Below, in pieces: positions 1 through 64,000 of a stretch of 64,000 bases of DNA; position 1 is the first letter of the stretch, and the number at the start of each line of letters is the position of its first letter. Under the pieces are notes generated by a model that ran no database searches, was not told the DNA's origin, and worked only from the letters and a program-made list of their open reading frames with translations. The stretch lies in the NCBI RefSeq assembly GCF_000016825.1, contig NC_009513.1:831001-895000 (forward strand). The letters are read 5' to 3'. The translations under genes and the position numbers were made by a program. The DNA is from Limosilactobacillus reuteri subsp. reuteri (GTDB lineage: Bacteria; Bacillota; Bacilli; Lactobacillales; Lactobacillaceae).

Positions 1-2
1 TG

Positions 3-188
3 AACTTGTGGATCCTTACGCCTTTATATATGGCGGTTTGGAACTGGAAGTCGACATTACCAGTATCCCAGTTAGTGGCGATTGGTGTGTTGCCTTTTAA
101 CATTATTAAGGGTTTGGTTGTTACAATTGTATATACAATTATTGCGGGTCGGTTACGTTCATGGCTAGATCAGCATAGAATGATCTAA
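3..188 (+). CDS. ECF transporter S component, C-terminal end (RibU-like, partial)
   Basis: Only the last 61 residues are in the window; the reading frame is open at the left edge. They are hydrophobic, with a final transmembrane helix (around FNIIKGLVVTIVYTII) followed by a short basic tail. The pattern LPFNIIKG near the end is typical of the substrate-binding S subunits of energy-coupling-factor vitamin importers, and RibU (riboflavin) is the usual member next to recQ/cmk in lactobacilli. The family call rests on a short fragment, so the substrate is an inference from context. Confidence 0.55.
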   Translation, partial: NLWILTPLYMAVWNWKSTLPVSQLVAIGVLPFNIIKGLVVTIVYTIIAGRLRSWLDQHRMI

Positions 189-218
189 AAAGATAAATTA
201 AGAGGGTTGAGATTTTTC

Positions 219-245
219 TTGGCCTTTTATTTTTTATGGTAGAAT
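219..245 (+). promoter_or_regulatory. Putative promoter for the YpbB-recQ operon
   Basis: An extended -10 (TGG followed by TAGAAT, 240-245) is preceded by a TTGGCC -35-like hexamer at 219-224. The 15-bp spacing is short, but an extended -10 tolerates a poor -35. It lies 44 bp upstream of the GTG start. Confidence 0.35.
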
Positions 246-288
246 TTTTAAATAAATTACGTATATAAATATATAGGGGGTGAAATCC

Positions 289-1314
289 GTGAATAAATTA
301 TTGCGCTTTTTTAGCTATCATCAGCCACGGCGAATTCGTGTAATTGAAAACACTCTGCGAAGCCGGCGAACAGTCGCAACCCTCTTTTGGGCGCGACAAT
401 ATGGAATCTTAGAATGGTTAGGGGCAGATCGAACACTGAATCGGCAAGAATATGATCAGCTTATTAATCAACTTGTTGCTGATAAACTATTAGCGATTGA
501 TGATCAATCCCAAGCAATTCTTACAGAAGAGGGCGCGAAAGTTTTAAAAAACGAAGAAGAGAGTTTCTACATCCCATCGTTTTACGACTGGTACTGGTTA
601 ACCAATACGCAACGAATAATCCAACGACTTTTTTTAGCTATTCAAGTTGTATCAGAATTCTCTTATCATCAAAGAAAGTATGTTCCATTGGCGATTTCAT
701 ATGGTGAAATGGTTGCGGTGAAGCAGTGGTTTCGACAAAATTATCATCACGATCTGGTTAAGACTCTCTATACTGATCTCCATCGGTTTGGCAGCGCGTT
801 GGAAAGTGAAGATCCACGAATGACAACAGACCTTTTTAATGTCATGATTGGTTATCAGCGATCAGGATGGACAATTAATCAAGCAGCTCAAGAATTGAAA
901 ATAAAAATCGACGATATCCAGTACTTACGTCATGACGAGATGTTAGCGGTTAGCGCTTATGCTCGTAATTTTCCTGGTCCACTGCAACAATTGCTCCTTC
1001 CGCTGATCAATGAGAGTCCACTAAACCGGAGTGCCCAAGTAACGTTTGACTTATATACCCAGGGAGAGCCAATTGAACTGATTGCTCAAGAGCGACGGTT
1101 GAAAGAAAATACAATTAGGGAGCATCTCTTGGAAGCGGCAATCCTTATTCCTGACAAGCTAGATTGGGATATCCTTTTGCCAGAAAGTAAGCGTGACGAA
1201 CTTAGTCGATTCTATAAGGGCGAACCGACCGCATGGAAATTTGACGAGCAAATTGCCAGTTTTTATGAATACCGCCTATATCAAATATTTCAAGGAATAA
1301 CAAATGAAAAATAA
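289..1314 (+). CDS. YpbB-like helix-turn-helix protein
   Basis: A protein of 341 residues whose gene overlaps recQ by 11 nt, the same pairing as ypbB-recQ in Bacillus. A C-terminal helix-turn-helix-like segment (about residues 255-290, reading LYTQGEPIELIAQERRLKENT) resembles the domain of the YpbB family. GTG at 289 was chosen over the in-frame GTG at 280 because the GGGGGTG ribosome-binding site at 276-282 needs that distance. The function is unknown; coupling to RecQ suggests a role in DNA repair or recombination, which is inference. Confidence 0.7.
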   Translation: MNKLLRFFSYHQPRRIRVIENTLRSRRTVATLFWARQYGILEWLGADRTLNRQEYDQLINQLVADKLLAIDDQSQAILTEEGAKVLKNEEESFYIPSFYDWYWLTNTQRIIQRLFLAIQVVSEFSYHQRKYVPLAISYGEMVAVKQWFRQNYHHDLVKTLYTDLHRFGSALESEDPRMTTDLFNVMIGYQRSGWTINQAAQELKIKIDDIQYLRHDEMLAVSAYARNFPGPLQQLLLPLINESPLNRSAQVTFDLYTQGEPIELIAQERRLKENTIREHLLEAAILIPDKLDWDILLPESKRDELSRFYKGEPTAWKFDEQIASFYEYRLYQIFQGITNEK

Positions 1315-2743
1315 GCAAGAAATTCTAGATGTTTTACAAAATTATTTTGGCTTTGATGATTTTCGTCCAGGCCAAGAAGAGACAATTAACGCCTTACTGG
1401 AAGGAAAAGACACTTTATCGATTCTTCCCACTGGTGCCGGGAAATCCCTTTTATATCAATTGCCAGCTTATTTATTGTCAGGAACGATCCTCATTGTTTC
1501 ACCGTTAATTTCACTAATGCAGGATCAAGTTGACCGTCTTCATCGGCAGGGAGAAAAACGAGTCATTATGTTAAGCGGCCAGCTTGTCGGAAAAGAGCGA
1601 GCAAGTGTTCTCCGCAATTTGAAATCATTTAAATTTATATTTACTTCTCCAGAAATGCTTGATAACCAGCAAGTTTTAACTGCACTTAAGAAAAATAAGA
1701 TTGCGTTAATGGTTATTGATGAGGCCCATTGTATCTCACAGTGGGGTCCTGATTTTCGTCCTGAATATTTATTGCTAAAGGAAGTTCGGCAGCAATTAGG
1801 ATCGCCGACAACATTGCTGTTGACGGCAACTGCTACCCCTCGTATTCGACAGGATATTTTGAAAAAAATGGGGATGGCGACTGCTTATCAGGTAATTAAA
1901 TCTGTTGACCGTCCTAACATTTTTTTAGCTGTTAAGTCCATCGCTACTCAAAAGGAAAAGGATGGTGAACTTCTGAAACTAGTTCAAAAATTCACTGGTC
2001 CCGGGATTATTTACTTCGCAAGTCGCAAGCTGGCTTCTCAGATGGCAGAATGGCTTGAAAACCAAACTGATTTAAATGTGGCAGCTTATCATGCTGGCGT
2101 TGCTCCAATTGAACGATTTCGAATTCAAAATCAATTTATGAATAATGAATTACAGGTGATATGTGCAACGAGTGCCTTTGGGATGGGAATTGATAAAAAT
2201 GATATTCGTTACGTTATTCATTATCATTTGCCAAGTAATTTAGAGAATTATTTACAGGAAATCGGTCGGGCTGGTCGTGATGGTAAGCAGAGTTTGGCAG
2301 TTCTTCTATATGCAAATGGGGATGAAATGATTCAACGGCAATTAACAAGCGTGGATGTCCCACCAGTTACAGTCCTAGAGCAGATTAAGAATGGTGAGTT
2401 ATCAGCAAGTGTTTTGGGGGAGCAAGCATCTTTATTTGAGTTTTATCTTGAACATTCTTTTACACCGCAGCAAATAATTACGATGTTCGAACGACGTAAA
2501 ATTCAAACAGAAAAAGAATTGCAAGAAATGGTTGCTTATATCAAAGAGAATGGTTGTAAACGAGAATATCTTTTAACATACTTTGGTGAGCAATTTGATG
2601 GTTCAAATGAATTTTGTTGTGATTATGAGCTTTCAGATTGGGCAACTAAACTGATTTTGCCGGTAAGTCAGCCGCTTTCTGAAAATAATAAAGTAGGATG
2701 GGAAGACCGCTTAAAAGCCTTATTAAATATTACCGAAAGTTAA
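1304..2743 (+). CDS. recQ: ATP-dependent DNA helicase, RecQ family
   Basis: A 3'-5' DNA helicase of repair and recombination. The N-terminal half has Walker A (GAGKS, residues 44-48) and the DEAH box (139-142); the second RecA fold ends in the motif VI stretch EIGRAGRDG. It is 479 residues long, so there is no HRDC domain, as in the short RecQ paralogues of Firmicutes. The C-terminal zinc-binding region keeps the first Cys (in NGCKREYLL) and a CCD motif, but the last Cys of the usual CxxCDxC is replaced (CCDYE), so metal binding may be altered. It is translationally coupled to the upstream gene by an 11-nt overlap. Confidence 0.93.
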   Translation: MKNKQEILDVLQNYFGFDDFRPGQEETINALLEGKDTLSILPTGAGKSLLYQLPAYLLSGTILIVSPLISLMQDQVDRLHRQGEKRVIMLSGQLVGKERASVLRNLKSFKFIFTSPEMLDNQQVLTALKKNKIALMVIDEAHCISQWGPDFRPEYLLLKEVRQQLGSPTTLLLTATATPRIRQDILKKMGMATAYQVIKSVDRPNIFLAVKSIATQKEKDGELLKLVQKFTGPGIIYFASRKLASQMAEWLENQTDLNVAAYHAGVAPIERFRIQNQFMNNELQVICATSAFGMGIDKNDIRYVIHYHLPSNLENYLQEIGRAGRDGKQSLAVLLYANGDEMIQRQLTSVDVPPVTVLEQIKNGELSASVLGEQASLFEFYLEHSFTPQQIITMFERRKIQTEKELQEMVAYIKENGCKREYLLTYFGEQFDGSNEFCCDYELSDWATKLILPVSQPLSENNKVGWEDRLKALLNITES

Positions 2744-2827
2744 AGTTTCATGTTGTTGCTAGACAATCATCAAAAGTTTGCGATACAATCAGAATGTTAA
2801 TTCTCAAAATAAGGAGGCATGATTACT

Positions 2828-3400
2828 TTGAGTGAGGAACGGAAAGAGAGCCGACGAGCTAATGATGAATTATGGGATAAAAAGTTTACAGATAACGAAG
2901 ACCTTGATAGTGATGGCCATTTATCACGAACAGAACACCGTAAGCAACGATCGCATAATTCAATGATTACTACGATCTTAATCGTGTTAATTATCGTTCT
3001 CGCCGCTACACCACTTATTTATTGGATTAATAATAAACAGTCCTTTAATCATCCGGTGAGAACAGAACAAGTAGCCGCTAGTTCTGAAAATAGTAAAAAA
3101 AAAGAATCTCACAGTTCGAGTACCTCTAGTGAGCATTCAAAGAAAGAATCTAGTGTAAGCAGTAGCGAATCCTCTTCTTCAAGTATTGAAGAATCAAGTT
3201 CGACGCAAACCAGCCAAAGTTACAGTGCTCCGCAAAGCAGTAGTAGCTATTATCGATATAGTAGTAGTTATCGTTACGGTAATGGGTATCAAAACCGGAC
3301 TACTCCTAATCGCTACAGTAGTTATCAGCAGCGTTATAACAATAACCAAACCTATAATCGCTACAATAATAATGCAGAAAATACAAACCGTTATCGTTAA
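2828..3400 (+). CDS. SAG1386/EF1546-family surface-associated membrane protein, no LysM domain
   Basis: 190 residues: an acidic/basic cytosolic N-terminus (SEERKESRRANDELWDKKF), one membrane helix at about 48-66, then a long extracellular region rich in Ser and Glu followed by a Tyr/Asn/Arg-rich tail. This layout matches the SAG1386/EF1546 family found between recQ and cmk in lactic acid bacteria. Relatives usually end in a peptidoglycan-binding LysM domain, which is absent here. TTG at 2828 was chosen because the AAGGAGG at 2811-2817 is only 1 nt from the ATG at 2819. The role is probably cell-wall related; evidence is compositional. Confidence 0.65.
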   Translation: MSEERKESRRANDELWDKKFTDNEDLDSDGHLSRTEHRKQRSHNSMITTILIVLIIVLAATPLIYWINNKQSFNHPVRTEQVAASSENSKKKESHSSSTSSEHSKKESSVSSSESSSSSIEESSSTQTSQSYSAPQSSSSYYRYSSSYRYGNGYQNRTTPNRYSSYQQRYNNNQTYNRYNNNAENTNRYR

Positions 3401-3473
3401 AAATAGAGTATTAGCAGCAATTTTCTGATAAAGTAGTGTATTGGATTGAAAATAGAGGAGTGAATAACTAATA

Positions 3474-4160
3474 ATGTGTAAAGGATTGCAAGTAGCAATT
3501 GATGGTCCGGCCTCAGCAGGAAAGAGTACGGTCGCTAAATTAGTAGCAAAAAAGTTTAATTATGTCTATTGTGATACTGGCGCAATGTATCGAGCTGTTA
3601 CATTAGCAGTATTAAATCAGGGCATTGATCCAAAAGATGATAAAAAGGTTGCTGAAATTGCTCGGCAAATAAAAATTGACTTTGAACCTGGTGAAATTGA
3701 ACAAAGAGTTTTCTTGGATGGCAAAGAGGTGACTCATGATATCCGGTTGCCGAAAGTAGCGGCAAATGTATCTGCTGTAGCGGCAGTTCCAGCTGTTCGT
3801 GAAGAGATGACTAAGCAACAGCGGCAAATTGCTGAAAATGGTGGAATTGTGATGGATGGACGGGATATTGGTACAACTGTTTTACCACAAGCACCTGTAA
3901 AGATATTCATGGTAGCGAGTGCCTATGAACGGGCACGACGGCGATATGCTGAAAACCAGGCAAAAGGGATTAATACAACGTCGCTTGAAGAATTACAAAA
4001 AGCAATTGAATTAAGAGATAAAAAAGACTCAACGCGAAAAGTTTCACCTCTTACACAAGCACCCGATGCAATCAAATTGGATACAACAAATATGACAATT
4101 GATGAAGTTGTGAGTGAAATCAGTAAAATAATTAAAAAAACACAAGATGAATTAGCCTAA
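3474..4160 (+). CDS. cmk: (d)CMP kinase
   Basis: Phosphorylates CMP and dCMP with ATP to the diphosphates, in pyrimidine nucleotide recycling. The P-loop GPASAGKST is at residues 11-19, followed by the substrate motif YCDTGAMYRA and the DGRDIGT motif near the middle. Its 228 residues match the bacterial family. The gene precedes the S1-domain protein gene and der, the conserved cmk-rpsA-der order of Firmicutes. ATG 3474 aligns with the family start, although the GAGGAG upstream is about 13 nt away. Confidence 0.96.
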   Translation: MCKGLQVAIDGPASAGKSTVAKLVAKKFNYVYCDTGAMYRAVTLAVLNQGIDPKDDKKVAEIARQIKIDFEPGEIEQRVFLDGKEVTHDIRLPKVAANVSAVAAVPAVREEMTKQQRQIAENGGIVMDGRDIGTTVLPQAPVKIFMVASAYERARRRYAENQAKGINTTSLEELQKAIELRDKKDSTRKVSPLTQAPDAIKLDTTNMTIDEVVSEISKIIKKTQDELA

Positions 4161-4232
4161 ATACTGGAAATGTGAAACAAATTTTAGTAAAATATCTTTT
4201 AGAGTTGATTGTTGCAAGGAGGATTTTTTTTA

Positions 4233-5483
4233 ATGGCTGAAAACAACGAAAATAAAAACGATATGTTAGAAGCGCTTGATAGCATTGAACAAGTTAAGGT
4301 GGGCGATGTTGTCAAGGGTGAAGTTTTGGCAATCGATGACGATCGTCAAGCTATCGTTGGTATTAAAGATGCAGGGGTTGAAGGTGTCGTCCCTGCTAAG
4401 GAATTATCAACCAAGCCAGTTGAAGACATCAATGATGCTGTAAAAGTAGGTGACGAATTAGATTTAGTTGTCATTTCTAAGATCGGTAACGATAAGGAAA
4501 ATGGTAGCTACCTTCTTTCTCACCGTCGTCTTGAAGCCCGTAAGGTATGGGATGACATTCAAAAGAAATTTGATGAAGGTGAACACATTACCGCCAAAGT
4601 CACTCAAGCTGTTAAGGGTGGATTAGTCGTTGATGCTGGAGTTCGTGGCTTCGTCCCTGCTTCAATGATTACTGATCACTATGTTGAAGACCTTAATCAA
4701 TTTAAGGGTCAAGAACTTGAATTTAAGATTGTTGAAATCGAACCAAGCGAAAACCGTTTGATTCTTTCACACAAGGAAATTATTCAAGCTCAACACGAAA
4801 AGGCTGCTGAAAAGGTATTTGCTGAATTACAACCAGGTGATGTTGTTGAAGGTAAAGTTGCACGGATGACTAACTTCGGTGCATTTATTGACCTTGGCGG
4901 CGTTGATGGATTAGTTCACGTTTCTGAAATTTCATACGATCACGTTGACAAGCCTTCTGATGTATTGACTGCTGGTCAAGATGTTAAGGTTAAGGTATTA
5001 AGCGTTGACCCTGAACGGGAACGGATTTCATTATCCATTAAGCAAACTTTACCAGGACCATGGGATGATATTGAAGAAAAGGCTCCAGTTGACAGCGTAT
5101 TAACTGGTACTGTTAAGCGTTTGACTAGCTTTGGTGCTTTCGTTGAAGTATTCCCTGGTGTTGAAGGTTTAGTTCACATTTCACAAATCTCACACAAGCA
5201 CATTGCTACACCTGCAGATGTTCTTAAGCCAGGCCAAGAAGTACAAGTTAAGGTAATCAATGTTGATCCTGAACACCAACGTCTTGGCTTATCAATGAAG
5301 GCTCTTGAAGAACGTCCAAAGGAAGACGAAAACAACAATAACAACGGTGAAAACTACCGTGGTCGTCGTCGTTCACGTCGTAACAATAACAACCGGAGCT
5401 TCATGAATAACGCTCCAGAAGAAGAAAGTGGCTTCTCAATGGGTGACTTAATTGGTGACAAGCTTAAGGACCTACGGAACTAG
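4233..5483 (+). CDS. rpsA: S1 RNA-binding domain protein (30S ribosomal protein S1 homologue)
   Basis: 416 residues with four S1 (OB-fold) repeats, roughly at 18-90, 108-172, 192-262 and 278-350; the third and fourth show the GxVxxxTxFGAFV core most clearly. The tail is Asn/Arg-rich and probably disordered. It binds mRNA and contributes to translation initiation or RNA turnover. Firmicute versions have four repeats rather than the six of E. coli. ATG 4233 follows AAGGAGGA at 4215-4222; an upstream TTG at 4209 lies before the ribosome-binding site and was rejected. Codon use is strongly biased, as expected for a highly expressed gene. Confidence 0.9.
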   Translation: MAENNENKNDMLEALDSIEQVKVGDVVKGEVLAIDDDRQAIVGIKDAGVEGVVPAKELSTKPVEDINDAVKVGDELDLVVISKIGNDKENGSYLLSHRRLEARKVWDDIQKKFDEGEHITAKVTQAVKGGLVVDAGVRGFVPASMITDHYVEDLNQFKGQELEFKIVEIEPSENRLILSHKEIIQAQHEKAAEKVFAELQPGDVVEGKVARMTNFGAFIDLGGVDGLVHVSEISYDHVDKPSDVLTAGQDVKVKVLSVDPERERISLSIKQTLPGPWDDIEEKAPVDSVLTGTVKRLTSFGAFVEVFPGVEGLVHISQISHKHIATPADVLKPGQEVQVKVINVDPEHQRLGLSMKALEERPKEDENNNNNGENYRGRRRSRRNNNNRSFMNNAPEEESGFSMGDLIGDKLKDLRN

Positions 5484-5510
5484 TTTCTTAAATTAATTAT
5501 CTTTTAAGGG

Positions 5511-5546
5511 GAGGCTGGGAATTAACTCAGTCTCTTTACTTTTTTA
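5511..5546 (+). terminator. Rho-independent terminator after rpsA
   Basis: GAGGCTGGG (5511-5519) pairs through two G-U pairs with CTCAGTCTC (5526-5534) around an AATTAA loop, followed by a T-rich run to about 5546. Confidence 0.8.
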
Positions 5547-5564
5547 AAGGTATTTATACAGTAG

Positions 5565-5672
5565 CGCGGTAGCTGGCTGGATTCCGAACGTTGATAAATC
5601 AACGTCCGGAACGCCTAGCCATCCTCGCGGGGGTGGGAAGACGAAGTCGCAAGCGACTTCTTTCCCACTCCC
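5565..5672. repeat. Two long imperfect palindromes between rpsA and der
   Basis: Hairpin one (5565-5629) stacks CGCG/CGCG, TGGCT/AGCCA, TTCCG/CGGAA and ACGTTGAT/ATCAACGT around an AA loop. Hairpin two (about 5629-5672) has the core GAAGTCGCAAGCGACTTC, extended by GTGGGAA/TTCCCAC arms. Together they form a GC-rich structured block in an AT-rich gap, which looks like a dispersed intergenic palindrome and/or a second terminator before der. No coding potential is seen. Confidence 0.6.
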
Positions 5673-5712
5673 TCTTTAATCATTTAAAATAAAATGAAAG
5701 AAGGTGGAAAGA

Positions 5713-7026
5713 TTGGCAAATCCAATCGTAGCAGTTGTTGGTCGTCCAAACGTTGGAAAATCAACATTATTCAATCGTATTGCAGGAGAACGGATTTCAA
5801 TTGTTGAAGATACTCCTGGAGTTACTCGAGACCGTATTTATGCTCATGCTGAATGGTTAGGAAAACATTTTAGCATGATTGATACTGGTGGGATTGAAAT
5901 ATCAGATCAACCATTATTGACACAGATTCGTCAACAAGCAGAAATTGCTATTGATGAAGCAGATGTAATAATCTTCGTTGCTGATGTAGAAAACGGTGTA
6001 ACTGATGCTGATGAGCAAGTAGCACGAATTTTATATCGCTCCAATAAACCAGTGGTCTTAGCTGTTAATAAAGTCGATAATCCAGAACGCCGTAGCGATA
6101 TTTATGATTATTATTCCCTTGGTTTAGGGGAGCCATATGCTGTTTCAAGTGTTCATGGCATTGGAATGGGTGACCTTTTGGATGCTGTTATTAAAGAGTT
6201 TCCTGATAACGCCGCTAATGATGAAGACGACTCCATCCACTTTAGCTTTATCGGTCGTCCTAATGTCGGAAAATCATCACTAGTTAACGCAATTTTAGGT
6301 GAGAACCGGGTAATTGTATCTAACGTTGCTGGAACTACCCGTGATGCCATTAATACTCAATTTGAAACAGCAGATGGACAAAAATTTACAATGGTTGATA
6401 CTGCTGGAATCCGCAAAAAAGGAAAAATTTATGAGAACACTGAGCGTTATTCATTAATGCGTTCCATGCGGGCAATTGATGATAGTGATGTTGTACTTGT
6501 TGTCCTAAATGCAGAAGAAGGTATTCGCGAATTAGATAAGCATATTGCTGGATATGCCCACGAAGCAGGGTGTGGGGTTATTATCGTCGTTAATAAGTGG
6601 GATACATTAAAAGAAAAAGATCACCGAACGATGACAGACTTCACTAATTTGATTCGACAAGAATTCCAGTACCTTAGTTATGCACCAATTATTTTCGTTT
6701 CGGCGAAGACAAAGCAACGGTTAAATCAATTACCGGGATTAATCGAAGAAGTATATCAACACCACCGTCAACGGATCCAATCGGCAGTCTTAAATGATGT
6801 TTTGATGGATGCAATTGCTGCCAATCCGACTCCAACACAAAATGGTCGGCGTTTGCGAGTATACTATGGGACACAGGTTGCAACCGAACCACCAACATTT
6901 GTTATCTTTGTTAATGATCCAGAGTTAATGCACTTCTCCTATGAGCGTTATTTGGAAAATCAAATTCGGAAGGCCTTTGACTTTTCTGGTACACCGATCC
7001 ATTTAATCAAGCGTCAACGGCAGTAA
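5713..7026 (+). CDS. der: Ribosome biogenesis GTPase Der (EngA)
   Basis: Essential double GTPase needed for 50S subunit assembly. Two G domains are visible: GRPNVGKST at residues 10-18 and GRPNVGKSS at about 181-189, each with a DTAG/DTGG switch motif and an NKxD motif (NKVD, NKWD). A C-terminal KH-like domain ends the 437-residue protein, the normal family length. TTG 5713 gives the canonical [10 protein letters not shown] start and lies the right distance from GAAGGTGG; the upstream GTG at 5704 is inside that ribosome-binding site. Confidence 0.97.
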
Positions 7027-7091
7027 AAGTTAAAGAATTCATTGTAAAATGAAAAAACATTAAAAATGCGGCTAGAAGTTGAGAAAACCGC

Positions 7092-7120
7092 TTGTCAGCA
7101 GGCTTTCACTATGCTAATCT
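7092..7120 (+). promoter_or_regulatory. Putative hup promoter
   Basis: TTGTCA (7092-7097), a 17-bp spacer and TAATCT (7115-7120) give a near-consensus vegetative promoter. The leader to the hup start is about 110 nt. Confidence 0.5.
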
Positions 7121-7235
7121 TAACAATGAAATGATACGAACTTCTCGTAGTTATTTCGTTAATTTTGGACCACTCAAAATTAACATTCACAGACGTGAGT
7201 TTAACACTCTCGTTATTTGTGGGAGGTGAAACAAC

Positions 7236-7511
7236 ATGGCAAACAAAGCAGAATTAGTAAGCAATGTTGCTACTGCAACTGGCTTAACCAAGAAGGATGC
7301 TACTGCAGCTGTAGATGCTGTTTTCAGTTCAATTCAAGCATCTTTAGCTAAGGGTGAAAAGGTTCAATTGATCGGCTTCGGTAACTTCGAAGTACGTCAA
7401 CGTGCTGCACGTAAGGGCCGCAACCCACAAACTGGAGAAGAAATCAACATTCCTGCAAGCAAGGTACCAGCATTCAAGCCTGGTAAAGCTTTAAAGGACG
7501 CTGTTAAGTAA
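7236..7511 (+). CDS. hup: HU family DNA-binding protein
   Basis: 91-residue histone-like protein that bends and compacts DNA. The DNA-binding arm motif [16 protein letters not shown] and the conserved FxPGKxLK end are present. A strong GGGAGGTG lies 7 nt before the ATG, and codon use is highly biased. It stands alone with its own promoter and terminator, as hup does between der and the TPR gene in lactobacilli. Confidence 0.97.
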
Positions 7512-7531
7512 TTAACAGTTAAATGTTAAAA

Positions 7532-7572
7532 AGAGACTAGGAAAGAATTTATCCTTCCCAGTCTTTTTTCTT
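7532..7572 (+). terminator. Rho-independent terminator after hup
   Basis: AGACT pairs with AGTCT at the stem base, with an inner GGAAAG/CCTTCC region around a short AT loop, followed by TTTTTTC and more Ts. Confidence 0.8.
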
Positions 7573-7646
7573 TTTAAAGACTTGTTCAATGCTTAAAATC
7601 ATCGATTGTGATATATTTAAAAGTGATAGTAAAAGGAGGGCATAAT

Positions 7647-8912
7647 ATGACCTACTCAGAACAAATGCTTGATCAATTAGAAGCAGGAAAGTTAAAAGAA
7701 GCCCAAAACTCATTTAAACTCGCACTAATTAATGATGATGATGATATGTTATTTAGCCTTGCAGAAGAATTATATGCATTAGGCTTTCTTCAACAGGCAC
7801 GAACGATTTACTTAAAATTATTAGATCGTTATCCAGATGAAGACGAATTAAAGACTAATTTAGCGACGATTGCAATTGATGAAGGACATAATGACGAAGC
7901 TTTATCATACTTAGCCCAGATTAAACCAGACTCGCCAGCTTATGTTCAATCATTACTGGTTGCTGCGGATTTATATCAGACTGAAGAAGAATTTGAAGTG
8001 ACGGAGGAAAAGTTAAAAGAAGCTTACGCCTTGGCTCCCGATGAACCAGCTGTTGAATTTGCGCTCGGTGAATTTTACTTTATGGTTGGCCAATATTCTG
8101 AAGCAATCCAATATTACTTTCAACTAATTAAAAATGGATATACTGACTTTGCGAAAGTTGATATTGCGGGACGTCTAGGGATTTGTTACGCTCAGAGCGG
8201 TCAGTTTAAGAAGGCTTTAGGGTACTTCAATCAGGTTAAACCGGAATACCAGACTAGTGATATTCGTTTCCAAAAGGGATTGACCCAACTTCAATTAGGA
8301 GATACTGAAAAGGCAATAAAGACTTTAGAGGATCTTATCAACGATGATAACCAATATGCATCCGCTTATCCTGAACTAGCAAAGGCGTATGAAAAGGAAA
8401 ATAAGTATCAGCAAGCATTACGGGTTGTCCAAGAAGGGCTCAGTGTTGATCAATACAATGAATACCTTTATTCATTAGCAGCTGAAATTACCAGCCACCT
8501 TGGCGATCAAAAGTTAATGAAGAAATACTTGGTAAAGGCGCATGAACTTGCTCCAGAGAATATGACGATTACTTTGCAATATAGTAATTTCTTGCTTCAC
8601 CAACACGATGATGAGGCAAATATTAAACTCCTGAGTCCATTGGTAAAAGAAGATGAAACAGATCCACAATTATATTGGAATCTAACGCGGTCATATCAAC
8701 GAACTGATCAGCTTGAATTAGCCGGAAAATATTATGAAGCTGCTTTGCCGGCATACAGTGAAAATCCAACATTCTTAAAAGAATTAATTAATTACTACCG
8801 CGAAACTGGTGAAACTGATAAGTTAATGGATGAATTGGAACACTATCTTCGGTTAGTCCCAACAGACACTGAAATGCAAGATCTTTATGACCAATATGAA
8901 GATTACAAATAA
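7647..8912 (+). CDS. Tetratricopeptide-repeat protein
   Basis: 421 residues made almost entirely of degenerate TPR helices (for example LAEELYALGFLQQARTIYLKLL and ALGEFYFMVGQYSEAIQYYF), and acidic overall. It has no signal peptide or membrane segment, so a cytosolic scaffold for protein contacts is likely. It corresponds to the TPR protein found after hup in lactobacilli. ATG 7647 has AAAAGGAGGG 6 nt upstream; an in-frame start at 7608 lacks one. The partner is unknown. Confidence 0.85.
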   Translation: MTYSEQMLDQLEAGKLKEAQNSFKLALINDDDDMLFSLAEELYALGFLQQARTIYLKLLDRYPDEDELKTNLATIAIDEGHNDEALSYLAQIKPDSPAYVQSLLVAADLYQTEEEFEVTEEKLKEAYALAPDEPAVEFALGEFYFMVGQYSEAIQYYFQLIKNGYTDFAKVDIAGRLGICYAQSGQFKKALGYFNQVKPEYQTSDIRFQKGLTQLQLGDTEKAIKTLEDLINDDNQYASAYPELAKAYEKENKYQQALRVVQEGLSVDQYNEYLYSLAAEITSHLGDQKLMKKYLVKAHELAPENMTITLQYSNFLLHQHDDEANIKLLSPLVKEDETDPQLYWNLTRSYQRTDQLELAGKYYEAALPAYSENPTFLKELINYYRETGETDKLMDELEHYLRLVPTDTEMQDLYDQYEDYK

Positions 8913-8926
8913 TTTTTAATTTAAAT

Positions 8927-8980
8927 GAGACAGGAAACGTTAACGATTTTAACCGTTCTTTACGCTTCCTGTCTCTTTTT
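8927..8980 (+). terminator. Rho-independent terminator after the TPR gene
   Basis: GAGACAGGAA (8927-8936) pairs with TTCCTGTCTC (8966-8975), with a further small inner stem, followed by TTTTT. Confidence 0.85.
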
Positions 8981-8995
8981 AGTAGTAACTTAATT

Positions 8996-9004
8996 TGTTA
9001 TAAT
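8996..9004 (+). promoter_or_regulatory. Extended -10 element upstream of cca
   Basis: TGT followed by TATAAT (8999-9004) is a perfect -10 with the TGn extension, 34 bp before the cca ATG and directly after the previous terminator. No good -35 is visible. Confidence 0.5.
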
Positions 9005-9037
9005 CAACTTTGATTATCAAAATGAGGACATGATTAA

Positions 9038-10249
9038 ATGAAAATAAAACAATTACCAGCTATATTTGAACCAGCACGACCTGTCTTACAAAAAATAGAG
9101 GAGGCTGGCTACGAAGCATATTTTGTTGGCGGTTGTGTCCGTGACACTATCTTGCATGATGAGATTCATGATATAGATATAGCGACGAGTGCTTACCCTA
9201 GTGAAATAAAGGCGATTTTTAACCATACTGTTGATACCGGAATTGAACATGGTACAGTTATGATTCTCGACCATGGAACGGGATATGAAACAACTACTTT
9301 TAGAACCGAGTCAGGTTACCAAGACTACCGCCGTCCTGATAAAGTAACTTTTGTTCGTTCATTAAGTGAAGATCTCCAGCGTCGAGACTTCACAATCAAC
9401 GCCCTCGCCTTACGTGAAGATGGGGAAGTTATTGATCTATTTGACGGACTAGAAGACCTGCAAAAACATCTTATTAAAGCGGTTGGCAACCCTAATGAAC
9501 GTTTTCATGAAGATGCTTTACGGATGATGCGGGCCGTGCGTTTTGCAAGTAAGCTTGATTTTGTCATTGATACTGCAACGTTAAAAGGAATCAAAGAAAA
9601 TGCACCATTATTAGAAAAAATTGCAGTTGAACGAATCCGGGTTGAGTTAGAAAAACTATTGTTGGGTCAAAATCCAGTAGCGGGCTTAAAAGATTTTATT
9701 GCGACTGGATTGTATCAATATTGTCCAGGGTTGGAAAATGCTCAAGCTGCTTTATCGGCTTTATTAATCCTTAACCAATGGCATTTGGAAAATGAGGCTC
9801 AATTATGGTCAGTTTTAGGCTTACAACTCCAGCTTGATCAAAAAGAAATTGGTAAATTCTTAAAGAAGTGGAAGACAGCAAATGATTTAATTGCACAGGT
9901 CAAAAAAGTAGTTCCAGCAGTCCAAGCAATTCGTCAACGTGCGCTTACACCAACACTAATGTTTAATACCGGTGAAACAGCCCTCCATGATGCTAACCAA
10001 GTAGCTAAGTTATATGGATGGGCAATTGATGATGAAGAATTGCAAAAAGCTTATCAAAAGTTACCAATTAAAAACGCTAAAGAATTAGCAATTGATGGTC
10101 GAGTATTAATTACCAAAGCGGGGGTAAAACCAGGACCATTGATGGGGAAGATTCTTCAGCAATTAACGCTGGCAGTGGTAAATGGTGAGATAGCTAACAA
10201 TGCAACAGTCTTATTAGAAAAAGTAGAAGAGATAACGAAAGAGGGATAA
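9038..10249 (+). CDS. cca: CCA tRNA nucleotidyltransferase
   Basis: Adds or repairs the 3' CCA end of tRNAs. The class II nucleotidyltransferase signature FVGGCVRD is near residue 30, with the metal-binding DID at 45-47 and the RRDFTINALA motif that follows. The 403-residue length fits Gram-positive enzymes without an HD domain. It probably forms an operon with the ABC-F gene 1 nt downstream, then thyA and dfrA. Confidence 0.95.
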   Translation: MKIKQLPAIFEPARPVLQKIEEAGYEAYFVGGCVRDTILHDEIHDIDIATSAYPSEIKAIFNHTVDTGIEHGTVMILDHGTGYETTTFRTESGYQDYRRPDKVTFVRSLSEDLQRRDFTINALALREDGEVIDLFDGLEDLQKHLIKAVGNPNERFHEDALRMMRAVRFASKLDFVIDTATLKGIKENAPLLEKIAVERIRVELEKLLLGQNPVAGLKDFIATGLYQYCPGLENAQAALSALLILNQWHLENEAQLWSVLGLQLQLDQKEIGKFLKKWKTANDLIAQVKKVVPAVQAIRQRALTPTLMFNTGETALHDANQVAKLYGWAIDDEELQKAYQKLPIKNAKELAIDGRVLITKAGVKPGPLMGKILQQLTLAVVNGEIANNATVLLEKVEEITKEG

Positions 10250-10250
10250 T

Positions 10251-12161
10251 ATGCAAACAATGCGTGCAGAGGGTCTAACCAGCACATACGGTGAGAAGAC
10301 CTTATTTGATGATATTTCGTTTATTATCAATGAAAATGATCGAATTGGACTGATTGGTGTTAATGGAAGTGGAAAAACCAGTCTTCTTAACGTAATTAGT
10401 GGGGAAGTAAATCCAGAAGGCGGCGGGCAGATCACTAAGCCTAATGATTACACGATCGGTTATTTAAAACAGCAGCCTGAACTTGATGAAAATAAAACAA
10501 TCATGGAAGCTGTTTTTGAAGGTAAACAACCAGTCTTTGAAACAATTCGTCAATATGAGCTGGCTCTTGAACGTTTTACAAAGCATCCAGAAGATCCACA
10601 AGCAATCGACCGTTACACAAAAATGCAGGCACGGATGGACCAAGAAGATGCATGGGAGGCAGATAGTCGGGTGAAGACGATTCTGACCCAGTTAAAGATA
10701 AAAGATGTAAGTCAAAAGATTGCTCAACTTTCTGGAGGACAAAAGAAACGGGTTGGGTTAGCGCAAGTCTTAATTCAACAGCCAGACCTCTTATTGCTCG
10801 ATGAACCGACTAACCACTTAGACCTTGATTCGGTAGTTTGGCTCCAGGATTTCCTTCGCAGTTATAAGGGTGCTGTCCTCGTTGTTACCCATGATCGGTA
10901 CTTCCTTGATCAAATTACAAATCATATCTGGGAGCTATCTTTTGGTAAACTTTATCACTACGAGGGAAATTATCAGGACTTTGTAGCAAAAAAGGCGGAA
11001 CGAGTAGAGTTAGCTAAAGATACTGAGAAAAAGAATCAACAGCTGTATAAAAAAGAATTAGCCTGGATGCGGACAGGTGCAAAAGCCCGTTCTACAAAAC
11101 AAAAGGGACGGATCAATCGGTTCCACGAATTAGAAGGAAAAATCGGTAATCTTAAAACCGATGAAGATATTGCTATCAATCTTGGATCACAACGTCTAGG
11201 GAAAGATGTTATTCAATTTAAGGATGCTAACTTAAAATTTGATAATCACCAAATCCTCCATGACTTCAATTGGCTTGTTCAGGCAGGCGATCGAATTGGA
11301 ATTACTGGTGAAAACGGAGCGGGTAAGACGAGTTTATTAAATGTGATTGCCCAACGTGTTCCCCTAGATAGTGGTGTCCTTAAGATTGGGGAAACCGTTA
11401 AGTTAGGGTATTATACCCAGCAAACAGAAGGAATTGACAATGATAAGCGGATGATTAGTTTCTTGTCTGAAATTGCTGATAATGTTACTGATAAAGATGG
11501 CAATAAGCTCAGCGTTACCCAATTATTAGAACGCTTCTTATTCCCTCGTTTTATGCATGGTACTTTGATCCGAAAACTTTCTGGGGGTGAAAAGCGGCGA
11601 TTATACCTCTTAAAGATCTTAATGCAGCAGCCCAATGTCTTATTACTAGATGAGCCAACTAACGACCTTGATATTGGAACATTGACAGTTCTTGAAGATT
11701 ACCTAGATAATTTTGCGGGAACTGTAATTACGGTTTCTCATGATCGCTATTTCTTAGATAAAGTGGCTGACAACTTGCTAGTCTTCAACGGGAATGGAGA
11801 TATTGAGCGTTATACGGGACGCTTTACTGATTATCTAACTGCTAAAAAGGAAGAGGCAGATAAGGATAAAGGGCTTAAAAATGATCAAAAAGCCCTTGCC
11901 AAAAAGCAGGTAAATAAGCAAGAACCAGCTAAGAAAGAAAAAACAAAACTTACTTATGCTGAACAACTTGAGTGGGATCATATTGATGAAGAATTAGATG
12001 CCCTTGATCAACAGCATCAGCAATTAGAAAATGAAATGGCTGAAGCAGCAAGCGATTATACGAAAATTGCTAAGTTACAGAAGCAGCTAAATGAAATACA
12101 AGAAAAAATTGATGAAAAGACAGCTCGTTGGGAGTATTTAAGCACATACGTTGACGAGTAA
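10251..12161 (+). CDS. ABC-F family ATP-binding protein (Uup/YfmR type)
   Basis: 636 residues with two ABC ATPase domains and no membrane segments. Walker A motifs are GVNGSGKTS (36-44) and GENGAGKTS (about 350); signatures are LSGGQKKRV and LSGGEKRRL, each followed by LLLDEPTNHLD/LLLDEPTNDLD. The inter-domain linker is charged, as expected for the P-site tRNA-interaction motif, and a C-terminal coiled coil (about 560-636) is present. Such proteins act on the ribosome, rescuing or tuning translation. The coiled-coil tail favours the Uup/YfmR branch over antibiotic-resistance members, but this cannot be proved by eye. Confidence 0.88.
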   Translation: MQTMRAEGLTSTYGEKTLFDDISFIINENDRIGLIGVNGSGKTSLLNVISGEVNPEGGGQITKPNDYTIGYLKQQPELDENKTIMEAVFEGKQPVFETIRQYELALERFTKHPEDPQAIDRYTKMQARMDQEDAWEADSRVKTILTQLKIKDVSQKIAQLSGGQKKRVGLAQVLIQQPDLLLLDEPTNHLDLDSVVWLQDFLRSYKGAVLVVTHDRYFLDQITNHIWELSFGKLYHYEGNYQDFVAKKAERVELAKDTEKKNQQLYKKELAWMRTGAKARSTKQKGRINRFHELEGKIGNLKTDEDIAINLGSQRLGKDVIQFKDANLKFDNHQILHDFNWLVQAGDRIGITGENGAGKTSLLNVIAQRVPLDSGVLKIGETVKLGYYTQQTEGIDNDKRMISFLSEIADNVTDKDGNKLSVTQLLERFLFPRFMHGTLIRKLSGGEKRRLYLLKILMQQPNVLLLDEPTNDLDIGTLTVLEDYLDNFAGTVITVSHDRYFLDKVADNLLVFNGNGDIERYTGRFTDYLTAKKEEADKDKGLKNDQKALAKKQVNKQEPAKKEKTKLTYAEQLEWDHIDEELDALDQQHQQLENEMAEAASDYTKIAKLQKQLNEIQEKIDEKTARWEYLSTYVDE

Positions 12162-12179
12162 AGGAAGGGACAAATAAGG

Positions 12180-13142
12180 ATGGCAACAAATGTAAATGAA
12201 GAGCAATACTTAGACTTAATCCGTTATGTTTTGGCGAATGGACATCAAAAGGGTGATCGGACAGGAACAGGTACTAAATCTGTTTTCGGATATCAGATGC
12301 GATTTGACCTAAGCAAAGGTTTTCCTATTTTAACGACTAAGAAAGTCCCATTTGGCTTGATTAAGAGTGAATTACTATGGTTTTTACGCGGTGATACCAA
12401 CATTCGCTTCTTACTTCAACACAAGAATCATATTTGGGATGAATGGGCATTTAAGAAGTGGGTGGAAAGTGATGAATATCAAGGTCCAGATATGACGGAC
12501 TTTGGTCACCGCTGGCTTAAAGATCCAGAGTTTAAGCAGGTCTATCTTCAAGAAAAGAAGGCTTTCTGTCAGCGAATTCTTGAAGATGATGATTTTGCCC
12601 AAAAATATGGCGACTTAGGACTTGTTTATGGAAGTCAGTGGCGAAAATGGAAGACGAGTCAAGGCGACACAATTGATCAAATTGCTAATGTTATCCAGCA
12701 GATTAAAACTACTCCGGATTCACGACGGATGATTGTTTCGGCTTGGAATCCAGAAGATGTTCCTTCTATGGCTCTCCCTCCATGTCACACCATGTTCCAA
12801 TTTTATGTTAATGATGGAAAGCTTAGTTGTCAGCTCTATCAACGGAGTGCCGACATCTTTTTAGGGGTTCCATTCAATATCGCTAGTTATGCCTTATTGA
12901 CGCATATGATTGCTCACCAATGCGGTTTAGAACCTGGCGAGTTTGTTCATACATTAGGGGATGCTCACATTTATCTGAACCATCTTGATCAAGTTAAAGA
13001 ACAGCTGACAAGAACACCTCATGAAGCTCCTAAATTGATTTTACCTGCTGAACCAAAACCAATCGATCAATATGAAATGACTGATATTAAGTTAGAAGGC
13101 TATACTCATGAGCCGGCAATCAAGGCTCCCGTAGCAGTTTAA
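12180..13142 (+). CDS. thyA: Thymidylate synthase
   Basis: Makes dTMP from dUMP using methylene-tetrahydrofolate. The catalytic Cys is residue 202 in [30 protein letters not shown] and the C-terminal substrate-closing end are conserved. At 320 residues it is the long Lactobacillus form, with about 50 extra residues around 90-140 relative to E. coli. dfrA follows after 15 nt, so the dihydrofolate it releases is recycled by the next gene product. Confidence 0.98.
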
Positions 13143-13157
13143 AAGGAGTGGTTCAAA

Positions 13158-13646
13158 ATGAGTGAGCTGAATTTAATCTGGGCCGAAGATTTAAATGGCT
13201 GGATTGGCAAAGATAATACAATTCCATGGCATGTTTCTGCTGATATGAAGCATTTTAAGACAAAGACTACTGGTCACCCAATTATAATGGGGCGAAGAAC
13301 TTTTGCCTCACTTGGCAATAAACCGTTGCCTAAGCGGGAAAATATTGTGCTTACCAGTAGGAACATAGATGCTGAAGGAGTGGAAGTCGTTCATTCTTTA
13401 GCTGCCCTTAAAGAATATCTTAAAGCAAATCCAAACGAATATTTTGTAATCGGTGGGGCAACGATCTATCAGCAATTACTTCCAATGGCGACAAAGCTAA
13501 CACGAACGGTGATAAATAAGCAAATTGTTGGAGATACAAAAATGCCAACGATCGATTATGACCGTTGGCACTTAGTAAATCACAATAATTATGAAAAAGA
13601 TGACCAGCTAATTTGTCGTTTTGAAGAATGGGAACTAAACGTATAA
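13158..13646 (+). CDS. dfrA: Dihydrofolate reductase
   Basis: Reduces dihydrofolate to tetrahydrofolate with NADPH. Typical motifs: LIWAEDLNGWIGKDNTIPWH at the N-terminus, the catalytic acid in SADMKHFK, IMGRRTFASL, and FVIGGATIYQQLL. 162 residues is the normal size. Its 3' end overlaps the convergent trhA gene by 12 nt. Confidence 0.97.
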   Translation: MSELNLIWAEDLNGWIGKDNTIPWHVSADMKHFKTKTTGHPIIMGRRTFASLGNKPLPKRENIVLTSRNIDAEGVEVVHSLAALKEYLKANPNEYFVIGGATIYQQLLPMATKLTRTVINKQIVGDTKMPTIDYDRWHLVNHNNYEKDDQLICRFEEWELNV

Positions 13647-14279
13647 AAGAATTGAAAAATACATTAATATCGTGCCGATGAGGACAAAAATATGCCAAAT
13701 CAAATGGGTATATGCCGTTGGACGACTGTAAAAGAGGGCCCCAAGAGTAAAGGAAAGTCCTCCTAGTAAAAGCAAGCCGAAGCCAACTGGACCAAGTGCA
13801 CGCCAGAGAGGCATGAAGGCGACTAGACATAGCCAGCCCATAAGAATGTAAATAATGGTTGAATATTTACTTTTATGTTTTAACCAAATACATTTATACA
13901 CGATTCCGATAACGGATAGGCCCCAAATCACTCCGAAAATTGTCCAACCTAACCAGCCGCGAATGCTAACTAAGCAATAGGGGGTATAAGTTGCGGCAAT
14001 AAGCACAAAGATCATTGAATGGTCGAGAATTTGAAAAACCCGTTTGGCTCGTGTAAAGATCAAGGCATGAAATAAGGTTGACGAAAGGTAAAAAAGAATT
14101 AAAGCACTTCCGTAAATAGTAAAGGTAACAATTCGCATGGGACTACCAGTATGAACAGCTCTAATAATTAACAAGATCAAGCCAGCGATCGATAGTCCTG
14201 CCCCGATCCCATGAGTAACCGCATTACCTATTTCTATTAACAAAGTACGCCGATCTCTTGTCTCTTTTTGTGTATCCAT
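13635..14279 (-). CDS. trhA: Hemolysin III family membrane protein (TrhA/YqfA-like)
   Basis: 214 residues with seven predicted membrane helices, of the PAQR/hemolysin III superfamily. The conserved pieces NAVTHGIGAGLS, STLFHAL near the second and third helices, and the C-terminal HLIWHIFVLIG carry the Ser/His/Asp residues of the proposed metal site. ATG at 14279 was preferred to the one at 14297 because AAAGGGG lies just upstream of it. Relatives are linked to membrane-fluidity homeostasis; haemolytic activity should not be assumed. Confidence 0.9.
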   Translation of the reverse strand: MDTQKETRDRRTLLIEIGNAVTHGIGAGLSIAGLILLIIRAVHTGSPMRIVTFTIYGSALILFYLSSTLFHALIFTRAKRVFQILDHSMIFVLIAATYTPYCLVSIRGWLGWTIFGVIWGLSVIGIVYKCIWLKHKSKYSTIIYILMGWLCLVAFMPLWRALGPVGFGLLLLGGLSFTLGALFYSRPTAYTHLIWHIFVLIGTILMYFSILLYV

Positions 14280-14396
14280 CAAAAAACCCCTTTCCAAAGA
14301 CCAATGAATTTTTAAAATATTTTTGTTATACTAAATAAATAGTAATTGATCCTACAAAATTAGATAAAATTTAGTATAATAGTACTTGAAATAAAA

Positions 14397-14419
14397 TATC
14401 TAGTTCTCAATACTAGATA
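14397..14419. promoter_or_regulatory. 8-bp inverted repeat between promoter and degV
   Basis: TATCTAGT (14397-14404), a TCTCAAT spacer and ACTAGATA (14412-14419) form a perfect dyad. It starts 16 nt after a TATAAT box (14375-14380), so it lies at the likely start of transcription and could be a repressor operator. Confidence 0.45.
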
Positions 14420-14457
14420 ATTATAGCACAAATTGTTCAGGAAGAGTGGTAAGTTTC

Positions 14458-15300
14458 ATGGCAAAGATAAAAATTGTTTGTGACTCATCAGCAGGATTAA
14501 CTGATGAAGAAATTAAAAAATATGACATTACAATTATACCATTAAGTGTAATGATCGATGGGACGGTATACGTTGAGCGTGAAACAATTACAAACGAACA
14601 GTTCCCTGAAATGATGAAGAATGCTAAGTCACTACCAAAGACTTCCCAACCACCAATTGGAAAGTTTGTCGATGCGTTTGATAAGCTAGGCGAAGATGGT
14701 AGCGAAGTATTATGCGTTACAATGATGGAATCAATTAGTGGGACCGTCCACGCGGCTGAACAAGCGGCTGGAATGACGAAGACAAAAGTTACAGTCTACG
14801 ATTCTCAAACGACTGATCGGGCAATGGCTTTTCAAATCATTGAAGCGGCAAAGGTAATTGAAAATGGTGGCTCAGTTCAAGAGGCTATTGAACGAATGAA
14901 GTATATATTTGATCATTCAAAAGTTTATTTGGCAATTGATAACTTAGATAATTTAGTTGCTGGGGGCCGAATTAGTAAGTTTGCTGGTGCTTTGTCTAAC
15001 TTACTAAATATCAAAGTGATGCTTCAAATTGCTGATGGACAAATCCATATTATTATGAAGGGACGAGGAAAGAAAGCTCTTCATAAGGAATGGGATCGAA
15101 TCTTGAATGAAATGAAGAATGGGCCAAAAGTTATGGGTGCCGGAATCTCCCATGTTGAAGGGAATAGTGAGGTTAATCGTCTTCTAACAAAGATCAAGGC
15201 ATTTGAGCCTAACTTAGACATCGTTGTTCGAGAGACAGTGCCAATTATTGCAACCCACACTGGAATGGGTGCTTGTTGTTTGCTATACTATACGGAATAA
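14458..15300 (+). CDS. DegV family fatty-acid-binding protein
   Basis: 280 residues starting MAKIKIVCDSSAGLTDEE, the DegV signature, with SGT and DSQTTDRAMAFQ motifs that line the lipid pocket. DegV proteins (FakB type) hold a fatty acid for phosphorylation by FakA, which feeds phospholipid synthesis; which fatty acid this one prefers cannot be read here. ATG 14458 was chosen over GTG 14446, which overlaps the GGAAGAG ribosome-binding region. Monocistronic, with its own promoter and terminator. Confidence 0.9.
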   Translation: MAKIKIVCDSSAGLTDEEIKKYDITIIPLSVMIDGTVYVERETITNEQFPEMMKNAKSLPKTSQPPIGKFVDAFDKLGEDGSEVLCVTMMESISGTVHAAEQAAGMTKTKVTVYDSQTTDRAMAFQIIEAAKVIENGGSVQEAIERMKYIFDHSKVYLAIDNLDNLVAGGRISKFAGALSNLLNIKVMLQIADGQIHIIMKGRGKKALHKEWDRILNEMKNGPKVMGAGISHVEGNSEVNRLLTKIKAFEPNLDIVVRETVPIIATHTGMGACCLLYYTE

Positions 15301-15319
15301 TCTTTGATAAAAATAAGTG

Positions 15320-15353
15320 GAGGCTGAGAAAAATGAAAATTTTTCCCAGCCTC
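15320..15353 (+). terminator. Rho-independent terminator after degV
   Basis: GAGGCTG (15320-15326) pairs with CAGCCTC (15347-15353), with AAAAA/TTTTT inside the stem. Confidence 0.75.
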
Positions 15354-15392
15354 TATCTTCTTAAAATTTTAAAATAAAGGACTATAGAATAG

Positions 15393-16319
15393 ATGAAAAA
15401 GTGGACTAAATGGCTATTATTATCGCTTTTGGCTATTATGATTATTGGTGGAGGATGGTATACTGTTAACCACTTTACAAATTTAACTAGTAATAGTTCA
15501 AAAGTTGTTAAACCAAAATATGTTGAAAAGAAAAATGTAAAGCTTGTTGCACTAGGTGATTCCCTTACTCACGGTCAAGGGGATGAAACTAATAATGGTG
15601 GGTACGTTGGCGTAATTAAGGGAAAAATCGAACATCGTTACCACCAAACTAAGGTGACAACAGTCAATTACGGGGTAACAGGGGACCGATCCGACCAGAT
15701 TCTTGACCGGTTAAATCAGCAATCTCAATTACGTAGTGACTTACGGAGCGCGGATGTGATTACGATGACTGTTGGTGGAAATGATCTAATGCAAATCCTG
15801 GAAAAAAACGTAATGGGCTCTGAACGGCAAGTTACCAGTAGTGTTGAAAGTGGCGAAAAGACTTATCAACAAAAATTAATTAAGCTATTTGATGCAGTTC
15901 GAAAGGAAAATCCTAAGGCTCCTATTTTTGTAATGAGTATTTATAATCCTTTCTATACCTATTTCCCAGATGTAACAATTATTAACAAGTCAATTAATCA
16001 ATGGAACCAAACTACGCAAGATACAATGAATAATTATAAGTCAATGTATTTTGTGAACATTAATAAGTTGATGTCATATGGTCAGTATCAGACTAAGAGT
16101 CAGCAACAACAGCTGATCAAGGAAGAAGAGAAGGCTAACCAAGGGCAGGTCAGTCAAAAGCGGGTCATTGAAATTATGAATCATAAGGATAAGAACCTTA
16201 ATAAATATATTTCAACAGAAGATAATTTCCATCCTAATCATACGGGATACGTCGAAATTGCTGACCAATTATTTAAGGTAATGCAAAAACATGATAGCTG
16301 GGAATTCACACGGAGGTAA
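15393..16319 (+). CDS. SGNH/GDSL-type esterase with N-terminal membrane anchor
   Basis: 308 residues. An N-terminal membrane segment (about 7-23) suggests export or anchoring. The hydrolase blocks are all visible: block I LVALGDSLTHG (Ser57), block II Gly in YGVTGD, block III GGNDL, and block V DNFHPNHTGY with the catalytic Asp/His pair. The family cleaves lipids, esters or acylated cell-wall groups; the substrate is not evident. It is followed after 2 nt by a YpmS-like gene, as in Bacillus and lactobacilli (ypmR-ypmS), so it is YpmR-like. Confidence 0.88.
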   Translation: MKKWTKWLLLSLLAIMIIGGGWYTVNHFTNLTSNSSKVVKPKYVEKKNVKLVALGDSLTHGQGDETNNGGYVGVIKGKIEHRYHQTKVTTVNYGVTGDRSDQILDRLNQQSQLRSDLRSADVITMTVGGNDLMQILEKNVMGSERQVTSSVESGEKTYQQKLIKLFDAVRKENPKAPIFVMSIYNPFYTYFPDVTIINKSINQWNQTTQDTMNNYKSMYFVNINKLMSYGQYQTKSQQQQLIKEEEKANQGQVSQKRVIEIMNHKDKNLNKYISTEDNFHPNHTGYVEIADQLFKVMQKHDSWEFTRR

Positions 16320-16321
16320 AA

Positions 16322-16924
16322 ATGAAAAATTCTGAAGAAAAAAAGATTAATTGGTGGAAGTGGGCCTTTTTTTGCTTAGTAGCCTTGATTGTAATTAGCT
16401 GTGGGGTTGTATTGAACAAGGCGACTGCACCGACCCCTGCTACTACAACTAGCAAAGCAGTAAAGCCAAGCGATTCATCAGTAACGGTTGAATTGAATAA
16501 AAAACAGGTGAATGCTTTAGCTGCTAATTACCTGAATCAGTTTTTAAAAGGGCAAAAGATCCGTTATGATTTTATTGTTGGCGATCAGTATGCTACCCTG
16601 ACAGGGAATACTAAGTTTCTAGGGGCTAAAGTGCGATTTGCCATTAACTTTATTCCTGAACGGTTAAGTAACGGAAATGTCTTGTTGCGGGCTAAGGGAC
16701 TTTCAGTTGGACGGTTAAATATCCCAATCAAATTTGTGATGGGTTATATTGCAAAGAATTATAATATTCCTAAATGGGTAACAATTAATCCACAAAAGAA
16801 GACAGTTTTATTAGACCTTAACCGTTATAGCAAGCACCGTTCTCTTAAGTACTCAGCTCAGGAAATTAACATGCAAGAAGGACGGTTTAAGTTTTTAATC
16901 ACGGTCCCAACAAGCAATGAATAA
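16322..16924 (+). CDS. YpmS family membrane-anchored protein
   Basis: 200 residues with a basic start, one membrane helix (about 13-31) and an extracellular domain containing VELNKKQVNALAANYLN, typical of YpmS (DUF2140). It follows the YpmR-like esterase gene by 2 nt, so the two are probably co-translated and may act together at the cell surface. Biochemical function is unknown. Confidence 0.8.
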   Translation: MKNSEEKKINWWKWAFFCLVALIVISCGVVLNKATAPTPATTTSKAVKPSDSSVTVELNKKQVNALAANYLNQFLKGQKIRYDFIVGDQYATLTGNTKFLGAKVRFAINFIPERLSNGNVLLRAKGLSVGRLNIPIKFVMGYIAKNYNIPKWVTINPQKKTVLLDLNRYSKHRSLKYSAQEINMQEGRFKFLITVPTSNE

Positions 16925-16942
16925 ATATTGGAGGAAATCAAA

Positions 16943-17164
16943 ATGAGAATGAGTTTTTATCAGTTTTTAATGACTCAACGAAACCCGAATAGTGCAGATG
17001 AAGTTCAACAGTTTGCAAACAACGCTTTTTTTGATACTACTTTTCCTAAGCATTCAGAGGATTTTGATGAAATTTCGCATTATTTAGAAGAAAATGCTGA
17101 CTATTTGCCATCAATGACAATTTTTGATGAAGCTTGGCAACGGTATATTGATGCAATGAATTAG
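16943..17164 (+). CDS. YozE family protein (UPF0346)
   Basis: 73-residue acidic protein starting [15 protein letters not shown], with the SAM-like fold pattern of YozE. ATG 16943 sits 8 nt after GGAGG (16930-16934). It completes a ypmR-ypmS-yozE-like run. Function unknown. Confidence 0.85.
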
Positions 17165-17184
17165 AAAAGAAGGGAGAAAGTCAA

Positions 17185-18057
17185 ATGGCAACAATTCAAT
17201 GGTTCCCAGGACACATGGCAAAAGCATTACGCCAAATTCGTGAACAAATGCCACTAGTAGATATTTTATTTGAGCTAGTAGATGCTCGTGTCCCTTATTC
17301 GTCACAAAATCCAGAAGTGGCACTAGCTGCAGGAGAAAAGCCCAAACTTTTAATTATGACAAAAACGGACCTAGCAGATCAAAAACGATTAAATGAATGG
17401 ATTAAATACTTTGAGCAGCATAATCAACCAGTTCTTGCCCTCGATTCACGCCAAAATAACGTGGCAAAAGTTGTAACGGCTAAAAGTAAAGAGATATTAA
17501 AAGATAAATTGGCAGAAGAAAAAGCCAAGGGAATGAAAAAGAGGCCAATTCGGGCAATGTGTGTTGGTGTTCCCAATGTAGGAAAATCAACCCTTTTAAA
17601 TCACCTGGTAAAAAAGAACGTTGCGGCTACTGGAAACCGTCCCGGAGTCACTACTGGACAGCAATGGTTGCGGTCATCAGCAGAATTGGAATTACTCGAT
17701 ACTCCTGGTGTCCTTTGGCATAAATTTGCTACTCCTAAGCAAGGGATAATGCTGGCTTTAACAGGAGCAATTAAAGATAGCTTATACGCAAAGGATGATG
17801 TAGCGTTGTTTGCCCTTGATTACTTGCGGCAGCACCAGTCAGAAGTGTTAAAGCAACGTTACCACTTAACTGATGCAGATCTGGATGAATCAGTTACCAA
17901 TCCAGATTTACTATTAACGATTACTGCTAAAATGGGCTTTCGTGATGATTATGACCGGGCTAGTGAACGGTTGATTTTTGACTTGCGAAAAGGAAAATTA
18001 GGACCAATCACTTTGGAAGTACCCGCTGACCTAAATGAGGATGGACTAAATGAATAA
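17185..18057 (+). CDS. rbgA: Ribosome biogenesis GTPase RbgA (YlqF)
   Basis: Circularly permuted GTPase for late 50S assembly. The G4 motif TKTDL (about residue 56) comes before the P-loop GVPNVGKST (about 130) and the DTPGV G3 motif (about 171), the hallmark order of the YlqF/YawG family. The N-terminal WFPGHMAKAL is diagnostic. 290 residues; overlaps rnhB by 8 nt, a widespread rbgA-rnhB pairing. Confidence 0.96.
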   Translation: MATIQWFPGHMAKALRQIREQMPLVDILFELVDARVPYSSQNPEVALAAGEKPKLLIMTKTDLADQKRLNEWIKYFEQHNQPVLALDSRQNNVAKVVTAKSKEILKDKLAEEKAKGMKKRPIRAMCVGVPNVGKSTLLNHLVKKNVAATGNRPGVTTGQQWLRSSAELELLDTPGVLWHKFATPKQGIMLALTGAIKDSLYAKDDVALFALDYLRQHQSEVLKQRYHLTDADLDESVTNPDLLLTITAKMGFRDDYDRASERLIFDLRKGKLGPITLEVPADLNEDGLNE

Positions 18058-18820
18058 GGAAACCATTAGTCAAATTAAGGCCCGTTTACAAACTATCACA
18101 GATACAACTGATCCTTACTTGCAAACTATTCATGATGATTCGCGAAAAGGTGTTCAAACGGCAATTCAGCAATTTGAGCGGCGGCTTGCACGGCAGAAGG
18201 AAGCTGAAGAGGCGTTCAATAACCGGTTCAAATACGAAAAGTACTATTGGGAAAATGGATGTCAGTATATTGCAGGGATGGATGAAGTAGGAAGAGGACC
18301 ATTGGCTGGGCCAGTGGTTACTTGTGCAGTAATTTTAAATGCAGATTTTGACCTGATAGGGGTAACTGATTCTAAACAATTAACTAGGCATGAACGGGAA
18401 AATTTATATTTACGGATTGTTGATGAGGCGGTTGAAGTTAGCATCGCGGTGAATGATGCGCCAGTGATTGATCAAATGAATATTTATGCTGCTACCCAGG
18501 ATGCAATGATTCGGGCAGTTAATCACCTTCACCATCGGCCAGATCATCTGATTGTTGATGCTGTCCCGTTAGCAATTGATATTCCCCAGACGACTTTGAT
18601 CAAGGGGGATCAAAAGAGTATTAGCGTTGCTGCAGCCAGTATTGTCGCAAAAGAATACCGTGATCACCTAATGCGAGACTATGATTATGTTTATCCAGGG
18701 TATGGTTTTGCACAAAATATGGGTTATGGAACTAAAGAACATTTAGCCGGCTTAGAAAAAATGGGGGCAACTCCTATTCATCGGCGTTCTTTTAATCCCG
18801 TTCCAAAATATTTAAATTAA
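18050..18820 (+). CDS. rnhB: Ribonuclease HII
   Basis: Removes RNA from RNA-DNA hybrids and misincorporated ribonucleotides. The catalytic signature YIAGMDEVGRGPLAGPVV is around residues 68-84, followed by DSKQLT and, further on, LIVDAVPL and the SVAAASIVAKEYRD block. 256 residues with the roughly 60-residue N-terminal extension usual in Firmicutes. Confidence 0.97.
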   Translation: MNKETISQIKARLQTITDTTDPYLQTIHDDSRKGVQTAIQQFERRLARQKEAEEAFNNRFKYEKYYWENGCQYIAGMDEVGRGPLAGPVVTCAVILNADFDLIGVTDSKQLTRHERENLYLRIVDEAVEVSIAVNDAPVIDQMNIYAATQDAMIRAVNHLHHRPDHLIVDAVPLAIDIPQTTLIKGDQKSISVAAASIVAKEYRDHLMRDYDYVYPGYGFAQNMGYGTKEHLAGLEKMGATPIHRRSFNPVPKYLN

Positions 18821-18870
18821 AAAATGCATTTTCAAAAAGCTTTCGTATATAAATATAAGGAGGCTTTTTT

Positions 18871-19746
18871 ATGTTACAAGTAAACGATTTTCTATTACGG
18901 TTAAGTTTGTGTCGCGGAATTGGCTTAGTTTCAAAGTATCGCCTATGGGAATGTGCTCGACAGGCACGCTGCTTTAATAATATTGACTATTTGATTGACC
19001 ATGCAAATGTTAGCTTACGAAGTGCATCGTCATTAAAAAATAATTGGGCCAGTCCAGAGCTTGATCAAGCAGTGGCCTTAAACAGTCAGGAACAATTTAT
19101 TACGATTGCGGATCCGTTATACCCGATGACCCTGAAAGAAACGTACTGTCCGCCCTTGGTATTGTTTTATCGTGGTAATCTGAGCTTGCTCCATCAGCCT
19201 TCAATTGGTGTTGTTGGCACTAGGCAGATAACTAATTATGGACAGAGCGCTTTACGAGGATTGCTGCCACCAGTAATTAAGCGGCAGATAGTAGTAATCA
19301 GTGGTTTAGCTCAAGGAGTAGATGGTTTTAGCCATGAACTGGCGCTAAAACATGGTGGCCTTACTATCGGAGTGATTGGGACGGGTTTAGATCAAGCTTA
19401 CCCACGAAATCACCAAGTCCTTCAAGATGAGGTTGCCAGACAAGGATTAGTAATTTCTGAGTATGGGCGGGGTGAACCACCTGTGGCTTATCACTTCCCA
19501 GAAAGAAACCGAATTATTGCAGGTTTAAGCGAAGTGATTTTGGTTGTCGAGGCAAAGAAAAGGAGTGGGAGTTTAATCACAGCTAATATCGGCTTAGATG
19601 AAAATCGGTCTGTATGTGCTATTCCTGGAAGGATTGACGCTCCCTTATCGGTAGGATGTAACAGTTTAATCGCAGCTGGCGCGAAACCAATTCTCAGCGC
19701 CCAAGATCTGCTAGATGAGTTTCGGCTGTATGATTCAAGACCTTGA
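18871..19746 (+). CDS. dprA: DNA-processing protein DprA
   Basis: Loads RecA onto incoming single-stranded DNA during transformation. The Rossmann-like core contains GVVGTRQITNYG (about 112), VISGLAQGVDGFSHELAL and VIGTGLDQAYPRNH, then the FPERNRIIAGLS and EAKKRSGSLITA motifs. 291 residues without an obvious C-terminal winged helix, which is common. It precedes topA as in many Firmicutes. Its presence suggests competence functions but does not prove natural transformation. Confidence 0.95.
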   Translation: MLQVNDFLLRLSLCRGIGLVSKYRLWECARQARCFNNIDYLIDHANVSLRSASSLKNNWASPELDQAVALNSQEQFITIADPLYPMTLKETYCPPLVLFYRGNLSLLHQPSIGVVGTRQITNYGQSALRGLLPPVIKRQIVVISGLAQGVDGFSHELALKHGGLTIGVIGTGLDQAYPRNHQVLQDEVARQGLVISEYGRGEPPVAYHFPERNRIIAGLSEVILVVEAKKRSGSLITANIGLDENRSVCAIPGRIDAPLSVGCNSLIAAGAKPILSAQDLLDEFRLYDSRP

Positions 19747-19795
19747 TTTCTGGTAAGAAGTTGATTAAAATATTTTGTTCAGTTAGAGATTATAT

Positions 19796-19824
19796 TTGAC
19801 AGATGGTAGTCAAATGGATTAATA
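19796..19824 (+). promoter_or_regulatory. Putative topA promoter with overlapping dyad
   Basis: A perfect TTGACA (19796-19801) is spaced 17 bp from TTAATA (19819-19824). The dyad TTTGAC/GTCAAA (19795-19800 and 19809-19814) overlaps the -35, so a regulator could act here. Confidence 0.45.
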
Positions 19825-19867
19825 ATATTATTGAATGAAATATTAAAAATGTTAGGAGCCTACCAGA

Positions 19868-21988
19868 ATGGCAACCAAAACAACCAAATCAACGGCGAAA
19901 AAGACAACTCGTCGCCGTTCAAAAACTAAAAAAAATCTGGTGATCGTGGAATCACCATCAAAGGCAAAAACAATCGGTAAATTTTTAGGCCGGTCCTATA
20001 AGGTTGTGGCTAGTTTAGGCCATATTCGGGACTTGCCAAAAAGCCGGATGGGGGTAGATATTGAAAATGATTACACCCCTGATTACATTTCAATTCGGGG
20101 AAAGGGTGATGTAATTAAGGAACTACGGAAGGACGCTAAAAATGCGAAAGCCGTATATCTTGCATCTGACCCGGACCGTGAAGGGGAAGCAATTGCCTGG
20201 CACGTTTCAAATATTTTAAAGCTTGACGATGATCAAAAGAACCGGGTTACCTTTAACGAAATTACTAAGGATGCTGTTAAAGAAGCTTTTAAGGAACCCC
20301 GAGAGATTAATATGGATCTCGTAGATGCCCAACAGGCACGACGGGTATTGGATCGATTAGTTGGATATTCAATTAGCCCAATTTTATGGAAGAAAGTCAA
20401 AAAAGGCTTAAGTGCTGGTCGTGTTCAATCAGTTGCCCTTTATCTGATTATTCAACGTGAAAATGAAATTAAAAACTTCAAACCAGAGGAATACTGGACA
20501 ATTGATGCTGATTTCAAGAAGGGCAAAGAAGAATTCAAGGCTAGTTTTTACGGTGAAAATGGTAAGAAGGTTTCCTTGAAGAATAATGATGACGTTCAGG
20601 CAATTCTTTCTAAAATCGATAAAAAGAAAGATTTCGATGTTACTAAGGTGACTAAAAAAGAACGTCGGCGGCAACCACAGCCACCATATACGACCTCGAC
20701 CATGCAACAGGATGCTAACCGTCGTTTGAACTTCCGAACACGAAAGACAATGATGGCAGCACAAATGTTATATGAAGGGATCGACATTAAAGAAGGAGCA
20801 CCGGTTGGGTTAATTACCTATATGCGGACGGACTCGACTCGAGTGGCGTCAATTGCTAAGCATGAAGCATCTAACTATATTCATGAAAACTATGGCGCGG
20901 AATATGCGGCAATAAAACCGGTTAAGGGTAAATTACCTGAGGGGGCACAAGATGCTCACGAAGCTATTCGGCCAACTTCAGTCTATCGGACACCAGCTAA
21001 AATGAAGCAATATTTAACCTCCGACCAGTATAAACTTTATAATTTGATTTGGTCGCGGTTTGTGGCTAGTCAAATGACTGCGGAAGTAATTGATACGATG
21101 AGCGTTAACCTCCAGCAAAATGGGGTTGATTTCCGTGCAAATGGATCAAAAGTTAAGTTCCCTGGGTTTACGAAAGTATATAAGCGAGGAACTGAAAAAG
21201 ATAACTTGTTGCCAGAATTAACTGAAGGTGACAAGGCAAAAATGATAAAGGACGATCCAGCTCAGCACTTTACCCAGCCACCTGCCCGTTATACAGAAGC
21301 GGCTCTTATTAAAACCTTGGAAGAAAATGGCGTCGGTCGGCCATCAACCTATGCGCCAACCCTTGATACGATCCAGCGACGTTATTATGTTCGCCTTGTA
21401 TCACGCCACTTTGAGCCAACTGAACTGGGTGAAATTGTTAACCGAATTATCGAAAAACAATTCCCTGATATTGTCAATGTCCAATTTACTGCCGATATTG
21501 AAGGTAAACTTGATGAGATTGAAGAGGGCAAGCAGAACTGGATTAATGTTGTTGATAAATTCTATCAGCCATTCTCAAAAGAAGTTGATGCAGCTGAAGA
21601 AGAGGTCGATAAGATTGAGATGAAAGATGAGCTTGCTGGCACAGATTGTGAAATTTGTGGAGCCCCCATGGTTATTAAAATGGGTCGTTATGGTAAGTTC
21701 TATGCATGTTCTCGCTTCCCAAATTGTCGGAATACCAAAGCGATTGTAAAAGATACCGGAATTACATGTCCAAAGTGTGGGCAAGGGACGGTTGTTGAAC
21801 GAAAGTCAAAGAAGAACCGAACTTTCTATGGTTGTTCCCGTTATCCAGATTGTGACTTTGTTTCATGGGATAAACCAATTGGACGTAACTGTCCTAAGGA
21901 TGGGCACTTCCTCGTTGAAAAGAAAGTCAAGGGTGGTAAACAGGTTGTCTGTCCAAATGGGGATTATAAAGAAGAAGTTCAAAAGTAA
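19868..21988 (+). CDS. topA: DNA topoisomerase I
   Basis: Type IA topoisomerase that relaxes negative supercoils. A lysine-rich N-terminal tail precedes the Toprim motif [18 protein letters not shown]; the acidic [12 protein letters not shown] and the active-site Tyr in [13 protein letters not shown] follow. The C-terminus has topo zinc-finger repeats: CEICGAPMV...CSRFPNC, CPKCGQG...CSRYPDC, and a reduced third one near CPKDG/CPNGD. 706 residues. Confidence 0.98.
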
Positions 21989-22035
21989 AAATTATACTTT
22001 ATTTTTTACTGAATTTTACTTAAATATTTATTGAA

Positions 22036-22079
22036 AAGGTTTCCAAAATCTGCTATTGTGCGTTTGGAACCTTTTTTAT
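22036..22079 (+). terminator. Rho-independent terminator after topA
   Basis: AAAGGTTTCCAAA pairs with TTTGGAACCTTTT around a 15-nt loop, followed by T residues. Confidence 0.8.
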
Positions 22080-22122
22080 ATACTTAATGTTAAACGATTA
22101 TCAATTGAAGGGATCGATAACA

Positions 22123-23001
22123 ATGATTACTTTACAAAACCAACAATTAATTGTGCAAATTGATGAATTAGGTGCTCAATTACATAGTATTAAACGGCAG
22201 GATAACGAAATCGAGTACTTATGGCAGGGGGATCCTGCTTCATGGAATCGCCAAGCACCAATCCTTTTTCCGTTCGTTGGCCGCTTAAAAGATGATCAAT
22301 ATCAATATGGCAACCAAACTTATCATCAAACACAACATGGTTTTGCACGTGATCGAAAATTCCAAGTTATTGAGCAAACACCATCGATGGTTGTGATGGA
22401 ACAGCATGATGATAGTGAAACTAAGAAGGCTTTTCCTTTTTCATTTAGTCTTCAGGTAAAATTCGAATTAGTTGTTGATAAGGTTGAAATCAGTTATATG
22501 GTAAAAAACCCGAGTGGAGATGAAACATTAATCTATGCTATTGGAGCACATCCTGGTTTTAATATGCCATTAACTGGTGTCGGGAGTTTTGAACAAACAG
22601 AATTAAGCGTTAAACCGGCAACAGAATATTCACGGATCGTTTTAGATGGCGCCTATAACGATTCAACTCATCCAAAATTGATTGATATGAAGGATTCATT
22701 ATCACTTAATCATGATCTTTTTAATAAGGATGCTATTATTTTCAAAACAGATGGCGGCCATTTTACAGCCAAATTAACAGATACTGTTGCTAATCATGGG
22801 GTCATAGTTGATACCTTTAATACGGAATACGTGGGAGTTTGGTCGCAATATCCAAGTACAGCTCCATTTGTATGTGTGGAACCATGGTGGGGAATAGCAG
22901 ATAATGTTAATGCTGATGGGCTCCTTCTTCACAAGCAAGGGATGCACCGTCTTGCACCAGATGAAACAGATAATTATCACTTTAGTATTAAGCCATTTTA
23001 A
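22123..23001 (+). CDS. Aldose 1-epimerase family protein (YphB/LacX-like)
   Basis: 292 residues of the galactose-mutarotase fold. Seen: WQGDPASWNRQAPILFPFVGRL near residue 55 and the acid-base regions AIGAHPGFNMP (His) and VCVEPWWGIADN (Glu), typical of the LacX/YphB subgroup of sugar epimerases. The exact sugar is unknown. ATG 22123 has GAAGGG 10 nt upstream; the ATG at 22087 has none. A bidirectional terminator follows. Confidence 0.82.
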   Translation: MITLQNQQLIVQIDELGAQLHSIKRQDNEIEYLWQGDPASWNRQAPILFPFVGRLKDDQYQYGNQTYHQTQHGFARDRKFQVIEQTPSMVVMEQHDDSETKKAFPFSFSLQVKFELVVDKVEISYMVKNPSGDETLIYAIGAHPGFNMPLTGVGSFEQTELSVKPATEYSRIVLDGAYNDSTHPKLIDMKDSLSLNHDLFNKDAIIFKTDGGHFTAKLTDTVANHGVIVDTFNTEYVGVWSQYPSTAPFVCVEPWWGIADNVNADGLLLHKQGMHRLAPDETDNYHFSIKPF

Positions 23002-23008
23002 CTAAAAA

Positions 23009-23045
23009 ATAGGAGACCGTGAAAATGATTATTTCCAGTCTCCTA
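23009..23045. terminator. Bidirectional terminator between the epimerase gene and plsY
   Basis: AAATAGGAGAC pairs with GTCTCCTATTT, with A-rich and T-rich ends on both sides, between two convergent genes. It runs into the last codons of plsY. Confidence 0.75.
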
Positions 23046-23672
23046 TTTATTTTGTTTTTTTTCTCGTAAATAATAGCCAAGGCCAAAACTTACCATCGAT
23101 TCTTTTCCTGATAAAATTCGGTGAATGTTTGATCGGTGACGGTAAAAGACCACTCCTGTTAATATTCCTGCCACGATTGCTAAAATCCAAGCATGAATGA
23201 AGAGGGCAATAATGAAAATTGCACTAATCCCAACCATACTGGCGGCACTAACCATACTTGTCAAGCACAAGACAAAGATAAAAATCAAACAGGCAACAAC
23301 AAAGAGGAGGGGGTTATAGGCTAATAGAATTCCCGCGCTAGTTGCCACAGCTTTCCCACCATGAAAATTATCGAATATTGATACAGTGTGACCAAGACTA
23401 GCAAAGAGTCCGATCAATAGTGGGTTAACGGTTCCAGATATCCCTAAAAAGTATGGCTGACTGGCAGCGAGTGTTCCCTTTAGAATATCGATAAATAAAA
23501 CAACAACGCCTGCCTTAAACCCCAATGTCCGAAAGGTATTCGTTGTTCCGATATTACCGCTACCTAACTTGCGAATATCCTTATGATAAATATACTTACC
23601 GATCCAGAGACCAGTTGGGATTGAACCTAATAGGTAAGCGATAATAATCATCCCAATAATTTCAAAAAACAT
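23043..23672 (-). CDS. plsY: Glycerol-3-phosphate acyltransferase PlsY
   Basis: Transfers an acyl group from acyl-phosphate to glycerol-3-phosphate, the first step of phospholipid synthesis. 209 residues with five or six membrane helices. Conserved loops are visible: SIPTGLWIGK, GSGNIGTTNTFRTLG and HGGKAVATSAG. AAGGAGC lies 9 nt before the ATG. Adjacent and divergent to parE, as in other Firmicutes. Confidence 0.96.
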   Translation of the reverse strand: MFFEIIGMIIIAYLLGSIPTGLWIGKYIYHKDIRKLGSGNIGTTNTFRTLGFKAGVVVLFIDILKGTLAASQPYFLGISGTVNPLLIGLFASLGHTVSIFDNFHGGKAVATSAGILLAYNPLLFVVACLIFIFVLCLTSMVSAASMVGISAIFIIALFIHAWILAIVAGILTGVVFYRHRSNIHRILSGKESMVSFGLGYYLREKKQNK

Positions 23673-23816
23673 ATAAATAGCTCCTTAATAATAGCTTATA
23701 CAGCTTTTAAGCATAGCATGAATATTTAATTTTAACCACTAGGAAGGCACAATTTGCCATTCTCCAAAGTTTTCAGTATCATTTTAATTATGAATTGAAA
23801 TTGTGGCCAGTTTAGC

Positions 23817-23846
23817 TTTACAATTAACAAATGTAAATGGTAAAAT
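23817..23846 (+). promoter_or_regulatory. Putative parE promoter
   Basis: TTTACA (23817-23822), an 18-bp spacer and TAAAAT (23841-23846). A second TATAAT at 23870-23875 lies closer to the gene. The SOS-box-like dyad at 23854-23867 falls between them. Confidence 0.4.
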
Positions 23847-23853
23847 AATCTTT

Positions 23854-23867
23854 CGAACATACGTTTA
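23854..23867. promoter_or_regulatory. LexA (DinR)-type SOS box upstream of parE
   Basis: CGAACATACGTTTA matches the Gram-positive LexA consensus CGAACRNRYGTTYC at 13 of 14 positions (only the last base differs). It lies 31 bp before the parE start and within the promoter region. parEC is known to belong to the LexA regulon in Bacillus subtilis, so control of this operon by DNA damage is plausible here. Confidence 0.6.
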
Positions 23868-23897
23868 GGTATAATATTGGCAATGGGAGGTCATTTT

Positions 23898-25907
23898 GTG
23901 GCCAAAGAAGAAGTAAAATATGATGCCTCATCTATACAAGTATTAAAAGGACTTGAGGCGGTACGAAAAAGACCAGGGATGTATATTGGATCTACTGATT
24001 CTCGTGGATTGCATCACCTGGTATATGAAATAGTGGATAATGCCGTTGATGAAGCGTTATCCGGTTATGGTGATGAGATTAACATCATCATTGAAGCAGA
24101 CAATGCAATTACAGTTCAAGATCATGGTCGGGGGATGCCGGTGGGAATGCATGCTTCTGGCAAACCGACACCTGAAGTTATTATGACGGTTCTTCATGCT
24201 GGAGGAAAATTTGGTCAATCAGATGGTTATAAGACTTCAGGGGGACTTCATGGTGTTGGAGCTTCCGTTGTAAATGCCTTATCATCACATTTGACCCTGA
24301 CAATTGTCCGTGATCACGTCCGTTACCAAGAAATTTTTAAGGATGGCGGTCAACCAGTTGGAACATTGAAAAAATTAGGAAAAACCAAAGCGGAGAACGG
24401 AACGACCGTCTCATTTAAGCCGGACCCGAAGATTTTTTCAACTACTGTTTATGACTATAATACCTTAGCTAATCGTCTTCGTGAGTCGGCCTTTTTATTG
24501 AAAGGGATTAAGATTACCCTTACCGATAAGCGAGCTGGTCAAGAAAAACAAGATGTATTCCAGTTCGCCGATGGAATTCAAGAATTCGTTTCTTATCTTA
24601 ACGAGGGTAAGGATGTTTTAGGAAAGACGCTTTACTTTGATGGAAAACAAGACGGGGTCGAAGTTGAAGTGGCAGCTCAATATAATGATGGTTATTCTGA
24701 GAGCTTGTTATCATTTGTCAACAATGTTCGAACTCCAGATGGTGGTACTCATGAAGCTGGATTCCGGAGTGCCTGGACGAAGACTTTCAATGAATACGCA
24801 AAAAAGGTTGGTCTGTTAAAGGCTAATGATAAAAATCTGGAAGGTAGTGATGTTCGGGAAGGGTTAACAGCCGTGATCTCAGTCCGGATTCCAGAACGTC
24901 TACTTCAATTTGAGGGTCAGACAAAGGATAAACTGGGAACTCTTGAAGCACGGAAAATTGTTGATGCGATTGTCAGTGAGCAGCTTAACTATGCCCTAAT
25001 GGAAAATGGTGACTTTGCCCAGATGTTAATTCGTAAGGCATTAAAGGCTCGTGAAGCCCGAGAAGCTGCCCGCAAAGCCCGTAACCAAGCCCGTGGTGGC
25101 AAACGAAAGGGTAAAAAGGAACGAAATCTTTCTGGAAAATTGACTCCTGCCCAATCAAAAAATGCTAAGAAAAATGAATTATTCCTAGTCGAAGGGGATT
25201 CGGCCGGTGGTTCAGCCAAACAGGGGCGTGACCGTAAATTCCAAGCAATTTTACCATTACGAGGGAAAGTGCTAAATACAGAAAAGGCGAAGTTAGATGA
25301 TGTCTTAAAAAACGAAGAATTGAATACGATTATCTATACTGTTGGCGCTGGTGCCGGTTCTGAGTTTAATGTTGAAGATTCAAATTACGATAAGATTATT
25401 ATTATGACTGATGCCGATGATGATGGTGCTCATATTCAGATCCTTCTTCTTACCTTCTTCTACAAGTATATGCGGCCAATGATCGAAGCTGGAAAGATCT
25501 ATATTGCTCTTCCACCACTTTATCGTTTGCAACGAGGACGTGGAGCTAAGACTAATATCACATATGCGTGGACTAATGAAGAATTAACAAAATTGACTAA
25601 AAAGATGGGTAAAGGAGCACAGTTACAACGGTTCAAAGGGCTTGGTGAAATGAATGCCGATCAGTTGTGGGAAACAACAATGAATCCAGATACCCGGACG
25701 CTGATCCAAGTTCGTATCGAGGATGCTGAATTAGCTGAGCGTCGTGTAACTACTTTGATGGGTAATAAGGTGGAACCACGGCGAGAATGGATTGAAGAAA
25801 ATGTCCAATTCACGTTAGCCGATGATCAAGAATCCGATCAATTAGTTGAGAATAAAGGACAATTACCTCAAACTAAAGGACCGACAATTAGTACATGGAA
25901 TAAATAG
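23898..25907 (+). CDS. parE: DNA topoisomerase IV subunit B
   Basis: ATPase subunit of the enzyme that decatenates daughter chromosomes. GHKL ATPase motifs (EIVDNAVDEALSG, DHGRGMPVG, TSGGLHGVGASVVNALS) precede the transducer; the Toprim metal site has LVEGDSAGGSAKQGRDR and TDADDDGAHI. GTG 23898 lies 7 nt after GGGAGG (23885-23890). 669 residues. It is followed by parC, so it is ParE rather than GyrB. Confidence 0.97.
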   Translation: MAKEEVKYDASSIQVLKGLEAVRKRPGMYIGSTDSRGLHHLVYEIVDNAVDEALSGYGDEINIIIEADNAITVQDHGRGMPVGMHASGKPTPEVIMTVLHAGGKFGQSDGYKTSGGLHGVGASVVNALSSHLTLTIVRDHVRYQEIFKDGGQPVGTLKKLGKTKAENGTTVSFKPDPKIFSTTVYDYNTLANRLRESAFLLKGIKITLTDKRAGQEKQDVFQFADGIQEFVSYLNEGKDVLGKTLYFDGKQDGVEVEVAAQYNDGYSESLLSFVNNVRTPDGGTHEAGFRSAWTKTFNEYAKKVGLLKANDKNLEGSDVREGLTAVISVRIPERLLQFEGQTKDKLGTLEARKIVDAIVSEQLNYALMENGDFAQMLIRKALKAREAREAARKARNQARGGKRKGKKERNLSGKLTPAQSKNAKKNELFLVEGDSAGGSAKQGRDRKFQAILPLRGKVLNTEKAKLDDVLKNEELNTIIYTVGAGAGSEFNVEDSNYDKIIIMTDADDDGAHIQILLLTFFYKYMRPMIEAGKIYIALPPLYRLQRGRGAKTNITYAWTNEELTKLTKKMGKGAQLQRFKGLGEMNADQLWETTMNPDTRTLIQVRIEDAELAERRVTTLMGNKVEPRREWIEENVQFTLADDQESDQLVENKGQLPQTKGPTISTWNK

Positions 25908-25925
25908 AGAAGGGAATCAAGTTTT

Positions 25926-28391
25926 GTGAGAAACGGAAAAATTGAACATATGACGCTCGAACAGATCATGGGTGATCGTTTTGGGCGTTATTCCAAATCA
26001 ATTATTCAAGAACGAGCTTTACCTGATATTCGTGATGGATTAAAACCGGTTCAGCGCCGGATTTTATTTGCCATGAATAAAGATGGAAATACTTATGATA
26101 AAGGGTTTCGTAAGTCTGCTAAATCAGTTGGGAACGTAATGGGTAACTTCCACCCCCACGGTGATAGTTCGATTTATGAAGCATTAGTCCGGTTGAGTCA
26201 GGATTGGAAATTACGTGAACCCCTAATTGAAATGCACGGTAATAATGGATCGATGGATGGTGATCCACCAGCTGCCATGCGTTATACTGAGGCTCGGCTT
26301 AGTAAAATAGCAGGTTTAATGCTTCAAGATATCGACAAAGATACAGTTGAGATGGCCTTAAACTTCGATGATACTGAAAAGGAGCCGACAGTTTTACCAG
26401 CACGTATTCCTAACTTACTCGTTAATGGAGCAACTGGAATTTCTGCTGGATATGCTACTGAGATCCCAACGCATAATTTAAGCGAAGTTCTTGATGCATT
26501 GATTTATCTTATCAAGCATCCAACTGCTTCTTTAGATAAGTTAATGGAATTTATTCCTGGTCCTGATTTCCCAACTGGTGGAATCATTCAGGGGATTGAT
26601 GGAATTCGTAAGGCATACCAGACTGGTCGCGGTCGAGTGGTAGTGCGAGCAAAAACGGAAATTGAAACCTTACGAGGTGGTCGTCAACAAATTAATGTGA
26701 CGGAGATTCCTTATGAAGTAAATAAGGCGCAACTGGTTAAGCGAATCAATGATCTGCGCCTTGCCAAAAAAGTTGAGGGAATTGCGGAAGCCCGCGATGA
26801 AACTGATCGTAGTGGATTACGAATTGCAATCGAACTCAAGCGGGGAGCTAATGCAAACGGCATTCTTAATTACTTATTAAAGAACACCGATTTACAGATT
26901 AACTATAACTTCAATATGGTTGCGATTGATGACCAGCGACCAATGCGTGTTGGCTTGAAGCGAATTTTGACTTCCTATCTCGAATTCCAGAAAGAGATTA
27001 TTCGTCGACGGACACAATATAACCTAACGAAGGCTCAGCAACGTTTGCATATTGTCGAAGGGTTAATCAAAGCACTATCAATTTTAGATAAGGTCATTAA
27101 AACGATCCGCGCAAGTAAGAATCGTAAGGACGCAAAGGAAAACTTAGTAAAAGAATACAACTTCACACCTGAGCAGGCCGAAGCAATTGTTACCTTGCAA
27201 CTTTATCGCTTAACAAATACGGATGTAACTGAGCTAGAAAAAGAACAAGAGCAACTAAACTCGCGGATTAATGAATATCAGTTAATCTTAACTAACGAAA
27301 ATGAGCTAGCAAAAGTCCTTACTAAGGAAATTAGGGCCATCAAGAAGGAATTTGGCAATCCGCGACGGACTAAGATTGAAAATCATGTTGAAAAACTTGA
27401 GATTGATACTAAAGTTACGGTTGCAAATGAAGATGTTGTAGTCTTGGTTTCACATGCGGGCTATATCAAACGAAGCAGTATTCGCTCCTTCAAGGCTTCG
27501 GAAGCAGAAGAAAACGGTCTCCGGGAAGACGATTACCCATTATTGATTCAACAAACGAATACCTTATCGCATTTATTTATGTTTACCAACCTTGGGCATA
27601 TTATTTACCGCCCAATTCATGAAATTGCGGATGCGCGGTGGAAGGATACTGGCGAGCATATCTCACAAACAATCGGCTTAGCAGATAATGAAGAGATCAT
27701 TAAGGCAATGATTTTTGATAAACTGGATCAACCGGGAACAATTATCATGGGAACCAGCGATGGTCAAGTAAAGCAAACGGCCTTTAATGACTATAAGCCC
27801 GGTTCTCGTTACAAGAGTCATGCAAGTGTTGCAATTAAGCTCAGGGATAATGCGCAAGTTGTAAATGTTGATTACTATGAACCAACAAATGAGAATTGTT
27901 CACTATTGACGATTAGTCGCCAAGGATATGCGGTGCGGTATGATGTCGCAGATGTTCCTGTAACAGGGATCCGGACAGCTGGTGTACGGGCCATTAACCT
28001 GAAAGATGATGACCAAGTGGCAGACCAAATCTTGGTTAAAGATGGTCAAGATATTGCTGTAATTACCCAACGAGGTGCATTTAAGGAAATGCCCGTTGAT
28101 GAGATTGAGGTTGGGGCACGAGCACGACGAGGAGAACTTGTCCTTCGGAGGTTAAAATCACATCCTCATGAAATTGCGGACTTCCTTGCTTATGACCCTG
28201 ATTATCAGGGAGCTTTTGAGGCTATTACTAACCGGCCGGCATTCCAAGATATAATGGCTACCGACCATCATCTAAGTTCGATCAAGTCAAACGGGACTTT
28301 TGTAATCGACACCGATACGCAAGGGGAACCAGTAAAGCTTCGATTGAAACAAACTAATATCTTAACGGAAGAACCTGTTAGTCAAAGCTAA
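25926..28391 (+). CDS. parC: DNA topoisomerase IV subunit A
   Basis: Breakage-reunion subunit. The catalytic Tyr is residue 120 in AAMRYTEARLS; the quinolone-determining helix reads NFHPHGDSSIYEALVRL, with wild-type Ser and Glu at the usual resistance positions (HGDSSIYE). The C-terminal beta-pinwheel repeats are present without a GyrA box. 821 residues, GTG start, 18 nt after parE. Confidence 0.97.
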   Translation: MRNGKIEHMTLEQIMGDRFGRYSKSIIQERALPDIRDGLKPVQRRILFAMNKDGNTYDKGFRKSAKSVGNVMGNFHPHGDSSIYEALVRLSQDWKLREPLIEMHGNNGSMDGDPPAAMRYTEARLSKIAGLMLQDIDKDTVEMALNFDDTEKEPTVLPARIPNLLVNGATGISAGYATEIPTHNLSEVLDALIYLIKHPTASLDKLMEFIPGPDFPTGGIIQGIDGIRKAYQTGRGRVVVRAKTEIETLRGGRQQINVTEIPYEVNKAQLVKRINDLRLAKKVEGIAEARDETDRSGLRIAIELKRGANANGILNYLLKNTDLQINYNFNMVAIDDQRPMRVGLKRILTSYLEFQKEIIRRRTQYNLTKAQQRLHIVEGLIKALSILDKVIKTIRASKNRKDAKENLVKEYNFTPEQAEAIVTLQLYRLTNTDVTELEKEQEQLNSRINEYQLILTNENELAKVLTKEIRAIKKEFGNPRRTKIENHVEKLEIDTKVTVANEDVVVLVSHAGYIKRSSIRSFKASEAEENGLREDDYPLLIQQTNTLSHLFMFTNLGHIIYRPIHEIADARWKDTGEHISQTIGLADNEEIIKAMIFDKLDQPGTIIMGTSDGQVKQTAFNDYKPGSRYKSHASVAIKLRDNAQVVNVDYYEPTNENCSLLTISRQGYAVRYDVADVPVTGIRTAGVRAINLKDDDQVADQILVKDGQDIAVITQRGAFKEMPVDEIEVGARARRGELVLRRLKSHPHEIADFLAYDPDYQGAFEAITNRPAFQDIMATDHHLSSIKSNGTFVIDTDTQGEPVKLRLKQTNILTEEPVSQS

Positions 28392-28407
28392 GAAGAAGGC
28401 GAAAAAT

Positions 28408-28875
28408 TTGGCATACATTAAAGAAATTCGTGATCTGGTGGGGCATCGTCCTTTAATCATGACTAGTGCTTCTGGAGCGCTTTTAGACCAGCAAGGAGCT
28501 GTCTTGCTTCAAGAACGCGCAGATACTGGTGATTGGGGCTTTCCAGGCGGCTATATGGAATTTGGCGAATCTTTTGAGCAAACTGTAAAGCGCGAATTTA
28601 AAGAAGATGCGGGAATTGAAATTGTGCCTGTCAAACAACTAGCAATTCTTGACCAAGATTTTTATACTTATCCTAATGGTGACCGCGTTCAACCAATTAA
28701 TGCATTTTACTTAGTTGAAGAAACTAGCGCTAAACATTATCAGCCAAAAGTTACAGAAACGACAACCACTGAATATTTTTCATTAGATGAAGAACCACCA
28801 CGCTTTTTTAACGGCCAGCATGAACAAATGTGGCAGATCTTAAAAGATTTTACCCATAATAGAAAAGATATTTAA
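28408..28875 (+). CDS. Nudix hydrolase
   Basis: 155-residue pyrophosphohydrolase. The Nudix box is GYMEFGESFEQTVKREFKED plus AGI, matching GX5EX7REUXEEXGU except that one metal-binding Glu is Asp (KED). The substrate, a nucleoside diphosphate linked to X, is not evident. TTG start 28408 follows AGAAGGCG. Confidence 0.88.
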   Translation: MAYIKEIRDLVGHRPLIMTSASGALLDQQGAVLLQERADTGDWGFPGGYMEFGESFEQTVKREFKEDAGIEIVPVKQLAILDQDFYTYPNGDRVQPINAFYLVEETSAKHYQPKVTETTTTEYFSLDEEPPRFFNGQHEQMWQILKDFTHNRKDI

Positions 28876-28926
28876 TAATTGTTCTTTAATCTATTAACTT
28901 CCATGATAGAATAGAAAATGTAGATT

Positions 28927-28966
28927 GTTTCACCTACTAGAAATAACTAGGATTAAAGTAGTGAAC
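28927..28966 (+). promoter_or_regulatory. Structured leader of ppaC
   Basis: GTTTCACCTACT pairs with AGTAGTGAAC through a 10-bp stem with two single-nt bulges, and an inner CTAG-containing palindrome fills the loop. It begins about 15 nt after an extended -10 (TGA plus TAGAAT, 28907-28912) and ends just before the AGGAGGA ribosome-binding site. Confidence 0.4.
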
Positions 28967-28983
28967 AAACAGGAGGAATTTAT

Positions 28984-29919
28984 ATGAGCAAAGAATTAGT
29001 ATTTGGACACCAAAAGCCTGATACAGATGCGATTACCGCTGCAATGGCATTTTCATACTTCCAAAACCAATTGGGATACGAAACTGAAGCAGTTGCTTTA
29101 GGTGAACCAAATGATGAGACTAAGTTTGCATTGAAGACTTTCGGTATGGAAGCACCACGCGTAATCGAAACTGCTGCAAACGAAGTAGATAAGGTAATGC
29201 TTGTAGACCACAACGAACCACAACAAAGTGTTAGTGATATCGACAAGGTCACTGTAACGCACTTAGTTGACCACCACCGGATTGCCGGCTTTGAAACTGC
29301 TCAACCACTCTGGGCAACTGTTCGTCCTTACGGTTGTGTAAGTACAATCATTACAGAATTGTTCCAAGAAAAGCACATTAATATTCCCGCTAACTTGGCT
29401 GGGATGATGCTTTCTGCTATCATTTCTGATACCTTGCTTTTGAAGTCACCAACTACAACTGACCACGATCGTGAAGCTGTTAAGTACTTAGCAAAGATCG
29501 CTGGTGTTGAAGATTACGAAAAGTACGGCATTGAAATGCTTAAGGCTGGTACTAACCTTGGTGCTAAGTCTGATGCTGACATCGTTGATGGTGATGCTAA
29601 GACCTTTGAACTTGGCGGCAAGAAAGTTCGTATTGGTCAAGTTAACACTGTCGATTTAGATGATGTTTTTGCTCGTCAAGCTGATCTTGAAAGTCAAATG
29701 CAAAGTATGATGGACGATAACGATTATGACTTATTCTTATTAATCGCTACTAATATCTTAAACAGTGACTCAGAATTATTAGTTATTGGTGATCCTGCTG
29801 AAAAGGTTGAAGCAGCCTTTGGTAAGAAGCTTAACGAAAACAAGCGGATGAATTTACCAGGTGTTGTATCACGGAAGAAGCAAGTTGTTCCTCCTTTGAC
29901 TGATGCATTCGAAGGTTAA
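28984..29919 (+). CDS. ppaC: Manganese-dependent inorganic pyrophosphatase
   Basis: Family II soluble pyrophosphatase that drives biosynthesis by removing PPi. DHH/DHHA2 features: [11 protein letters not shown] at the start, [19 protein letters not shown], and a C-terminal [14 protein letters not shown] phosphate-binding Arg/Lys motif. 311 residues, AGGAGG ribosome-binding site, very biased codon use. An IS30-type element begins 21 nt after the stop. Confidence 0.97.
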
Positions 29920-29940
29920 TAAATAAATTAAACCTGAAAT

Positions 29941-31000
29941 GTCAATTTAAATTAGAAAAAAGGTGAAAGTTGTTCTTCTGTGACATGACTCAAGAATACT
30001 TCTAATGGTGTACGATAATTAAGAGATTTTCGTGGGATATTGTTGCGACGATGCATTAGCTGAGTGACTAGTTCGTCTGGTAAATCGCGAAAATCTAGCT
30101 TTTTACTAAGACCATCACGACGCAAGAGGCCGTTATTATTTTCGTTTAACCCTCGTTGATTGGGAGCACCGACTTCCGCAAAATAGGTGTGAAGATCATA
30201 CTTATTGGCTATTTCTCGCCATCCAGCAAATTCTTTCCCGTTATCAAAAGTAATTGATTTAACAAAGTGACGTGGCAGTTTAGCGAGCCATTGATCAAGC
30301 TGGCAATTCACTGCTTCGTCTGTTTTATGATGAATATTAAGGACAATCATTACTTTGGATTGTCGCTCTACTAGCGTCATTACCGCTCCGCGGTGAGCTT
30401 TACCTTGAACTGTATCAGCTTCAAAGTGCCCAAATTCATGTTGGTAATGCGGAAAATCACGATATCGTTGATAGATACTGCGTCCTAATTGGCCAGCTTT
30501 ACCACGATGTTCCACATAGCCATTGGGATGGCGTTTTCCTTTCATCGGTAGCTGTTTAACGGAAAAGCCATACTGATTGCGGGCAAACATGCGATAAAGG
30601 GTGCGCATACTGCAGCTAATTGGGTGTTCATGACGACCAATAATAGTATCAGGAGTCCAACCTGCCTTGATTTGCGCATGGATATAGTTAACTTCGATAG
30701 TTGGCAGTTGGGTCTGCTTCCGACCACAACGACGCTTATGTCGCTGATAAGTCTGAAGATATTGGTCGATGGTTTTACCGTCGTTGAGGAAACGATAAAC
30801 ACGATAGATGGTTTCTTGACTACGCTGAAGTAATTTAGCAGCCCGATAAGCTTTAGTACCTTGATACCAAAAATCAGCTATGAGAGTTAATTCACGTGTG
30901 GTAAGATGTTTATAGGTCATTTGTGATTGCCTTTCTTTTGATTAGGGATATTCAAAAGTCTATCACAAATGGCTTTTTATTTTTTCTAACTTAATTTTAC
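29941..31000. mobile_element. IS30-family insertion sequence
   Basis: An element of about 1,060 bp bounded by imperfect terminal inverted repeats of 21 bp (29941-29961 and 30980-31000; 18 of 21 match, inner part TTAGAAAAAA in both). One transposase gene fills it. Flanks are compatible with a 2-bp AA target duplication, but the AT-rich context makes this weak. It is not part of the prophage. Confidence 0.8.
29952..30920 (-). CDS. IS30 family transposase
   Basis: 322 residues. The N-terminal helix-turn-helix region reads HLTTRELTLIADFWYQGTKAYRAAKLL; the DDE catalytic core has HFEADTVQG (first Asp), ITFDNGKEFAGW (second Asp) and NQRGLNENNNGLLR (Glu), the classic IS30 signature. It ends with LNYRTPLEVF. 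Full length, without stops, so probably active. Its 3' end reaches into the left inverted repeat. Confidence 0.95.
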   Translation of the reverse strand: MTYKHLTTRELTLIADFWYQGTKAYRAAKLLQRSQETIYRVYRFLNDGKTIDQYLQTYQRHKRRCGRKQTQLPTIEVNYIHAQIKAGWTPDTIIGRHEHPISCSMRTLYRMFARNQYGFSVKQLPMKGKRHPNGYVEHRGKAGQLGRSIYQRYRDFPHYQHEFGHFEADTVQGKAHRGAVMTLVERQSKVMIVLNIHHKTDEAVNCQLDQWLAKLPRHFVKSITFDNGKEFAGWREIANKYDLHTYFAEVGAPNQRGLNENNNGLLRRDGLSKKLDFRDLPDELVTQLMHRRNNIPRKSLNYRTPLEVFLSHVTEEQLSPFF

Positions 31001-31013
31001 AAACGACGAAATT

Positions 31014-31053
31014 AAAAACTGAGGAAAATCGCAAAATTTTTCTCAGTTTTTTT
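31014..31053 (+). terminator. Strong terminator right of the IS element (probable original ppaC terminator)
   Basis: AAAAACTGAG (31014-31023) pairs with CTCAGTTTTT (31042-31051), with a further AAAAT/ATTTT pairing inside, followed by Ts. ppaC has no terminator of its own before the IS, so this one was probably separated from it by the insertion. Confidence 0.75.
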
Positions 31054-31128
31054 GAGCTTTAAATTTCAAAGCTTATTCTTAATTAGTTAAAATATAAGTA
31101 CTGATTTTAAGAAATGGGGTTGATATTA

Positions 31129-31518
31129 ATGAATATCACATTTACTGATCAAGCTATTGAACGTTTACAGCGTTATGAATTATCTTCTAAGAAGATGCTC
31201 CTAGATTTTGATGATGGGGTGGGCCCATTTTCTGCCGTTGGGAGTTGCAGTTTAGATGGTGATTATCGACTAATCCTTGTTAAAGAGGATTTAGATACCC
31301 CAGATTATAATGAAAAAATTACCTCTAATTTGGGGGATGTTTTTATTAAAGACCATACAGCAGTTCAATTTGATGATGAAATGGAAGTAAGGTTTAATCC
31401 GCGATACTTTACAATGCCACTTGTCAGTCCTAAACGCGTTTTAACGGATAATCTTGAAGTTCTGGATCTTAGTAAGACAGACTTAAATTCTCAAATTGAT
31501 CGAGCGCATGATTGCTAA
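31129..31518 (+). CDS. HesB/YneR-like iron-sulfur cluster biogenesis-type protein
   Basis: 129 residues starting MNITFTDQAIERLQRY, resembling the IscA/HesB-like fold in which many lactobacillus members lack the three cluster-binding cysteines. Here the cysteines are scarce (one near residue 46 and one at the end), so a scaffold role is doubtful. ATG 31129 is preferred over 31114. Single gene between two terminators. Function uncertain. Confidence 0.65.
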   Translation: MNITFTDQAIERLQRYELSSKKMLLDFDDGVGPFSAVGSCSLDGDYRLILVKEDLDTPDYNEKITSNLGDVFIKDHTAVQFDDEMEVRFNPRYFTMPLVSPKRVLTDNLEVLDLSKTDLNSQIDRAHDC

Positions 31519-31524
31519 CAATAT

Positions 31525-31578
31525 AATAAGGGAGCGTGATAGAAGCCAGATACGACTTCATGATCATGCTCCCTTATT
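31525..31578. terminator. Bidirectional terminator
   Basis: AATAAGGGAGC (31525-31535) pairs with GCTCCCTTATT (31568-31578), with inner GTGAT/ATCAT and GAAG/CTTC pairs. It serves two convergent transcripts. Confidence 0.85.
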
Positions 31579-31582
31579 GCTT

Positions 31583-31675
31583 TTAAAGGATAATCCTGAA
31601 AATAAAAGTGATGATAATTGCAAAAATTCCAATAATCGTTGCATAGGAAAAATGTTTACGTTGAGCTGGTTTAAT
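31583..31675 (-). CDS. Possible 30-residue membrane peptide with an ATT start
   Basis: The frame ends at a stop just before the shared terminator and encodes a basic head (KPAQRKHFSYA) and one hydrophobic helix (about 13-29). No ATG, GTG or TTG is suitably placed, but GGGGGAGG lies 9 nt upstream of an ATT codon, a rare start known from infC. It overlaps the end of the upstream membrane-protein gene. It could instead be a remnant of a longer frame. Confidence 0.35.
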   Translation of the reverse strand: MKPAQRKHFSYATIIGIFAIIITFIFRIIL

Positions 31676-31907
31676 TAATGCTTGCCTCCCCCATGAAAAT
31701 TGTGAATAAAGCCCATAAAAAAGCGGCAATAAGCAAAATATATAATTTCCAGTTAATTGGAAGATGATGGTAAAAATCGCCATAAAATACCATCATGCCG
31801 ATAAACATCACAATAGCATAGGCATAGTTATCGCGGTGAAAGTTAAAATTAAAAAGATAAGCAAACGCGCAAAATAATAAAATACTAATAATATCGTTTA
31901 AAATCAT
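31671..31907 (-). CDS. Small membrane protein of unknown function
   Basis: 78 residues with two or three membrane helices (starting MILNDIISILLFCAFAYLF) and a polar HRDNYAYA turn. ATG 31907 is taken as the start, with AAGGAAG about 12 nt upstream; a frame start at 31946 lies before that site. I do not recognise a family. Confidence 0.5.
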   Translation of the reverse strand: MILNDIISILLFCAFAYLFNFNFHRDNYAYAIVMFIGMMVFYGDFYHHLPINWKLYILLIAAFLWALFTIFMGEASIN

Positions 31908-32033
31908 ACCCTCTACACACTTCCTTATGGTTTTTATTATAGTCATTAACAGGATAAAGATAAAATATTAAGAAGCAATCGCAAATAATATGATATGATG
32001 GTCTTGTTAGAATTAATGAAGGCGGTGCTTACA

Positions 32034-32174
32034 GTGAAGAAAAAAGCTATGCGACGAGAAATAAAATTATTAACTGAAGAAAATCAACAATTACGTCGAT
32101 ATACCTTACTAGCATCAATCGGAATTTTATTAAGTATGATGATTGGGTTAGTTCGAATGGTTCAAAAAAATTAG
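32034..32174 (+). CDS. Small coiled-coil/membrane protein
   Basis: 46 residues from GTG 32034: a charged heptad-like N-terminal part (KKKAMRREIKLLTEENQQLRR) and one membrane helix (about 23-42). GAAGGCGG precedes the start by 8 nt. It lies 27 nt before the acetyltransferase gene, so they are probably co-transcribed. Unknown function. Confidence 0.6.
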   Translation: MKKKAMRREIKLLTEENQQLRRYTLLASIGILLSMMIGLVRMVQKN

Positions 32175-32201
32175 TTAGGAAATTTTTTAGAGGGAAGTAT
32201 A

Positions 32202-32696
32202 GTGGAGTTAGGATACCGAAAAGCGACACTTGAAGATTTACCAAAAATTGTTGAAATTTATAACCAAATTATTCCGTCAAGGTTAGCGACTGCAGATCTT
32301 ACTCCGATAACGGTTGAGAAACGGAAAGAGTGGTTTGAAGCGTTTGACGAAAATTATCCAATCTGGGTAATTGAATATCAAAAAGAGGTTCTCGGGTGGG
32401 TTGCCCTTGAGCACTTTTATGGTCGTCCAGCCTATGATCATACTAGTGAAATTGCCATTTACCTTGATCAACGGTTACGGAAACAAGGGGTTGGTACAAA
32501 AACCATGGAATTTATTATCGGTCAATTGCCTAAATTAACAGTTGATACAATCGTGGCTTATATCTTTGGTCATAATATTCCAAGCCTAAAGTTATTTAAA
32601 TCGTTTGGTTTTACGCAATGGGGGCTTTTACCACAAGTAGCAGAGCTTGATGGGATTAAACGTGATTTAGTTATTTTAGGACGTCATTTTAAATGA
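32202..32696 (+). CDS. GNAT family N-acetyltransferase (phosphinothricin-acetyltransferase-like)
   Basis: 164 residues, starting YRKATLEDLPKIVEIYNQI, with EIAIYLDQRLRKQGVGTKTM containing the acetyl-CoA pyrophosphate loop (RKQGVGT) and NIPSLKLFKSFGF near the end. This is the Pat/MddA layout of enzymes acetylating amino-acid analogues such as methionine sulfoximine. The real substrate is unknown. GTG start with GAGGGA upstream. Confidence 0.85.
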   Translation: MELGYRKATLEDLPKIVEIYNQIIPSRLATADLTPITVEKRKEWFEAFDENYPIWVIEYQKEVLGWVALEHFYGRPAYDHTSEIAIYLDQRLRKQGVGTKTMEFIIGQLPKLTVDTIVAYIFGHNIPSLKLFKSFGFTQWGLLPQVAELDGIKRDLVILGRHFK

Positions 32697-32720
32697 TTAT
32701 TGTGTAAATATGACATAAGT

Positions 32721-32840
32721 AAAGCCACGTCCATAAGAAGTAACCAGAATAGGCCTCCAACGCCCGGTAAAGCCGAATGCTGGAGGCCTATGGTGCATAT
32801 GAGAGCTTCGTATTGAAAACGAAGGTGCCCGTGATGCTTT
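32721..32840. ncRNA. Candidate structured RNA (three-way junction) between convergent genes
   Basis: Outer stem P1: AAAGC-CACG (32721-32729) with CGTG-AT-GCTTT (32830-32840), one 2-nt bulge. P2: TAGGCCTCCA (32750-32759) with TGGAGGCCTA (32781-32790), with a CGG/CCG pairing in its loop. P3: CTTCGT (32806-32811) with ACGAAG (32819-32824). It is GC-richer than its surroundings and fills the gap between the acetyltransferase and asp23 genes. The coding strand of the RNA cannot be decided; it could be an independent RNA, a 3' UTR element or a dispersed repeat. Confidence 0.5.
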
Positions 32841-32850
32841 GCTCGTTCCC

Positions 32851-33234
32851 TTATTTTGTATCTTTTTTTACTTCTTCTTTTGTTTTAACATCATTGATAT
32901 GTAGCTCAAACTTAACTAAATTTAAACCAGTCATCTTATCGATTGCACGCTGCACCTCAGAACAAACAGCCTTAAAAATTTCTGGAGCACTTTTACCATA
33001 TTCGATGGTAGCTTCCATTTTTAATGCGACTTGCTTTTCACCAACATCAGCATCGATTCCCTTTGTTGGATTGCTTCCGGAAGTTACTTTATCTGCTAAT
33101 TCACTAAACATATTTCCGTCGAGGGAAAGGATCCCAGGGACTTTGCTAGCGGTAATTCCAGCAATTTTTTCAATTACCTGATCATCAAATGTTAATTGTT
33201 CATCAATTGTTTTATTATTTGTAGTGGTTGTCAT
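32851..33234 (-). CDS. Asp23/Gls24 family envelope stress protein
   Basis: 127 residues: LTFDDQVIEKIAGITASKVPGILSLDGN, then a KQVALKMEATIEYGKSAPEI strand and an AVQRAIDKMTGLNLVKFELHINDV end, all typical of Asp23/DUF322 proteins. These are recruited to the membrane by AmaP and linked to cell-envelope stress. Last gene of the amaP-DUF2273-asp23 operon; a good TCCTCC (ribosome-binding site on the minus strand) precedes the start. Confidence 0.92.
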   Translation of the reverse strand: MTTTTNNKTIDEQLTFDDQVIEKIAGITASKVPGILSLDGNMFSELADKVTSGSNPTKGIDADVGEKQVALKMEATIEYGKSAPEIFKAVCSEVQRAIDKMTGLNLVKFELHINDVKTKEEVKKDTK

Positions 33235-33251
33235 ATTAATTCCTCCTTGAA

Positions 33252-33443
33252 TTAGTTGGCAAATTTATCTAACATTTTTATCGCGAGTTTATTTAATGAA
33301 TAGCCTTTTGCATCAAGAACATAGCCAATTCCGCCTAAGATAGTGACAGCTAACAGAATGCCAATCATTGGGAAAAAGCCCCACATAATCCAACTAATGC
33401 TGATAAGCAGTCCTAAGATAACGCCAATTGTAGCAAGTTTCAT
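33252..33443 (-). CDS. DUF2273 family small membrane protein
   Basis: 63 residues with two membrane helices (ATIGVILGLLISISWIMWGFF and GILLAVTILGGIGYVL) and a basic C-terminal tail. DUF2273 proteins are found between amaP and asp23 genes. Probably a membrane partner in the Asp23 complex. Confidence 0.88.
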   Translation of the reverse strand: MKLATIGVILGLLISISWIMWGFFPMIGILLAVTILGGIGYVLDAKGYSLNKLAIKMLDKFAN

Positions 33444-33457
33444 AGTGTACCTCCTTT

Positions 33458-34003
33458 TTAGACAATGTTAACTGATTCTTTGTTTGAGTATGGACTTAAC
33501 TTAATATGTAATTTATTAAGATCAATGTCGAAGTCTCGTTTAAGGTTTTCTTTAATTGTCTGGAGTAGTACTGTATGAATTAGTTTTGGATTGGTTCTAT
33601 TGGACATCATTCCGTGAATGGTAACATCTGCATTATGATTGTTACGGTGCATTTTGAGTTTAATTACTGGGTTATAAAGGTCAAATTTAGCAATTGAAGT
33701 AGTTAAGCTATGTTCAACTGCATGTTGATCAATTTGAACTTTATTAGCACCATCCTTAGCGATTGTCATTTGTTTAGTCGTTGTTGGGCGAAAAACGGCA
33801 ATTGCTATTACGGTTAAAGCAACGATAATTAAAAATACTGCGACTCCGGCTGAGAAACTTTGACCGATGGGGCTGTGAAGCCAATCGTTAACTGGAATCG
33901 TCCAAGTTTGGTCACGATAAAACCATAATGATACGACAACGATTCCAATAATTACCTGAAGCATCATCACAAATGAAACCCACCATTTTTTCCATGCGGC
34001 CAT
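33458..34003 (-). CDS. amaP: Alkaline shock response membrane anchor protein AmaP
   Basis: 181 residues: two N-terminal membrane helices (about 10-30 and 50-72), then a cytosolic domain ending RDFDIDLNKLHIKLSPYSNKES. It anchors Asp23-type proteins to the membrane. ATG 34003 (MAAWKKWW) lies 8 nt after AGGAAG; an upstream GTG at 34012 overlaps that site. First gene of the operon. A partial cre-like sequence (AGAAAGCGTTTTAC, 34060-34073) lies upstream but matches the consensus incompletely. Confidence 0.85.
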   Translation of the reverse strand: MAAWKKWWVSFVMMLQVIIGIVVVSLWFYRDQTWTIPVNDWLHSPIGQSFSAGVAVFLIIVALTVIAIAVFRPTTTKQMTIAKDGANKVQIDQHAVEHSLTTSIAKFDLYNPVIKLKMHRNNHNADVTIHGMMSNRTNPKLIHTVLLQTIKENLKRDFDIDLNKLHIKLSPYSNKESVNIV

Positions 34004-34130
34004 TAGTACCACTTCCTTTCTATAAATGTTTTTTTGCTATGAATTAATAATAACATAAGAGAAAGCGTTTTACGTTGATTACAAAAATGCTAAAGGTAAT
34101 ATTAAGAACCTATTAACAGAATAGTCATAA

Positions 34131-34178
34131 TTAAAAATCGATCTTACAATCATGTTCCGATGTAAGATCGATTTTTAA
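34131..34178. terminator. Strong bidirectional terminator downstream of gntK
   Basis: AAAAATCGATCTTACA pairs perfectly with TGTAAGATCGATTTTT around a 12-nt loop, with T-runs on both strands. Confidence 0.9.
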
Positions 34179-34182
34179 TTCT

Positions 34183-35712
34183 TTAATTATTTTGGCGCTC
34201 TTGTAGTTTGGCAATTTCAGAATAAGCAGGGGCAAGCATATCTTCAATTTGTTGGAAGAGTGGAGTATAACGTTGATATACTTTTACTGCGGTTGGATCT
34301 GGTTGGTAAGAACTGACCTTACCAATGAACTTTTGTGGTGTATCAAGACTATCGATCATTCCCAAACTTTGCATAGCCATAACTACTGATCCAAGGCAGC
34401 CTGATTCAAATGAGTCTGGAACATTAACAGGACAGTTTAAGATATCGGCAAGCATTTGACGCCATACTTTTGAACGGGCAAAGCCACCTGTTGCGGTAAC
34501 GCTTGCTGGTTCGCCAACTAAAGCCCGTACTGCTTGGAAGACTGTTGCAATATTCATGCTAATTCCTTCCATGACTGCCCGTAGCATATCAGCCCGTGTA
34601 TGAATATGAGAAAGGCCAAAGAAACTACCGCGCGCTTTGGCATTCCACAATGGCGCCCGTTCACCGCCCAGGAAGGGATGGAAGAGAAGTCCATGTGCCC
34701 CTGCTGGTACTCCTTCAATAACGTGATTTGCTAAAGTATAAGGATCCACCTGTTCGTTCTTAACAGCGCTACTATCGACAAGGTGTTTTACTGCCCATTC
34801 ATAGACATCGCCACCGTTATTAAGCGGGCCACCAACGACCCACAATCCTTTATTAATAGCATAGCAGAAGAGGCGTCGTTCTGGATCAATAACAGGATGG
34901 TCAGTTACGACTCGTACAGCTGCAGAAGTGCCAATTGTAATTGCTACTGTGTTTTGCTTGGTTGCACCAACACCAATATTTGAAAGGGCACCATCATAAG
35001 CACCATAGACAAATGGCGTATCAGCGGGTACTCCTAGTTTTTCTTGGGCTTCGGGCACTAAACCAGTTGCTTGAGTTGTTCCATCAACAATTTCAGGCAG
35101 TTGATCTTTGGTTATCCCTGCAACCCGGAGTGCCTGGTCATCCCAATCACAAGTTTTTAGATTCATCAAGCCAGTTGAGGAAGCGATTGACATATCAACC
35201 TTAAATTCATTAAATAACCGATAGAGAAGGTAAGCTTTAATATCAGCAAAATATGCTGTACGGCTAAATAAATCTGGTTCGTCTTCCCTTAACCAAAGGA
35301 GCTTTGTCAACGTTGACATGGGATGAACAGGAACCCCTGTCTTCATATATAATTGTTGTCCTTCAGTCATCATCTTGAGGTTATCTGCCGCGCGCTGAGC
35401 TCGACTATCAGCCCAGGTGATTAACCGTGAAAGGGGCTTCTTATTCTTATCTAATAAGAGGAGGCTTTGGTTTGCACTTGAGATTGAAACTGCTAGTAGT
35501 TTCCCTGTACTGAGATCAGCTGCCGTAGCCACATCATGGATAGCTTGTTCAGCAGCATTGATTACTTCTTCTGGCTCTTGTTCTGCCATTCCCGCGGCAT
35601 TGCGGTGCAACTCGTAGCCATAGTTAGCTTGTGTGATCACCTGTGCATCTTGATCGTATAAAACGGCCTTTGTGCTAGAGGTTCCAACGTCAACACCAAT
35701 TAAGTAGTTCAT
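34183..35712 (-). CDS. gntK: Gluconokinase (FGGY family)
   Basis: Phosphorylates gluconate to 6-phosphogluconate. 509 residues; N-terminal GVDVGTSSTKAVLYD phosphate loop, the GERAPLWNAKARGSFFGLS region and the FGGY signature around MEGISMNIATVFQAVRAL and ATGGFARSKVWRQMLADIL. Last gene of the gntP-regulator-gntK cluster. Assignment to gluconate among FGGY kinases rests on the neighbouring GntP transporter. The remaining cluster is cut off from its 5' end by the prophage. Confidence 0.88.
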   Translation of the reverse strand: MNYLIGVDVGTSSTKAVLYDQDAQVITQANYGYELHRNAAGMAEQEPEEVINAAEQAIHDVATAADLSTGKLLAVSISSANQSLLLLDKNKKPLSRLITWADSRAQRAADNLKMMTEGQQLYMKTGVPVHPMSTLTKLLWLREDEPDLFSRTAYFADIKAYLLYRLFNEFKVDMSIASSTGLMNLKTCDWDDQALRVAGITKDQLPEIVDGTTQATGLVPEAQEKLGVPADTPFVYGAYDGALSNIGVGATKQNTVAITIGTSAAVRVVTDHPVIDPERRLFCYAINKGLWVVGGPLNNGGDVYEWAVKHLVDSSAVKNEQVDPYTLANHVIEGVPAGAHGLLFHPFLGGERAPLWNAKARGSFFGLSHIHTRADMLRAVMEGISMNIATVFQAVRALVGEPASVTATGGFARSKVWRQMLADILNCPVNVPDSFESGCLGSVVMAMQSLGMIDSLDTPQKFIGKVSSYQPDPTAVKVYQRYTPLFQQIEDMLAPAYSEIAKLQERQNN

Positions 35713-35762
35713 TTATTGTTCTCCTTTAAAACTCAATTTAATTCTCTTTGTAATATTATATG

Positions 35763-36767
35763 CTAAAGTGACTGGTGTGCAATGATTTCAACTGGTAAAA
35801 GGGTAGTGGAACTGATCGTGCTTTGTTGGTTAATTTGCGTTAAAAGTTTATTAGCTGCTAAGCTACCCATTAGCTCCATATCTTGCTTCAACAGAAAAAT
35901 TCCATTAGCGACATATTGCGACCATTCCCAATCATCAAAGCTAACTAAGCCAAGATCTTCAGGGAAAGAAAGGTTTAATTCCTTAAAAATTGCTAAAAGG
36001 TCAAATAAAATGGGTCCCATTAATGAAACGACAGCAGTTTTGCCTTTAAGCTCATTTAACTGTTGCAGAAACGTTTTAGCAAGCCACTGCCGATCATGTC
36101 CTCGGGTTTCAATATTGTGATAGCTTAGCCCGTTATCAGCAGCAGCGACCTTTAAACCGGCAATTCGAGGAATCTGACCAGATGCCTCCGCAAAGTGTGC
36201 GCTGACAGTTAAAATATTCTGATAACCATTTTGATACAGAATCTTACCGAGGTTATAACAAGCATCACGATTAGCAGAAGTGACCTTGCCAACTGTAGAA
36301 GGCTGGTCATCAACTTCACGGTCGACAATTACGAGGGGAATGTCGTTATGAATAGCAGGGGCGAATTGACTAAAGTGACGGGAATTAGGCTGGACAATAA
36401 TTCCGTCAACTCGTTGTTGGTATAGTCGCTGAAGAGCACGACTTTCATTTTCCCGTGAGTTGTTCGTATTCATGAGGAGGATATCATAGCCCGCTTGTTG
36501 CAAAACATCATCGATTCCTTTGGCAAGTAAAGATGAAAAGGGGTTAGAAATATCTCCAACGAGGATTCCGACAACGTGACTATGAGTTTGTCGAAGCTGT
36601 CGTGCGGAAGCGGTTGGAACAAAGTGAAGGTCTTTAATTGCTTTTTCCACCCGTTTCCGCGTTGCTGGGCGCATTTTATCATAACGACCATTGATAATAC
36701 GTGAAACGGTAGTCACTGAAACACCAGCTGCTTTAGCAACGTCAGCGATAGTAGTATGTTGCGTCAT
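35763..36767 (-). CDS. LacI family transcriptional regulator of the gluconate cluster
   Basis: 334 residues. The N-terminal helix-turn-helix (TIADVAKAAGVSVTTVSRII) and hinge (ASARQLRQ) are typical LacI, followed by a periplasmic-binding-protein-like sensor with VGILVGDISNPFSSLLAKG. It probably represses the cluster and responds to gluconate or a phosphorylated product (inference). Start is uncertain: ATG 36767 is the only one with AAGGA upstream at a usable, if long, distance; ATGs at 36779 and 36782 are too close. It is placed between gntP and gntK. Confidence 0.87.
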   Translation of the reverse strand: MTQHTTIADVAKAAGVSVTTVSRIINGRYDKMRPATRKRVEKAIKDLHFVPTASARQLRQTHSHVVGILVGDISNPFSSLLAKGIDDVLQQAGYDILLMNTNNSRENESRALQRLYQQRVDGIIVQPNSRHFSQFAPAIHNDIPLVIVDREVDDQPSTVGKVTSANRDACYNLGKILYQNGYQNILTVSAHFAEASGQIPRIAGLKVAAADNGLSYHNIETRGHDRQWLAKTFLQQLNELKGKTAVVSLMGPILFDLLAIFKELNLSFPEDLGLVSFDDWEWSQYVANGIFLLKQDMELMGSLAANKLLTQINQQSTISSTTLLPVEIIAHQSL

Positions 36768-36822
36768 TTGTTTATTCATCATCCTTATTAGTTCTACTAT
36801 TAAGAATACCAAACCATACAAA

Positions 36823-36853
36823 AAGCGTCACTAGCTAATTCGCTAGGACGCTT
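36823..36853 (-). terminator. Terminator after gntP
   Basis: On the minus strand AAGCGTC-CTAGC pairs with GCTAG-T-GACGCTT around a short loop, followed by TTT. It lies between gntP and the regulator gene, so the regulator probably has its own promoter. Confidence 0.7.
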
Positions 36854-36861
36854 AAATTGAC

Positions 36862-38067
36862 TTAGACAAATAATGAAATGGCGTAGACGGCTCCTAACCC
36901 AGCAAGGGCTAAGACGGAAGTAAGAGTTGTCCACGAAAGTAAAGTTTCCTTTAATGAAAGGCCAAAGTATTCCTTAATCATCCAGAAACCGGCATCATTA
37001 ACGTGTCCACAAAAGACAGAACCGGCACCGATGGAAAGAACCATTAATGTTGCCATAATTGAGTTACTACCAAATTGGTGAGCCATTGGAACAACAAGCC
37101 CGGCAGCAGTCATCGCAGCAACCGTTGAGGATCCGAGTGACATCCGTAATAAAGCAGTAATTAACCAAGCAGCTAGAATTGGTGAAATGCTAGTTTGAGC
37201 AAATAGTCCAGAAATGTACTTAGAAATTCCACCATCAACAAGAACTTGCTTGAAGGCACCACCACCACCGATGATCAAAAGCATAACTGAGATTTGCTTA
37301 ATTGAGTCGGCAAGGGATGTCGAAATATCTTCCATTTTTTGGTTTCGTTGTAGACCCATCGTAAAGATTGCAAAAATTAATGAAAGAAGCATTGCAAGGT
37401 CAGGAGCACCAATAAATTGGATGAATTCATTAACGGGATTGTTCTTAGGGAAAATAAATGAACAAATAGTAGCGACGGCGATTAAGATAACTGGCATCAT
37501 TGCAGTTAAAACGGAGATACCGAATTTAGGCGTCTCTTCAAGCTTGAATTCTTTATATTCGCCAAGAACTGAAATATCAATATTTTTACGGTAGACACGC
37601 GGATATACTTTTTGTAATACCCAGTTATAAACAGGACCAGCAATAATGATTGTTGGGATCGCGGCTAAAATACCAAGCAGCAATACGTGTCCAAGGTTAG
37701 CGCCAAGAATGTCTGTAATAGCGGTTGGAGCGGGGTGTGGTGGTAAGAAAGCGTGGGTAACGTTTAAGGTAGCCGCCATTGGAATACCGAGGTACATCAA
37801 TGGCATATCGAGTTCCCGGGCAATGATAAAGATAATTGGTAAAACAACGACAAGCCCAACTTCAAAGAATAATGCTAACCCAATGATAAAGGAGGCAAGG
37901 ATAACAGCAACTTGGATCCAACGCCGACCAAACTTATTAATCAGGGTTGTTGCAATCCGATAGCCACCACCAGCATCAGAAACTAATTTCCCAAGCATTG
38001 AACCGAAACCGAAGATGATAGCTAAGTGTCCAAGCTGGCCCCCGATCCCAGTTTCAATTGGAAATAC
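36862..38067 (-). pseudogene. gntP: gntP gluconate:H+ symporter, 5' end removed by prophage insertion
   Basis: 402 codons of an in-frame GntP-family permease ending in a normal stop. Recognisable are the leading VFPIETGIGGQLGHLAIIFG segment, LGKLVSDAGGGYRIA, LPPHPAPTAITDILGANLG and LRMSLGSSTVAAMTAAGL, plus many membrane helices. The frame opens abruptly at a TAG created at the prophage junction (38068-38070), and about 50 N-terminal residues including the start are missing. The rest should lie at the other end of the prophage, outside the window. Gluconate import by this protein is therefore expected to be lost while the prophage is integrated. Confidence 0.88.
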
Positions 38068-38075
38068 CTAATATA
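38060..38075. other. Chromosome-prophage junction (attL region)
   Basis: gntP homology ends at about 38067, and the integrase terminator and gene follow within 40 bp. Serine integrases of the TP901-1/A118 type use very short cores next to their own gene, as here. The exact core cannot be fixed without the other junction. Confidence 0.65.
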
Positions 38076-38080
38076 CGAAA

Positions 38081-38105
38081 AAAGGCGTAAAGCGCCTAAA
38101 AAATT
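38081..38105 (-). terminator. Terminator after the integrase gene
   Basis: On the minus strand TTTTTTAGGCG-CTTTA-CGCCTTTTTT directly follows the integrase stop; short but followed by a clean T-run. Confidence 0.75.
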
Positions 38106-39545
38106 AAATATTCCAGTGGATCTTAATTTTATTATCGTTCCATACGTCTATTTTTTTAATTAACTTTTTTACGATAAATTTCTGCTTATCATAGTCGAGA
38201 CTATCAATGTCCTTTATTTGAGCTAATATTTCGTTAAAAGCTACAATTTTATCGTCATCATTTGGCTCTTCAAGCGGTGCGAGTTGTTTTTTTAGCGTTT
38301 CTTCTTGAAGCTTTAAATCAGCGCTTTTCTTACTGATATTATCAATATTGACATCATCAGAAATAACGTAGAGGTCAATCAACCTTTGTTGCTGTTTTCT
38401 GACTTTCGCTAATTCTTTTTGAATTGCTTCCACATCAATATCAGGTTTCTTCTTAACCGGTTTCTGTATTGATTGAGGATTCAACGCTAAATTCTTAATT
38501 TCATTTATCACAGCAGGCTCTAAGTCTTTAGCATATACGAGCTTGAAAGGACAATTAGGATCCATTATTTTATACGTCCTTGTCTTTTGCTTTGATTTGT
38601 ATGTGCTAGGACAGTTATAACGAAGTTTGCGTTTACCGTTATATACGTAAGAGTTAACGAAGAGAGTAGCACCACAATAGCCACAACGTAGTAATCCTGA
38701 TAGCATGTATTTTGATTGGAAGGGTCTAAGCTTCATATTGAAACGTTTATAGGTGGCCGTTTGGCGTTCTTTTAATTCATTCTGTGTCTTGTTGAACGTT
38801 TCCTCGTCAATAATTGGAGAAAATTTACCATCATATGTTTTTCCATCATATCTTATTTTGCCAAGGTAGGTTGGATTGCTAAGAATATACCTTATTCTAG
38901 TATCAGACCAGTTCTTTTTATTTCCGATATGTCCTTCTAAGTTAAGTGTTTCTTTTATCTTATTAATTGACGTGCCACTAAGATACATCTTGTAAATTCG
39001 TTTCACTATTTCAGCTCTTAACGGGTCTACTTTATAATTGTCGCCATCAACTTCATAACCAAATGCAGGATTATTGAATTCCATAATCTTACCAGACTTA
39101 GCACGACCAACTCTTCCCATTGACATGCGCTCTTTGATTTGCTCACGTTCTAATTGAGCGAACACACTTAGTATTCCGATCATTGCCTTACCAAATGCGG
39201 TTGAAGTATCGAAATTCTCTGATAAGCTAATGAAATGGATATTATTCTTTTGGAAGACATCTTCGATAAGGTAAAGAGTGTCCTTTTGACTTCGGCTCAA
39301 TCTGTCAAGTTTATAGACAAGCACAGCATCGTATAATCCTGTATCTGCATCTTTGATAAGCTGTTGCATGCTGGGGCGATTGATATTTGATCCGGAGCGA
39401 CCAGGATCTACGTACTCTTTAACAATCGTCCAATCTTTAATTTCACAATATTTTTTAAGTTTATCTTTTTGTTCATTAATTGAGTAACCTTCTTCTGCTT
39501 GTTCTAGTGTCGATACCTGACACGGACATAAAGTGCTACTTTCAT
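38104..39545 (-). pseudogene. int: Large serine recombinase (phage integrase) with a frameshift at the catalytic serine
   Basis: Reading from ATG 39545 gives MKVALYVRV, then an extra AGGTA (39518-39514), after which the other frame resumes exactly as STLEQAEEGYSINEQKDKL and stays open to 38104. Without the 5 nt the protein would be 478 residues, the size of TP901-1 integrase: resolvase domain (about 1-145), recombinase domain, zinc ribbon (CGYCGATLF...NCPS, NCPF) and a C-terminal coiled coil. The catalytic Ser would be residue 10 in the YVRVS motif, precisely where the insertion falls. An internal ATG at 39369 gives 421 residues lacking that Ser. So the enzyme should be dead unless frameshifting or a sequence error is involved. 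Confidence 0.85.
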
Positions 39546-39588
39546 GTCCCTAATCACGTCCTTTCGTACATGTGTTCTTTATGGTGTC

Positions 39589-39622
39589 TTTTTAAACCGG
39601 TCGAATTCGACCGGTTTAAAAA
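39589..39622. promoter_or_regulatory. Perfect 34-bp palindrome between the integrase and a small divergent gene
   Basis: TTTTTAAACCGGTCGAA is followed directly by its exact reverse complement, with no spacer. It is not a typical terminator, because the T-run is on the outside of the 5' arm and no T-run follows the 3' arm. It lies 44 bp from the integrase start and 10 bp upstream of a promoter for the + strand gene, which suits a shared operator. Confidence 0.55.
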
Positions 39623-39631
39623 TTGAGCTAA

Positions 39632-39660
39632 TTCATTTTAATAATCATAGTTGATATAAT
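39632..39660 (+). promoter_or_regulatory. Putative promoter of the small coiled-coil gene
   Basis: An extended -10, TGA plus TATAAT (39655-39660), with a weak TTCATT 17 bp upstream (39632-39637). Confidence 0.5.
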
Positions 39661-39683
39661 AATCAAAAAAGGTGGTGATTGTT

Positions 39684-39836
39684 TTGAAATTGTTTAAGCT
39701 ATTTAATACATTAAAAAAAGAACATGATCTTTTAAAAAAACAAGTTCATAATAATCAGTCCATCATTGAGAACAGGCAAAGTAAATTTCATAATGATTTT
39801 CTACAAAAAAAGAAAGATTTTGAAAATAAAAATTAA
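39684..39836 (+). CDS. Small charged helical protein in the lysogeny region
   Basis: 50 residues from TTG 39684, rich in Lys and with heptad-like spacing (KLFKLFNTLKKEHDLLKKQV). AAGGTGG lies 7-8 nt before the start and a good promoter further upstream. It runs against the surrounding minus-strand genes and its stop is adjacent (1 nt) to the stop of the DUF6414-like gene. No known family; possibly a small regulator or antitoxin-like protein. Confidence 0.55.
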   Translation: MKLFKLFNTLKKEHDLLKKQVHNNQSIIENRQSKFHNDFLQKKKDFENKN

Positions 39837-40694
39837 TTAAAAATATAGTGCAATTGGCTTTACGAAACTATCGCCATTTTTAAGGAGTCCAGAAGAAAAG
39901 AAGGTCATTTCAGATAATGCAGGCACGATATTGCCGAATTTTGACAAATCTTGAATATCATTGTTGGCCCCTAAAACATTAGAAAAAATTGACTCTATAC
40001 TTACATCTTCTGTTTTAGCTTCAACAATTCCCAATACGGTTATAGGGCGAGAAGAATAAGCAATAGATTGTAATTCTCCATTGTTCATTCTGAAGTGATC
40101 ATTATTTGCTAAAATAGTTGCTCCATCCATATGAATTAAAATATTCCCTTGAGTCATTAGATTTCCAAAACTCATAAAGTGTGCCATTAACTTAAAATTG
40201 CTTTCCAATTCTTTGCTCCATCCATCGGTAGCTTGCATCATATTTTTTAAATTAGAATTGAGTCCATTTCCACGATCTGAGCTCAAAACTTCACTTGAGA
40301 ATTTAAAATCAATTAATGAGAACGGGGAAGTGGTTAAAACAAAATCTCCTTCGCTAGCAGTACCTAATTCTTTAATCAACTGCTTCTCATTTAGAAGATT
40401 AATCAAATTATTTAAATTGTAATCGTTTAGTACCACATTAAGATCTTTACCAAAACTTTCCGAATCTTCACTAGCAGCTGTATGTGTATCAGCTCCTTTA
40501 TATTCGCCCTTAATAATAGACGGAATACCACCGCTAATGCCAGAAGTATTACTACTAGTATCCGAAGTTCCACTTTTGCTATCATTACTTGATTTGTTAA
40601 CTATTGAATCAATATATCCTTTGTTTAACTGCGCGAGAGCAGAATATAATTCAGTTTTATTAAGAAAAATTATTTCTTTATATTTATCATCCAT
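39837..40694 (-). CDS. DUF6414-like protein in the lysogeny module
   Basis: 285 residues beginning KEIIFLNKTELYSALAQLNKG, a pattern like the start of DUF6414 proteins, then a Ser/Thr/Gly-rich linker (about 35-58) and a globular alpha/beta part with FVLTTSPFSLIDFKFSS and ITVLGIVEAKTEDVS. No signal peptide or membrane helix. It lies among accessory genes between the repressor and the integrase, so it is expressed in lysogens and could be a prophage cargo gene such as a defence factor. The family assignment is from memory of the motif and is tentative. Confidence 0.5.
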   Translation of the reverse strand: MDDKYKEIIFLNKTELYSALAQLNKGYIDSIVNKSSNDSKSGTSDTSSNTSGISGGIPSIIKGEYKGADTHTAASEDSESFGKDLNVVLNDYNLNNLINLLNEKQLIKELGTASEGDFVLTTSPFSLIDFKFSSEVLSSDRGNGLNSNLKNMMQATDGWSKELESNFKLMAHFMSFGNLMTQGNILIHMDGATILANNDHFRMNNGELQSIAYSSRPITVLGIVEAKTEDVSIESIFSNVLGANNDIQDLSKFGNIVPALSEMTFFSSGLLKNGDSFVKPIALYF

Positions 40695-40714
40695 AGTTTC
40701 AGTATTTCCTTTCT

Positions 40715-41236
40715 TTATGGCACTTGACCATTAGCAATTCGTTCTGCTGCTTGGTTCATCTTGATATTTGTTTCGTATTGAGTATCAGGATCACCACAAT
40801 AAGACCCTGCATCGTTCCATTGCGTCATCTTGTGACCATCAGTTGTGTAAGATGTGTATTCTTTGAAATTAGCAGGAACGTCATCAGGGCGCTGATCTTG
40901 TGAAGGCGTCGCTTGTTGCTGTGGCTGTGCAGGAGATTGGCGTTGAGTATTATTTTGTGCTGTGCTAGCATGTTGTGTGCTACTTACTTGAGTAGAAGAT
41001 TGTTGATTGCTTGAATTACTATTTGCATTAGAAGAAGTAGAGCTTTGATTATCATTGCTTTGCTTCTTCTTTTTATTTTGCCTGTGTTTCTTGCTTAGTT
41101 GCTTCTTTAAAGAAGAATTTTCAGCTTTTAGGCTACTATCATTAGAAGTCTTTGTGCTTTTTGATTGCTGATTACTACAAGCTGCTAAGCTAACACCCGC
41201 TAGCAATGTGGCACATATTAAACCTATCTTTTTCAT
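40715..41236 (-). CDS. Prophage-encoded lipoprotein, candidate superinfection exclusion protein
   Basis: 173 residues. Signal peptide MKKIGLICATLLAGVSLAAC with lipobox LAAC (Cys20), then a long Ser/Asn/Gln-rich disordered spacer (about 21-115) and a compact C-terminal part (about 116-173: FKEYTSYTTDGHKMTQW...). ATG 41236 has GGAGGA 4 nt upstream. In phage TP-J34 and similar phages a lipoprotein gene at this same place, in the lysogeny module, blocks DNA injection by related phages. That analogy supports, but does not prove, the role. Confidence 0.7.
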   Translation of the reverse strand: MKKIGLICATLLAGVSLAACSNQQSKSTKTSNDSSLKAENSSLKKQLSKKHRQNKKKKQSNDNQSSTSSNANSNSSNQQSSTQVSSTQHASTAQNNTQRQSPAQPQQQATPSQDQRPDDVPANFKEYTSYTTDGHKMTQWNDAGSYCGDPDTQYETNIKMNQAAERIANGQVP

Positions 41237-41249
41237 AAAATCCTCCAAA

Positions 41250-41654
41250 TTATTTCTTGAATTGCTTTCCACAGTCCATACATACAAAATCAGTTTGATT
41301 TGTATTTTTACCTAGAAAGCCAGCGACAGCACCAATCCCACCGGTTAATACAGCGCCGCCGATAGCTTTCCCGGCAGAGAAGTTCTTATGATGTTGTCCT
41401 AATGGTTGAACGTTGCTACTACCGCAATAAGGGCAGAATAATCTTCCGGTGTTTTCTCGATTAATAGCTTCTAGTATTGCAGTGCTTGTCATCTGATTAA
41501 TTTCTCTTTTAAGGTCAGCAGGAACAAAGTGCTTACGAGCTTTATCAGTATCGAAAAGTTTATTAACGTCTTGATAACAGATAAATTTATGGTCTTGGGT
41601 AAATCCTTTATCATCAAGAAATCCGATCTTATTTTTGCATACAAAGCATTTCAT
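41250..41654 (-). CDS. Zinc-ribbon protein with Gly-rich hydrophobic segment
   Basis: 134 residues with three Cys pairs: CFVC (3-6), CPYC (74-77) and CMDC (125-128), the latter two probably forming one zinc ribbon around a Gly/Ala-rich stretch (95-115) that may sit in or on the membrane. Cys26 may pair with the first motif. Genes of this type are common next to the ImmA/repressor pair in phages of lactic acid bacteria. Function unknown. Confidence 0.6.
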   Translation of the reverse strand: MKCFVCKNKIGFLDDKGFTQDHKFICYQDVNKLFDTDKARKHFVPADLKREINQMTSTAILEAINRENTGRLFCPYCGSSNVQPLGQHHKNFSAGKAIGGAVLTGGIGAVAGFLGKNTNQTDFVCMDCGKQFKK

Positions 41655-41707
41655 TAATCTATTTCTCCCCCGTATAGCTTTTAACGTCGATCACGCTTGG
41701 ACGTATA

Positions 41708-42112
41708 TTAATAATTTAAGATAACTTCTTTAACAATATTTTCATCGCGCGACGGGATATCGTTTTGGCGCATAAACTCAAGATAATTCACCGAGTGTGG
41801 ATCATCGCCAGTGACGTCAATGTAATTAGAGAAAAGGTATTTAATCATAAATTTGTTAGCGCCATATTCCATTTTCATCTTCATAGAAATTGTTACATCA
41901 TAAAGTTCTTTTTCGTCACGTTGCTTAGCAAGATGACCTAATTCATGAATTAAAACTGTTTTTTGCTGAGTTTCAGTTAATTTAGTATCTATGTATATAA
42001 CTGCTTTCCCTTCTAAAATAGGTGGAAAAGCAATGCGTCCCGGGCAATCAAGGCTTCCATACATTACTACGGCATTCAATTCTTCGAGAAGTTCTTTCAA
42101 CTTATTATCCAT
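41708..42112 (-). CDS. ImmA/IrrE family metallopeptidase
   Basis: 134 residues with the zinc protease motif HELGH (56-60) in KTVLIHELGHLAKQ. In ICEBs1 and many prophages ImmA cleaves the neighbouring repressor and so triggers induction. Here it is 16 nt downstream of the repressor gene, which fits the same switch. Confidence 0.88.
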   Translation of the reverse strand: MDNKLKELLEELNAVVMYGSLDCPGRIAFPPILEGKAVIYIDTKLTETQQKTVLIHELGHLAKQRDEKELYDVTISMKMKMEYGANKFMIKYLFSNYIDVTGDDPHSVNYLEFMRQNDIPSRDENIVKEVILNY

Positions 42113-42128
42113 AAAGCAGGGCGACCTT

Positions 42129-42464
42129 TTACTCTTTATTTCTGAGATAACTTTCTAGTAAATCTTTCATTACTTTCTTATCATGTTCAGTAACGGGTTG
42201 GCCTTCGAATGACATAATTGTTCCGAGAGCTTCATCAACAGTCGCATTATGTACTTGATCTGCTTTACTCTTGCGCCCTAATAAATAATCAGTAGAAACA
42301 TCGAAATAATCAGCTATTTTATTTAAGACTTTAGGGCTAGGCTTTCTTTTATTCGTTTCGTACATTCCTAAAGTGCTTGTTCCAATTCCTAATACTTTTG
42401 CTAATTGGAATTGTGACATATGATTATTTGTCCTTAAATCGGCTATTCTATTACCTATGGACAT
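42129..42464 (-). CDS. CI-like phage repressor (XRE family)
   Basis: 111 residues: an N-terminal helix-turn-helix (IGNRIADLRTNNHMSQFQLAKVL then STLGMYETNKRKPS) and a short C-terminal part without a self-cleaving peptidase domain, which suits control by the ImmA-type protease. ATG 42464 follows AAGGTG; a frame start at 42503 lies inside the operator region. It is expected to bind the ATCACTnnnAGTGAT dyads next to it. Confidence 0.88.
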   Translation of the reverse strand: MSIGNRIADLRTNNHMSQFQLAKVLGIGTSTLGMYETNKRKPSPKVLNKIADYFDVSTDYLLGRKSKADQVHNATVDEALGTIMSFEGQPVTEHDKKVMKDLLESYLRNKE

Positions 42465-42503
42465 ATCCTTCACCTTCTTATAATTACTAACTGTGATAAT
42501 CAT

Positions 42504-42610
42504 ATCACTATTTGTGATGAAAGAAATATCAAAATAGTCACTAAAAGTGGTTGACTTATCACTATTAGTGATATATTATAATAGCCGTAAGATAAATCAC
42601 TCTTAGTGAT
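42504..42610. promoter_or_regulatory. Genetic switch: four operator dyads and divergent promoters
   Basis: Four 15-bp sites with consensus RTCACTNNNAGTGAT: 42504-42518 (ATCAC/GTGAT arms), 42537-42551 (one mismatch), 42558-42572 and 42596-42610 (both with perfect 6-bp arms). The rightward promoter is TTGACT (42551-42556), 17 bp, TATTAT (42574-42579), so the third site covers its spacer. The leftward promoter is less clear. Confidence 0.8.
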
Positions 42611-42624
42611 AAGGAGGCGATGTG

Positions 42625-42840
42625 ATGAGCGTCACACCTAACAAAGTCTTAATTGATTTGAGACATGAAAAAGGTGAATCTCAGGCTCAAGCAGCTAAGA
42701 ATATTGGTATTTCACAATCAATGCTCGCTATGCTTGAAGCTGGTTATCGTAAAGGCAGCGATGACACTAAAATCAAGATTGCTAACTACTACGATAAGTC
42801 AGTGGACACTATTTTTTTTGCAGTTAATTGTCACTCTTAG
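42625..42840 (+). CDS. Cro-like XRE family regulator
   Basis: 71 residues with a helix-turn-helix (LIDLRHEKGESQAQAAKNI...SQSMLAMLEAGYRKG). It is divergent from the repressor, with AAGGAGG 7 nt before ATG 42625. Its last codons form part of a fifth operator dyad. Expected to start the lytic programme. Confidence 0.82.
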   Translation: MSVTPNKVLIDLRHEKGESQAQAAKNIGISQSMLAMLEAGYRKGSDDTKIKIANYYDKSVDTIFFAVNCHS

Positions 42841-42844
42841 TGAT
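42830..42844. promoter_or_regulatory. Fifth operator dyad, upstream of the antirepressor gene
   Basis: GTCACTCTTAGTGAT has the same arms as the four sites of the switch. It overlaps the cro-like stop codon and ends 15 nt before the antirepressor start, so the repressor may block that gene separately. Confidence 0.75.
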
Positions 42845-42858
42845 AAGGAGGTAATCAA

Positions 42859-43632
42859 ATGCAACAACTATTTAATTTTAACGGACAGCAAGTCCGCACA
42901 GTAACTATTAACAATGAACCTTACTTTGTAGGTAAGGATGTGGCAACGATTCTTGGATATAAGAAGCCTGAAAATGCCATTGCCAATCATGTAGAGAACG
43001 AGGATAAAACCACTACCCTGATTCAGGGGACTGGTTCTAATTACAAATCCAAGTCAGTAATTATCAATGAATCCGGCTTGTACTCATTAATTCTTAGTAG
43101 CAAGTTACCAACCGCTAAAGAATTCAAGCACTGGGTAACAAGTGAAGTTCTACCAGCTATTCGTAAACATGGTGCCTATATGACACCACAAACAATCGAA
43201 AAGGCTCTCCTTAATCCAGATACAATTATCAATCTTGCTACTCAGTTGAAAAAGGAACAAGAGCAACGTAAGCAACTTCAAGCAGAGAACGAACAGATGA
43301 AACCTAAGGCTTTATTTGCGGATGCGGTTTCTACAAGCAACTCAAGCATTCTAATTGGACAGCTTGCCAAAATCCTTCGCCAAAACGGAGTAAATATTGG
43401 GCAAAATAGACTGTTTGCTTGGATGAGAAAGAATGGCTACTTGGGAACAAGAGGAAGTAATCGTAATGTTCCTACTCAGCGTTCGATGGAGTTAGGACTA
43501 TTCAAAACTAAAGAAACAGTAATTAATCATTCTGACGGGCATACAACTGTCAACATTACAACGAAAGTAACTGGCAAAGGACAACAATATTTCATTAACA
43601 AGTTCTTAAATGCACCAGTAATTGAAGCTTAG
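42859..43632 (+). CDS. Phage antirepressor (BRO-N plus KilA-C/ANT domains)
   Basis: 257 residues. The N-terminal BRO domain (PYFVGKDVATILGYKKPENAI... to ...VTSEVLPAIRKHGAYMT, about 1-110), a coiled-coil linker, and a C-terminal antirepressor domain (KPKALFADAVS...RLFAWMRKNGYL...). Such proteins counter repressors and favour lytic growth. AAGGAGG lies 7 nt upstream. Confidence 0.92.
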   Translation: MQQLFNFNGQQVRTVTINNEPYFVGKDVATILGYKKPENAIANHVENEDKTTTLIQGTGSNYKSKSVIINESGLYSLILSSKLPTAKEFKHWVTSEVLPAIRKHGAYMTPQTIEKALLNPDTIINLATQLKKEQEQRKQLQAENEQMKPKALFADAVSTSNSSILIGQLAKILRQNGVNIGQNRLFAWMRKNGYLGTRGSNRNVPTQRSMELGLFKTKETVINHSDGHTTVNITTKVTGKGQQYFINKFLNAPVIEA

Positions 43633-43643
43633 GGGGTGATCAG

Positions 43644-43772
43644 ATGGAGATAATCAACGTAGACAAGGACGGGAACGTTATTCCTGACCTTTCAAAGAAA
43701 ACAATTCCCAAGGATTTAAGCGATGTAATCGTTGAAATGATCTATGAAGCACGTTCTAAGGAGGTGATTTGA
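43644..43772 (+). CDS. Small phage protein
   Basis: 42 residues from ATG 43644 (MEIINVDKDGNVIPDL...), with AGGGGGTGAT upstream. It overlaps the next start by 1 nt, as in tightly packed phage early operons. No family recognised. Confidence 0.55.
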   Translation: MEIINVDKDGNVIPDLSKKTIPKDLSDVIVEMIYEARSKEVI

Positions 43773-43894
43773 TGTTAGGACTAGCAATTCCTTGGGTGGT
43801 AATTATGGTTTGCTTCTTAATTGGAGCAATCGTCAACGTTATCGAGGGCGAGAAGCTGAATGTGCTGAAAGAAAAGTACAGAAAGAAACATTAG
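43772..43894 (+). CDS. Small single-helix membrane protein
   Basis: 40 residues: a hydrophobic segment (about 3-24, AIPWVVIMVCFLIGAIVNVI) and a basic tail. AAGGAGGTGATTTG precedes it. Unknown function. Confidence 0.55.
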   Translation: MLGLAIPWVVIMVCFLIGAIVNVIEGEKLNVLKEKYRKKH

Positions 43895-43907
43895 GAGGTA
43901 AAGAAAA

Positions 43908-44111
43908 ATGAAAGACGGAATGGAACGAATTAATCAACTGCTTGATGAGTATGATTTCCCATTAAATGCCATACAAATGGTACGGGAACGCTTAGGCGAT
44001 TGGTTCATCAGTGGCGGTAAGCCGACTGATGGCTATGTTTGGCAACAAGCACGCTATCTTGAAAATCTAATTCGCTACGGACTAGCTGAACGAAAGGCGG
44101 TGATTGAATGA
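43908..44111 (+). CDS. Hypothetical phage early protein
   Basis: 67 residues (MKDGMERINQLLDEYDFPL...), mostly helical by composition; overlaps the next gene by 4 nt (ATGA). AGGAGG upstream. No family recognised. Confidence 0.6.
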   Translation: MKDGMERINQLLDEYDFPLNAIQMVRERLGDWFISGGKPTDGYVWQQARYLENLIRYGLAERKAVIE

Positions 44112-44356
44112 GCAAGCTGAGCGATTTTTTGTTAAAGCGACGTCATGAATTGCGAATGACTCAAGTTGAGTTAGCGCAATGGTTCAATCTTACTGACAGA
44201 GCAATAGCAAATTATGAGAAAGGAAGGCGTGAACCTAGCTTAGAAATTATGTTGAAGTACTCACGTGTCTATCACGTAAGTATTTACAAACTTGTGGACT
44301 TACGAATTGAAGATATTAAAGGAGGTGAAACAAATGACATTAACAAAAATAGTTAA
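44108..44356 (+). CDS. XRE family helix-turn-helix protein
   Basis: 82 residues with a standard helix-turn-helix (LKRRHELRMTQVELAQWFNL, then AIANYEKGRREPSLEIM). Probably a second regulator of the early region. Confidence 0.82.
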   Translation: MSKLSDFLLKRRHELRMTQVELAQWFNLTDRAIANYEKGRREPSLEIMLKYSRVYHVSIYKLVDLRIEDIKGGETNDINKNS

Positions 44357-44537
44357 TTCTAAGCTCTTAGCAATGCTAATGGGCGCTTGGATAGCTTATT
44401 GCGCAGGCGTTGGTGATTATGGCGGAGCGGTATTCCTGCTGTTCTTCTATTCGCTGATGCTGTGGGATTTGAACGCAAAAAAAGCCACCGGATCCGACGC
44501 ATCCGATGGCAATAGAAAACAAAATAAATATATTTAG
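44334..44537 (+). CDS. Small phage membrane protein
   Basis: 67 residues with two hydrophobic helices (LLAMLMGAWIAYCAGVG and GAVFLLFFYSLMLW) and a polar tail. ATG 44334 follows GGAGGTGAAACAA inside the end of the XRE gene (23-nt overlap). Its 3' end carries a hairpin that reads as a terminator on the opposite strand (44484-44510). Confidence 0.6.
   Translation: MTLTKIVNSKLLAMLMGAWIAYCAGVGDYGGAVFLLFFYSLMLWDLNAKKATGSDASDGNRKQNKYI
44484..44510 (-). terminator. Antisense-oriented intrinsic terminator in the early operon
   Basis: On the minus strand GCCA-T-CGGAT pairs with ATCCG-G-TGGC and is followed by seven Ts. No minus-strand gene lies upstream of it, so it would only stop antisense transcription. 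Confidence 0.5.
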
Positions 44538-44551
44538 GAGTTCATTATACC

Positions 44552-44728
44552 ATGTTTGACGAAAAATTGAAAAAAGCAGAGGGATTTATCCTTCTACAAA
44601 ATAATCTAATGAACGCAGTATTTGTTAAGCAAGCAACCCCCGTAGGTGATGTTGAAGCACTTACTCGCTATTACGAATCGCAACAAACTTTATCAAAACT
44701 ATTTAATAAGCAAATGGGGTGGATGTAA
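44552..44728 (+). CDS. Hypothetical phage protein
   Basis: 58 residues (MFDEKLKKAEGFILLQNNL...), with TAGGAG 12 nt upstream of the ATG; its stop overlaps the next start by 1 nt. Function unknown. Confidence 0.55.
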   Translation: MFDEKLKKAEGFILLQNNLMNAVFVKQATPVGDVEALTRYYESQQTLSKLFNKQMGWM

Positions 44729-45000
44729 TGAACCTATCTGAAATCTTTGCCCGTAATTTGCGAGTTCGTATGGCAACGCTCAGTTTCAAAACAAGTGACT
44801 TGTACAAGATGACAGGAATATCAAAGACAACCATAATGGCTCTGGAATATGGGAAAAATAAGGGAGTTATGTTTGAAACTATCGACAAATTAGCAGTAGC
44901 ACTTGAATGCAAACCAGAAGATTTTTTCAAACTAAATTGCGAATGGACTAGTAAATCACACACAAACAACTGGAAGAATGAGGTGGTCAAGTATGACTAA
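44728..45000 (+). CDS. XRE family helix-turn-helix protein
   Basis: 90 residues: ARNLRVRMATLSFKTSDLYKMTGISKTTI then LEYGKNKGVMFETIDKLAVAL, a one-domain helix-turn-helix regulator. Start ATG 44728 follows GGGGTGG. It overlaps recT by 8 nt and could regulate the recombination/replication genes. Confidence 0.78.
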   Translation: MNLSEIFARNLRVRMATLSFKTSDLYKMTGISKTTIMALEYGKNKGVMFETIDKLAVALECKPEDFFKLNCEWTSKSHTNNWKNEVVKYD

Positions 45001-45922
45001 TCAAGTAGCACAACAGCAGAAACCGACTAAGCTAACCGATCTTGTATTAGATCGTGTTAAACAAATGCAAGACACGCAGGACTTGTCACTACCCAAGAAT
45101 TACAACGCTTCTAATGCGTTGAATGCAGCCTTTCTCGAATTACAAAAAGTACAAGACCGTAATCATCGGCCAGCCTTAGAAGTATGTTCTCATGACTCGA
45201 TTGTTAAGTCCTTGTTAGATATGACACTGCAAGGGCTATCCCCAGCAAAAGATCAATGCTACTTCATCGTATACGGCAATGAGCTTCAAATGCAACGGAG
45301 CTATTTCGGTACTGTTGCAGCAGTTAAGCGACTGGATGGTGTTAAGAAAGTTAGGGCAGAAGTTGTTCACGAAAAAGATGACTTTGAAATTGGTGCTAAT
45401 GAAGACATGGAGCTAGTCGTTAAGAGGTTCGTTCCTAAGTTTGAAAATCAAGATAATCAAATTATTGGAGCTTTTGCCATGATTAAGACTGATGAAGGTA
45501 CTGACTTTACTGTTATGACTAAGAAAGAGATTGATCAGTCATGGGCACAAACACGTCAAAAAAATAACAAAGTACAGCAGAATTTTAGCCAAGAAATGGC
45601 AAAGCGTACTGTGCTTAATCGTGCCGCTAAGATGTTTATTAACACGTCTGATGATAGTGACCTTTTAACTGGTGCTATCAACGATACAACAAGCAACGAA
45701 TACGATGATGAGCGTCGAGATGTAACGCCCGTTGAGGATGAAAAACAAAGTACTGATAAATTGCTAGAAGGATTTCAAAAGTCACAAGAAGCGAAGGCTA
45801 AGGGGGTAAGTAATGATGGCAACAGCAACGAAGGCAAAGAAACCAGTGAAGAAGTCGCAGACGGACAAACAGAACTCTTCAGCGAAGGGACAATCAAACC
45901 AGCCGATGAAGCTGACAGCTAA
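44993..45922 (+). CDS. recT: RecT family single-strand annealing protein
   Basis: 309 residues. Family features: the N-terminal NQVAQQQKPTKLTDLVLDRV stretch, SLLDMTLQGLSPAKDQCYFIVYGN and RSYFGTVAAVKRL; acidic C-terminal tail. It anneals complementary single strands during phage recombination. Paired with the nuclease gene, which overlaps it by 110 nt in another frame, a RecE/RecT-like module. Confidence 0.93.
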   Translation: MTNQVAQQQKPTKLTDLVLDRVKQMQDTQDLSLPKNYNASNALNAAFLELQKVQDRNHRPALEVCSHDSIVKSLLDMTLQGLSPAKDQCYFIVYGNELQMQRSYFGTVAAVKRLDGVKKVRAEVVHEKDDFEIGANEDMELVVKRFVPKFENQDNQIIGAFAMIKTDEGTDFTVMTKKEIDQSWAQTRQKNNKVQQNFSQEMAKRTVLNRAAKMFINTSDDSDLLTGAINDTTSNEYDDERRDVTPVEDEKQSTDKLLEGFQKSQEAKAKGVSNDGNSNEGKETSEEVADGQTELFSEGTIKPADEADS

Positions 45923-46730
45923 TAATTACTATAGCCATGAGACCGATTGGCAATACATGAGCGTGTCACTGTTTAAGGATTTTGAAAAATGTGAAGCTCG
46001 TGCCTTAGCTAAGCTCAAAGAGGATTGGCAACCTGTATCTAGCCCTGTACCGCTTCTTGTTGGTAACTACGTTCACTCATACTTTGAGAGTGCAAAAAGC
46101 CATCAAGACTTTATTGAAGCTAACAAAAAAGAGTTAATGACCCGACCTACTAAAACTAATCCTAACGGACACCTTAGAGCTGAATTTAAGGGTGCTAATA
46201 GCATGATTCAAACGTTGCAAGCCGATGATATGTTCAATTACTTCTACGCTCCAGGCGACAAGGAAGTAATCGTAACAGGTGAGATTGACGGCTACTTGTG
46301 GAAAGGCAAGATTGACAGCCTTGTGCTTGATAAAGGCTACTTCTGTGATTTGAAGACCGTTGACGACATCCACAAGGGTCACTGGAACACTTATGAACAT
46401 AGATATGTGCCATTTATTCAAGACCGAGAATATGACCTACAGATGGCCGTTTATCGTGAATTAATCAAGCAGACCTTTGGTAAAAAGTGCCAGCCACTTA
46501 TCTTTGCGATCAGCAAGCAAACGCCTCCTGACAAAATGGCAATTGATTTTAACGGCGTTGATGATGATTACCAAATGCAAGCCGATTTAGACAAAGTGAA
46601 AGAACTACAACCGCATTTTTGGAAAGTGATGACTGGAGAAGAAGAACCTGTTCATTGTGGCAAATGTGATTATTGCCGTGAAACGAAGATGTTAAGCGGA
46701 TTTATACATGCAAGTGAAATCGAGGTATAG
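45813..46730 (+). CDS. PD-(D/E)XK exonuclease, RecE/DUF3799-like
   Basis: 305 residues. The nuclease core shows GEIDGYLWKGKIDSLVLDKG, CDLKT (the D-x-K catalytic pair) and EYDLQMAVYREL (the Gln/Tyr motif), and the end has a CGKCDYC cluster. It makes 3' single-stranded ends for RecT. The first 37 codons overlap recT; the effective start may be the ATG at 45816 or the one near MKLTANNYY. Confidence 0.88.
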   Translation: MMATATKAKKPVKKSQTDKQNSSAKGQSNQPMKLTANNYYSHETDWQYMSVSLFKDFEKCEARALAKLKEDWQPVSSPVPLLVGNYVHSYFESAKSHQDFIEANKKELMTRPTKTNPNGHLRAEFKGANSMIQTLQADDMFNYFYAPGDKEVIVTGEIDGYLWKGKIDSLVLDKGYFCDLKTVDDIHKGHWNTYEHRYVPFIQDREYDLQMAVYRELIKQTFGKKCQPLIFAISKQTPPDKMAIDFNGVDDDYQMQADLDKVKELQPHFWKVMTGEEEPVHCGKCDYCRETKMLSGFIHASEIEV

Positions 46731-46734
46731 AAAC

Positions 46735-47592
46735 ATGGCACGCGTTAAAAAAATTAAGATTAAAGGCTTCACGATCATTGATAATGACATAATCAATGAT
46801 CCAAGAATGCACCTTAAAGCCTTAGGACTCTTTGCGTATATGTGGAGTAAGCCAGATGATTGGCAATTCTATATCAGTGAGATTGCTACACATTTTAAAG
46901 ATGGTGAATCAGCTGTAAGCAGTGCGATGAAAGAGTTAATGGAACTTGGCTATTTGAAGCGAACTCAAAATCGGAAAGACGGTAAATTTTCAACGTATGA
47001 TTATGTTCTCCAAGAAATACCGAAACCAGAAAATCACAGTTCGGTGCCGAAAGGCGATTTACCGAAACCAGAAAAATCGAAATCGGAAAAACCGATTCCG
47101 GAAAATCAAGGACTACTAATCACTGATAACACTAATACTGATTTAAATAATACTAATAAAGTGTTAAGTGATGCACAGCATTCCGTCAAAGATGTTTTCG
47201 AGCTTTGGCAAAACAACTGGGGATTTCCTAATGGAATTGCTCAACAAGATTTAACTGAGTGGACGAATAAATATGGAGCTGACTTAGTTCTTCATGTAAT
47301 TACGTATGCATTAAGAAGAAATATAGCTTCTAAGGGCGCTGATCGCTATTTAGCAAAAACGTTTGAACGATACGATCAACAGTCAATTAAAACGGTGGAA
47401 CAAGCTAAAAAGTCTGAACAACAACACGAGCAACAAATGAGCCGTGAATATCAGCAAAAGAGTGGCTCACGTAAACGTCAACCAATTAACGAACCAATGC
47501 CAGAGTGGTTCAAAAAGCAACAAGAAGAACAGCCTAACAAACAACACTACGAAAGAATTGATGATAGTGGGGATCCGATGCCACATGACTAA
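46735..47592 (+). CDS. DnaD-like phage replication protein
   Basis: 285 residues. The N-terminal half resembles a winged helix of phage replication initiators (KGFTIIDNDIINDPRMHLKALGLFAYMWSKPDDW). The DnaD-type domain is at about 160-220 (VFELWQNNWGFPNGIAQQDLTEW...RNIASKGADRYLAKTFE), followed by a charged tail. It is expected to load the host helicase on the phage origin, although no DnaC-like loader gene is seen next to it. ATG 46735 follows GAGGTATAG. Confidence 0.83.
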   Translation: MARVKKIKIKGFTIIDNDIINDPRMHLKALGLFAYMWSKPDDWQFYISEIATHFKDGESAVSSAMKELMELGYLKRTQNRKDGKFSTYDYVLQEIPKPENHSSVPKGDLPKPEKSKSEKPIPENQGLLITDNTNTDLNNTNKVLSDAQHSVKDVFELWQNNWGFPNGIAQQDLTEWTNKYGADLVLHVITYALRRNIASKGADRYLAKTFERYDQQSIKTVEQAKKSEQQHEQQMSREYQQKSGSRKRQPINEPMPEWFKKQQEEQPNKQHYERIDDSGDPMPHD

Positions 47593-47914
47593 AGAAGAAG
47601 TGAAAAAGAAATGGGCTTCTACTCGGAAGCTATTAGAAGTAACTGATAGTGAATATAACGGTGTAACACAAGAAGCTGCTAACCTGCGTTTTATCAAAAC
47701 TAAGCTACAAATAGCAGTTTATTATCTGCAAATGCTTGATGAGCATAATTGCGAGTATCAAGTACCTTGGAATAAAGAACAATTTAAATGGCTACTTAGA
47801 AAGCCTGTCGGGGATAAAAAGAAACAACAGGCTAAAGAATGGTGCCATCAGTGTTGTTTAATACGTGACAAAGCCTGCACCAATTGGAATTACAAGGAGG
47901 CAAAGACAGCATGA
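47585..47914 (+). CDS. Hypothetical phage protein
   Basis: 109 residues (MTKEEVKKKWASTRKLLEVTDSEYNG...), charged and helical, with CHQCC near the end. ATG 47585 overlaps the end of the DnaD-like gene by 8 nt and the next start by 4 nt. Function unknown. Confidence 0.6.
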   Translation: MTKEEVKKKWASTRKLLEVTDSEYNGVTQEAANLRFIKTKLQIAVYYLQMLDEHNCEYQVPWNKEQFKWLLRKPVGDKKKQQAKEWCHQCCLIRDKACTNWNYKEAKTA

Positions 47915-48282
47915 AAAACAATAGCTTAATTAAGCAGATTAATGATTTAATTTTTGCTCCAGAAGAGGAGATTGCATGGATTGGGTCAGCAGATGGCAAG
48001 CTTGCAATGAATTGGGAAGAATTTAGTTTTCATTTTTCTCAGCTCAATCATGATCCAGAAGACGCCAAACAAGAGTTAGCAGTTGATCTTGTAATCGTAA
48101 TGAAAGATCACTCTTGGTACGAACGAAATTTAAATGACGGGGGCTGGATTCATAAGCGTATGCCCTACTTAGCTATAAATCACCAGCCTTTTAAATACGT
48201 TTCAGAAGCCGATAGCCCAAATGGCTCATGGCCCTGGAGTACGTTAGAAGAACTAAATGACTGTGAGGAGGTAGCGCAATGA
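47911..48282 (+). CDS. Hypothetical phage protein
   Basis: 123 acidic residues with a Trp-rich C-terminal half (WYERNLNDGGWIHKR, GSWPWSTLEEL). AAGGAGG is 10 nt before ATG 47911. No family recognised. Confidence 0.6.
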   Translation: MKNNSLIKQINDLIFAPEEEIAWIGSADGKLAMNWEEFSFHFSQLNHDPEDAKQELAVDLVIVMKDHSWYERNLNDGGWIHKRMPYLAINHQPFKYVSEADSPNGSWPWSTLEELNDCEEVAQ

Positions 48283-48371
48283 GCACAGAAGTAAAAGTAT
48301 TATCAACAAGCACAAGAACTAACTTAGAAGCATTGAAAATGTTAGCGGAGAAGAAAAATGATAACGATTGA
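48279..48371 (+). CDS. Very small phage ORF
   Basis: 30 residues (MSTEVKVLSTSTRTNLEALKMLAE...), with GAGGAGG 7 nt upstream and ATGA-type overlaps on both sides, which supports translation. Confidence 0.45.
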   Translation: MSTEVKVLSTSTRTNLEALKMLAEKKNDND

Positions 48372-48636
48372 TTTAGATAATAAGTTTGCCATCGTCAGTG
48401 ACGGCGAAGCGCTCAACATTGTTCAGAAAGATGGCAAAATGCGAAAGAACGGTACTCCATCGGGACAAAAGTGGTGGTTCAACACGTATGGCCAAGCTAT
48501 CAAGTTCTACGAAAAGAAAGTTGACGCTGGAAGACCTATTCATTCATTGCGAGAACTAGCCAAGCAAATAGACAGCGGATATAAGCGTATTGAAATCATG
48601 GTAGATCAAAAACTGAAAGAGGCGGGGATTGAATGA
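48358..48636 (+). CDS. Hypothetical phage protein
   Basis: 92 residues (MITIDLDNKFAIVSDGEALNIVQKDG...), a beta-rich start and helical end; 14-nt overlap with the ORF before it and 4-nt overlap with the next. Unknown. Confidence 0.6.
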   Translation: MITIDLDNKFAIVSDGEALNIVQKDGKMRKNGTPSGQKWWFNTYGQAIKFYEKKVDAGRPIHSLRELAKQIDSGYKRIEIMVDQKLKEAGIE

Positions 48637-48821
48637 GCAAGCGTACTCGTAAGCGACAAATCATGAAAGCAAAATTAATGAGCCTGCCGCCTTATCAAAG
48701 AAAGCGATACAAAGCACTAAACATAATTGCTAATGCGATTTGTTCCTGTGGAATATCGATAAATGAGCTATCAAAATCAAAGAAACACCATAGTGTGACG
48801 AATCGAAAGAGGTGGAAGTAA
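48633..48821 (+). CDS. Small basic phage protein
   Basis: 62 residues, very basic (MSKRTRKRQIMKAKLM...YQRKRYKALN), so nucleic-acid contact is possible. It shares 4 nt with the gene before and 1 nt with the gene after. Confidence 0.55.
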   Translation: MSKRTRKRQIMKAKLMSLPPYQRKRYKALNIIANAICSCGISINELSKSKKHHSVTNRKRWK

Positions 48822-48973
48822 TGAAGCAATTACCGTTATGTGTGGGGATTGTCTGTGTAACGGCAATTATTATCACAATAATTATCTGCAAGGTTAGCCT
48901 TGAAACAATATTTAGTCTGATTATTGGATTGATGATTATTGCTTTTGTAGTTGCCAACTTAATTGATTTATAA
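48821..48973 (+). CDS. Small phage membrane protein
   Basis: 50 residues with two hydrophobic helices (LCVGIVCVTAIIITIIIC and FSLIIGLMIIAFVVANLI). GAGGTGG lies 6 nt before ATG 48821. Confidence 0.55.
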   Translation: MKQLPLCVGIVCVTAIIITIIICKVSLETIFSLIIGLMIIAFVVANLIDL

Positions 48974-49016
48974 GGCGGTATGAAGAGCAAGACGAAATGG
49001 AGTGTGTTTATAAAGA

Positions 49017-49211
49017 ATGATAAAGCTGTATAGAGTTAACGCTTTTTTTGATAGCTATATTGTTAAGGCTGCTAATGAGGAAAGAGCTAAAGAACTAGCT
49101 TGGTTTAATGAGATGGAAGTAATATCTGAATCGTGGATAGATGAATATGATGTTCAAGAACTAGACATTAAGAATATGAACGTTGAAGAGGTCATATCTG
49201 GAGGCAACTAA
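49017..49211 (+). CDS. Hypothetical phage protein
   Basis: 64 residues (MIKLYRVNAFFDSYIVKAANEERAKELAWF...), an alpha/beta pattern seen in small phage proteins. The ribosome-binding site is weak. Overlaps the next start by 1 nt. Confidence 0.55.
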   Translation: MIKLYRVNAFFDSYIVKAANEERAKELAWFNEMEVISESWIDEYDVQELDIKNMNVEEVISGGN

Positions 49212-49471
49212 TGAAATTAACTGAAAAGCAAAAGAATTGCCCGTATTGCCATCACAAAAAGAATATTGTCAACATACCGGGATTGTGTGTCTCAATAGAT
49301 CCTAAGGTCTCTAATGGCAACTTAACTATCAAATATGATGCATCGAACAAAGACATGACAGATAACAATATTGTCATTGGAGATGACGATGGCTATGTGT
49401 TTGGCGGCTGGAATTTAACTATTAATTGTTGCCCTATGTGTGGTCGACCACTGAACGAGGAGGAAAAATAA
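49211..49471 (+). CDS. Zinc-ribbon phage protein
   Basis: 86 residues with CPYC at about 10-13 and CPMC at about 76-79, the two halves of a zinc ribbon around a beta-rich insert. GGAGG 6 nt before the ATG. Function unknown. Confidence 0.62.
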   Translation: MKLTEKQKNCPYCHHKKNIVNIPGLCVSIDPKVSNGNLTIKYDASNKDMTDNNIVIGDDDGYVFGGWNLTINCCPMCGRPLNEEEK

Positions 49472-49812
49472 TGACAAAAGAAGAAATATTCAATGATTTT
49501 ATCAAAAAAGTAAAATGGGACAACTTCCAAATTATTAATGTATGCAGAAGCAACAGAGACAATGTTCAATCATTTAGTTTTGAAATTACTGATAAACAAA
49601 CTGCCACTAACATTGAATTAGCTAATAAACTTTCAAAAGAGAATGCGGAAGTTGCAGGCAGAATGAATCGACTAGATGAGTTCATGCACACAGACGAGTA
49701 CAACCGATTAAGCGATAAAGAGCAGCGCTTAATGATTATTCAGTACAACGCTATGCAAGTGTATGCTGATGTACTTTTGCAACGGATTGATGAGATTAAG
49801 GAGCGTTTGTAA
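49471..49812 (+). CDS. Hypothetical phage protein
   Basis: 113 charged residues (MTKEEIFNDFIKKVKWDNFQ...), helical second half. ATG 49471 overlaps the previous stop by 1 nt and follows GAGGAGG. Unknown. Confidence 0.6.
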   Translation: MTKEEIFNDFIKKVKWDNFQIINVCRSNRDNVQSFSFEITDKQTATNIELANKLSKENAEVAGRMNRLDEFMHTDEYNRLSDKEQRLMIIQYNAMQVYADVLLQRIDEIKERL

Positions 49813-50000
49813 TGCACTTTTATCTAGTTGATGATGACAACTCATCTAAAGTCATTGTTGCTCATTCAAAGGATGAAGCTTGGCGTGCTGCTTCTAAGCG
49901 TGATTTTGGAGATCCTGTTGATCCAGAAGCATTCTATGAAATTACTATGTTGGCGCCAAATCACTATAAGAAGGCGCAAATTATTGTGGAAGAAAGGTGA
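49812..50000 (+). CDS. Hypothetical phage protein
   Basis: 62 residues (MHFYLVDDDNSSKVIVAHSKDEAW...), similar in layout to the 49017 protein. 1-nt overlap with the gene before. Unknown. Confidence 0.55.
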   Translation: MHFYLVDDDNSSKVIVAHSKDEAWRAASKRDFGDPVDPEAFYEITMLAPNHYKKAQIIVEER

Positions 50001-50007
50001 TCGCTTA

Positions 50008-50268
50008 ATGCTACACAAATATAAAAAGATAGTTCCAATTAAGGCTGAACAGTTCGATGGGTCAGATGAAATGATGAAGAAATATTGTATTACCGATGAT
50101 GGCTTTGGTGAAACCTTTACTTTTCGGAAAGATAATAATTGTTTACCGCTAAAACGTGGTTGGTGGATTGTTAATCTTGGGAAGATTACCGTATTTGATT
50201 ATACATTCACTGATTGGAAAACAATGAGTGATGAAAAATTTCGTAAAACTTATGAGAGGTGCGACTAA
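50008..50268 (+). CDS. Hypothetical phage protein
   Basis: 86 residues (MLHKYKKIVPIKAEQFDGSDEMMKKYCI...RGWWIVNLGKITVFDYTFTDWK), like small phage proteins with a KIxxVxAxQFDGS start. ATG 50008 follows AAAGGTGA. 1-nt overlap with the next gene. Confidence 0.62.
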   Translation: MLHKYKKIVPIKAEQFDGSDEMMKKYCITDDGFGETFTFRKDNNCLPLKRGWWIVNLGKITVFDYTFTDWKTMSDEKFRKTYERCD

Positions 50269-50579
50269 TGATTAGATATGATGGCGAAGTTGTCTACTCT
50301 GAGTCAGGGAGTGGCATTAGAGCAAACAACCGGATGCTTTTTAACGAAGCGCAGGTATCAGCGATTAAAGCAATCACTAATGGTGAGTTCAAGCGCCAAA
50401 GTGATTTTGGCACAGTTTACGTTGTCAAAGATCAACTAGTAGATGATTACGGTGTTTTAGAGATTATCAAAGTCTTTGAGCAATTAGATGATGCGCAGAA
50501 ATATGTGATGGCTCATCCACGAGCTGCGTTGTTGCCAAGAAAGGTGATCAAGCATGGCAAAGTCAAAGAGCAAAAGTAA
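50268..50579 (+). CDS. Hypothetical phage protein
   Basis: 103 residues (MIRYDGEVVYSESGSGIRANNR...). GAGAGGTG upstream of ATG 50268. Overlaps the next ORF by 26 nt. Unknown. Confidence 0.58.
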   Translation: MIRYDGEVVYSESGSGIRANNRMLFNEAQVSAIKAITNGEFKRQSDFGTVYVVKDQLVDDYGVLEIIKVFEQLDDAQKYVMAHPRAALLPRKVIKHGKVKEQK

Positions 50580-50649
50580 AAACCGCCGACGCAAGAAGCG
50601 TCAACGGCGAGAAGAAAATAAATTAAAGCGGGAGGAAAAGAATGATTAA
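50554..50649 (+). CDS. Very basic 31-residue phage peptide
   Basis: MAKSKSKSKNRRRKKRQRRE and a further charged tail: more than half Lys/Arg. AAGGTGATC upstream inside the preceding gene, and the stop overlaps the next start. Such a peptide would bind nucleic acid if made. Confidence 0.42.
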   Translation: MAKSKSKSKNRRRKKRQRREENKLKREEKND

Positions 50650-50785
50650 GGATTTATTGAAATACATTCCTCTGGTATGTTTTACAGCAATTATTATCAC
50701 GGAAATTTTATGTGGCTTTGATAAGCACATGATTGGATATGCAGTCTTTGGATTGTTTGTCTTACTAATGTTTGGAGCTGTTTAA
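50642..50785 (+). CDS. Small phage membrane protein
   Basis: 47 residues, two hydrophobic helices (YIPLVCFTAIIITEILCGF and GYAVFGLFVLLMFGAV). GGGAGG 7 nt before ATG 50642. Confidence 0.52.
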   Translation: MIKDLLKYIPLVCFTAIIITEILCGFDKHMIGYAVFGLFVLLMFGAV

Positions 50786-50793
50786 TGAAAAAA

Positions 50794-50815
50794 GACGCTC
50801 TACTGTGAGAGCGCC
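50794..50815 (-). terminator. Second antisense-oriented terminator, before the ArpU-like gene
   Basis: CGCTCT (50796-50801) pairs with AGAGCG (50808-50813); on the minus strand the hairpin is followed by TCTTTTTT. On the + strand it has no T-run. Confidence 0.5.
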
Positions 50816-50866
50816 CTTGAGATATATGTATAACAAAATAATTATATCACAAGGGGAGTAGGGCAA

Positions 50867-51289
50867 GTGAATAGCATATTTGAAAAGTATAAACGTGATG
50901 AATCGTGCGACATGGCTCGTGAATGGTTGTCTAAATATTGGTATTGGAGAGATGAAGCCGAAAAAAAGAAGATTACGCTAGGATCGCCTGATTTTGACGG
51001 ACAGCCTAAAGCAAAGACATATGATCCTGACCGTCGTATGATCGATTGGACAAATGCACAAAACGAATGGAGGAGACGTGAACTAGTTCTCAAGTACATT
51101 GCTTCAAAGGGAGACGAGCATGAATTATATGCGCTTATACTGGATAATCGCTTTGTTCATCATCATCGCTCAATAACAGAGGTAAGAATGAAACTGAATA
51201 TCTCTGAGCGTACTTTTAACCGTATGCAGAAAGAAGCATTGTGGGAAGCAGCGAGGATAATTCCTACTAATGTTTTAGTTGAAAAGTAA
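50867..51289 (+). CDS. ArpU/RinA-like late-gene transcriptional regulator
   Basis: 140 residues from GTG 50867. The C-terminal half resembles a sigma-70 region 4-like helix-turn-helix (DEHELYALILDNRFVHHHRSITEVRMKLNISERTFNRMQKEALW), the pattern of phage ArpU/RinA-type regulators that sit at the end of the early region and switch on packaging genes. The 11-bp repeats begin 3 nt after its stop, which suits a binding site for this protein or its partner. Confidence 0.72.
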   Translation: MNSIFEKYKRDESCDMAREWLSKYWYWRDEAEKKKITLGSPDFDGQPKAKTYDPDRRMIDWTNAQNEWRRRELVLKYIASKGDEHELYALILDNRFVHHHRSITEVRMKLNISERTFNRMQKEALWEAARIIPTNVLVEK

Positions 51290-51291
51290 AG

Positions 51292-51331
51292 TGGCGGTGT
51301 TTTGGCGGTAAAATGGCGGTACTTTGGCGTG
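51292..51331 (+). promoter_or_regulatory. Four 11-bp-phased TGGCGGT repeats, candidate late activator site
   Basis: TGGCGGT occurs at 51292, 51303 and 51314 and as TGGCGTG at 51325: exact 11-bp steps, i.e. about one helical turn, so all copies face the same side of the DNA. The array ends 26 bp before the likely -10. Confidence 0.65.
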
Positions 51332-51356
51332 ATTTTCAAGAAAAACAGCCTTATTA

Positions 51357-51365
51357 TGGTATTGT
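51357..51365 (+). promoter_or_regulatory. Putative activator-dependent late promoter (extended -10)
   Basis: TGG followed by TATTGT (51360-51365) without a recognisable -35, placed just downstream of the phased repeats. This spacing is typical for promoters needing an activator. Confidence 0.4.
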
Positions 51366-51724
51366 CGAATGATTACGAAAACGACTTTACTTTTCAAATA
51401 ACGTGCCCGAGCAAGCCTTTAACTGCTCTACGTATTTTCAAGACTCATTACTATACTCACAATAGGGATCTCTTGTTAAGCGTAGGAAGTGTGGAATCCG
51501 GTAACCAAGCCGACGCGATGGTGGCAGATGACCATAATCCACGTAGGGTATTAGCTATGGAAACGTTGATACCCAGTAAATCATGATTTATGTTTAAGAC
51601 TGGCACTCACCTTCTATATGTTTTCTAATACTACAGTGATGATTGATTCTTAGGTGGAGTGTTTATAATACGAGTGTGTGCGAATTTCTCAAAATAAAAC
51701 CTTAATAGAGTGTCAGTCCTTTAT

Positions 51725-51797
51725 GCGAATATGCAAATTAGATGCCAAGTATCCTGGAGTAGTCCAATACTTGTGGGGGCAGTTCCCAATATTCGCA
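51725..51797 (+). ncRNA. 73-nt cloverleaf-like element in the large RNA
   Basis: Acceptor-like GCGAATA/TATTCGC (7 bp, extendable to 9), a D-like arm GCA-AATTAGA-TGC, a long middle arm AAGTAT/ATACTT with a 14-nt loop, and a T-like arm TGGG-GGCAGTT-CCCA placed exactly as in a tRNA, ending in A73. The loops lack tRNA signatures, so it is not a working tRNA. Confidence 0.45.
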
Positions 51798-51826
51798 ATT
51801 GCAGTGCTTTACGAGTCGCACTGCTT

Positions 51827-51893
51827 GCTGAGATCCAAGATGGGCACACAAGGTCTCGTGTGACAAAAGTGTGGTTTGAATCCACCTCTCGGC
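51827..51893 (+). ncRNA. 67-nt tRNA-like element
   Basis: Acceptor GCTGAGA/TCTCGGC (one G-U), middle arm CACAC/GTGTG with an 8-nt loop, and a T-arm GTGG-TTTGAAT-CCAC. The D-arm is reduced and the anticodon loop is one nt too long. Confidence 0.45.
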
Positions 51894-52044
51894 TTTATCA
51901 CGGCAAACTAAACTATGATAGGAGATGAAAGCTCCTCTTTCGTAATTACATAGTACTTTTTTGTCCAAGCCGTGATTTAATACAGAGATGCAAAGAGCAA
52001 CAAAATTCAAAAACGATTAGTGGATGCAAGCATTTCTGTATTAT

Positions 52045-52102
52045 GCTGATAAAAGGTAGGGCTGAATACCCTAATGGCACGGTTCGATTCCGTCCATCAG
52101 CA
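52045..52102 (+). ncRNA. 58-nt tRNA-Phe(GAA)-like element lacking a D-arm
   Basis: Acceptor GCTGATA/CATCAGC (six pairs and one A-C), anticodon arm TAGGG-CTGAATA-CCCTA with U33 and anticodon GAA (52064-52066), T-arm ACGG-TTCGATT-CCGT with the canonical T-loop, and discriminator A. Only AAAGG replaces the whole D-arm. G1-C72, GAA and A73 agree with bacterial tRNA-Phe; no CCA is encoded. Confidence 0.5.
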
Positions 52103-52186
52103 TTCAAGGCTCATCTACTTTTTAAAACAATCAACGAAAGGAGGAAGCACCTACTTGCTATGATGTTCTTCTATATGCCTTGATGT

Positions 52187-52215
52187 AAAGTCTCCAATCT
52201 ACGGGGGCTTTTTTT
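52187..52215 (+). terminator. Rho-independent terminator closing the RNA region
   Basis: AAAGTCTCC (52187-52195) pairs with GGGGGCTTT (52203-52211) with two G-U pairs, followed by Ts. It separates the structured RNA from the structural genes, though some read-through would be needed if both share a promoter. Confidence 0.75.
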
Positions 52216-52236
52216 AATATATGAAAGGTGATAATT

Positions 52237-52443
52237 ATGAGCAAACATATCACGGTTAAAGAAGTAAAAGATATTGTTAATTCATTTAGTGAGAATGCAG
52301 ATTGGGAGGGAATGCATATGGAAGAAGACGATATGTATGAGGATGTGCTTAGGGCGATTGCTGACGGTGATCCACATTCAAAACTGCTAGCAAGAGAGGC
52401 TCTGAAGTCAAAGAATGTTAAATTCACTCGGTGGTATTCATGA
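52237..52443 (+). CDS. Hypothetical phage protein
   Basis: 68 acidic residues (MSKHITVKEVKDIVNSFSEN...), with GAAAGGTGAT before ATG 52237; 4-nt overlap with the next frame. First gene of the late region. Unknown. Confidence 0.58.
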   Translation: MSKHITVKEVKDIVNSFSENADWEGMHMEEDDMYEDVLRAIADGDPHSKLLAREALKSKNVKFTRWYS

Positions 52444-52610
52444 GAACGACTAAGAATTGGGGCTTTACTAATAGTGGAGCCGAATTATATATGTTAGCTC
52501 ATGCTGAACGAACGAGAAAGGAGCTTGAACGTGAGTCTACTAGATCAAATCAAAACACAAGCAAGTATCACCGACAGCGTTCTAGTGTCTTTCAGCATGG
52601 GGAAAGATAG
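52440..52610 (+). CDS. Possible small phage protein overlapping the PAPS-reductase-like gene
   Basis: 56 residues (MRTTKNWGFTNSGAELYMLAHAERTRKELE...). The ATGA overlap supports translation. The last 27 codons overlap the next gene in another frame and look like its shadow. Confidence 0.4.
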   Translation: MRTTKNWGFTNSGAELYMLAHAERTRKELERESTRSNQNTSKYHRQRSSVFQHGER

Positions 52611-53199
52611 TATTGCAGTGATGGATTTATGCTTCAAATACTTTAAGCACGTACAACCATTTTTTATGTATATGGTGCCAGGGCTTCAATTTCAAGAAGA
52701 AGCACTAGCAAAGTATGAGCATCACTACAATACGCATATTATCCGTGTACCGCATTTTGAGACGGCAGACTTTTATCGTTATGGTTCCTTCCGTGATCCG
52801 GATTACAGCGTGCCACGTGTCAAAATACGAGGTATCTATGCTTATTTGCGTAAGCAGACCGGCATTGCATGGATAGCTGGCGGTGAGAAGATTAACGACT
52901 CAATTGTCCGTAGAGCCATGTTAAAACATTCAGGGAGTATAGACACTCAACGAGGACGTTTTTACCCTGTAATGTACTGGACGGACAAAGAAGTTAAGCA
53001 CTACATCAAAATGAACAAGCTACTGTATCCAAAGTTCAATCGTGAATTAGGATTTAGTTTTCATTCATTAGCCGGTAAAGAACTATCAGCAATCAAAAAG
53101 ATATACCCGCAAGACTACGAGAGGATACTTAAATTCTTCCCGGAAGCGCAGGCGGGTGTTTTACAATACGAGGCTTACAAGAAAGGAGGAGATGAATAA
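52531..53199 (+). CDS. Phosphoadenosine phosphosulfate reductase-like (IbrA-type) protein
   Basis: 222 residues from GTG 52531 (AAAGGAG 6 nt upstream). The PP-loop SMGKDS (22-27) belongs to the adenine-nucleotide alpha hydrolase/PAPS reductase fold; IRVPHFETADFYRYGSFRDPDYSVPRVK and the RRGRFYPVMYWTDKEV-type region follow. The cysteine of true PAPS reductases is not evident, so a sulfate-assimilation role is unlikely. A ParB-like gene lies two genes downstream; the combination recalls IbrA/IbrB pairs and similar phage pairs of unknown function. Confidence 0.8.
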   Translation: MSLLDQIKTQASITDSVLVSFSMGKDSIAVMDLCFKYFKHVQPFFMYMVPGLQFQEEALAKYEHHYNTHIIRVPHFETADFYRYGSFRDPDYSVPRVKIRGIYAYLRKQTGIAWIAGGEKINDSIVRRAMLKHSGSIDTQRGRFYPVMYWTDKEVKHYIKMNKLLYPKFNRELGFSFHSLAGKELSAIKKIYPQDYERILKFFPEAQAGVLQYEAYKKGGDE

Positions 53200-53624
53200 T
53201 GGCACGGCAACGAGTTATGTCTGAACAGCAATACCTTAATAGCAAAGGTGTAGGTAGTGCTGTGAGTGATTATATGATGGATAAGACAGTCGTGCGTAAG
53301 TCTGCATACCATCAGCGTCAAGACGAAAGATCACGAAAAGCCTTAAAGCAGAATCAAGATCAGTATTATGCCAAGCGTAATCAAGCTAGACGAGAATATC
53401 GGCGTTTAGTTTCAAGTGGCAAAGTAAGAGCACCCACTCAAGCAGAAAAAACGTGGAATACGGCTCATGGCTTGTCTGAAAATAGATCAGTGCAAGCGGC
53501 CCGACGTGTTCTTGCTAAGCATGGTGTTGATTGGAAGACGGGTAAACGTATTGCTCCAGCAAGGGGGCGTGGATTGTGGCCCACTTTTACTCACAAGGGC
53601 TCTTCTGGCAAGTCAAGCGGATAA
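53199..53624 (+). CDS. Hypothetical basic phage protein
   Basis: 141 residues, strongly basic, with a coiled-coil-like middle (RQDERSRKALKQNQDQYYAKRNQ) and a Gly/Ser-rich tail. It lies between the PAPS-reductase-like and ParB-like genes, with 1-nt overlap with the first. Unknown. Confidence 0.58.
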   Translation: MARQRVMSEQQYLNSKGVGSAVSDYMMDKTVVRKSAYHQRQDERSRKALKQNQDQYYAKRNQARREYRRLVSSGKVRAPTQAEKTWNTAHGLSENRSVQAARRVLAKHGVDWKTGKRIAPARGRGLWPTFTHKGSSGKSSG

Positions 53625-53637
53625 GAGGTGAAGTTAA

Positions 53638-54417
53638 GTGGCAAAGCGTAAACAATTGCAGTCGTTCGAGTATGGGACAATCACCCGTGACAAGGTTAAA
53701 TTAGCTGATTACAATCCTCGTATCATTGATGAGAGCAATTTAAAAGAATTAACTAAAGGATTACGTACGTTTGGCTTAATCAAGCCGCTAGTAATTAACA
53801 AGCGCACTGGTAATCTTGTTGAAGGCCATCAGCGAATAGCTGCAATGGATAAGATGTATCGCAAGAAAGATTATGAAATTCCAGTAGCATACATTGATGT
53901 TGACGAGAAAGAGGAAAAGACGCTCAACGTCCAACTCAATAATCCATCAATGCAAGGTAGCTGGGACTTGGGCGCCTTAGCCGACTTGAACGCTGACGGG
54001 ATTAACTGGGACGATATGGGCTTTAACAAGGCTGATATTGATTTTATGTACGATGGTGAGGTCGATTTTGATGGAGATGCTAGTGATGAACTTAATGGTG
54101 TTGCTGATGGTGATAGCAGCATGGATGAACAGTCGGTGGTAAGTAAGCGCGACACTCCATTCGATGAAGAAGTCGAAGATGAGAAAGACAAGCTTGCTGA
54201 TATGTCCGAATTAAACGACGAGGACGGTCTAGAAGAATTTAATAAGAAAAAAGCTGAGTTTCGTCATAAGGATAACGACAACACGATCATTAACTTCTAT
54301 ACCAAAGTAGTATTTCCTAGCAATGATGCAAAGAAGGACTTCTACAAGAAAGCCAACATACCAGCCAATGAAGAGTACATAACCTTTGACCAAGTTAAAC
54401 GATACTTTGATAATTAA
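53638..54417 (+). CDS. ParB-like nuclease-domain protein (IbrB-type)
   Basis: 259 residues from GTG 53638. The ParB/Srx domain occupies about 15-105: KLADYNPRIIDESNLKELTKGLRTFGLIKPLVIN, the EGHQR box and VAYIDVDEKEEKTLNVQLNN. The middle is very acidic (about 140-200). Such proteins precede the terminase genes in many siphophages. It may act with the PAPS-reductase-like protein; the activity is unknown. Confidence 0.82.
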   Translation: MAKRKQLQSFEYGTITRDKVKLADYNPRIIDESNLKELTKGLRTFGLIKPLVINKRTGNLVEGHQRIAAMDKMYRKKDYEIPVAYIDVDEKEEKTLNVQLNNPSMQGSWDLGALADLNADGINWDDMGFNKADIDFMYDGEVDFDGDASDELNGVADGDSSMDEQSVVSKRDTPFDEEVEDEKDKLADMSELNDEDGLEEFNKKKAEFRHKDNDNTIINFYTKVVFPSNDAKKDFYKKANIPANEEYITFDQVKRYFDN

Positions 54418-54433
54418 AAGTGAGGTGTAATCA

Positions 54434-54937
54434 ATGGGACGCAAGCCGTTAATTGATGAGCATACCTCCGAAAAAATGCAAAGCTATTTAATGGCTGGTG
54501 TGTCACTTAAAGATGCCTGTACGTTGCTGGGTATCGGTTACACCACATGGAATGATTATGAGCGTAAAAATCCAGATATTCGGAGGAAAAGGAAACAATG
54601 GCAGGGCATGCTTAAAGCTAGAGCAAAGATGAATATTGCTGAACATGTTTTTGGGAACAAAACAAAAGGCATCGAGCCGAGTGCTGAATGGAGTAGATAC
54701 TTACTTGATTCTATTACTGCGCAAGAAACTAAGAATGTTCAGAACGCCTTGTCGCGCGCTAACGCTCGTAAGATTAACGCAGAAACAAAGCGGATCGAAG
54801 CTGAAACGAAGCGACTTAACTCAAACGATGAGGGTATTACTAAGATTGTATTCAGTGATGACTTAAAACCGGATAAAGAGGACGATAGCAAACAGAAAGG
54901 AAGTGAAGACGATGGAGCAGACACTAAGCCTAAGTAA
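54434..54937 (+). CDS. terS: Terminase small subunit
   Basis: 167 residues: an N-terminal helix-turn-helix (MAGVSLKDACTLLGIGYTTWNDYERKNPD) that recognises the packaging site, a helical oligomerisation part and a charged tail (about 115-167). It is directly followed by the large subunit with a 26-nt overlap. Confidence 0.85.
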   Translation: MGRKPLIDEHTSEKMQSYLMAGVSLKDACTLLGIGYTTWNDYERKNPDIRRKRKQWQGMLKARAKMNIAEHVFGNKTKGIEPSAEWSRYLLDSITAQETKNVQNALSRANARKINAETKRIEAETKRLNSNDEGITKIVFSDDLKPDKEDDSKQKGSEDDGADTKPK

Positions 54938-56207
54938 AATTGTTGGCGGTGGCTATTATGACTTTTGGCATGATAAGCACTTTTACCGCGTTGTTAAGGG
55001 CTCGCGTGCTAGCAAAAAGAGCAAAACAACAGCGCTCAACATGATTTACCGGCTGATGAAATATCCTTGGTCTAACTTGCTTGTTGTACGACGCTACTCA
55101 AACACTAATCGACAGTCAACCTATGCGGATCTCGTGTGGGCTATCCATCGTTTCCATGCTGAGCATCTTTTCAAATGCAATCCATCCATGCCGGAGATAG
55201 TCTATAAGCCAACAGGTCAACGGGTTATCTTTCGTGGGCTTGATAAGGCGTTAAAACTTACTTCAATCACTGTTACGCACGGGTATTTATCATTTGTGTG
55301 GATTGAGGAAGCTTATGAAATTGAAAATGCTGATAAATTGGAAACGTTGCAAGAGTCTATTCGTGGTCGGATTGATGTTCCTGGGGCCTTTAAGCAGATT
55401 ACAGTGACTTTCAATCCTTGGAATGCTCAACATTGGCTAAAGCGGACGTTCTTTGATCCGGAAACACGTAAAGCTGACACGTTCGCCCAAACAACCACTT
55501 TCAGATGTAATGAGTGGCTCGATGAACAAGATAGGCAACGCTACTTGGATTTGTATAAGACCAATCCTCGACGTGCTAAGGTGGCAGCAGATGGTGACTG
55601 GGGAGTAAGTGAGGGCTTAGTCTTTGAAGATAACGTTGAACGTGTTGAATTTGACCCACAAGAAAAGCTGACCGAATGCGGGCACGCTGGATTTGGGCTT
55701 GATTACGGCTTTGGTGGTGACCCGAATGCGTTTGTAGCATTGGCAATTGATCCAAAGAGCAAGAATATTTGGATCTACGATGAAATGTATACGTATCACC
55801 AAACAACGCCACATATTGCCGACTGGCTCAAAAAGAACGGCTATCAGCACGCTTCAATTTATGCTGATTCTGCTTCACCAGAGCGCACGCAACAGCTTTT
55901 AGACTTGGATATAGATAATATTCAATCTGTTGTTAAAACGCCAATAGAAGCTGGAATAGATCAACTATGGCAATACAAAATCCACGTTCACCCGAAATGC
56001 AAAAACATTTGGAACGAGTTCAATAATTATGTGTTTGATACTGACAATATCGGTAACACACTCAATCGCCCGAAAGACGAGAACAATCACGCAATGGACG
56101 CGTTGAGGTATGCGGTACGTCAATATATGGATATGTATGATGGCTCGATGGGCGTTGATTGGGGTAATCAGTATCACATCGCTAGAGAAATGGGGCTTGA
56201 TATTTAA
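54912..56207 (+). CDS. terL: Terminase large subunit
   Basis: DNA-packaging motor, 431 residues. Walker A-like GSRASKKSKT (30-39), Walker B LSFVWIEEAYE, motif III VTFNPWN, and nuclease residues in GLDYGFGGDPNAF, YADSASPE and NNHAMDALRYA. ATG 54912 lies 8 nt after AAAGGAAG. This is a PBSX/SPP1-type terminase. Confidence 0.95.
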   Translation: MEQTLSLSKIVGGGYYDFWHDKHFYRVVKGSRASKKSKTTALNMIYRLMKYPWSNLLVVRRYSNTNRQSTYADLVWAIHRFHAEHLFKCNPSMPEIVYKPTGQRVIFRGLDKALKLTSITVTHGYLSFVWIEEAYEIENADKLETLQESIRGRIDVPGAFKQITVTFNPWNAQHWLKRTFFDPETRKADTFAQTTTFRCNEWLDEQDRQRYLDLYKTNPRRAKVAADGDWGVSEGLVFEDNVERVEFDPQEKLTECGHAGFGLDYGFGGDPNAFVALAIDPKSKNIWIYDEMYTYHQTTPHIADWLKKNGYQHASIYADSASPERTQQLLDLDIDNIQSVVKTPIEAGIDQLWQYKIHVHPKCKNIWNEFNNYVFDTDNIGNTLNRPKDENNHAMDALRYAVRQYMDMYDGSMGVDWGNQYHIAREMGLDI

Positions 56208-57868
56208 TGCAAAACACAATTCCACAACAACATCGCTTTGATTTGGAAGCTAACCGAGAATATCAAGTTCCGGTTAGCTATTTTAATACGATCAAAGATT
56301 ATCCAATGCAACTATACGAAACAGCTTATAAGTTCATTCGTCACCACATCGACAGAGAAGTGCCACGATTAAAAGAACTTATGCGCTATTACTATGCTGA
56401 TACGAAGATTAAGAAATGGGCTGGGTCACCTAATCCAGACAATGCGCATAATCGGGTGTCAACAGGCTTTGCACGCTACATTACCAATATTCGTGTGGGT
56501 TACTTCATGGGTAACGATATTCAATACAAGATAGCGACTGATGATGACAGCATGAAGTCATTATCCGCAAGGCTTGATGACTTACTTACTCATTACAACG
56601 ACAATGCAAACACGCCTTACATTGATGAAATGCTGAAAAAAGATTTATCAATCATGGGTCGTGCTTATGATCTTGTCTACGTTAACGAAGGTGAAACAAC
56701 GTTAAACTTAGCAAAGATTGACCCGACAACGTGTTTTGTTGTTTATGATGATTCAATCAAGGCTAAGCCGCTGTTTGCTGTTCGCTACTATCAGACAGGT
56801 GTTTTAGATGAGTTGCTACGTGAGAATTACGAGATTTACACTGATTCGATGGTCTATCGCTATCATTCAGATGGCGGATTGCCTGAGACTAACTCACCAG
56901 TTAACAGCGTTGTGTTTGACAGTCAAGAGCCGTTATTCTTTGAACGGGTACCGTTGACAGAATATAAGAACAACGAAGAGCGTTTAGGCGATTGGGAGCC
57001 TGAGATTGATCAGATGGACGCACTAGACAAGGCGATTTCCACGATGGCAAACTTCCAAGAAGATTTTAACGATGCTGCTATGGTAGCAACTGGTCGCTTT
57101 GCTAATAAGACTAAGCCAGTCTATGCAAAAGATAAGCAAGGTAACGTTCAGATGGGTAAAGATGGTAAGCCAGTTGTATTGGTACCACCTAGACCGATCA
57201 TTGATCCTAAACATCACATGTTTTACCTAGAGCCTTACATTGCACGTACTGGACTGAGTGAAGGACAGCGTACAGTCGTAACTCCTACGCTTCAATACAT
57301 CACAAAACAATATGATTCCGCCGGCTGGTCTACTTACACCAATTTCTTAATCAATGAAATTCATAAGTATACCAACACACCGAACGTCAATGATCCTAAC
57401 TTTGCTTCTAACGCGTCCGGTGTAGCAATGAGTTACAAGTTATGGGGAAGCGATCAAGAGCGCAAGATACAAGAAGCACTATACAAGCGTGGTTTACGTG
57501 CTCGTATTAGTGCTTGTATTGCTTACTGGAACAAAATTAATGCTTTGCCCGGTGAGAATGATATTTCTGTGCTTGCTGATATGGTCAAGCCTAACTTTGA
57601 TCCTAACTTGCCAAAGAATGACGAGGAGACAGCGCAACTTGTACAAACCTTATCTGGCATTCCGGGACTTGAAAGTATGAAGTCATTGCGTGAGATTACG
57701 CAACGCATTACCGGTGTATCACCTGATGATGAGCAACAGCGGATTGATGATGAAGCAGAGGAAGAAGCCAAAAAAACAGACGACTACAAGAAAGGCCGAA
57801 TTGGTATTGGTGAAGTATTTGCTACTGGCGAATCTGCACAAGTTGAACAGCCAAAGGGTGATAAGTAA
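56207..57868 (+). CDS. Portal protein (SPP1 gp6 family)
   Basis: 553 residues. IRHHIDREVPRLKELMRYYYADTKI near the start, NRVSTGFARYITNIRVGYFMGNDI, and SGVAMSYKLWG further on fit SPP1-type portals, which form the ring for DNA entry and exit. The C-terminus is acidic. 1-nt overlap with terL and with the minor head gene. Confidence 0.93.
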   Translation: MQNTIPQQHRFDLEANREYQVPVSYFNTIKDYPMQLYETAYKFIRHHIDREVPRLKELMRYYYADTKIKKWAGSPNPDNAHNRVSTGFARYITNIRVGYFMGNDIQYKIATDDDSMKSLSARLDDLLTHYNDNANTPYIDEMLKKDLSIMGRAYDLVYVNEGETTLNLAKIDPTTCFVVYDDSIKAKPLFAVRYYQTGVLDELLRENYEIYTDSMVYRYHSDGGLPETNSPVNSVVFDSQEPLFFERVPLTEYKNNEERLGDWEPEIDQMDALDKAISTMANFQEDFNDAAMVATGRFANKTKPVYAKDKQGNVQMGKDGKPVVLVPPRPIIDPKHHMFYLEPYIARTGLSEGQRTVVTPTLQYITKQYDSAGWSTYTNFLINEIHKYTNTPNVNDPNFASNASGVAMSYKLWGSDQERKIQEALYKRGLRARISACIAYWNKINALPGENDISVLADMVKPNFDPNLPKNDEETAQLVQTLSGIPGLESMKSLREITQRITGVSPDDEQQRIDDEAEEEAKKTDDYKKGRIGIGEVFATGESAQVEQPKGDK

Positions 57869-58818
57869 TGACGGATAAAGAATGGTTTGACCAGTTAGAC
57901 AAGATATTTAATCCGAATAGTCCTAGTGTGCAAGCATTACGTGACGCTGTTGAACGTGCAGAACATAAACAAGAAGTTACTTTTGATCATTTTTTCAATA
58001 ACGGTTTGAAGTGGAATGATAAAGCGAACCCAGCAGACGTTAAAGCGGTATTCGACGCTTTACGTGAGTTACGCAATATAGCTCATACACCACAGCAGAA
58101 AGCCGTTGTCGGTGCTTTGCTGAACAATTTACCGTATAAGACTAATCTTGACGTAGCAAAGCTTACAAGCCGAATTAACATTGCCATGCTTGGGCTTGAC
58201 GTTGCTAAGAAGCTGCAAGCTGAGCAAACAGAAATTGTTAATAAGGTGACTGAATTAACTGGTAAACAACACGGCGGATATAATACCCAACTGAGACGCC
58301 GTGCCTTGCTCCGTGTCGCCACACAAACGGGTAATGATACAGATACATTGCCACTCATCTTTAAGCACGCACAACGCCTCTCAATGGATTTAGATAAGGT
58401 GATTGATTTTCAAGTTAAAAATCACATGAACCCCAATTCATTAAAAAAGGCAGCTAAAGAAGCGCTAGAAGGTGACAAGCAGTGGAATTATAACTCTGAT
58501 AAATGGCGGTCAACGGTGCAGAAACGTTACATGCACACGAAAGCAAATCTTGAGCGAATATTTGTTACTGAGGCAAAAGTAAGCCAGATGAAAGTAACCG
58601 CAAAAAGCCTGAAAAACAACGGCTACAAGTACGTTAAAGTGGTGAGCCGTCACAGTACCAACGTTTGTAAGTATTGTGAGGGAATGGACGGGACAAAAGT
58701 TAAGATCGACAGCATTGTAGTCGGTATCAACGTACCACCATTCCACCCACGTTGTGCATGTAACATCATTCCTACTGAAACACCAGTTAAGGAAGCGCTA
58801 GAGGACTTAGGATTGTGA
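57868..58818 (+). CDS. Phage minor head protein (SPP1 gp7/Mu F-like)
   Basis: 316 residues. The C-terminal Mu gpF/SPP1 gp7 domain is clear: TEAKVSQMKVTAKSLKNNGYKYVKVVSRHSTNVCKYCEGMDG, and PPFHPRCACNIIP, with Cys/His suggestive of a metal site. Follows the portal, the usual place. Confidence 0.88.
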   Translation: MTDKEWFDQLDKIFNPNSPSVQALRDAVERAEHKQEVTFDHFFNNGLKWNDKANPADVKAVFDALRELRNIAHTPQQKAVVGALLNNLPYKTNLDVAKLTSRINIAMLGLDVAKKLQAEQTEIVNKVTELTGKQHGGYNTQLRRRALLRVATQTGNDTDTLPLIFKHAQRLSMDLDKVIDFQVKNHMNPNSLKKAAKEALEGDKQWNYNSDKWRSTVQKRYMHTKANLERIFVTEAKVSQMKVTAKSLKNNGYKYVKVVSRHSTNVCKYCEGMDGTKVKIDSIVVGINVPPFHPRCACNIIPTETPVKEALEDLGL

Positions 58819-58828
58819 GGTTGACTAT

Positions 58829-59074
58829 ATGGATAATGAAACTTTTATTAAAATGGCAAAACAACGTTTGTTCGCAGAACTACATCCAAATCGGCAAATG
58901 TCACGCCCAAACGAAGCGGGTATGTATGTTTCTTGGCTGTGTAAAATTGGCAAAAACAACAAATGTGTAATTGGAATCATTGGGAGCGATGATTATTACG
59001 AGATTAGTTATTTCAGTGACGAAGGAGTTTTTGTGATGGATCATTACTCGTTGAAAAAGCATAAATACATTTAG
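58829..59074 (+). CDS. DUF6275-like phage protein
   Basis: 81 residues (MDNETFIKMAKQRLFAELHP...MYVSWLCKIGKNNKCVIGIIG...YYEISYF), resembling DUF6275 proteins found among phage head genes. Function unknown. Followed by a short hairpin at 59084-59099. Confidence 0.6.
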   Translation: MDNETFIKMAKQRLFAELHPNRQMSRPNEAGMYVSWLCKIGKNNKCVIGIIGSDDYYEISYFSDEGVFVMDHYSLKKHKYI

Positions 59075-59083
59075 CGACTATTC

Positions 59084-59104
59084 AAACGGATAGCCGTTTT
59101 TATT
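59084..59104 (+). terminator. Short hairpin between minor head and scaffold genes
   Basis: AAACGG (59084-59089), ATAG loop, CCGTTT (59094-59099), then TTTATT. Could attenuate transcription into the capsid genes. Confidence 0.45.
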
Positions 59105-59149
59105 ATGCCTTCAAACGTGCTGACAGGCGTTAAAGAGCGGACGGGTTTC

Positions 59150-59196
59150 CTCGACGGAGGTTAAACGGAATTCATCGACGGATGTAAAACGGAGGT
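59150..59196 (+). repeat. 24-bp tandem repeat before the scaffold gene
   Basis: CGACGGAGGTTAAACGGA is repeated 24 bp later as CGACGGATGTAAAACGGA; the second copy runs into the GGAGG ribosome-binding site. A partly similar GCGGACGG lies just upstream. Confidence 0.55.
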
Positions 59197-59203
59197 ATTG
59201 ATA

Positions 59204-59857
59204 ATGGAAAACGAAAATGAAGTTCAAACTCAACAGCCTGTACAAGAACAGGATAATCAGCCAACTCAAAACGAGGGGCAAGAAGAGAAGCCTAAAGTAG
59301 AGTTCACACCTGAACAACAAAAAGCTATTAGTGCTTTGCTTGATTCCAAGATTGCTAAGGAACGAATCAAAGCAGATCAAGAAAAGCAAGATGCCATCGA
59401 TAAGGCTATTGCACGTACTAAGATGTCTGCTGAAGAGCGAGCTAAAGCGGAACAAAAAGACCGTGAAGACGAGTTCAATCGCAAGCAACAAGACTTAGAT
59501 CGTCAATTACGGGAAGTAAAAACTAAGTCAACGTTGATCGATAAGGGTATTACTACTGATCTACTACCGCTCGTTATGGGTGCTGATGATGATGAAACTT
59601 CACAACGTTTGGATTTATTAGATCGATACGTTCAAAAGAAGGTACAAGAAGCCACTGAAAAGCTTATGAGAGGTAAACAAAATCCAATCAATGGCAACAG
59701 TGGCTCTAACGTTTCTCTTAGTGATAATCCTTGGTCTGCACAATCATTCAATATCACTAAGCAACAAGAAATTTTTAATCAAGATCCAGAAAAAGCCCGG
59801 CAAATGATTGCACAAGCACAACCCAAGCAGGGCTTTTATGTTGGAAAAATAAATTAA
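59204..59857 (+). CDS. Capsid scaffolding protein (DUF4355-like)
   Basis: 217 residues: acidic Gln/Glu-rich N-terminus, a long charged coiled coil (about 45-125, KIAKERIKADQEKQDAIDKAI...EDEFNRKQQDLDRQL), and a C-terminal NPWSAQSFNITKQQEI motif typical of siphophage scaffolds. ATG 59204 lies 8 nt after GGAGG. Directly precedes the major capsid gene. Confidence 0.87.
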   Translation: MENENEVQTQQPVQEQDNQPTQNEGQEEKPKVEFTPEQQKAISALLDSKIAKERIKADQEKQDAIDKAIARTKMSAEERAKAEQKDREDEFNRKQQDLDRQLREVKTKSTLIDKGITTDLLPLVMGADDDETSQRLDLLDRYVQKKVQEATEKLMRGKQNPINGNSGSNVSLSDNPWSAQSFNITKQQEIFNQDPEKARQMIAQAQPKQGFYVGKIN

Positions 59858-59871
59858 GGAGTGAATAGTAA

Positions 59872-60948
59872 ATGGCTGATATTCAACAAGCTACACAATT
59901 AGCAAATATGCAAATTCCCGAAGGTTGGGCCGCCTACCAAGCTCAACAGTCGGTGGAACAAGACCAATTCTTTCAATCTGGTGTAATTCAAGCGGTACCT
60001 AGTATTGCTTCTGCTTTTACTGGCGGTGGTAAGTTGGTAAACATTCCAATGTTCAAGCCTCTTGAAGACGTAGCACCACAAAACATTGATGATACCAAGG
60101 ACATTGCGCTCAATACAATTGGTACTCAATTAGCACAAGCCCGGCTTTATGGTTTCTTACAAGCTTGGAGTGCTACTGACCTTTCCGGCGAATTATCTGG
60201 AACTGATCCACTTGGCAACATTGGTACTTCTGTTCAAACTTACTGGCGTCATATTAACGAAAAGATTCTTTTGGGCACTATGGATGGTGTTTATGCTTCA
60301 GATAGCATGAAAGACAAGAATCAATTTAATGCTGCTGATAATCGGCGAAGTGATAACACATTCTCACTTAAAAACTTTAATGAAGCACGTTTCCAATTAG
60401 GTGATCGTTACCGTGATCTTGCAACTGTTGTAGTTCACTCAAATATCTTGAAAGAATTACAAAATGCTAACATCACTGATCCAAAGACTGGTAACACTAT
60501 CTTAATCAACGGTAATCAATTACCAACTCAAATTTCAGCTCCAAACCCTGGTGACTCTATTAAGGGTGTACGAGTAATCGTTGATGACACAATGCCTGTA
60601 AAAGATGGTGTATATACTAGCTACTTATTTGCTTCTGGTGCATTTGGCTGGTCTGAATTGCCAACTCCACGTGCTGCCGAAACAGGTCGTGACGCATTAC
60701 GTTTCCAAGGTGTTGATTATCTTATTAGTCGTCGTCGCTTTGTATTGGCTCCACAAGGTATGAGCTGGAATGAATCAGCATTTGCAGCAGATAATCCTAA
60801 TAAGCCATTCCCTGGTATGGAAGATTTAGCAAATGGTAAATACTGGAACCGAGTATTTGATCCTAAGATTATGCCTTACGTTAAGTTCACAACCACTGAC
60901 GAAGCAATTAAGCAAGGTACAACGACACCAACAGCGCCTACTAAGTAA
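59872..60948 (+). CDS. Major capsid protein
   Basis: 358 residues, uninterrupted, with the strong codon bias and Asn/Gly-rich composition of coat proteins; AATLANMQIPEGWAAY-like start and GVDYLISRRRFVLAPQGMSW near the end resemble capsids of Lactobacillus siphophages with the HK97 fold. Position after the scaffold supports it. Confidence 0.88.
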   Translation: MADIQQATQLANMQIPEGWAAYQAQQSVEQDQFFQSGVIQAVPSIASAFTGGGKLVNIPMFKPLEDVAPQNIDDTKDIALNTIGTQLAQARLYGFLQAWSATDLSGELSGTDPLGNIGTSVQTYWRHINEKILLGTMDGVYASDSMKDKNQFNAADNRRSDNTFSLKNFNEARFQLGDRYRDLATVVVHSNILKELQNANITDPKTGNTILINGNQLPTQISAPNPGDSIKGVRVIVDDTMPVKDGVYTSYLFASGAFGWSELPTPRAAETGRDALRFQGVDYLISRRRFVLAPQGMSWNESAFAADNPNKPFPGMEDLANGKYWNRVFDPKIMPYVKFTTTDEAIKQGTTTPTAPTK

Positions 60949-60960
60949 TGAGGTGATTGA

Positions 60961-61326
60961 ATGGCTGAACTAGACGCAACGAACGATATTCAGCGTATGC
61001 AAACTTTATTAGGAATCGATTTAGACGATGCCGATAAAGGACGTGTTGAAGCTTATATCGTGCAGGCTAAGCAAGCCATTATGGTTTATATCCGCAAGTA
61101 TCTTGACGACAATAATTTCCCTACTGAGTTAAATTACTTAGTCGATCAGTTAACGTTAGCAAAGTACAACAAGTTTCACAACGAGGGTATGAATAGCATT
61201 TCAGAAGAAGGGCTATCAATGACCTTTAACTCTAATGACTTAAAAGACTATTTACCTGACATTGAAGCTTGGATTGATTCAACTGGTAAGGGTGATTTAA
61301 CTGGAAATGCAATCGGGTGGTTCTAA
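60961..61326 (+). CDS. Head-tail connector protein (gp6/gp15-like)
   Basis: 121 acidic, helical residues (LLGIDLDDADKGRVEAYIVQAKQAIMVYIRKYL), the pattern of phage DNA-packaging/head-tail connectors of the HK97 gp6 and SPP1 gp15 type. Overlaps the next gene by 1 nt. Confidence 0.8.
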   Translation: MAELDATNDIQRMQTLLGIDLDDADKGRVEAYIVQAKQAIMVYIRKYLDDNNFPTELNYLVDQLTLAKYNKFHNEGMNSISEEGLSMTFNSNDLKDYLPDIEAWIDSTGKGDLTGNAIGWF

Positions 61327-61640
61327 TGCGATACGATCAGACGGTTTATTTGATTACTGAGACAGCCAACGATGGTGATGACCTCAACTTTGAGGGCACG
61401 ACAACCGCTAAAAAGGTCAAGGCTAACGTTAAGCGAACGAACCTAACACTAGGAAATGGTGAAATGTACGATGCCACTATCGTTCGAGTATTTGGCGAAT
61501 GTGAAGCAGATGAGATTGGCTTTGCTGATTATGACCAAAACAGTGGCAGAGGTGCCAGGAAGATTCAGAAAGTCGGACGGCACTTCAATCGCACTGATTT
61601 CTACATCGTCAACAGCGAGGTGATCTTCAATGCCAAATGA
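61326..61640 (+). CDS. Head closure/stopper-like protein
   Basis: 104 residues, beta-rich (MRYDQTVYLITETANDGDD...AKKVKANVKRTNL), in the position of SPP1 gp16-type stopper proteins. Identification is mainly from gene order. Confidence 0.65.
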   Translation: MRYDQTVYLITETANDGDDLNFEGTTTAKKVKANVKRTNLTLGNGEMYDATIVRVFGECEADEIGFADYDQNSGRGARKIQKVGRHFNRTDFYIVNSEVIFNAK

Positions 61641-62190
61641 TAGCTACGAGAACTTACCACGTGTTAATTTCTCTGTTAATACTAGCGATTTTGAACGTGC
61701 AAGAGCCGTCGCTCAAAACTTAGCAAGAATGGGAATGCCTGAGGCAATGGACGAGTTCAATCGTGAATACGCTAGGGCAAAGGCTGCTAGTAAAATCTTT
61801 ATCCGCAATGCGGCTGCTGAAGAAGTAGACGAAGCGCAAAAGATTGAAAGTCAAAAGGTAGGTCACAGCAAAAGCGGTTATGTGCCTACTGGGACGCTAC
61901 AAGGCAGTATCACGCCCCAATTTAGCGAAGATGGTATGAAAGTTAGCGTCGTGCCCCTTGCAACTGCTGAGGACGCTGAAAAAGCCCGTAAGCAGATCAG
62001 TCAAGGAGTGAAGAAAATACGCAAAGTTAATAAGCCGTCAAAGAATGAAGACGCTTATTACTATGGTACTGCGGTGGAATTTGGCAAAGGGAGAAATCCT
62101 AAAGAGCCATTTATGAAACCAAGTGGCGAAAAGGTAGCCGCTCATCTTGATAAGAAGTTTGAAGATACAATGCGACAAGCATTAGAGTAG
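61630..62190 (+). CDS. HK97 gp10-like head-tail joining protein
   Basis: 186 residues with SKSGYVPTGTLQGSITPQFSEDGMKVSVVPLA and YYYGTAVEFGKGRNPKEPFMKPSGEK, the HK97 gp10 family pattern of a small protein at the head-tail joint. Overlaps the previous gene by 11 nt. Confidence 0.85.
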   Translation: MPNDSYENLPRVNFSVNTSDFERARAVAQNLARMGMPEAMDEFNREYARAKAASKIFIRNAAAEEVDEAQKIESQKVGHSKSGYVPTGTLQGSITPQFSEDGMKVSVVPLATAEDAEKARKQISQGVKKIRKVNKPSKNEDAYYYGTAVEFGKGRNPKEPFMKPSGEKVAAHLDKKFEDTMRQALE

Positions 62191-62198
62191 GAGGCAAT

Positions 62199-62609
62199 AT
62201 GGGCCCAGAAGCAGACCTAATTGTGCAGGTCAAAAAGGCTCTTCATCAGGTAAGAGCCCCCGTTTATTACGACGGGCAAAAGCACGATGCTGAATATCCA
62301 CAAGTGATTATTGATTTAAGCAATATTCAAAATGAGCCTCGCTCCTATAAAGGGATTGAGGAAACTAAACTCACCATTTCTGTGGATGTTTACAGCAAAA
62401 TAGAAAGGCTTGACATACTGCTAGATATTAGCAATCAAGTCAGAAACATTATGCAACAAGTACGATGCGCACACTGGCGATCAGAATTTGACGATTACAG
62501 CGTGCGTATTTTAGTTGATGAGTCATACCAAGGAGAGTCGCTTAAAAGAGCGGCTTTTTTGTTTGACTTCATTACTTACGGAATAGCAATCAAGAAAGGA
62601 AATGATTAA
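62199..62609 (+). CDS. Tail completion/terminator protein
   Basis: 136 residues (VKKALHQVRAPVYYDGQKHDAEYPQVIIDLSNIQNE...), the pattern of SPP1 gp17-like tail-completion proteins; order before the tail tube gene agrees. Confidence 0.72.
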   Translation: MGPEADLIVQVKKALHQVRAPVYYDGQKHDAEYPQVIIDLSNIQNEPRSYKGIEETKLTISVDVYSKIERLDILLDISNQVRNIMQQVRCAHWRSEFDDYSVRILVDESYQGESLKRAAFLFDFITYGIAIKKGND

Positions 62610-62611
62610 AA

Positions 62612-63259
62612 ATGGCAGGATTTACAGCGAGTGACGCTAATATCGATCCAAATTCTATGAGCTTGGCGGACAAAATTGTCTACGGATGTATGTTCGAGTG
62701 GGATAAGCCAGAAGATAAGATTCACCTTCTAGGACTTCAGGCAGCTACTTCAACTACTGATAACTTGGCATCACAAGCAGTTAACTTAAAAGGCGGTTCA
62801 ATGCATGCTCCAGGTGCTACAACTGAAACCTTTGTTGTTGATAGCTACTGGCGCAAGATTGATAACTACATTCAACGCAGTTTACGGCGCTGTGTTCATG
62901 AAAAAGTACGTTTAGGGATTTTTCGTTTCGACTTTAATCGAATGAGGAAAGACCCTAAAGATCCAACTAAATTTATTGTTCCCGGTTTGTTTGGAAAGGC
63001 ATATCCAAACGGGGTGCCACAAACAGAAGCGGTTAATAACTTGCTTCACTCAAACATCACTTACAACATCGATGGTGAAACACAAGAAGGTGTGACTGGT
63101 CAAGATGAAATGGAACCAGCACTTTATCAGATTGGATTAAAACTCTACACATACGCTCATAATACCGATATGGGTGGCACTATGGACCCTATCGCTGATC
63201 CAATGGACGTTTATTCACAAAACAACGGTGGTTCAACAACACCAGCACAACCTAAGTAA
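62612..63259 (+). CDS. Major tail tube protein
   Basis: 215 residues in the tail-tube position (between tail-completion and chaperone genes); contains YNIDGETQEGVTGQDEMEPALYQIGLKLYTYA and a Thr/Ser-rich end. The function is called from synteny and size. Confidence 0.75.
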   Translation: MAGFTASDANIDPNSMSLADKIVYGCMFEWDKPEDKIHLLGLQAATSTTDNLASQAVNLKGGSMHAPGATTETFVVDSYWRKIDNYIQRSLRRCVHEKVRLGIFRFDFNRMRKDPKDPTKFIVPGLFGKAYPNGVPQTEAVNNLLHSNITYNIDGETQEGVTGQDEMEPALYQIGLKLYTYAHNTDMGGTMDPIADPMDVYSQNNGGSTTPAQPK

Positions 63260-63278
63260 TTTCAGGAGGAATTAAATC

Positions 63279-63824
63279 ATGCAAGCATTAACAGTTCAAG
63301 TAAACCCACAAGCACAACCCGCAGTATTCACTCCAAAGCTAAACTATGGCTTTTATTTACAAACACGAGACGATAAATCATTAGCAAAGAACGGCCAAGA
63401 CGGTTTTTCAGCATTAGTGAACGGTTTGCTTGATGAGAACGTCGATATGATTATCGCTGCTTATCATCATTCTTTTGCATGGTACAATCGTTCTCAACCA
63501 TCAGCAACAGCCGTTGAAGAAGCACTTGAAACGGCGATGTTTAACGATGAGAAGGCTACCGATGAAGCTTTTGACGATATTCTTAAGTCATTGCAAGCTA
63601 ATGATTTTTTAGCCCGGAAGTTAAACGAGTTTATCAAGAACAACGACAAGCTAACAGCTACAATGAAGAAACATATCGAATCCATGACGGACGAAGACAA
63701 GAAAGATCAAATGGAGATTGGTATGACCCAAATCGACGATTCAACAACGAAGCTTCAACAGTTGATGACCCCACAAGAATCATCGCCGAAGCAAGACGAA
63801 TCGGACTCACACCTGTTGAACTAA
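63279..63824 (+). CDS. Tail assembly chaperone, short form (gpG-like)
   Basis: 181 residues, acidic and helical, directly after the tail tube gene. FGYL-type N-terminal half, then TAVEEALETAMFNDEKATDEAFDDILKSLQ and KLNEFIKNNDKLTATMKKHIE. Such proteins bind the tape measure protein; a longer form is usually made by ribosomal frameshifting, see the next entry. Confidence 0.78.
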   Translation: MQALTVQVNPQAQPAVFTPKLNYGFYLQTRDDKSLAKNGQDGFSALVNGLLDENVDMIIAAYHHSFAWYNRSQPSATAVEEALETAMFNDEKATDEAFDDILKSLQANDFLARKLNEFIKNNDKLTATMKKHIESMTDEDKKDQMEIGMTQIDDSTTKLQQLMTPQESSPKQDESDSHLLN

Positions 63825-64000
63825 AAGAATTAACACCGAAGGAGTTTAAAGCAGTCCAGCGAGGCTACCAACTCCATTTAGTTGATCAAAGAGACTTAAC
63901 TTTATTCGCTAAAACGGTGCCACAACAGACTGTTCCGTTTGAGCCTCAACAATCAATAGCCGACTTGATTAAGCAGTTGCAAGAGCGTAATCAAGCTATC
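63605..64000 (+). CDS. Frameshift extension of the tail assembly chaperone (gpGT-like, partial)
   Basis: In the -1 frame two stops (TAA TGA) end immediately before T TTT TTA (63605-63611), a classic slippery heptamer in the correct register, and the frame then stays open to the edge of the window. Its distal part (RIIAEARRIGLTPVELKELT, then PKEFKAVQRGY) looks like the second part of gpGT-type chaperones and has no start codon or ribosome-binding site of its own. The shift could also happen further downstream, between about 63,700 and 63,770, because the early part of the -1 frame looks less protein-like. Confidence 0.6.

Follow-up and report, generated by a model that had tools for sequence, protein, structure and literature searches.

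We find that a gene-free region of a Limosilactobacillus reuteri prophage is almost certainly a real, conserved, structured, non-coding RNA. The region lies in a stretch of 64,000 nucleotides, hereafter the window, that comprises bases 831001-895000 of a 2.0-Mb L. reuteri genome, and its best conserved part covaries in relatives. We consider it very likely that the RNA represents a class of its own and that this class contains Lacto-phage-1, an 81-nt motif catalogued by Rfam as RF03004. In the samples searched, the class occurs only in Limosilactobacillus prophages. Hereafter, members that carry Lacto-phage-1 are called type II, and members that have a domain like that of phage LR1 in its place, among them the window, are called type I.

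The region of the large RNA matches phage LR1 of Lactobacillus reuteri ATCC PTA 6475 (MH837542) over its full length at 100% and phage LR2, also of ATCC PTA 6475, over 85% of its length at 96%. The genome analyzed here carries both copies, and neither phage record has an annotated feature at the RNA locus. The gene gap of about 950 bp described in the first-pass annotation is real: it extends from 51290 to 52227, between the stop of a 140-aa activator ORF at 51289 and the start of the next ORF at 52228. The genes that follow downstream of the RNA encode, in order, a protein of 71 aa, one that resembles PAPS reductase, and both terminases, the small and the large. The terminases located 3' of the RNA fall into two groups in the four loci that we compared, the one being phrog_83/phrog_9 (L074 and L056) and the other having best matches to phrog_51/phrog_2 (L079) and to phrog_4102/phrog_3717 (the window), both of which also match phrog_2. 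Thus, the activator-RNA unit adjoins at least two kinds of packaging module. The features that we assign to the locus are collected in Table 1.

Table 1. Features assigned to the RNA locus, in window coordinates.
Feature	Position	Strand	Basis or remark
Late transcriptional activator, 140 aa, phrog_248	50867-51289	+	PHROGs E 1.6e-24
Operator made of four TGGCG(G) direct repeats, 11-bp phase	51292-51335	+	repeat-spacing search of 64 kb
Promoter box TATTATGGTATTGTCGAA, conserved; candidate for the -10 and start region	51352-51369	+	recurs after repeats in relatives
Predicted large RNA, about 850 nt	51364-52215	+	start inferred, end from terminator; homologues, covariation, MFE z
Core three-way junction	51489-51543	+	model R1; common to type I and type II
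Type I helix P2	51546-51555 with 51565-51574	+	5/10 pairs change on both sides, 8 sequences
Perfect 14-nt palindrome TAAATCATGATTTA, candidate dimer contact	51577-51590	+	hairpin after P2
Type I long-range helix P3	51598-51608 with 51708-51718	+	4/11 pairs with both-side changes, 98.9% of cells paired
tRNA-like module TLS0, T-arm-like loop GGCAGTT	51725-51796	+	unconstrained fold is a cloverleaf, z -3.04
Hairpin between modules	51801-51824	+	direct inspection, MFE
tRNA-like module TLS1, 7-bp acceptor and T arm	51827-51893	+	MFE fold is a cloverleaf, z only -0.85
Domain D2, closed by ATCACGGC/GCCGTGAT	51897-51976	+	consensus fold of 16 nearly identical sequences
AATACAG hairpin	51979-52042	+	direct inspection, MFE
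tRNA-like module TLS2, without D arm	52045-52101	+	z -2.11; Rfam tRNA 21.7 bits
3' domain D3, closed by TCAAGGC/GCCTTGA	52104-52183	+	aligned in 17 members, closing helix in consensus fold
Intrinsic terminator	52187-52215	+	stem of 9 pairs, then T run

The ORFs across the gap had been regarded as noise, and this is borne out for the four plus-strand ORFs of 46-94 aa, which tblastn finds broken up in the majority of relatives, the fragments lying in different frames and some containing stops; the same four ORFs stay open in very close relatives. We reject plus-strand coding because these frames are not conserved among relatives. The region also folds more stably than its shuffled counterparts, with an MFE z of -2.4 for the 947-nt stretch (20 shuffles) and of -3.5 for the predicted RNA taken as 51359-52215 (40 shuffles). 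In all eight members scored, that is, the window and seven relatives, z lies between -3.06 and -5.45; for four coding regions taken from this phage the values run from -1.59 to +0.91 (40 shuffles each). Since the minus strand of the 947-nt stretch folds well too (z -2.7), energy alone cannot assign the strand, and it is the promoter, the terminator, and the tRNA-like modules that assign the plus strand. Chance folding is rejected on the basis of the z values in eight of eight members and the covariation of the core and the type I domain, and the proposal of a large structured phage RNA is thereby upheld.

The core is a junction of 55 nt, for which we built the covariance model R1. Its score in the window is 85.8 bits, a match that holds by construction because the window is among the 17 sequences from which R1 was built. 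R1 matches 28 of the 36 loci given to it at E<=1 and misses the other eight. In the R1 alignment of these 28 loci (23 distinct sequences), which is fitted to the structure, 98.7% of 318 cells are paired and all six pairs of the closing helix (helix 1) change on both sides. The covariation score of the core is 0.364, compared with 0.114 in shuffles, none of which reaches as high in 500, and slid controls give at most 0.107. An alignment made from sequence only (17 sequences, 13 distinct) is 100% paired and scores 0.363 against 0.122. The relatedness of the sequences inflates the shuffle controls, and the slid controls, which keep this relatedness, are much lower in each case. Taken alone, the core folds hardly better than shuffles (z -1.09), and a core pattern widened by hand after divergent members had been seen fails in 5 of 40 members.

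The domain that follows the core differs between the two types and covaries in both. In type I, 98.5% of 205 cells are paired in eight sequences, 9 of 26 pairs show changes on both sides, and the covariation score is 0.264 against 0.155 (0/500 shuffles as high); the underlying alignment, A5, consists of these eight sequences and leaves out L073 and L076, in which the extraction pattern missed the 3' helix arm. In type II, 95.7% of 693 cells are paired, both sides change in 13 of 33 pairs, and the score is 0.170 against 0.089, again with none of 500 shuffles as high. The type II domain includes a long-range helix of ten pairs, the 5' arm of which lies outside the Rfam match, and one of its six helices is weak, with 78% paired. 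By another measure, that of further pair types, neither the core (195/500 shuffles) nor the type II domain (174/500) nor TLS1 (486/500) stands out. The search for covariation in relatives that the first-pass annotation had suggested thus finds it in the core, the type I domain, and TLS1.

The hairpin after P2 is palindromic in all 12 distinct type I sequences found by a pattern in which no more than the three outermost bases per side were fixed, so that sequences changed there would be missed, and its centres are CATG, AGCT, and TATA. A tetraloop needs no palindromy for its own stem; therefore, the palindrome points to a contact between two copies of the RNA. The HIV dimer site is a comparable palindromic contact. 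As few changes separate the three centre forms, the palindrome is moderate evidence, and self-association of the RNA through this hairpin seems to us possible rather than probable. In the 3' domain, AAAGGAGG at 52137-52144 is a complete Shine-Dalgarno word with no start codon nearby; by inspection it is present in 11 of the 17 aligned 3' domains, and it could bind 30S subunits.

Several stems had been noted for their tRNA-like geometry. TLS0 and TLS1 are indeed cloverleaves when folded without constraint, the fold of the latter hardly beating shuffles, and TLS2 is without a D arm. None of the modules of the window is called as a tRNA, the best being TLS2 at 21.7 bits against a cutoff of 29 bits, and ARAGORN finds no gene among them nor any tRNA gene in the 64 kb. 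Rfam tRNA matches over the cutoff are present in 10 of 20 loci of relatives, the other 10 having none; in nine of these loci the matches are modules of 36.9 to 54.4 bits, and in the tenth (L009) they are three ordinary tRNA genes.

Modules were counted by a rule that asks for a T arm with a TTYRA loop and, immediately after it, the 3' strand of an acceptor of 7 nt in which six or more positions pair. This rule finds 65 modules in 34 members, with at least one in 33 and at least two in 25 of them, compared with a mean of 4.18 and a maximum of 8 in 50 shuffled sets; the hits include a few that look false (e.g. in G004C61 and L068). The background in 400 kb of host genome is 0.18 per kb per strand. 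The member without a module by the rule is G048C106. The 34 members counted, out of 40, leave out LR2 and its copy L066, pLRI02, both G034 copies, and G046C1, for which no start was recognised, and each is represented by 1000 nt from its start, which may pass the terminator of a short RNA. For LR1 alone the excess is modest, with 2 T-arm modules against 0.10 expected in shuffles and as many in 3 of 500 shuffles, and the plus strand of the 64 kb holds 13 hits to the rule. TLS1 is paired in 99.7% of 288 cells (18 sequences) and has a covariation score of 0.209 against 0.134 (0/500); four of its pairs show both-side changes, a number reached by 71 of 500 shuffles. Its alignment, A6, contains 18 of 19 sequences, L071 being left out for an insertion.

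The modules occupy recurring slots. By hand count, the flank TTTATCACGG after TLS1 is common to 17 members, and other 3' flanks of modules are TTCAAGGC (15 hits) and TGTCCG (9 hits). The TLS0 slot was extracted in seven members: the module there has the GGCAGTT loop in LR1 and its copies and in L057, L073, and L076, and in G038C57 it has a true T arm. A T stands next to the discriminator in 56 of the 65 modules, T having a frequency of 0.30, and CCA is found in none; all 16 host tRNA genes found in the 400 kb (within L133-L152) are without encoded CCA. In Bacillus, RNase Z favours a U-rich trailer. We regard the chances as evenly balanced that the modules are engaged or processed by host RNase P or RNase Z.

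Transcription of the RNA is very probably late and activated, as the sequences upstream suggest. The activators scanned belong to phrog_248 in 11 of 11 cases, the window and all ten relatives, and that of the window has no Pfam match. The candidate activated promoter of the first-pass annotation takes the form of phased operator repeats at 51292-51335 with a conserved TATTAT at 51352, 3' of the repeats, an arrangement that recurs in relatives; the intrinsic terminator that had been proposed to bound the RNA was likewise found. The operator is the only place in 64 kb with a 5-mer (TGGCG) four times at exact 11-bp spacing, and in all 28 members examined, many of which are near-identical, the sequence matches itself best at a lag of 11 or 22 bp (lags of 5-24 were tried). 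The promoter region has no sigma-70 type hexamer pair and no -35 of that type. The operator word tracks the C-terminal helix of the activator: NRMQ or ERMQ occurs with TGGCGG, RRKQ with TGTCCG, YDYQ with CTGCAG, MLKQ with a mixture of CTGCAG and TTGCAG, and YYKKL or YYKNL with GTACAG, and another group has GGGAA-like words. The activators of LR1 and G048C109 (locus L029) are 72% identical, yet both helix and operator word differ. These pairs of helix and word, with five words, suggest a possible natural DNA-recognition code, albeit a small one, for phrog_248 proteins.

GOLLD, ROOL, or a new class had been offered as identities for the RNA, and it is the last that fits. The window has no gathering-level Rfam match, and the covariance models of GOLLD (RF02032) and ROOL (RF03087), with which the first-pass annotation had advised a search, give no match at E<=10 over 51000-52500 and none at E<=1 in the relatives, scanned as 31 locus entries that cover several sites twice. 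We thus reject membership in GOLLD or ROOL on the silence of these models in the region and its relatives. The ROOL model matches five places (L038-L042) in 4 of 50 genus genomes (G003, G027, G033, and G049), and it is silent in the genome analyzed here and the other 13 genomes of our DNA search. Because it rings elsewhere in the genus, its silence at this locus is informative. The GOLLD model matches in none of the 50 genus genomes, controls included, so that it has no positive control and the absence of GOLLD is less well supported. G049 has ROOL and, at another place, Lacto-phage-1. Compared by ORF listing, the ORFs that flank the ROOL loci look different from those of the late-operon site; L039-L041 share one neighbourhood by their ORFs.

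Lacto-phage-1 is found at 18 places in 16 of the 50 genus genomes, in 13 of them over the cutoff of 50 bits, and RF03004 has no match in the window or its own genome. Rfam scans of the loci place the motif inside the long RNA of many relatives; therefore, the Rfam family is a fragment of a larger class, and LR1 holds another covarying domain where relatives carry it. The hand-widened pattern finds the core directly upstream of Lacto-phage-1 at 15 of the 18 places, the exceptions being G006 and both places of the abnormal record G034, and R1 alone finds it at 10 of 18 at E<=0.001, with G014 at 0.042. The class described here thus shares with Lacto-phage-1 the 81-nt motif of type II members, with the core upstream, but is about ten times longer, and the core, the tRNA-like slots, the 3' domain, the promoter, and the terminator all lie outside the Rfam model.

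According to a structural account, GOLLD is a large prophage RNA, many examples of which exceed 800 nt; one of its regions is conserved better than the rest, and its linker sometimes contains tRNAs (PMC12286853). In these respects the RNA described here is similar. It differs in that conservation, as far as seen, is highest in the 5' core, in that tRNA-like modules are present in 33 of 34 members, and in that the GOLLD model, searched without a positive control, gives no match. GOLLD further assembles into a homo-oligomeric cage and is raised during lysis; for the LR1 RNA, the palindromic hairpin is the one hint of self-association, and the late activator with its phased operator would imply a rise in the lytic phase. 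With ROOL it shares being a large ornate RNA of phages and lactobacilli, and it differs in the lack of a model match and in the flanking ORFs listed. The structural account describes the structures of GOLLD, ROOL, and OLE as solved and their functions as poorly understood, and states that GOLLD and ROOL often lie near tRNA genes (PMC12286853); one relative of our RNA, G046C1, resembles them in sitting among three tRNA genes. A further source describes ROOL in L. salivarius, and reuteri goes unmentioned in it (PMC5643018). Our full-text search of the literature found no description of this RNA in L. reuteri prophages and did not find the term Lacto-phage-1. The original report of Lacto-phage-1 is said to be that of Weinberg in 2017, and its supplements could contain part of the present class description.

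Relatives of the RNA are present in 19 of 50 genus genomes when the DNA search, which alone finds them in 14, is united with the RF03004 search; two of the 19 are weak, G029 is excluded from this count, since the membership of G006 depends on an Rfam match of 37.9 bits, which is below the cutoff, and the record of G034 is abnormal. R1 finds the core in 13 of the 50 genus genomes and, in the family sample of 40 genera, in 7 of 396 genomes, which all belong to a single genus, so that at the level of the model the class is confined to Limosilactobacillus in that sample. Both R1 tallies include G029 (25.4 bits), in which no supporting feature was seen and whose membership is doubtful. The DNA search of the family sample gives 8 of 396 genomes, two of them by 27-nt matches in another genus (G263 and G344), and these matches were dropped before counting. 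Among viral sequences the core pattern has 24 matching stretches, of which one or more are chance matches; the viral contig L070, which matches the pattern and has no R1 hit, was dropped. In GTDB species genomes the pattern matches 17 stretches, eight in records of Limosilactobacillus or "uncultured Lactobacillus" and nine in unrelated taxa. We take these nine as chance; R1 matches four of them at E<=1, with a best score of 18.7 bits (E 0.0042) in L088, off the pattern match, and 17.1 bits in L090, on it. The site G038C40 stands outside the member set, though R1 scored its locus at 21.9 bits.

The genome G034 contains apparent 5'-truncated copies (L131 and L132) that resemble recombination in the core. 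Its genes abut stop-to-start in one frame, with 7 and 8 such pairs in two 16-kb stretches, compared with 0-1 per strand in four other loci, and they appear to be flipped one by one. We thus read the record as an artefact, of assembly or of export, and not as recombination in the core. Alignment A2 contains one G034 row; its row labelled G034C1b is locus L106 of genome G049.

As the best explanation of the whole, we favor a late scaffold RNA, similar to GOLLD, whose modules would engage host tRNA-maturation enzymes, and we hold this to be fairly probable. In the lytic phase, the phrog_248 activator, made just upstream, would bind the 11-bp-phased operator and switch on a promoter that has only a -10. 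The large RNA would be the first product of the late operon and end at its own terminator, and the virion genes would be reached by read-through past it. The RNA would fold into the conserved core junction, a domain particular to each type (with the palindromic hairpin in type I, with the pseudoknot of Lacto-phage-1 in type II), and a 3' half whose slots hold interchangeable tRNA-like cloverleaves. In this form it may act as a late scaffold, probably self-associating, whose modules host RNase P and RNase Z would engage or trim. The purpose itself we liken to that of GOLLD only tentatively, by analogy. Stated most fully, the RNA would be a new large-RNA class, a self-associating scaffold produced at the start of the late operon, with standing slots in which different tRNA-like cloverleaves are exchanged over evolutionary time, so that ribosomes or tRNA enzymes of the host would meet many tRNA mimics simultaneously; we offer this picture as conjecture.

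Other explanations account for parts of these observations. The RNA could be no more than a processing precursor, from which RNase P and RNase Z excise the modules and thereby free active small RNAs such as the Lacto-phage-1 piece. We consider this unlikely: the 3' ends of the modules do resemble host tRNA genes in having no CCA and mostly a U next, and Lacto-phage-1 was catalogued alone as an sRNA motif, but the genome analyzed here lacks the Lacto-phage-1 piece, and long-range helices tie the parts of the RNA together. Alternatively, the RNA might act in cis as a leader of the late operon, altering RNA polymerase such that it reads through terminators into the virion genes. The put RNAs of phage HK022 act on RNA polymerase in this way, and the LR1 RNA, which ends in a terminator, separates the only phased activator site of the window from the virion genes. 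Phage late leader or put-type RNAs likewise head an activated late operon, but the put RNAs are far shorter and the LR1 RNA is more elaborate, with swapped domains and tRNA-like slots that would be superfluous for such a role, and we judge this reading quite unlikely.

The differences in kind among the modules that relatives carry at one slot would also be expected of a tRNA decoy, in which the cloverleaves absorb host defence enzymes that cut or sense tRNA and the turnover of modules is the mark of an arms race. Against this idea, no anticodon can be assigned to several of the modules (tRNA-???), and we find it rather improbable. Finally, the region might be a decayed phage tRNA array with no present function, as the score of TLS2 of LR1 below the tRNA cutoff and the position of G046C1 among three tRNA genes would allow. 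Compensatory changes in the core and the type domains, which are not tRNA parts, and the recurrence of promoter and terminator in relatives make such decay highly improbable.

The LR1 RNA is another large ornate phage RNA, covarying and compact, in the prophage of a probiotic strain (ATCC PTA 6475). Lacto-phage-1 of Rfam is redefined as part of a longer molecule, and until now no more than a small fragment of the class had been catalogued. Because a likely activator and promoter are at hand and the modules can be removed singly, the role of such RNAs for the phage is directly testable. The pairs of activator and operator suggest, in addition, a small natural DNA-recognition code.

Some further observations concern the surroundings of the RNA and its copies. 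In the LR2 copy (L036) only the first 85% of the RNA is in common, and an IS200/IS605 transposase gene lies downstream. The plasmid pLRI02 of L. reuteri I5007 (L037) carries an activator that is 97% identical, together with the promoter and a shortened RNA copy; the core was not found in this copy, and a HicAB pair adjoins it. The genome analyzed here has matches to the Group II intron family D1D4-1 (RF01998) at 11 places, and up to 27 are present in one genome of the genus. Downstream of the RNA in one member there is a weak match to Listeria rliI of 26.3 bits (cutoff 45), at L012 2154-2330, which is the same as L110 1995-2171.
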